Positions 1-20,596 of a stretch of 20,596 bases of DNA are shown one piece after another. Numbering within the stretch: position 1 is the stretch's first letter; each line of letters opens with the position of its first letter. The notes beneath the pieces were generated by a model. The model did no database searches. It saw nothing but the letters and a program-made list of their open reading frames with translations, and was not told where the DNA came from. The stretch lies in assembly GCA_017453765.1 (NCBI GenBank), contig JAFTEG010000168.1:1-20596 (forward strand). Direction: 5' to 3'. The position numbers were made by a program, and so were the translations under genes. Origin of the DNA: Selenomonadaceae bacterium (GTDB lineage Bacteria; Bacillota; Negativicutes; Selenomonadales; Selenomonadaceae).

Positions 1-22
1 AAAATACGGGATATTTATCCCG
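1..22 (-). terminator. Probable rho-independent terminator of the RiPP cassette
   Basis: An inverted repeat, CGGGAT/ATCCCG (7-12 and 17-22) with a 4-nt loop, is followed on the minus strand by TATTTT at 6-1. It lies about 60 nt beyond the stop codon of the radical SAM gene, where an intrinsic terminator would be expected. The stem is short and the T tract is broken and touches the window edge, so it could also serve a gene arriving from the left. Confidence 0.4.
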
Positions 23-79
23 CAAGAAATTCTCAAACTTTCAATTCCGCTCATCAACCGAACTTGTCTCTATGCTGAT

Positions 80-1483
80 TCAAGCGCCAATTCGTTTCAG
101 ATTAAATCTATCGCAAATCTCAATTATTTTGTTGTAGTAGCCGCCTTTGAAAAATGTGCAGGTAGATTTATCTACGCCCAATAAGTTGCCGTCGCGATTT
201 TCAGTCATTGCCGTAGCCCGACAGCCGCCCGCGCAACGGTTTTTATATTCGCAAGTCGCACATTGAGGATTAGCCTTGAAATAATCTCTTAGCCGCGTGC
301 TTACAAAATCCATGTACGCCTTGTCAACAAGCAACTCACTCAATTTTTTATCGGTTATTCGTGAAAAAAGTGTTTTGTTGTTTTCATCAAAACATATTAT
401 CGGACACGGCATAAGGTAGCCGTCAAAGTCTAGGTGCATAATGTTTCGCATATGCCCGCATACGCAATAATTTTCACTCGGAATACCTTCCGGCATTTTT
501 GAAAGGGGAATTTTATATTCAGACGTGTTACGACTCTCAAACATTGATACCAAGTTAATGGGAATCGGTGCGCCGTCCTCAATATATTGCGGAATGTATT
601 CCAAACAGAAATTGAAAAGCTCTTCGTCAGACAAAACTTGATTTTTTATATTTTCGCATTCGCCTTCAAAAACAAGTGTCGCTACTCGTAACCGATTTAC
701 GCCCAGTTCAGCCAATTTATTTACCGTATCACGTAATGCAGACATATTGCCGTTGTAAGTGGTAAATGACACTATTACGGTCAAATTATTTTCACGCAAA
801 AGTTTAATGGCTCGCAACGTAAGCTTTTCCGCGCCGTCAACTCCGCGCAACCAATCGTGACCGCCGTTTACTCCGTCAAAACTGATTTGAAAACCCGGCT
901 TTAAGCCCCTTTTACTCAGCTCCGCGATAAATTTTTCGTTTATCAAAAATCCGTTGCTGTAAATCATTGAGATTTTTATATCAGCCGCCGTCAAGGCATC
1001 GACAATTTCCCAAAAATCTTTTCGTGTCAGCGCTTCTCCCCCGGTCAAAGAAACGATCCGTATTCCGCAGGAAGAAATCTCGTCTATGATTCGTCTGCAT
1101 TGCGAGGTTTCCGGCTCGGGAAGCGCCGCATGAGGGGCGGACATATAACAATGCCTGCATTTACAGTTACACTTGCCGGTTATCGACCAATGTATAGCGT
1201 CTAAAAAGCGATTTTCATAAAATTTATATTCTTGACCGTCTTCAAGCGTCGAAGAATTATTACCGGCGTCAACATAACCGTCCGCGCGCAATTCTTCCAT
1301 AATTTTGCGTTGCTCATCGCTAAACAAAATGCTTTCCGAATCAAATTGCCCGTTGCAAAATTTCAATACCGCGAATTTTTTCGGCGGCAAGAATTTAAAA
1401 TCTCTGGTATCACGATTTATTACGCCTGTAGGCAATAATTTCCAGCCGCGTAACATATATTCGCGCTTTAACGTGTAGTACAC
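80..1483 (-). CDS. Radical SAM/SPASM RiPP maturase
   Basis: This 467-residue protein is a radical SAM peptide-modifying enzyme, cytoplasmic, expected to install a radical-based crosslink on the adjacent Nif11-like precursor using S-adenosylmethionine. The CX3CX2C cluster motif is visible as CNCKCRHC (C105, C109, C112). A C-terminal SPASM-type cysteine region (about 340-450) includes CGHMRN, MPCPIIC, CATCEYKNRCAGGC and a last STC, enough for auxiliary Fe-S clusters. Residues about 10-75 precede the barrel and look like a PqqD-type peptide-recognition region, but that is weak. The start is GTG at 1483, with AGAGG 8 nt upstream. The precursor stop is 15 nt upstream, so the two genes are surely co-transcribed. 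The chemistry (thioether, C-C cyclophane or other) cannot be read from the enzyme sequence. The family call is firm; the product type is not. Confidence 0.9.
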   Translation of the reverse strand: MYYTLKREYMLRGWKLLPTGVINRDTRDFKFLPPKKFAVLKFCNGQFDSESILFSDEQRKIMEELRADGYVDAGNNSSTLEDGQEYKFYENRFLDAIHWSITGKCNCKCRHCYMSAPHAALPEPETSQCRRIIDEISSCGIRIVSLTGGEALTRKDFWEIVDALTAADIKISMIYSNGFLINEKFIAELSKRGLKPGFQISFDGVNGGHDWLRGVDGAEKLTLRAIKLLRENNLTVIVSFTTYNGNMSALRDTVNKLAELGVNRLRVATLVFEGECENIKNQVLSDEELFNFCLEYIPQYIEDGAPIPINLVSMFESRNTSEYKIPLSKMPEGIPSENYCVCGHMRNIMHLDFDGYLMPCPIICFDENNKTLFSRITDKKLSELLVDKAYMDFVSTRLRDYFKANPQCATCEYKNRCAGGCRATAMTENRDGNLLGVDKSTCTFFKGGYYNKIIEICDRFNLKRIGA

Positions 1484-1498
1484 AAATTTTACCTCTGA

Positions 1499-1792
1499 TT
1501 AGTAAATACTGGGATGCCCACCACAATTTCGCCAATCCGGTTTTTGTTTACCACCGGCGACAGCCTCAAGTTCCTCTTCCGAAAGATTTTCGCTGCCAAA
1601 AGCCTCTTCAAACTCTTCGAGCGTAAACTCAAAACCGGCTTGTGCCGCTACGGGAAGGAGAATCGCTTTAATTGCCGCGTCTCTGTCCGACTTATCGCCG
1701 GTGTACGCTTTCTGCGCGTCTTGAAGTTTTTTTACGAGTGCCGAATCGGTTTTAAGCTTTTCGACAAACGCCTTTGCTTTTTCTACGGACAT
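1499..1792 (-). CDS. Nif11-like leader RiPP precursor peptide
   Basis: The 97-residue peptide has a Nif11-type leader (residues 1-79) that is helical and acidic towards its end (LSEEELEAVAGG). It has a double-glycine cleavage site at G80-G81. The predicted core is KQKPDWRNCGGHPSIY (82-97). This layout matches the Nif11-like leader precursor family, in which a long nitrile-hydratase/Nif11-like leader carries a short variable core. The core has one Trp (W87), one Cys (C90), one His (H93) and a C-terminal Tyr (Y97), all possible targets of the radical SAM enzyme 15 nt downstream. The ATG at 1792 is supported by GAGGAG 10 nt upstream. No peptidase-transporter gene (PCAT type) for leader removal lies in this window; it may lie left of position 1 or elsewhere in the genome. 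The mature product is unknown. Confidence 0.88.
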   Translation of the reverse strand: MSVEKAKAFVEKLKTDSALVKKLQDAQKAYTGDKSDRDAAIKAILLPVAAQAGFEFTLEEFEEAFGSENLSEEELEAVAGGKQKPDWRNCGGHPSIY

Positions 1793-1828
1793 TTTGTTCC
1801 AGCTCCTCTTAATTTTATATTTTCAATT

Positions 1829-1857
1829 ATTATACGCATTAAGTCAAGAATTATTAA
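1829..1857 (-). promoter_or_regulatory. Candidate sigma-70 promoter of the RiPP cassette
   Basis: On the minus strand TTAATA (1857-1852) and a perfect TATAAT (1834-1829) are separated by exactly 17 nt. They sit 37-65 nt upstream of the precursor start, in AT-rich sequence after the end of the preceding gene. The -35 matches consensus at 4 of 6 positions. Predicted transcription starts near 1822. Confidence 0.42.
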
Positions 1858-1896
1858 TTACCGTTAAAATTTCCCTATGAAATATACTTTATTTTT

Positions 1897-2907
1897 TTAC
1901 TCCGGCAACTCATCAAACTCTTTCAGCGTTGTACCGTCCGCAAAATCAAGTTGCGTAATTTCAATGTGAATCGCACTCTTACGCAAGCCGTGACGCATAA
2001 CGTCCGCGTCCTCCCGCACGAATGGATTTAAAACCTTGTCAACATTAAAATCCTGCACGCCTTTTTTGCTATCCGTCACTTCGACTGAAAAAGGCGTCAA
2101 ACCTTCGCGCCCTTCCTTGCCGTCGATAATGACGTTGCCGCCAATTCGCGCAATGGGCTTTTCGGAATTTATTTCAGCACGAATTTTAAGTTTCAGCATT
2201 TTTGAAAAGCCGTACTCGTCACCTTCATGCACGGCGCCTTCAAAACCTTTAACCTTGACACTGCTGTCAATCTCTTCACGAATCGGCGCGTTAATGCTTT
2301 CCAACTTCTTTTTCATCGCACGTTCAAAGCTATTGTAATAATTTTCAAAACCCTTAGCATTGGTAATTTTCCACGCGTCACCGACTTTTTCAAGCGTGAC
2401 GTCAAGCATAAAATAAAAATTCAAACCGGCGTTGTAAAATTCCACTGCGGCATGAGTTTCGTTGCCTTCAGTCTTAGGCTTGGAAAAATTTTTTATCGTG
2501 CAGGAGGTAACGTCCGAGTCCTTGAAAAATTTCTGCGCGGGTGAAAGCGGCGGATTTAAAGTCACTTTGCCGGTTTTAACGTATTCGTCAACCGCAAGTT
2601 TAGCCGCGTCGATAAAGTCCGGCTTAAGGTTTTCATAAGCGGTTTTAAATTCCTGCGTCGAATAGGCAAGTACGTCAATCTTTGAATTAATCTGCGCGGT
2701 TAAAATTTCTTCTGCGGCGGAGTTTAAAACGGCGTCGACGTCAAGAATTTTATAAAACCTTTCGGCGTCATGCCTTTCAACACTTTGGCGCAGATTTTTC
2801 ATTGGATTTTTTGAAGTCTTATTGCTGCTTGTGAAGGCGATAACCGCGCCGATACCTATCGCGACGATTAAAAGCACGGGAATTAAAATCAGTAAAAGTT
2901 TTTTCAT
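1897..2907 (-). CDS. Membrane-anchored protein of unknown function
   Basis: I do not recognise a specific function. From ATG 2907 the 336-residue protein begins MKKLLLILIPVLL and continues with one hydrophobic segment (about residues 3-25, rich in Leu/Ile/Val/Ala). It then has a hydrophilic Thr/Ser/Asn/Lys linker and a soluble domain of roughly 300 residues, presumably outside the membrane. There is no lipobox Cys after the hydrophobic stretch, so a single-pass anchor or uncleaved signal is more likely than a lipoprotein. The early part (ERHDAERFYKILDVDAVL) is reminiscent of DUF2939-like or DUF4878-like extracytoplasmic domains, but I cannot confirm either. The reading frame extends to a TTG at 2922, but ATG 2907 is preferred because GGCAGG sits 7 nt upstream of it. 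The gene lies 76 nt after the desulfurase on the same strand. Confidence 0.75.
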   Translation of the reverse strand: MKKLLLILIPVLLIVAIGIGAVIAFTSSNKTSKNPMKNLRQSVERHDAERFYKILDVDAVLNSAAEEILTAQINSKIDVLAYSTQEFKTAYENLKPDFIDAAKLAVDEYVKTGKVTLNPPLSPAQKFFKDSDVTSCTIKNFSKPKTEGNETHAAVEFYNAGLNFYFMLDVTLEKVGDAWKITNAKGFENYYNSFERAMKKKLESINAPIREEIDSSVKVKGFEGAVHEGDEYGFSKMLKLKIRAEINSEKPIARIGGNVIIDGKEGREGLTPFSVEVTDSKKGVQDFNVDKVLNPFVREDADVMRHGLRKSAIHIEITQLDFADGTTLKEFDELPE

Positions 2908-2975
2908 CTGGTAACCTGCCAATTTAAATTTTAGCGGCTGTTAAACTTCATTAGACGCACTTAATGAGATTTAAT

Positions 2976-3001
2976 CAATGCACTTAAGCAATGCACTTAA
3001 T
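2976..3001. repeat. 13-bp tandem duplication over the desulfurase stop codon
   Basis: Two adjacent copies, CAATGCACTTAAG (2976-2988) and CAATGCACTTAAT (2989-3001), are identical at 12 of 13 positions. The stop codon of the desulfurase (2984-2986) lies inside the first copy. A further partial copy (GCACTTAATGA) is nearby at 2957-2967. Confidence 0.75.
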
Positions 3002-4132
3002 CAACTGCTTGCCGATAATCTCCGCGTCTTCATATGAATTTTCTCTGCCGAAAGTAATTCGTACCGTCCCGCGAATGTAATTCGGATTGACGGATAAAGC
3101 TTGAAGTACGTGAGAAATTTGTACTTGCCGCGAATTGCAAGCCGAGCCGGTTGACACGCAAATATTTTTCAAGTCAAGCCTATGCATAATCGTTTCACCG
3201 TCACCATTTTTAAATGACAAACTTAAGTGACCGGGCAGACGATTTTCACCGCCGTTTATTATGAAGTCGACGTTACTTTTTTTCAGCGTGTCGATTAAAA
3301 TTTTTGCGCAGTCAGAAGTTTTGGCGGCATTAATCTCAATGTCGCGGCAATTTTTTTCAAGCGCAAGAGCCATTGCCGCGACAGCCGGTACGTTTTCAGT
3401 TCCCGCACGCCGTGAAAATTCCTGCGCGCCGCCGTCAATGTACGGCAAAATTTTTAAACCTGCGCGAATGTAAATAAAGCCGATACCCTTTGGACCGTTG
3501 AACTTATGCGCGGAAGCGGAAAGCATATCGACGTTTAAATCTTTCACGTCAACCGGAATGTGACCGACCGCCTGAACTGCGTCCGTGTGAAAAATTTTTC
3601 CCGCCGCGTGAGAAATTTCTGCCAACGCTTTAACCGGTTGAATGGTACCGACTTCGTTATGGGCAAGCATCACGGAAATTATTTTTGTCTGAGGCAAAAT
3701 TTTTTCCTGCAACTCGGCAGGATTTACGGCGCCGCTTTTATCGACTGCCAACTTTGTCACGGTGCAACCTAATTTTTCCATAGCCGCGCAGGAATTTAAA
3801 ATCGCCTTATGCTCAACGGCAGAAGTAATTATATTCGGCTGTTCGCGCAGATTTGAAAGTACCTCCCGCAGATTTGAAAGTACCGCCGACTTTATAGCCC
3901 AGTTATCACTTTCCGTGCCGCAGGACGTAAAAATAATTTCATTCGGCGCGGCGTTAATGCAGGCGGCAATTTTTTCACGTGATTCGTGCAGAATTTTTTT
4001 TAGCGGTCGCGAAAGTTTGTAAGCCGCAGAAGGATTCGCATAAAGATTTTTCTGCAGGTCGAACATCAATTCCAATGCGTCAGCGTCAATCGGTGTAGTT
4101 GCCGCGTTGTCAGCGTAGATAATCTTATTCAA
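2984..4132 (-). CDS. Cysteine desulfurase, NifS/IscS family
   Basis: This PLP-dependent class-V aminotransferase-fold enzyme removes sulfur from cysteine and carries it as a persulfide for Fe-S cluster, tRNA or other thiolation. The 382-residue length is typical. Visible landmarks are the N-terminal YADNAATTP, the SCGTESDN and HNEVGT segments, the HTDAVQAVG motif, the PLP lysine in SASAHKFNGPKG, GGAQEFSRRAGTEN, and the catalytic cysteine in CVSTGSACNS near the C-terminus. Start is TTG at 4132 with AGGTG upstream. It follows a zinc-ribbon gene by 48 nt and lies downstream of the BREX-4 operon on the same strand, so it could act as a DndA-like sulfur donor for BrxP. It could equally be the cell's ordinary desulfurase; no scaffold (IscU/NifU) gene is visible. 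An in-frame heptapeptide duplication (VLSNLRE/VLSNLRE) occurs about residues 83-96. Confidence 0.93.
   Translation of the reverse strand: MNKIIYADNAATTPIDADALELMFDLQKNLYANPSAAYKLSRPLKKILHESREKIAACINAAPNEIIFTSCGTESDNWAIKSAVLSNLREVLSNLREQPNIITSAVEHKAILNSCAAMEKLGCTVTKLAVDKSGAVNPAELQEKILPQTKIISVMLAHNEVGTIQPVKALAEISHAAGKIFHTDAVQAVGHIPVDVKDLNVDMLSASAHKFNGPKGIGFIYIRAGLKILPYIDGGAQEFSRRAGTENVPAVAAMALALEKNCRDIEINAAKTSDCAKILIDTLKKSNVDFIINGGENRLPGHLSLSFKNGDGETIMHRLDLKNICVSTGSACNSRQVQISHVLQALSVNPNYIRGTVRITFGRENSYEDAEIIGKQLIKCIA
3846..3884. repeat. 21-bp in-frame tandem duplication inside the desulfurase gene
   Basis: The 18-mer CGCAGATTTGAAAGTACC occurs at 3846-3863 and again at 3867-3884, a 21-nt period. 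On the coding strand it produces SNLREVLSNLRE, so the frame is kept. It sits in a segment before the TSAVEHKA region and adds seven residues compared with a single-copy version. Confidence 0.85.
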
Positions 4133-4195
4133 AGAGTTTCACCTATTCAAAATTATTCAACCTTAGTCAAAGATTAAAACTTATTCAAAGAGTTT
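4125..4195. repeat. 15-bp repeat shared by a gene end and the next gene start
   Basis: TTATTCAAAGAGTTT occurs at 4125-4139 and 4181-4195, a 56-nt offset. The right copy encodes the last codons and stop of the zinc-ribbon gene (KLFE-stop). The left copy encodes the TTG start region of the desulfurase. The spacer holds further degenerate TTCAA units. Confidence 0.7.
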
Positions 4196-4387
4196 ACAGC
4201 CGCCATTTTTAAAATCCTCAATCTTATCCAAAATATCTTGCGGCTCGACTTCCAAAAAATTCGCCAAACAATCAATGCAATAAAAATTCTTAGACTTCGC
4301 GCCTAAGAGTTTTTTTGTTATGCCGACTTCATTTTTGGCAAGCGGACTCTTGCCGCAGGAAGTGCAGTGAAAAATTTTTTTTGCCAA
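4181..4387 (-). CDS. Small zinc-ribbon protein of unknown function
   Basis: The 68-residue protein has two CXXC knuckles: CTSC near residue 8 and CIDC near residue 37. These should bind one zinc or iron in a rubredoxin/zinc-ribbon fold. A C-terminal acidic helix follows (VEPQDILDKIEDFKNGGCKLFE). I cannot assign a role; similar short proteins occur in Firmicutes without characterised function. Start is TTG at 4387, chosen because TGAGGT lies 7 nt upstream and no ATG exists in frame. It is placed 98 nt after brxL and 48 nt before the cysteine desulfurase, on the same strand. A metal- or sulfur-handling partner of the desulfurase is possible but is inference. Confidence 0.8.
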   Translation of the reverse strand: MAKKIFHCTSCGKSPLAKNEVGITKKLLGAKSKNFYCIDCLANFLEVEPQDILDKIEDFKNGGCKLFE

Positions 4388-4391
4388 CTAA

Positions 4392-4450
4392 ATTACCTCA
4401 AGTTTTAAATCAGCTTAATTGCTATTACCTCGAATTTTAAATTAGATTAA
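4392..4450. repeat. Imperfect 27-bp duplication carrying a second ribosome-site-like motif
   Basis: The segments 4392-4418 and 4424-4450 match at 23 of 27 positions, with a 32-nt period. Each contains GAGGTAAT on the minus strand. Only the copy nearest the zinc-ribbon gene is placed to act as its ribosome-binding site. Confidence 0.65.
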
Positions 4451-4485
4451 ACGTCAAATCAATTCAAATTCAACATACTTTAAAT

Positions 4486-5925
4486 TCAAATGACTTCAAA
4501 TTTCGGAATATCCTTGCCTTTGTACTCGACATCAAGCAGGGCAAGCTGTTTTCTTATGGTGTCACGCATTTTGCAGGCGCGATCAAGACAATAAATTTTA
4601 AAAAGCTCCTTGTCAACGTCATCAGCGCTTTTAACGTGCGGAAAAAATAATTTCAAGTACGCCGTAGCAATTCGCTTAATCGCGGCAGTATCGCGCGTAT
4701 CGGCTCTTTCCGGCACTTTAACCAGCTTGTCGACAATCGCGCGGTAGCTGATATCTTCGCGCAGTTCGTGCAGGATTGAACAAAAATATTCAGAGTTCAG
4801 CGCCCAGCCGCAAACTTTCATATCGTCATTCATTCTCGGAATGTTCCAGCCCTTTATAAAGCCGTGAAAGCGTTCAATCAGCGCCGATTCGTGAAAAACC
4901 TGCGGCAGTTCGTAAAACATATTTTCAGCGCCGTCAGTGTCCATTATCGCCTTTGAAATGTTGCCGCTTAAAATTACGCCTGCATCGGCATTGTTGGAGT
5001 GGTTGCCGACCGTGTAGACGCCGTTTTCCAAAAATCCCTTCAACGCCGCGCGCATTTCGTCAGTATCCTTGAAAGAAATCGTCTGCACTTCGTCAAGCGT
5101 CACGAAGTCATTGTAGGCGACAAGACCTTCCTGCCGTTTTTGCATATCGTAAAACATCTTCGCACGGCTCATAATGCCGCCGCTTGAAAGCCAGCCGAAT
5201 CTGCTTACGCGACCGAAGACGTACGATTTACCGGTACCTTTCGGCGCAAGCTCAATTAAGTTCAATCGCTTTTCGACAAAAGGTAAAAGACGCGTCAACA
5301 TTGTAAGCTTTTCTTCTTCACGTTCATAACCTGCCGCGTTGTAGTCGATAGCACCGAGAAGAATTTTCAGCCATTCATCAAGTGAAAAATTTTTCCGCGC
5401 CTCTTTGTAAAAGTCAAGATTAATTTTGTAAGGACAGAAATTTTTAAACTTCATCAGGCGAATTTTGCCGGGAATTTTAGGTTTAGCGTCGTAGTCAGGC
5501 GGTCGGTAACCTAACTGAATCATTCCCCAAACTTCGTGCCCGCCGGTCAACTCATCTTTGCAACTTTGCCAAACGTGATCTTCAATCATTGTTTCTTTGG
5601 CGGAAAGTCCGAAATCCGGCAGTGAAAATGACACGGAGCCGTTAGCAATGTCAATTTCGATTGAAACTTTCGCCAAAAGTTTTACGTGTTCATTGTCCAT
5701 AACGATTCGACTTTTTATCGTTTTCCAATCGTCTTTTTTCGGAATGAACTGCCGCACGAAATTTGAAAGTTCCTCTGCATCAAACTTGCCGTCGTCATCT
5801 TCAAAGCGCCGTAAAAGCCAATCGCGCATAAATGAAGGCAGACTCAACGCGTTAAAAAAGTTATTGTTCTTTAAATCTTTGTAAACAATCATATCTGAAA
5901 AAATTTTTTTCAATTTATTTTCCAT
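4486..5925 (-). CDS. brxL: BREX AAA+ ATPase BrxL (short form)
   Basis: The 479-residue protein is the last BREX gene. BrxL proteins are ring-forming AAA+ ATPases that bind DNA and are needed for phage exclusion. Visible here: Walker A APKGTGKS (227-234), Walker B FVTLDE (about 274-279), a sensor-1-like LSGN (319-322), and a candidate arginine finger in ALIERFHGF (348-356). The N-terminal 200 residues contain PSFMRDWLL and IPKKDDWKTIKSRI, typical of the BrxL N-terminal region. Length is well below the roughly 680 residues of BREX-1 BrxL, so the Lon-protease-like C-terminal domain appears absent. The end looks natural, not truncated. The ATG at 5925 has CCGGAG 6 nt upstream and lies 12 nt after the pglZ stop. 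Confidence in the family is high; the details of its action in type 4 are not established by this sequence. Confidence 0.88.
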   Translation of the reverse strand: MENKLKKIFSDMIVYKDLKNNNFFNALSLPSFMRDWLLRRFEDDDGKFDAEELSNFVRQFIPKKDDWKTIKSRIVMDNEHVKLLAKVSIEIDIANGSVSFSLPDFGLSAKETMIEDHVWQSCKDELTGGHEVWGMIQLGYRPPDYDAKPKIPGKIRLMKFKNFCPYKINLDFYKEARKNFSLDEWLKILLGAIDYNAAGYEREEEKLTMLTRLLPFVEKRLNLIELAPKGTGKSYVFGRVSRFGWLSSGGIMSRAKMFYDMQKRQEGLVAYNDFVTLDEVQTISFKDTDEMRAALKGFLENGVYTVGNHSNNADAGVILSGNISKAIMDTDGAENMFYELPQVFHESALIERFHGFIKGWNIPRMNDDMKVCGWALNSEYFCSILHELREDISYRAIVDKLVKVPERADTRDTAAIKRIATAYLKLFFPHVKSADDVDKELFKIYCLDRACKMRDTIRKQLALLDVEYKGKDIPKFEVI

Positions 5926-5937
5926 GACTTACTCCGG

Positions 5938-7959
5938 TTATTTAAAAAAGTCAAAACTGTCATCTTCTTCAATAAGCGGCGCGGAAGGTTTTTCGTTAGA
6001 CTTGGACGGTTTTTCATCAGGCGTGAAAGGTTTTTCATCAGATTCAACGTTATTTTCAGCGTTGGTATTTTTTGAATTTATATTTGACGAATTGATATTT
6101 TCAATTTCCGAGTTTGTATTTTCAAAGTCAGTAGCACGCAGTGAAAATTCAATTACCGGCACCAAAATTTCTTCAAGCGTCGCACCGCCGTGAACTTCCA
6201 CTGACGCTAATCTTCCGCCTGCAAATCTGTCATAATTTGCCAAAACCCAGTAGCCGTTTTCTTCCGTCGCGCAGTTTGGCTTTTTGTCCAATTCATTTAC
6301 AAGACAGCAACGTCCCGAATGTTCACCGGCAGAGTTCATTTTAAATTTATTTTCGCGCCCATACATAACGGCAAGGCGGCTGGCACCGTGATCCGAAGTC
6401 AAAATAATTTTCGCAACGTCACGGCTCAGCAAGGACGTTTGAATTTCCAAAAGTACTTTATCAATAATGTCAAGTTCATCATCAATGTAAGTCGGCGCAG
6501 AGCATTTACCGTCCGCAGAAAATTTTTCAGGCGAATGTTTCAGCTCATCCAACTTTGAATTTTTTTCAAACTTTTCACCGTGCCACTCGTCATAAAAATT
6601 TTTATTTGTAGAAGTAAGCGTCGGCAAAACTGCGCGGGCAATTTCAATTTTTACGGCAAGTCCAAAACTTTCGGCGCGGGATTTAATGTAGCCTAAAAAT
6701 TCAACGCCGAGCGCGTCAAGCCAGTACAGTTTAGCATTTTTATTCGCGCTGTCCAAAATTTTTTGCCGCGTATCAAATTTATTGTACGGTCGGTCAAGCG
6801 CAATTTCCTTCACGTGCAGTTTAAATTCTTCGTCATCAACATTGCAAAGTTTAATCTTTTTGTAACGCCGAAAATAATTTGTAATGTCCGCGTCGCCGAA
6901 GTCGTAGTCAGTCAAATAATATTTCATCGCCGAATAATTTTTTATGAATACGTCGGGAATTTTTTCCTTGCCTTGAATAAACTTAATCATTGCGCGGCGC
7001 TCATCGGCAGTGTTGTCAGTCAAATACTTCACGGCGTCCGAAACATTTTCAAGCTGCTTAAGATACTCGTCAATATATTGTGACGAAATATTTTTAACGG
7101 CGGCTTTTCTAAGCGAATAAAATTCTTCAAAAATATTTACGGCTTTAACGTCAAGCAACGCGAAAAATAAATTTCGGCGATACTCTTCATAACTTGCCGA
7201 ATGCGAAAAGACAAAATGTAAGTACGCGTCAACAATTTTATTTTTAAAACCCGCCGCAAAAGTGCGCCAATGTTCCGGCGGGTAACCGTCACAATTTTCG
7301 TCAAAAAAATACTCCTGCCACTGCGAATTATTCAGCGCGTCAGGAGAAACATTTAAATTCGGTTCGCGATACTTTATCGCGGCGTAAGCGTCATTAATAT
7401 TTTTCACGTTCAAAAGCGGCAATTCGGATTTCACGCTGACATTTTCCCTGCCGCGTTCAACAAGTTTAAGAAGTTCGGAAAAATTCTGCGCGTCCGTGTC
7501 GACATTAAAACTTGGATTATATTTTACAATGGAAAAATTCACCGTGCCGCCGATTTTGCAAAGGTAATTCGCGGCGAATTTAACATCTTCCGTCGCAAGC
7601 TGTTCCATAAAATTCGTGATACTTCTGCAAAAAAAAATAACCTTGCTATGAAAACTTCGGTCCTGCAACATTCGCAAAACATTTTCATAGCCGGTGAAGT
7701 AAATATATTCGCCTAAGCCGAAACAAAGCGCGTTTTGGTCAAGCAAATTTAACTTTTCAATAAATAAATCTGCGTCAAGCGTAAAATCTTCCGTGCATTC
7801 GTCCGAAATATAAATCTGCTTGAAGTCCTTGCCCAAAATTTTTGTAAGCTTTTTGCATTCCGCCATACCGTCCGCAATGACAAAGTACGGTTGGAGCGTG
7901 TCACGTTTCAGGTAATTTTGAATTTTTTTCGCGGCATCGTCAATGCTTAAAGTCTGCAT
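5938..7959 (-). CDS. pglZ: BREX phosphatase-fold protein PglZ (type 4)
   Basis: PglZ is the signature BREX component, with an alkaline-phosphatase-like fold. The 673-residue protein has an N-terminal PYFVIADGMAEC segment. Near residues 516-525 is IILTSDHG, matching the metal-binding TSDHG of the fold. It is followed by VEVHGGATLEEILVPVIEF (about 587-604), the usual PglZ end. After this comes an Asn/Ser-rich linker, three 7-residue repeats (DEKPFTP-like) and an acidic tail DDSFDFFK. The frame extends to TTG 7965, but ATG 7959 is the better start: GGGAGG lies 7 nt upstream of it and would be only 1-2 nt from the TTG. The brxC stop is 2 nt upstream, so translation is probably coupled. Its size fits type 4 PglZ better than the longer BREX-1 form. 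Confidence 0.9.
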   Translation of the reverse strand: MQTLSIDDAAKKIQNYLKRDTLQPYFVIADGMAECKKLTKILGKDFKQIYISDECTEDFTLDADLFIEKLNLLDQNALCFGLGEYIYFTGYENVLRMLQDRSFHSKVIFFCRSITNFMEQLATEDVKFAANYLCKIGGTVNFSIVKYNPSFNVDTDAQNFSELLKLVERGRENVSVKSELPLLNVKNINDAYAAIKYREPNLNVSPDALNNSQWQEYFFDENCDGYPPEHWRTFAAGFKNKIVDAYLHFVFSHSASYEEYRRNLFFALLDVKAVNIFEEFYSLRKAAVKNISSQYIDEYLKQLENVSDAVKYLTDNTADERRAMIKFIQGKEKIPDVFIKNYSAMKYYLTDYDFGDADITNYFRRYKKIKLCNVDDEEFKLHVKEIALDRPYNKFDTRQKILDSANKNAKLYWLDALGVEFLGYIKSRAESFGLAVKIEIARAVLPTLTSTNKNFYDEWHGEKFEKNSKLDELKHSPEKFSADGKCSAPTYIDDELDIIDKVLLEIQTSLLSRDVAKIILTSDHGASRLAVMYGRENKFKMNSAGEHSGRCCLVNELDKKPNCATEENGYWVLANYDRFAGGRLASVEVHGGATLEEILVPVIEFSLRATDFENTNSEIENINSSNINSKNTNAENNVESDEKPFTPDEKPSKSNEKPSAPLIEEDDSFDFFK
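5980..6042. repeat. Three 21-bp repeats encoding the PglZ C-terminal tail
   Basis: Coding-strand translation gives SDEKPFT, PDEKPSK and SNEKPSA in succession, a heptapeptide minisatellite. The EKP core is invariant and the flanks vary. On the plus strand GGTTTTTC recurs every 21 nt. Confidence 0.85.
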
Positions 7960-7961
7960 GG

Positions 7962-10900
7962 TCAATCCTCCCGTAACAGATTAATTCCGACTTCGTAATT
8001 TTTGTCCAGCAATTTCATTAAAAGTTCTTTTGCCTCTTTATCGGACATACGCTGTACCTTTGCAGAGACCTTGTCATAAGCGCCGCCGCTGTAATATTTA
8101 TTTCTTGCAAACTCCTCGACAACTTCATTAACTCGCGTATTTGAATACCATTCGTAGGCGTCGACATTAAGTTTTGATTCCAATTCGTTGCGAACCTCAT
8201 TGTTATTGTCAAGCAAGCCGCGATACTTGGCGGTAATTGCTTTTGTAAATGCGTCTTCAATTTTTTGCGTGTCATTCAGCGCGGAAAAATATTTGGGACG
8301 TTTTTTAAGATATTCAATCGCAAATTGCACGTCTGTTTCTGCAGGAGACATTGCCATAATCGTTTCAAAAACTTTTTTTGCGGCTGACTTCTCCGCCTTA
8401 GGCACCATTGCTAAAATCGGCGTACGGTTGGACTTCGACCATTCACGCGGCAATTTGTTTCCGGCAACTTCGCGCCACAAATTCACAAGCTCATTTTTCA
8501 GCCGTCCGCCTTTTTCATTTTTAATCAAGCCGTCCAACTTTTTGAAAAAACTTCCGTGATTATCGGTAAAAGAAGATATCGGCAGTTTATCATAAACATT
8601 ATTAATTTCTTCTTCACTCAAACCGGTTAAGTTATATGCAAATTTATCACGCAACATTCTAATCTGCGCGGAAAATGCGTCGGCAATTATCGCGGCATCT
8701 TCTGTAAGGTAACGTAAAAATTTTTCACGGCTACTTTGCGGAAGGTCATTTTTCAAACAAATATCATTTAACATTGAAAAAAAATCTCTCAACTGCGGAT
8801 AATAATCGCTGATTATGACGTTGGGAATTTTCATATTAAATTGGCAATGATTTTTCCAAGCGGCAAGGCAGGCAGTAAAAGATTTGCCGTCTATGCCGAA
8901 TTTTGAACTTTCAATAATAATTTTGTAGTCGACGATTAAATTTTTTAAAACTTCAATCGACGTTTCTTTATCGTGCAACCAAATGCTGTCGCCTGCAGTT
9001 ACGCTCCTTTGACATTCCGCCACTACATTTTCAATGCCGATTTTCTGCGCCAATTCAAAAAAAATACCGCCTTCAAAACTTTTCAGAAAGTCTGCAAAAA
9101 TTTTTTCGCCGGTTTTCTCTGTAAGAAAAATTTTTAAATCGTGAAAAGCTTCCGGCGTACTCATCAAAAACTTGCCTGCACCTTCCGCCAATGGCGAAAT
9201 GGCAACCGCTTGCTTGGAGTTGGCAATTTCCATTAAAAGCTTTAAAAAGTCTGCGTACTTTTCATCTGCCACGTCAGCGTAGCACCAAAGGGGATAATTC
9301 AACGTTATCATTTTCAGGCGAAGTGTTTGCGCACTTTGTTCAACCGAAATATCTTCCCGCACGTTAAAAATTTCAGCCGCAAATTCCATGAACCGCCGCT
9401 GATTCTGTGACATTATCTCAATGTACTTGGGGCGATAATTTCTAATCGGCGTGTCAGAATTATTTTTGAAACTGTCATTTATGCATTCAGCCAACTTTTG
9501 AACCGTCATCGCGCCGCCCAAATTGCCGTCAGTTCCCACACTGAATCGGTAGGGGTCGCCTGCATATTCTTTCAGCAAAAAGCCGGTCACGTACGCATAA
9601 ACATTCAGCGGCATAAACCCGCGTTCAAATAAAAATGCCACGATATCATCAAATGCAATTCGGATATTTTTGGCAAGTTCATTTTTTATCAGCGTGTCGA
9701 GTTCAATTTTCAGCCGTGAAATATTTATATCGGGATAAATTTTCCAATACTTGCCGGACATTTTCCATATATCGCCGAAAATAATTTTAGCATTTTTCTC
9801 CGTCATCATAGAAACCGTTGTCTGCTCAATGCCGGCTTCAGCCATTACCTTAAGCTTGAGAGATTGAAAAAGCGTACCCGTAATATCGGCGGCGTCAAAT
9901 GAATACGGATAAAAATGTCGCACGTTGTCCGTCATTTCTGCTTTGACTTTTTTGGCACTTTGACACGAAATGCCTTTACGCGGCTCATCTTCATTTTTCA
10001 CGGCGGGATAGTAAACATATGAACCGTTTTCAAAAGTTGCCTTCCAATCATTCAAACGGTCAGCGGCGGAAGTTTTCATCTTTTCGGCAAGAGGATTGTC
10101 CTTGCCGCGCCAATATATTTCATTCGCGGCGGAATCAACCCAGCTTTTGAAAAGTTCGCTGTTCATCAAATTTGACGACGCATCGATAAATACAAGTTTA
10201 TGATAGCGCGAATTGCCGACCGCCTCGCCGATAAGGTTATAAAGCTTACTGTGTTCAGCCTCGTTTCGCGCAAAACATACCACAGCTTTTATGTGATAAT
10301 CTTCCTTTTCATTGGTAAGGCGGTTAATCGTCAGCGTAAAATTATCGGCAGTCACGGCGGTCAACACGTAGCGCGCACTGTGAACCGTGTCCATCTCTAT
10401 CACCGAAAGTAAATTGCCGTCTCTTACAAGCTCGGCAGTCTTTACATTATCGGCAACTTTCTGTTTATGATTTTCAATCTCCGCCAAATCACCGCTGATT
10501 GACATTGTTGCGAAAGTTACGATTTTACCCGGACGATTGAAGAGAATCTCTTTTTTAACCAATTCATTTGCTATTTGAACTGCGCGGTTTTCAAACCTGC
10601 CGTCACCTTTAAATGCCAGCTCCAAATTTTCTTTCGTAGGCTTAAAAAGTTCAATACCTTCATGCGTACCGGTATCTATTGCCTGAAAAAGCAACACCGT
10701 CTTTAAAACGGCTTGTTCCTCCGGACTCAAACTATCCTTGCAAGTTACGTACGAATCGAGAATCGCGCGAACTTGCGGCTTTAAATTCATTCTGCCGACA
10801 CTGCCGCCGTGTTCGTCCGTGCCGCTGTCATAAAAAAAATCCCAAAGATAATCTACCGTCAAAACTTTGCCGTCAAGCGGACTGTTATGCGTGATAAAAT

Positions 10901-11588
10901 CTTGGAATGCTTTTATACTCGGATCATTATTCTTAATGAAATTAAAAATACTGCGCTGATTCGAGGAGAAGTACGACGCCAAACTTTTAAGCATAATTGC
11001 GGCTACAGGGTGAATCGGCAAAATCGCCGTTAAAATGTTTTCATTGTTAATATGAGTAAATTCCATAACGGCTTTGCGCGGCTTTTCCGTACGTTTCTTC
11101 AGCGTGGCGGAAATGCGTTCCCATTCACCTCGCGCGGCAGATTTTACTTTCAGCGCATGTCCGATAAGTTCAAAGGCTATGTTATTTGGCAACGTAATAT
11201 TTGAATGGATAAATCTGTCACGTAAAATTTTAAAGCCTTTATCGCCTTCAGCTACAAGACTTCCTGTTTCGTGCGTCGCAATGACAAGGTAAAACGGCGC
11301 TATGTTCGTAAGCTCTGCAAGGCGTTGAAATTCATCGAAGTTATTGCGGTTATTAAAGAAGAATTTTGAAATCTCGTCCCAAAACAAAATCAGCGCGCCC
11401 AATTTATTTTCCGCTATTACTTCCGTTATCCAATCTATCAAATCGCTCATATTTATGTTGAACGCGCGAATACCTTCTTTTTCGCCGAGCTTTAATATTT
11501 CCTCTACCAGCTGGGACACTTCCGCCTGCGGATTTTTCAGCCGCTCTATTATCAATTCCGCGCTTTTATTCGCTAAACTTGCCGACAT
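7962..11588 (-). CDS. brxC: BREX ATPase BrxC/PglY, C-terminal part (frame-shifted from its N-terminus)
   Basis: This 1208-residue frame is the bulk of the giant P-loop ATPase BrxC/PglY. Near its start it has the Walker B strand LILFWDE (66-72), then segments typical of large BREX ATPases, ending KLLDKNYEVGINLLRED. It lacks Walker A, which lies in the separate upstream frame. The frame is open further upstream without a stop to 11687, reading RRKDPARKIVSWLES and so on. That looks like genuine protein and continues the N-terminal frame. ATG 11588 has only a weak GGA 8 nt upstream, so independent initiation is doubtful. I read the two frames as one ~1,397-residue gene (7962-12154) broken by a one-base shift. 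The TGA at 7964-7962 is 2 nt from the pglZ ATG. If the break is real, this fragment cannot hydrolyse ATP on its own. Confidence 0.85.
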   Translation of the reverse strand: MSASLANKSAELIIERLKNPQAEVSQLVEEILKLGEKEGIRAFNINMSDLIDWITEVIAENKLGALILFWDEISKFFFNNRNNFDEFQRLAELTNIAPFYLVIATHETGSLVAEGDKGFKILRDRFIHSNITLPNNIAFELIGHALKVKSAARGEWERISATLKKRTEKPRKAVMEFTHINNENILTAILPIHPVAAIMLKSLASYFSSNQRSIFNFIKNNDPSIKAFQDFITHNSPLDGKVLTVDYLWDFFYDSGTDEHGGSVGRMNLKPQVRAILDSYVTCKDSLSPEEQAVLKTVLLFQAIDTGTHEGIELFKPTKENLELAFKGDGRFENRAVQIANELVKKEILFNRPGKIVTFATMSISGDLAEIENHKQKVADNVKTAELVRDGNLLSVIEMDTVHSARYVLTAVTADNFTLTINRLTNEKEDYHIKAVVCFARNEAEHSKLYNLIGEAVGNSRYHKLVFIDASSNLMNSELFKSWVDSAANEIYWRGKDNPLAEKMKTSAADRLNDWKATFENGSYVYYPAVKNEDEPRKGISCQSAKKVKAEMTDNVRHFYPYSFDAADITGTLFQSLKLKVMAEAGIEQTTVSMMTEKNAKIIFGDIWKMSGKYWKIYPDINISRLKIELDTLIKNELAKNIRIAFDDIVAFLFERGFMPLNVYAYVTGFLLKEYAGDPYRFSVGTDGNLGGAMTVQKLAECINDSFKNNSDTPIRNYRPKYIEIMSQNQRRFMEFAAEIFNVREDISVEQSAQTLRLKMITLNYPLWCYADVADEKYADFLKLLMEIANSKQAVAISPLAEGAGKFLMSTPEAFHDLKIFLTEKTGEKIFADFLKSFEGGIFFELAQKIGIENVVAECQRSVTAGDSIWLHDKETSIEVLKNLIVDYKIIIESSKFGIDGKSFTACLAAWKNHCQFNMKIPNVIISDYYPQLRDFFSMLNDICLKNDLPQSSREKFLRYLTEDAAIIADAFSAQIRMLRDKFAYNLTGLSEEEINNVYDKLPISSFTDNHGSFFKKLDGLIKNEKGGRLKNELVNLWREVAGNKLPREWSKSNRTPILAMVPKAEKSAAKKVFETIMAMSPAETDVQFAIEYLKKRPKYFSALNDTQKIEDAFTKAITAKYRGLLDNNNEVRNELESKLNVDAYEWYSNTRVNEVVEEFARNKYYSGGAYDKVSAKVQRMSDKEAKELLMKLLDKNYEVGINLLRED

Positions 11589-11656
11589 TCTATATTCCGG
11601 CTTTTTTATTTTTGCACGGAATAACTCTAAATTTGCCGCGTCCGACTCAAGCCAGC

Positions 11657-12154
11657 TTACGATTTTCCGCGCAGGGTCTTTGCGCCGTCAAATTTACAGC
11701 CGCTCTTTTTCAGCGCCGCCGTCAAACTTTCATATACCGCGAAAATTAATTTCTGCGTTGACGTGATATCGCCCGTCGCATAACGCCGCGCCGTCACGAT
11801 TTTATTTTTTCGCGCCGCACGTAACCTTTCTCGCAGATCCGTTTCCTTCTGCAATTTTTCGTACTCTTCAAAGTACGCGTCAAATTCTTTTTCAGGACAC
11901 GTCAAAAGTTTTTGCACCATCCACAAAACCCGCGATTTTCCCGTGCCGTACGCGCCCTCTACCCATACGCTTTTTTTATCCTCTCGCGACAATGCACGCT
12001 CCAAATCTTTTAAAAGCGTTACTATCGTGCCGTGCGGGTACGTGCTTTGCCATTTGTTTTTCGGGTCTTTTATCGAGCTTTCATTTATCTCCGGATAATA
12101 GCCTTCGTCTATCTCAAAATATTCCGCGTACGACCTTGAATCTAATGTCCCCAC
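11657..12154 (-). CDS. brxC: BREX ATPase BrxC/PglY, N-terminal part with Walker A
   Basis: This 165-residue frame starts with GTG at 12154, preceded by AGGAAG at a 7-nt spacing. It lies 11 nt after the brxP stop. Residues 1-60 resemble the N-terminus of BREX P-loop proteins (YFEIDEGYYPEINESS, then a TLLKDLERAL helix). Walker A GAYGTGKS is at 67-74. The frame ends at TAA 11659-11657 shortly after CKFDGAK. The other frame, open from 11687 down, resumes with KDPARKIVSWLE. The Walker B partner is encoded there, so the two halves only make an ATPase if the frames are joined. Confidence 0.85.
   Translation of the reverse strand: MGTLDSRSYAEYFEIDEGYYPEINESSIKDPKNKWQSTYPHGTIVTLLKDLERALSREDKKSVWVEGAYGTGKSRVLWMVQKLLTCPEKEFDAYFEEYEKLQKETDLRERLRAARKNKIVTARRYATGDITSTQKLIFAVYESLTAALKKSGCKFDGAKTLRGKS
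11660..11687 (-). other. brxC: Reading-frame break in brxC
   Basis: Between the TGA that closes the downstream frame (11690-11688) and the TAA that closes the upstream frame (11659-11657), both frames are open. The gene must change frame by -1 somewhere in this 28-nt stretch. A likely join is GCA-AAG in the first frame to AAA-GAC in the second (near 11678-11682), which one extra A would restore. No canonical X XXY YYZ slippery heptamer is evident. It may be a mutation, an assembly error or a phase switch. Confidence 0.8.
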
Positions 12155-12165
12155 AACTTCACTTC

Positions 12166-14451
12166 CTAACTGTCAAATAATTTTAATACGTCCTGCGATG
12201 TCTTGTCTGAAAACAGCGATATCTTTTCTAAATCGTGCGTGAAACTCGCGTTGATAAATTGCGGATACTTCGTCGAAAGTCCGTTTAACCACTGCTCCAT
12301 TTCCTCTTTGTCTATGCCGAAAATTTTTGTAGGACTCACCCCCGCCGATGCCTCATTGTTCATCATTCGCGTTAAGTTGAATTGATACCAATCTGCCGCC
12401 TCCGCCAATTTGTACAGCGCGTACAATATTACTCTTCCGTCGTCCACTCGCGCTTTTGTTCGCGTCAACGTCGCAAGGTTTTTGCCGTCCGATGTCGTAG
12501 TACCGAAATGCAGGGACGTTCCCAGCGGCGTTTCACAAAGTCGCTTATAAGCTCCCGGTATAGTCGTTAAACCTTGTCCTTTAACTTCTTCCATTTTCAA
12601 TTTTTCTTCGATAACTGCGCGGTCAATACTTCTATTAAGCGGCAAATTATCGACGTACCAGCGTATTTGCGGATTGTTGTAAACCAAATTTATATAAATC
12701 AATCCCCATGCCGTTGGAGACTCCCAGCCGATTTTTTTTATAAGTGCGGTAAATTCGGTAGGAATTTTTGTTTTCTTGTCTACAAATTCGGCGTCATAAA
12801 GAAAGCGTTTAAAGAAATCAAATTGCTTGCTACCAAGAGTATTTTTTTGCATAAAAGTTTCTGTATTATAAAAAAATTCTCTGAACCATTCAGGTTTTGG
12901 TGCATGTCCTGCAAAAGTATTTAAGTTTTGCTTCAAGCTCATTTCTCCTTCCAACGGCAATACAATCGCGTGATATAAAAGACAGCCTCTGTCAATCTCA
13001 TGGCATTGCAAACAGTGAATGCATTTTTTTTTATCAATGTGAAAGCCGTCTTTAAAAGATATAGCGCCTTGCCTGCAATTTGATTCACATACGCCGCAAC
13101 CTACGCAAGCCGCCGCCTTGTGAAAAACTGATTTAAAAATTCTCATTGCAGGCGTTTTGTCATAAACGGTTTTAACTTTCGCTGTAACAGTTTTATTTCC
13201 CGACTCTATGCTTTCTTCAACTGCGTACGGAAAAGGAAATCCTATCGCGGTTTTAAACCATTCCAGCCAGTTTGTTTTGGGATTTGTAACGGTAATGTAC
13301 AAGTAATCATTTGAAATTTCTTCGCTGTAATTTGTCAAAGGATTTTTTAAATCTCTGCCGTTTTTACGATTATTCCAGCCGCCGTTATCTATGTATGAAA
13401 TGATATCTTCATCGGTGATATTTTCTTTGATTAAATCAGCAAATTTGTCAACTTCATCGGGGTAGGCATTGCGCCGAAAAAAATTTGCCCTGCCGCTAGA
13501 CATAGGACAAAGCAGACAACCTGCGCGGGAATTGCCTTTTTTGTAAGTTTCATTAATCGGCAAACCGTACATAAAAATATACTGCCAAATTTCGGCGGAT
13601 CCCCATTCAAGTATGGTATTTTGAGAATGTTGACCGCGCTGTTTCATACCGACGTTTTCAACTTCGTAATCTGCGCGTTTAACACTTTCAGCGGCACGAA
13701 CGCCGACAAAATCAACACCGACGTAATCAGTCTTGCCCAAAATTTCGCGAATCTTCAAAGTTTGCGGGGCGGCCTTATGAACGGAGCAACACCAGCGCAA
13801 AACGGTAGAAGGGGGACCAAAAATTTTCCAGCTATCTTCCGGCAAAAGGTGAGAGGCGGCGCGATAAAATTCAATGCCTTCGTCTTTGCACTGCTTTTCA
13901 ACGAGATCGACAATTTTGTAAGTATCGGGAAATTCCATGCGCGTATCACCGAACACGACGATAAAGGCGGACTTAGGCAAAGCGTGCTTGACTAAATCCA
14001 GCAAGACAATAGAATCCTTGCCGCCGCTGAAAGCCACGTGAAAACAGTCAAGGCGCTTTTTCATACGCGTCCAGTAGTTGAAAATGCGCTTAATGGTAGC
14101 TTGACGTAGATTTTCCATAAGCTCGAAATTTTTTTTTGACATAGCGGCAATGTCAATCGGCAAAATCGTTTCACCTTCGGGCAAGCCGTCTTCCTCGACA
14201 AACTCAAGCGTAGGCTTTTCATAAAGCGAACCGCCTTTAACTACGGCGATTAGTTTAGCGCGGTAAAAATAATTTCCCGCGACAGCCCAAAGGTACGGGA
14301 TATCATTTTGGTTATCGTAATGCCAACGCCGATTAAAGCCGAGAATATTCATTTCTTCGGCAAAAACCGGACGCGGCTCTTTGGGCATTTTTTCATCTGA
14401 ATTAGTCAACAAAATGCCGCCGGTATCTGAATCAAATTCATACTTGTACAT
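12166..14451 (-). CDS. brxP: BREX-4 PAPS-reductase-like protein BrxP with ferredoxin domain
   Basis: The 761-residue protein belongs to the PP-loop ATP pyrophosphatase/PAPS-reductase superfamily, the same as DndC. It has SGGKDS at 142-147, VFGDTRMEFPDT (167-177), a WCCSVHK segment with C221 and C222, and RAGCLLCPMSSGR with C312 and C315; these cysteines could ligate an Fe-S cluster as in DndC. Residues 449-490 form a two-cluster ferredoxin module: C449-X2-C452-X2-C455-X3-C459 and C477-X2-C480-X2-C483-X6-C490. BrxP replaces the methyltransferase PglX in BREX type 4, suggesting sulfur-based rather than methyl-based DNA marking. Start ATG 14451 has only a weak ribosome site. Its frame is open back to the preceding gene's TGA, 36 nt upstream. 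It ends 11 nt before brxC. Family call is strong; the chemistry is inferred from homology. Confidence 0.9.
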   Translation of the reverse strand: MYKYEFDSDTGGILLTNSDEKMPKEPRPVFAEEMNILGFNRRWHYDNQNDIPYLWAVAGNYFYRAKLIAVVKGGSLYEKPTLEFVEEDGLPEGETILPIDIAAMSKKNFELMENLRQATIKRIFNYWTRMKKRLDCFHVAFSGGKDSIVLLDLVKHALPKSAFIVVFGDTRMEFPDTYKIVDLVEKQCKDEGIEFYRAASHLLPEDSWKIFGPPSTVLRWCCSVHKAAPQTLKIREILGKTDYVGVDFVGVRAAESVKRADYEVENVGMKQRGQHSQNTILEWGSAEIWQYIFMYGLPINETYKKGNSRAGCLLCPMSSGRANFFRRNAYPDEVDKFADLIKENITDEDIISYIDNGGWNNRKNGRDLKNPLTNYSEEISNDYLYITVTNPKTNWLEWFKTAIGFPFPYAVEESIESGNKTVTAKVKTVYDKTPAMRIFKSVFHKAAACVGCGVCESNCRQGAISFKDGFHIDKKKCIHCLQCHEIDRGCLLYHAIVLPLEGEMSLKQNLNTFAGHAPKPEWFREFFYNTETFMQKNTLGSKQFDFFKRFLYDAEFVDKKTKIPTEFTALIKKIGWESPTAWGLIYINLVYNNPQIRWYVDNLPLNRSIDRAVIEEKLKMEEVKGQGLTTIPGAYKRLCETPLGTSLHFGTTTSDGKNLATLTRTKARVDDGRVILYALYKLAEAADWYQFNLTRMMNNEASAGVSPTKIFGIDKEEMEQWLNGLSTKYPQFINASFTHDLEKISLFSDKTSQDVLKLFDS

Positions 14452-14487
14452 AATGCTAAAAAATTCTATGTCAAGTGCGATAATCCT

Positions 14488-15873
14488 TCAAATTTTTTCA
14501 GAAACTTCATACGCGCGGGCAATAATTCTTTCTGTGACTTTATCAATGCGATTGACGCGGTAGCCTTGAGAGACTAAAAATTCAGCGACGATATCTTTTT
14601 CCAATTTAATTTTGTCCTGCAGTACGGCGTGAGCTTGAAGGTCGAGGTAGTCTTTAAACTTCATAGACTTAGGGTAAATGGCACCGGCGCTTGCATTATT
14701 AAAATCGGAAGAGGCATAAACGTACTTTTGGCTGTACTTGCGCAAGAAACTTTCCAGCAAGAACAAATTCCAAGTGTAGCCGTCAACCGGCGGAAAACCG
14801 GTAAAACTTGTGACGGCGCGCAGAGGAATGATTTTGCCCTGCACAAAGGGCGTCAGTGCGGCGTCAATGCCGGCAACGTCGAAATGTATCAGCGCGTCTT
14901 TAACAAACAAGTTTTTATCGACGCGGCTCATCTGCTCGTAGGCAGAACGTAATGCGATAACGTAACCGGTAATATTTAATTTTTCAGAGTAAGCAAACAG
15001 CTCCGTGACGGTCATTTCTTGTTTCGGGCTGATAAAATCGCGCAGAAGAGCCATAGCGCCTTTGGCATTGGCATTAGCGTCACTTTTGGCGAAAAGTTTT
15101 TTGCGGCGCTTGGTAAAAAGTTTGTCGAAAAATTTGGCGTGAATGAAGTCGCGTAAAATATTTTCGTCAACTTCAGAATTAAGCGCAAAGTTTGAGTACA
15201 AGTCGTAGTCATCAATTTCGGCGTGACCTTTTTTCTTAATGCAGGCAGATATCTGATTAATTGCGGCGTTAATCTCGTCCGTGTCGAATTTAATTTTGGA
15301 AATGGGAATGAACTTGCCGTTAAGTGCAGGCAAATATTTTTTCGTGTCGGTGAGAATGGCAGAAATTTTTTCGGCGGGAACGTAGGACAAAGTTTTTTGC
15401 AAGTCATCAATCGACAGCGCGGAAGGCGCCTTCATAAAAATTTTGGCAATCTCGTAGTCAAGGCGCGTCATCAAACTCACGGCAAAAAATTCGTCAAAAT
15501 AAAAGTTACCGTCGCCAACCGTCTGCAGAAATTTTTTTAACACGTCGGGCGAAAAAATATTTAAGGCGGTGAAAAAATCTGCGTGCTTTTCGTAAACGGC
15601 GGCGTAATAGGCGATGGGAGTAGTCTCCAAAATTTTTTGCGCTAACGATTGAATTTTTTCAATGTCAGTTTCTGAAATGAAAAAAAACTTTCCGCCGTCC
15701 TCAACGCCTTTTTCTTGAATGACGTCAGAAATTAAATCGCGCACAATATTTTCGGCGCTGTTTTCTGCCGCGTAAATGCGAAAAATTTTGTTGATGTCGA
15801 TAAAGTCATTTCTTATGCCGTTGGGAAAATTGGCGGTTATAATTTCAATAATTTTTTGAGTGACGTTTTGCAT
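14488..15873 (-). CDS. Unrecognised first gene of the BREX-4 operon
   Basis: I do not recognise this 461-residue soluble protein. It has no signal, membrane segment, Walker motif, methyltransferase motif or nuclease signature that I can see. The N-terminus (about 1-75) looks like a winged-helix unit: three helices then the hairpin GVEDGGKFFFIS. Two later segments (about 175-245 and 280-340) are helical and Lys/Asp-rich, so tandem DNA-binding helical domains are possible. The C-terminal end is also helical (DKIKLEKDIVAEFLVSQGY). It has a strong ribosome site (AAGGAGGG, 5 nt from ATG 15873) and lies 36 nt upstream of brxP, in frame with it. Its position as leader gene implies an operon function such as DNA recognition, control of transcription, or a missing enzymatic partner. 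This is not a standard annotated type 4 component as far as I know. Confidence 0.8.
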   Translation of the reverse strand: MQNVTQKIIEIITANFPNGIRNDFIDINKIFRIYAAENSAENIVRDLISDVIQEKGVEDGGKFFFISETDIEKIQSLAQKILETTPIAYYAAVYEKHADFFTALNIFSPDVLKKFLQTVGDGNFYFDEFFAVSLMTRLDYEIAKIFMKAPSALSIDDLQKTLSYVPAEKISAILTDTKKYLPALNGKFIPISKIKFDTDEINAAINQISACIKKKGHAEIDDYDLYSNFALNSEVDENILRDFIHAKFFDKLFTKRRKKLFAKSDANANAKGAMALLRDFISPKQEMTVTELFAYSEKLNITGYVIALRSAYEQMSRVDKNLFVKDALIHFDVAGIDAALTPFVQGKIIPLRAVTSFTGFPPVDGYTWNLFLLESFLRKYSQKYVYASSDFNNASAGAIYPKSMKFKDYLDLQAHAVLQDKIKLEKDIVAEFLVSQGYRVNRIDKVTERIIARAYEVSEKI

Positions 15874-15911
15874 ATGTACCCTCCTTATCAGCGTGCAGGC
15901 AGTTTATAGAC

Positions 15912-15974
15912 TAAGCGGGTGTAGGTTTATAGACTAAGCGGTTTTAAATTTTAAATTTAAGCAGTTTTAAATTT
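15912..15974. repeat. 23-bp period repeat from MCP stop to BREX leader
   Basis: TAAGCGG begins at 15912 and 15935, and TAAGCAG at 15958, so three units have a 23-nt period. Units 2 and 3 share TAAGC.GTTTTAAATTT. The 17-mer GTTTATAGACTAAGCGG is exactly repeated at 15902-15918 and 15925-15941. Unit 3 contains the MCP stop codon (15959-15957). Confidence 0.8.
15926..15954 (-). promoter_or_regulatory. Candidate promoter of the BREX-4 operon
   Basis: On the minus strand TTAAAA (15954-15949) and TATAAA (15931-15926) are 17 nt apart and end about 53 nt before the first BREX start codon. Because of the 23-nt repeat another TATAAA occurs at 15908-15903. The -35 and -10 matches are only moderate, and read-through from the MCP gene is equally possible. 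Confidence 0.28.
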
Positions 15975-17519
15975 ACCGACGCTCTCTTTAAATGCATTGG
16001 AGTAATCGGAAAGCTCGGAACTTGCCGCCGCGCATTCTTCGGACACGGCGGAATTATCGGTGACGACGCCTAAAATTGTCTGTGACAGCGCGTCGACTTC
16101 ATTCATAATATTTTGTTGAGCCTTGCTCTGTTCGCTAAGCCGGTGAATGACTTTAGTGACTTCCTCAGTGTTTTCGGTGACGCCGGACAAAGAGTTGGAC
16201 GCCGTGTCGACAACTTCCATGCCGTGAGCAATTCCGGTCAACGCGTTGGTGATAAGTTGCTGAATATTTTGCGTTGATTCTGCGGACTGTTCGGCAAGTT
16301 TTCTGACTTCCTCCGCAACTACGGCAAAACCTCTGCCGGCTTCACCGGCTCGTGCGGCTTCGATTGATGCATTTAAACTTAAAAGCGCGGTTTGCCCGGT
16401 TATCTCGTCCAACGCGCCGAGTATGGATTTAATTTCTTCCGACGCCCTGCTAATCTCATTCATGGCGTCAACAACTTTATCCATTTGCACGCGACTGAGT
16501 TCAATGCTTTTCGTGGTATCGGCGCCGCGTTTCAATGCGTCTTGCACGAAGGTTTCAACTTTTGCATTTTGCTCCATAGTTTCTTGAATTTTGGCTTGCA
16601 GTTGTTGAATACTTTCAGTTTGACTTACGGCGCCGTCCGCCAAACTGTGAGACACTTGCGACACTTCTCCGGCGCTTACCGCAACTTGTTCGGCAATTTC
16701 ACTCATTGAATGCATTTCGTTACAAAGGGATTCGCGTATGTGTTCAATGTTACTTTGAATGGGCGCGTAATCGCCAATGTACTTCATATCGGTAGCCGTC
16801 ACCAACTCGCCCGCCGCCATAGTGCGAAGATTTTTTTCAATGTCCTGCACGTAGCTTGAAAGTCCTTCACGCATTTTATTAAGCAGGTCATAAAGCTTAC
16901 CAATTTCGTCAGTGCGGTTATAAAGTAACTTTTGATTTAAATTGCCCTGCGCCAATTTGTTTATACTGCCTTCAAGCATGGCAATGGGTTCAACTACTCT
17001 TTCTTGGAAAGTCGCGTAGACTTTTTTCAAAAATAATCCTACCGCCACTGCAAAACCGATTAGCAAAATGTACAAGACGCCGGTCATAATGTTTACCATA
17101 CTCTGTGCCGCGTCTACCATTGAGTTGGTAAGTCCGAAATAGGTTTCGCTGACTTCCAAAAGTTTCGCGGGATCATTGGTAGATTTGAAATCTGAAATTG
17201 CCGTTTTAACTTCCGCATTCCAGTAAGATTCGACTTTATCGCGCTCGGAAGAAAAACTGCCGAGTAAAATCGCGCCGTCCAATTTTTTAAGCAAGCCTTC
17301 AACTTTTTCAGTAGCTTGAGCAGAGTCCGCACCGGCAAGCACCTGCTTAACTACACGTTGACTGCCGCCGCGTACAATGCCGGCTTCATTTACTACCGCC
17401 GTGTAACTTGAAAAAAGATACATGCTGACAAGCATCACCGTTACCATTACGGCAACCAATTTAAAAACCTTCGACAAAAGCCCTTTTATCAAAAAGGCAA
17501 TGGTACTCTGCTCATTCAT
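15957..17519 (-). CDS. Methyl-accepting chemotaxis protein
   Basis: This 520-residue chemoreceptor senses an extracytoplasmic signal and controls CheA. The order is: a short cytosolic start, TM1 (about 20-40), an outer sensory region (about 41-145), TM2 (about 146-166), a HAMP domain (about 167-220), and a cytoplasmic signalling hairpin with its conserved tip around residues 376-410 ([19 protein letters not shown], then [15 protein letters not shown]). The outer region begins [16 protein letters not shown], reminiscent of the PilJ-type sensor helix; the ligand is unknown. The longer frame opens at GTG 17534, but ATG 17519 is chosen because GGAGGGG lies about 6 nt upstream of it. It faces the promoter at 17558-17586. 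No relation to the BREX operon is evident; its stop is within the 23-bp repeat that precedes it. Confidence 0.93.
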
Positions 17520-17538
17520 TGATAGCCCCTCCACAAAA

Positions 17539-17560
17539 AATTTATTTTCTGAAATAAATT
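17539..17560. repeat. 9-bp inverted repeat in the MCP leader
   Basis: AATTTATTT (17539-17547) and AAATAAATT (17552-17560) are perfect inverted arms with a 4-nt loop. The repeat overlaps the -10 box (17558-17563) and the untranslated leader of the MCP gene. It could be an operator or a weak leader hairpin, but AT-rich palindromes arise easily. Confidence 0.4.
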
Positions 17561-17586
17561 ATATTACTTCGTCTGAAATATTCCAA
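17558..17586 (-). promoter_or_regulatory. Sigma-70 promoter of the MCP gene
   Basis: On the minus strand TTGGAA (17586-17581), a spacer of exactly 17 nt, and a perfect TATAAT (17563-17558). The predicted start is near 17551, giving a leader of about 32 nt to the ATG at 17519. Confidence 0.6.
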
Positions 17587-17597
17587 TGAAAAATCTT

Positions 17598-17619
17598 GCG
17601 CCGGACAAATAATCGGCGC
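17598..17619. repeat. GC-rich inverted repeat between divergent promoters
   Basis: GCGCCG (17598-17603) and CGGCGC (17614-17619) form a 6-bp stem with a 10-nt AT-rich loop, in an otherwise AT-rich gap. It lies upstream of both promoters and resembles a binding site for a dimeric regulator. No T tract follows closely enough for a convincing terminator. Confidence 0.35.
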
Positions 17620-17663
17620 CTTCTAAAAAAAAATTTTTTATGTAGTATTGGGTAATAGGAATA

Positions 17664-17672
17664 TGCTATAAT
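17664..17672 (+). promoter_or_regulatory. Extended -10 promoter of the DctP-like gene
   Basis: TGCTATAAT is a perfect TGnTATAAT extended -10 box. There is no good -35, which such promoters can lack. Transcription would begin near 17679, about 80 nt before the ATG at 17761. Confidence 0.45.
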
Positions 17673-17760
17673 CACAAAAAACTTGGAAATCATAAAATGT
17701 TATCCTTAGGGTGAATTTTTTTTGACTCTCGATAAAAATAAAGTGTAGGAGAATTTCGGG

Positions 17761-18807
17761 ATGCGATTGTATTTAGCGTCAATATGTTTTTTGTTGACGG
17801 CAATAATTTTTTTCAGCGGTTGCGGTGAACAGCATGAAGAGGCTGAGAAAAGTTCAAGCGACTATCAGAAAGTTAGATTGGTGATGACTGCCAACGGTAC
17901 GGATGAGGGAATTGAAACATTGACGGCAAGACGCTTTGTAAAGTCGGTTGAGCAAGAGTCAGGCGGCAATGTTCACATAGAATTTTATCCAAACGACGAA
18001 ATGACGGGCGGTAACACAAATGAGGCAGTGCGCTCCCTTACCGAAGGCTCGGTAGATATCGGCGCTTATGTGTCAGGTACAATGTCAATGTTGGATCCGC
18101 GCTTGGAAGTGGCGACAATTCCTTGGACATTTTCCGATTATCAAGAAGTGCGAAAAATTATTGACACTACCGGCGGCGAATATTATTCAAAGGTTTTGGA
18201 TGAATACGGCTTGATATATTTAGGCTCGACGCATAACGCAATGCGCCAACTTACAAGCAACAGAAATCCCGTAAGAAAGCCGGAAGATATTAAAGGTATG
18301 CGAATACGTGTATTAGGCGGTGAAGTTTACCGACTATTTTTTTCTGCATTAGGCGCGGAACCGGTGCCGCTTGGTTGGAGCGAACTCAATGTTGCCATTA
18401 GGCAGGACTACATAGACGGTCAAGAGAACGGCTTTTTTCTTATGCAGTCGGGACATTTGGACAAAGTGCAAAAGTATATGACGGTTTGGAATTACTTGTA
18501 TGAAAATTATTTGTTTGTAGTTAATCGCAAAACTTTTGAGGCATTGGAACCTAAAACGCAAGCACTACTGCGCGACAAGATGAAAGAGGCTTGTGAGTGG
18601 AGCAGGGATTATTTGGAGACGGAAGAAAAGAAAATTCGCGTTCAATTTGCAGAGGACGGTTTGGAGATTATCGATTTGACACCGGAGGAATTGAAAGCTT
18701 TTCAAGATAAAGTTAAATCCCTGCGCGAAGAGTTGAAAGAAAAGTACGGCGAAGAGGCTTGTAAAGCATTTAAAATAGATATGGATAAGGAGGTTGAAGG
18801 CACGTGA
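17761..18807 (+). CDS. DctP-like TRAP-type solute-binding lipoprotein
   Basis: The 348-residue protein has a signal peptide with a lipobox (FFSGC, Cys21), so it should be lipid-anchored outside the membrane. Its mature part matches the TRAP transporter DctP fold: an early VRLVMTANGTDEG strand, FVKSVEQESGGNVHIEFYPN, MRQLTSNRNPVRKPEDIKGMRIRV, and GAEPVPLGWSELNVAIRQDYIDGQENG, where DctP proteins place ligand-contacting residues. The ligand is probably a small organic acid, but that is family knowledge only. The ATG at 17761 has AGGAG 9 nt upstream. No DctQ/DctM permease genes follow; instead a Cache-type sensor overlaps it by 4 nt (GTGA at 18804-18807). A sensory role, presenting ligand to the sensor, is therefore more likely than transport. 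Confidence 0.9.
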   Translation: MRLYLASICFLLTAIIFFSGCGEQHEEAEKSSSDYQKVRLVMTANGTDEGIETLTARRFVKSVEQESGGNVHIEFYPNDEMTGGNTNEAVRSLTEGSVDIGAYVSGTMSMLDPRLEVATIPWTFSDYQEVRKIIDTTGGEYYSKVLDEYGLIYLGSTHNAMRQLTSNRNPVRKPEDIKGMRIRVLGGEVYRLFFSALGAEPVPLGWSELNVAIRQDYIDGQENGFFLMQSGHLDKVQKYMTVWNYLYENYLFVVNRKTFEALEPKTQALLRDKMKEACEWSRDYLETEEKKIRVQFAEDGLEIIDLTPEELKAFQDKVKSLREELKEKYGEEACKAFKIDMDKEVEGT

Positions 18808-20596
18808 GCGGAAAAATTTTCAGTTTTTGCCTATCCGCTTTTTTGTATTGGTTTATAGCGTCATTCGTCGGTAAGGTGCTGGCAATACCGGATCAAGTTA
18901 TAAGTTTCGCCGCATTTGTACCGCCGGTGCTGGGATTAATGTATGGTCTTCCTGCGGCAATCGGCGTATATGTCGGCGCGCTTTTAACTTTACCGGAGCT
19001 TAACGCCTTTCGTGCGGCGGAACATGCACCAATAGATTATGCCTTCTACCTTGTAAAAAATCTATGGGTATTTTTGGCAGGATTCTTGCCGTTCACCATT
19101 TGGCATAAATTTTTTGTGTCGTCAGAAGAGCCGCCCTTCGCACTTCAAGTAAATATGCTGTGGAAGTTTTTGGCTGTACTTTTCATAACATTTTGCGTGA
19201 CTACGGCATTTCGCGCCTTGACGGTGACGGCGGCAGAATTGGACGCAGTTAAAGTTTTGATAACGCCGGGCGAAACGGAATTTATTACGGCGTACGTTTT
19301 CGCCTGCTTTGTAAATGATTTTTTCATTGCCGTATTTTTTGACTTGGCATGGTTTTTCTTCCTTGTAAGCAGAGACTACAATTTTTATAAGCCTGCAAAA
19401 AGTTCAATTCAAGACGAGGCGGACGATGTTTCGGTAAGCGAACAACACCGCGCGTGGGTAATAGCGACGGGATTCTACCTGCTTTTTCCCGTAGCACTTT
19501 TTTACATTGAAAAATATCAAATCTACGGCATGGATCACCTTGAAACGTGGGTGAAATTTTTTGCGGAATGTTTAACCGTCGTCGACCTCTACCTTATACT
19601 AATGCTTTACCTGCTTTTATGTTATCGCCGCTCCATAATGTTGGAAGTCGTCTTTTTGGTATCGCAGACAGTTTTTTTTACGTCTACGGTACTTGGTTGG
19701 GGCAGTTCGGTTGCAATAGGAAATTTGGTATATGAGCATACAAATGAATCACTTCGCGCAATGAGTGTTATCTGTCGCGAAAGATTGTACCGAACATTTT
19801 TTTCAATACGGCAAGGCGTAAACGGCATGAAATTGCAGGCGGTTGACGCGATTGAAAGTTATGACAGACTTGCCAACGATCGTGCATACCGTGAAGATTA
19901 TCTAGCACGTATGAAACACCAGCTGAGCTTTATTGCATTCGGCATTGACGGCAGTATTTCGTACTACCTTCGCATAAAGCCGGAAATTGCCGGTACTAAA
20001 GGCGGCTTTTCAATGCAACGCGAAGAGGCTCGCTGGGAAGGTGCGCTTTCACCGTTTTTGGAGCGTGAACCCATTGACCTTGCGCCGTACGATCCCAATG
20101 ACGCGCAAAAAGTCGGCTGGTACTACCTTCCGATGAAAAGTCACAGTGCAACGTGGATTGAACCTTATGTTGACGTTGTAACTCATTTTTACGTAATTTC
20201 CTACGTGGCGCCGATGTATAAAGACGGCGAATTTGTCGGCGTTATCGGTATGGACATTGATTTCAACTTTATAATTCAGGAACTGCGTCGAATGTCCATT
20301 TATGACTACGGCTACGTTTACATTATGGACAGAAACAACACCGTGCTTTATCACCGCTACCAGCCGCAGGGCGCGCAGTTTAAACCCAATCCCGATTTTC
20401 AAGAAATTGAAGTTTATTTGATGAACGGCATGTGGCTCGGTATTGCGACGCCTTTAACTAAAGTTTATGAAGATCGTAATAGTATTTTGCGACACTTAAT
20501 CGCGGCTATAATCGTCGTGGCAATGGTTATTTCCGTAGTCAGCATTGCGCTTGCGTCGAAGGCTATTAAACCTTTAGCCGGTATGACTGAAGCGGC
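18804..20596 (+). CDS. Multi-pass membrane sensor with Cache domain, partial (right edge)
   Basis: An open frame of about 597 codons runs from GTG 18804 to the window edge with no stop. AAGGAGG lies 10 nt upstream, inside the dctP-like gene. The first ~190 residues have several hydrophobic helices, including PPVLGLMYGLPAAIGVYVGA, like an ECF- or MASE-type integral sensor. Further helices lie at about 217-235, 255-272 and 280-305. Residues about 310-560 form an extracytoplasmic domain with VGWYYLPMKSHSATWIEPYV and FVGVIGMDIDFNFI, diagnostic of a double Cache fold. A last membrane helix (about 562-583) leads into AIKPLAGMTEA, the start of a HAMP domain. The output domain (GGDEF, histidine kinase or MCP) is beyond the window. 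It probably reads the state of the overlapping binding lipoprotein. Confidence 0.85.
   Translation, partial: MSGKIFSFCLSAFLYWFIASFVGKVLAIPDQVISFAAFVPPVLGLMYGLPAAIGVYVGALLTLPELNAFRAAEHAPIDYAFYLVKNLWVFLAGFLPFTIWHKFFVSSEEPPFALQVNMLWKFLAVLFITFCVTTAFRALTVTAAELDAVKVLITPGETEFITAYVFACFVNDFFIAVFFDLAWFFFLVSRDYNFYKPAKSSIQDEADDVSVSEQHRAWVIATGFYLLFPVALFYIEKYQIYGMDHLETWVKFFAECLTVVDLYLILMLYLLLCYRRSIMLEVVFLVSQTVFFTSTVLGWGSSVAIGNLVYEHTNESLRAMSVICRERLYRTFFSIRQGVNGMKLQAVDAIESYDRLANDRAYREDYLARMKHQLSFIAFGIDGSISYYLRIKPEIAGTKGGFSMQREEARWEGALSPFLEREPIDLAPYDPNDAQKVGWYYLPMKSHSATWIEPYVDVVTHFYVISYVAPMYKDGEFVGVIGMDIDFNFIIQELRRMSIYDYGYVYIMDRNNTVLYHRYQPQGAQFKPNPDFQEIEVYLMNGMWLGIATPLTKVYEDRNSILRHLIAAIIVVAMVISVVSIALASKAIKPLAGMTEA

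What the first reader, a model, noticed from the sequence alone, without database searches (positions are those of the whole stretch)
4486..15873. Complete-looking BREX type 4 operon that marks DNA without a methyltransferase
The order brxP, brxC, pglZ, brxL with no pglX matches the published definition of BREX type 4, one of the least studied BREX types. The gene in the methyltransferase slot carries SGGKDS and DndC-like cysteines, so self/non-self marking may rest on sulfur chemistry. Family assignment comes from visible motifs; the modification chemistry is inference.
Basis: partly seen in the sequence, partly recalled or inferred. Interest (0 to 1): 0.7.

Follow-up and report, generated by a model that had tools for sequence, protein, structure and literature searches.

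The report
Sulfur-marking BREX operon with extra gene
A rumen bacterium carries a known kind of anti-virus gene cluster thought to mark its own DNA with sulfur, but one core gene is broken in this sequence, and the cluster begins with an unnamed DNA-binding-like gene that recurs in many related clusters.

Summary
Sulfur (phosphorothioate, PT) marking by this type is already reported (PMC11931770 passage; PMC12839542 section 34), so that idea is not new.

Three corrections. (1) "Complete-looking" is wrong: brxC is split by a frame break near 11,660-11,670, parting Walker A from Walker B; 63 other loci carry both sides in one ORF. Assembly error and real loss cannot be told apart. (2) The operon runs on to a zinc-ribbon-like ORF (4181-4387) and a BREX-linked cysteine desulfurase (2984-4132). 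(3) The first gene (14488-15873) is a predicted multi-winged-helix protein without a Pfam, NCBIfam or PADLOC match, not named in the type-4 section I read. A relative lies directly upstream of brxP in 47 of 50 brxP-fetched loci and upstream in 9 of 16 BREX-4 genomes among 398 sampled; of 8 strong hits in those 398, 7 are upstream of brxP and 1 ends at a contig end. It is the fastest-evolving operon protein. I propose a DNA-binding sensor or regulator; that function is inference.

The parts
14488..15873 (-). Unnamed first gene, 461 aa: predicted multi-winged-helix protein, relative found upstream of brxP in many BREX-4 loci
   Evidence: no Pfam, NCBIfam or PADLOC match
12166..14451 (-). brxP: PP-loop/PAPS-reductase-type protein with ferredoxin-like cysteines and a BREX-specific C-terminal part
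   Evidence: PADLOC BrxP 770 bits; PF01507 92 bits; invariant cysteines
11657..12154 (-). brxC, 5' piece, with Walker A
   Evidence: PADLOC BrxC 141 bits, profile positions 2-146 of 1376; motif
7962..11588 (-). brxC, 3' piece, with Walker B-like motif
   Evidence: PADLOC BrxC 627 bits, profile positions 184-1372; motif
11660..11670 (-). Frame break inside brxC (frame -1 to frame -3)
   Evidence: tblastn of 5 relatives' BrxC; 63 other loci carry both sides in one ORF
5938..7965 (-). pglZ of the BREX-4 type
   Evidence: NF033445 322.9 bits, cut-off 140
4486..5925 (-). brxL
   Evidence: TIGR02688 422.9 bits, cut-off 329.3
4181..4387 (-). Small zinc-ribbon-like ORF, 68 aa, CxxC...CxxC; probably the small zinc-finger protein described for type 4 (my identification)
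   Evidence: found after brxL in 36 of 57 loci where at least 300 bases beyond brxL are visible; no Pfam or NCBIfam match
2984..4132 (-). Cysteine desulfurase linked to BREX-4
   Evidence: PF00266 247.6 bits, PADLOC DndA 396.6 bits; linkage to brxP

Best explanation
This is a BREX type 4 phage-defence operon in a rumen-type Selenomonadaceae genome. By homology, the cysteine desulfurase supplies sulfur; BrxP, an ATP-using PP-loop enzyme, with BrxC places phosphorothioate at chosen sites and so marks self DNA; PglZ and BrxL act against unmarked invading DNA. The first gene encodes a modular multi-winged-helix protein that most likely binds DNA for the system, as a sensor or specificity subunit or as the operon's regulator. 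Shown here: gene content, order, conservation, the frame break in brxC, the predicted fold and the recurrent linkage of the first gene. Taken from published work on the type: PT chemistry and defence. Inferred by me: the role of the winged-helix protein. As sequenced, brxC is broken, so this copy may not work.
Against: brxC is split here. The winged-helix gene is missing from 7 of 16 BREX-4 genomes in the 398-genome sample, three of them visibly decayed, and from the archaeal plasmid locus L062. The desulfurase follows brxL in only 3 of 13 loci of the phylum sample with room to see it, the window included. No tool here can show PT, defence or DNA binding. pTM 0.53 leaves the domain arrangement uncertain. 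The fold matches are to generic winged-helix proteins.
Confidence: 0.8

Rival explanations
1. The locus is a decayed, non-functional BREX-4 operon: brxC is truly disrupted, so modification and defence are lost in this host.
For: One frame change separates Walker A from Walker B. Other assemblies also show broken BREX-4 genes: brxC in two ORFs in L102 and L113 (at other places), brxP in pieces in L116.
Against: Every other operon gene is open and keeps its motifs. The genome is a 431-contig, 69%-complete assembly, so a one-base assembly or sequencing error is plausible.
Confidence: 0.35
2. The winged-helix protein is only a transcriptional regulator of the operon, comparable in role to BrxR-type regulators of type I BREX (recalled; PMC9122589 seen only as a search listing), and takes no part in marking or attack.
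For: It is the first gene of the operon; winged-helix proteins are often regulators; a small tandem repeat lies just upstream.
Against: Its size, up to 1,225 aa in the full-length relatives, its five or more units and its swapped N-terminal modules are unusual for a simple repressor. The tandem repeat is not found in other fetched loci.
Confidence: 0.4
3. The PP-loop gene is a housekeeping sulfate-assimilation reductase that happens to sit beside defence genes.
For: The PP-loop domain matches PF01507.
Against: cysH 44.9 bits against a cut-off of 165.1; PADLOC BrxP 770 bits over the whole protein; the order with brxC, pglZ and brxL recurs across the fetched loci.
Confidence: 0.01

Closest known systems
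BREX type 4 (brxPCZL), as described in PMC12839542 section 34 (read) and cited as Yuan et al., Nat Commun 2026;17:1717 (not held, not read)
   Same: brxP, brxC, pglZ and brxL in order, no pglX, plus a cysteine desulfurase and a small zinc-finger-like ORF
   Different: brxC is split in this sequence; the operon starts with a winged-helix gene that section 34 does not mention
Ssp system (SspBCD with SspE or SspFGH)
   Same: BrxP and BrxC give secondary matches to SspD (47.8 bits) and SspC (up to 53.1 bits)
   Different: BrxP and BrxC models score far higher (770 and 627 bits), and the operon has pglZ and brxL
Dnd system (DndABCDE)
   Same: PP-loop sulfurtransferase-type protein and a DndA-like desulfurase
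   Different: DndC scores 20.5 bits against a cut-off of 290.4; no DndB, DndD or DndE match among the window proteins scanned
BrxA / SspB / DndG multi-wHTH DNA-binding proteins (for the first gene)
   Same: Arrays of winged-helix domains in BREX or PT systems (as described in PMC12839542 and PMC10853773, passages)
   Different: No PADLOC match of the first gene to any such family; its profile does not match BrxP, which carries the DUF4007-like part (hhalign 1.6%, E 0.031)

Membership tests
BREX type 4 | PAPS-reductase-type BrxP in place of a methyltransferase | tested here: met
   PADLOC BrxP 770 bits; no methyltransferase match in the window proteins scanned
BREX type 4 | brxC gene between brxP and pglZ | tested here: met
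   Both pieces match the same BrxC model, PDLC02485
BREX type 4 | PglZ of the BREX-4 type | tested here: met
   NF033445 322.9 bits, cut-off 140
BREX type 4 | BrxL | tested here: met
   TIGR02688 422.9 bits, cut-off 329.3
BREX type 4 | DUF4007 part, often fused to BrxP | tested here: inconclusive
   PF13182 17.4 bits, below its cut-off of 27, at residues 659-757
BREX type 4 | Phosphorothioate in host DNA dependent on the locus | not testable with these tools
   Needs LC-MS/MS or PT-seq
Intact, working BREX type 4 system | All core genes open | tested here: not met
   brxC frame break as sequenced; assembly error not excluded
Ssp system | SspD and SspC as best match | tested here: not met
   BrxP and BrxC models score far higher
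Dnd system | DndC equivalog | tested here: not met
   TIGR03183 20.5 bits, cut-off 290.4
BrxA/SspB/DndG triple-wHTH family (for gene 14488-15873) | Profile or fold match to those proteins | tested here: inconclusive
   No PADLOC match; fold searches list generic winged-helix proteins in the rows shown

The most novel reading that the evidence does not exclude
BREX type 4 has an overlooked, fast-evolving component encoded ahead of brxP: a modular multi-winged-helix protein. Its conserved C-terminal domain docks to the complex, and its winged-helix array, often with swapped N-terminal DNA-binding modules (sigma-70 region 4, integrase SAM-like, HARE-HTH), reads incoming DNA and decides which DNA is marked or attacked.
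Probability: 0.35. Interest if true: 0.7.

Novelty: new member of a known kind. Interest (0 to 1): 0.45.

Why it matters
PT-based BREX is known, but the sections I read do not settle what in type 4 reads the invading DNA. A recurrent, modular DNA-binding-like gene at the head of the operon gives a candidate that one deletion could test. It would also help annotation: among the 120 listed relatives the only names given are 'hypothetical protein', so current type-4 models may stop one gene short. The frame break in brxC warns against treating this contig as a working system.

Tried and rejected
Housekeeping PAPS reductase for BrxP: rejected by profile scores.

Upstream genes of the more distant BREX-4 loci as unrelated fillers: rejected for four of them. 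Family A3 (L137/L138 type) matches A1 at hhalign E 5.4e-12 over 290 columns, and A4 (L112/L115 type) at 1e-7 over 236 columns. Controls against A1: reversed A3 and A4 gave E 0.7 and 0.26, and five other operon proteins 0.031 to 0.4. No control with an unrelated multi-winged-helix family was run. A3 and A4 match each other only weakly (E 3.6e-4, 36.6%), and A3 against BrxP gave 0.0068. Single sequences gave less: L112 E 2.6e-4, L115 E 0.07. The sigma-70-like genes of L108 and L116 do not match A1 and are not counted as members.

Names for the first gene: a PADLOC MzaA match (E 7.7e-6 to 2e-4) in three long relatives (L104, L117, L136) covers only about 35-54 residues at the sigma-70 region 4 part and is not taken as kinship. 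The best PHROGs match has E 0.047.

A3 searched in 398 genomes gave no hit; the tool notes that an empty answer without a positive control shows nothing.

Tandem 23-nt repeat 15902-15947 as a conserved operator: its 16-base core is found in none of the 142 loci then held except three that come from the window itself.

Invertible segment in L018: the inverted arms found near its edges are AT-rich and imperfect; no clear recombination site.

Full report
WHAT IS THERE. The minus strand carries, in order, an unnamed gene (14488-15873), brxP (12166-14451), brxC (split: 11657-12154 and 7962-11588), pglZ (5938-7965), brxL (4486-5925), a 68-aa zinc-ribbon-like ORF (4181-4387) and a cysteine desulfurase (2984-4132). 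From the first gene to brxL the genes lie at most 36 bases apart or overlap. PADLOC, NCBIfam and Pfam profiles identify the core: BrxP 770 bits, BREX-4 PglZ 322.9 bits (cut-off 140), BrxL 422.9 bits (cut-off 329.3), and BrxC in two pieces. The window lies in a 2.09-Mb, 431-contig genome assembly, 69% complete. The closest named relatives by brxP are rumen and gut Selenomonadales and Selenomonadaceae assemblies.

THE CHEMISTRY IS ALREADY IN PRINT. [quoted passage not shown] PMC12839542 (abstract, section 34, part of section 35, and passages) treats type 4 as the PT-based BREX, adds a cysteine desulfurase in 255 of 457 taxa and a small zinc-finger protein often found with it, and says its PAPS reductase lacks a cysteine dyad unique to DndC. 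The primary paper (Yuan et al., Nat Commun 2026;17:1717) is not held; I saw its title in reference lists. In this window 13 of 15 BrxP cysteines are present in 49 of 49 aligned proteins (the window's and 48 from the fetched loci), 8 of them in the ferredoxin-like region.

BRXC IS BROKEN HERE. Five relatives' BrxC proteins align in frame -1 up to 11663 and in frame -3 from 11666. Walker A falls on one ORF and the Walker B-like motif on the other. In one search, 63 other loci carried both sides of this point in one ORF, and the window was the only locus where both sides were found on different ORFs. Seven further ORFs matched one side only: L051 and L057 are cut by contig ends, L111 starts late, and L062, L109, L115 and L138 were not recognised on the other side. 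Three loci repeat another (L010/L024, L017/L131 and L045/L053 have identical brxP). Open copies exist in the same genus (L131, L132). Breaks of brxC at other places occur in L102 and L113. Error and real loss cannot be told apart.

THE DESULFURASE BELONGS TO THE OPERON. In 61 genomes of the family, 20 match BrxP; 8 have a full-length BREX-4-type brxP, the window's included (9 loci), and the other 12 have partial matches of at most 122 bits. Seven of the 8 carry a desulfurase at least 49% identical to the window's (the window itself counted) on the brxP contig; the eighth, G427, has a 38% relative beside brxL. None of the other 53 genomes reaches 49% over full length: the best is 45%, and a 157-residue match in G399 has 52%. 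Fisher p is 1.8e-8, uncorrected for relatedness and counting the window. In the 50 brxP-fetched loci it follows brxL in 29 of 32 where at least 1 kb beyond brxL is visible; in the phylum sample in 3 of 13, the window included. So it is common but not universal.

THE UNNAMED FIRST GENE. It has no match in Pfam, NCBIfam or PADLOC. A search of 5.8 billion proteins gave 179 matches, itself included; of the 120 listed, 5 bear a name, each 'hypothetical protein'. A relative lies directly upstream of brxP on the same strand in 47 of 50 GTDB loci that were fetched by brxP similarity. The exceptions are L020 (gene elsewhere in the locus, inverted), L023 (none in 1.6 kb) and L043 (contig starts inside brxP).

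LESS BIASED TEST. In 398 genomes of the phylum, 34 match the BrxP profile at 1e-30. I counted 16 as BREX-4-type: 15 with a match of 686 bits or more from profile position 1 or 2, and G285 in pieces. I dropped 18 whose matches start at positions 15-24 and score 250-336 bits; I looked at 3 of them (L119-L121), which have no pglZ or brxL match in the stretch fetched. For G173, which has two brxP, one locus was used. Of the 16, 9 have a member of profile A1 or A4 upstream of brxP and 7 do not; in L104 another ORF lies between. Of the 7, L108 and L116 have a sigma-70-like gene in that slot and L114 a shorter one, and L111, L114 and L116 are visibly decayed.

SPECIFICITY. A1 gives 9 of 398 genomes: 8 strong hits (8.9e-38 or better) and one weak, G131 at 4.3e-6. 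Seven of the 8 lie upstream of brxP; the eighth, G265, ends 175 bases before its contig does. A4 gives 4 of 398 genomes, all upstream of brxP: two are genes that A1 also hits, and the other two (L112, L115) are rows of A4 and so count by construction. Counting A1 and A4 together, 10 genomes have a strong hit and 9 of them have brxP beside it; Fisher p 1.8e-13, uncorrected for relatedness. The G131 hit lies beside a helicase and an SMC-like ATPase, not BREX. In the 61-genome family sample all 9 BREX-4 loci have a member: 7 by A1 and 2 (L137, L138) that are rows of A3 and are linked to A1 by profile comparison. One of the 9, L131, is the same contig as L017. In G418 the gene is in two ORFs, with a Fic-family gene between it and brxP.

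MODULARITY AND PACE. Relatives reach 1,000 aa and more with extra N-terminal parts: sigma-70 region 4 in L104, L117 and L136, and an integrase SAM-like domain in L110 and, below its cut-off, in L050; HARE-HTH in L112 of the A4 group. Other long relatives scanned had no domain above its cut-off. Among the Selenomonadaceae-type loci the protein is the least conserved of the operon: median identity to the window 54.8% (n=18), against brxC 62.1 (18), pglZ 64.4 (17), brxP 69.8 (19), desulfurase 75.5 (13) and brxL 86.4 (12). Its C-terminal domain is its most conserved part (mean 66% to the window), the fifth unit the least (43%). This suits a recognition component with a fixed docking domain, but also a regulator.

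NOVELTY. The locus is a member of a known kind. The first gene is not named in the type-4 section of PMC12839542 or in the passages I read. Supplements and Yuan et al. were not available, and paper searches listed no other paper that I recognised as describing it. I therefore claim only that it is unlisted in what I could read.

Noticed in passing
window 15902-15947: Two tandem 23-nt copies (87% alike) between the upstream chemotaxis gene and the first operon gene; their core is not found in other fetched loci.
   Followed up: partly
window 5983-6045: Three tandem 21-nt copies near the 3' end of pglZ, coding a repetitive linker.
   Followed up: no
L108:14627-16108, L116:3978-5423, L114:15390-16031: Sigma-70-like gene just upstream of brxP in some distant BREX-4 loci; the first two are 75% identical, the third is a shorter relative.
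   Followed up: partly
L018:15455-17114: The first 270 codons of brxL lie on the opposite strand, as if a segment spanning the pglZ-brxL junction had been inverted.
   Followed up: partly
L020:18450-21023: The winged-helix gene lies inverted beyond the desulfurase, the desulfurase is in two frames and no brxL was recognised.
   Followed up: no
L118:8041-15246 (G131): A 958-aa protein with helix-hairpin-helix and, just below their cut-offs, RNA polymerase alpha-CTD-like and sigma region 4-like matches, and a partial match to A1, beside a helicase and an SMC-like ATPase.
   Followed up: no
L056:3-8075: A 2,690-aa open frame whose end matches the winged-helix family, directly ahead of a brxP cut by the contig end.
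   Followed up: no
L131 and L136 (genome G446): One genome of the window's genus carries two BREX-4 loci of different branches.
   Followed up: no
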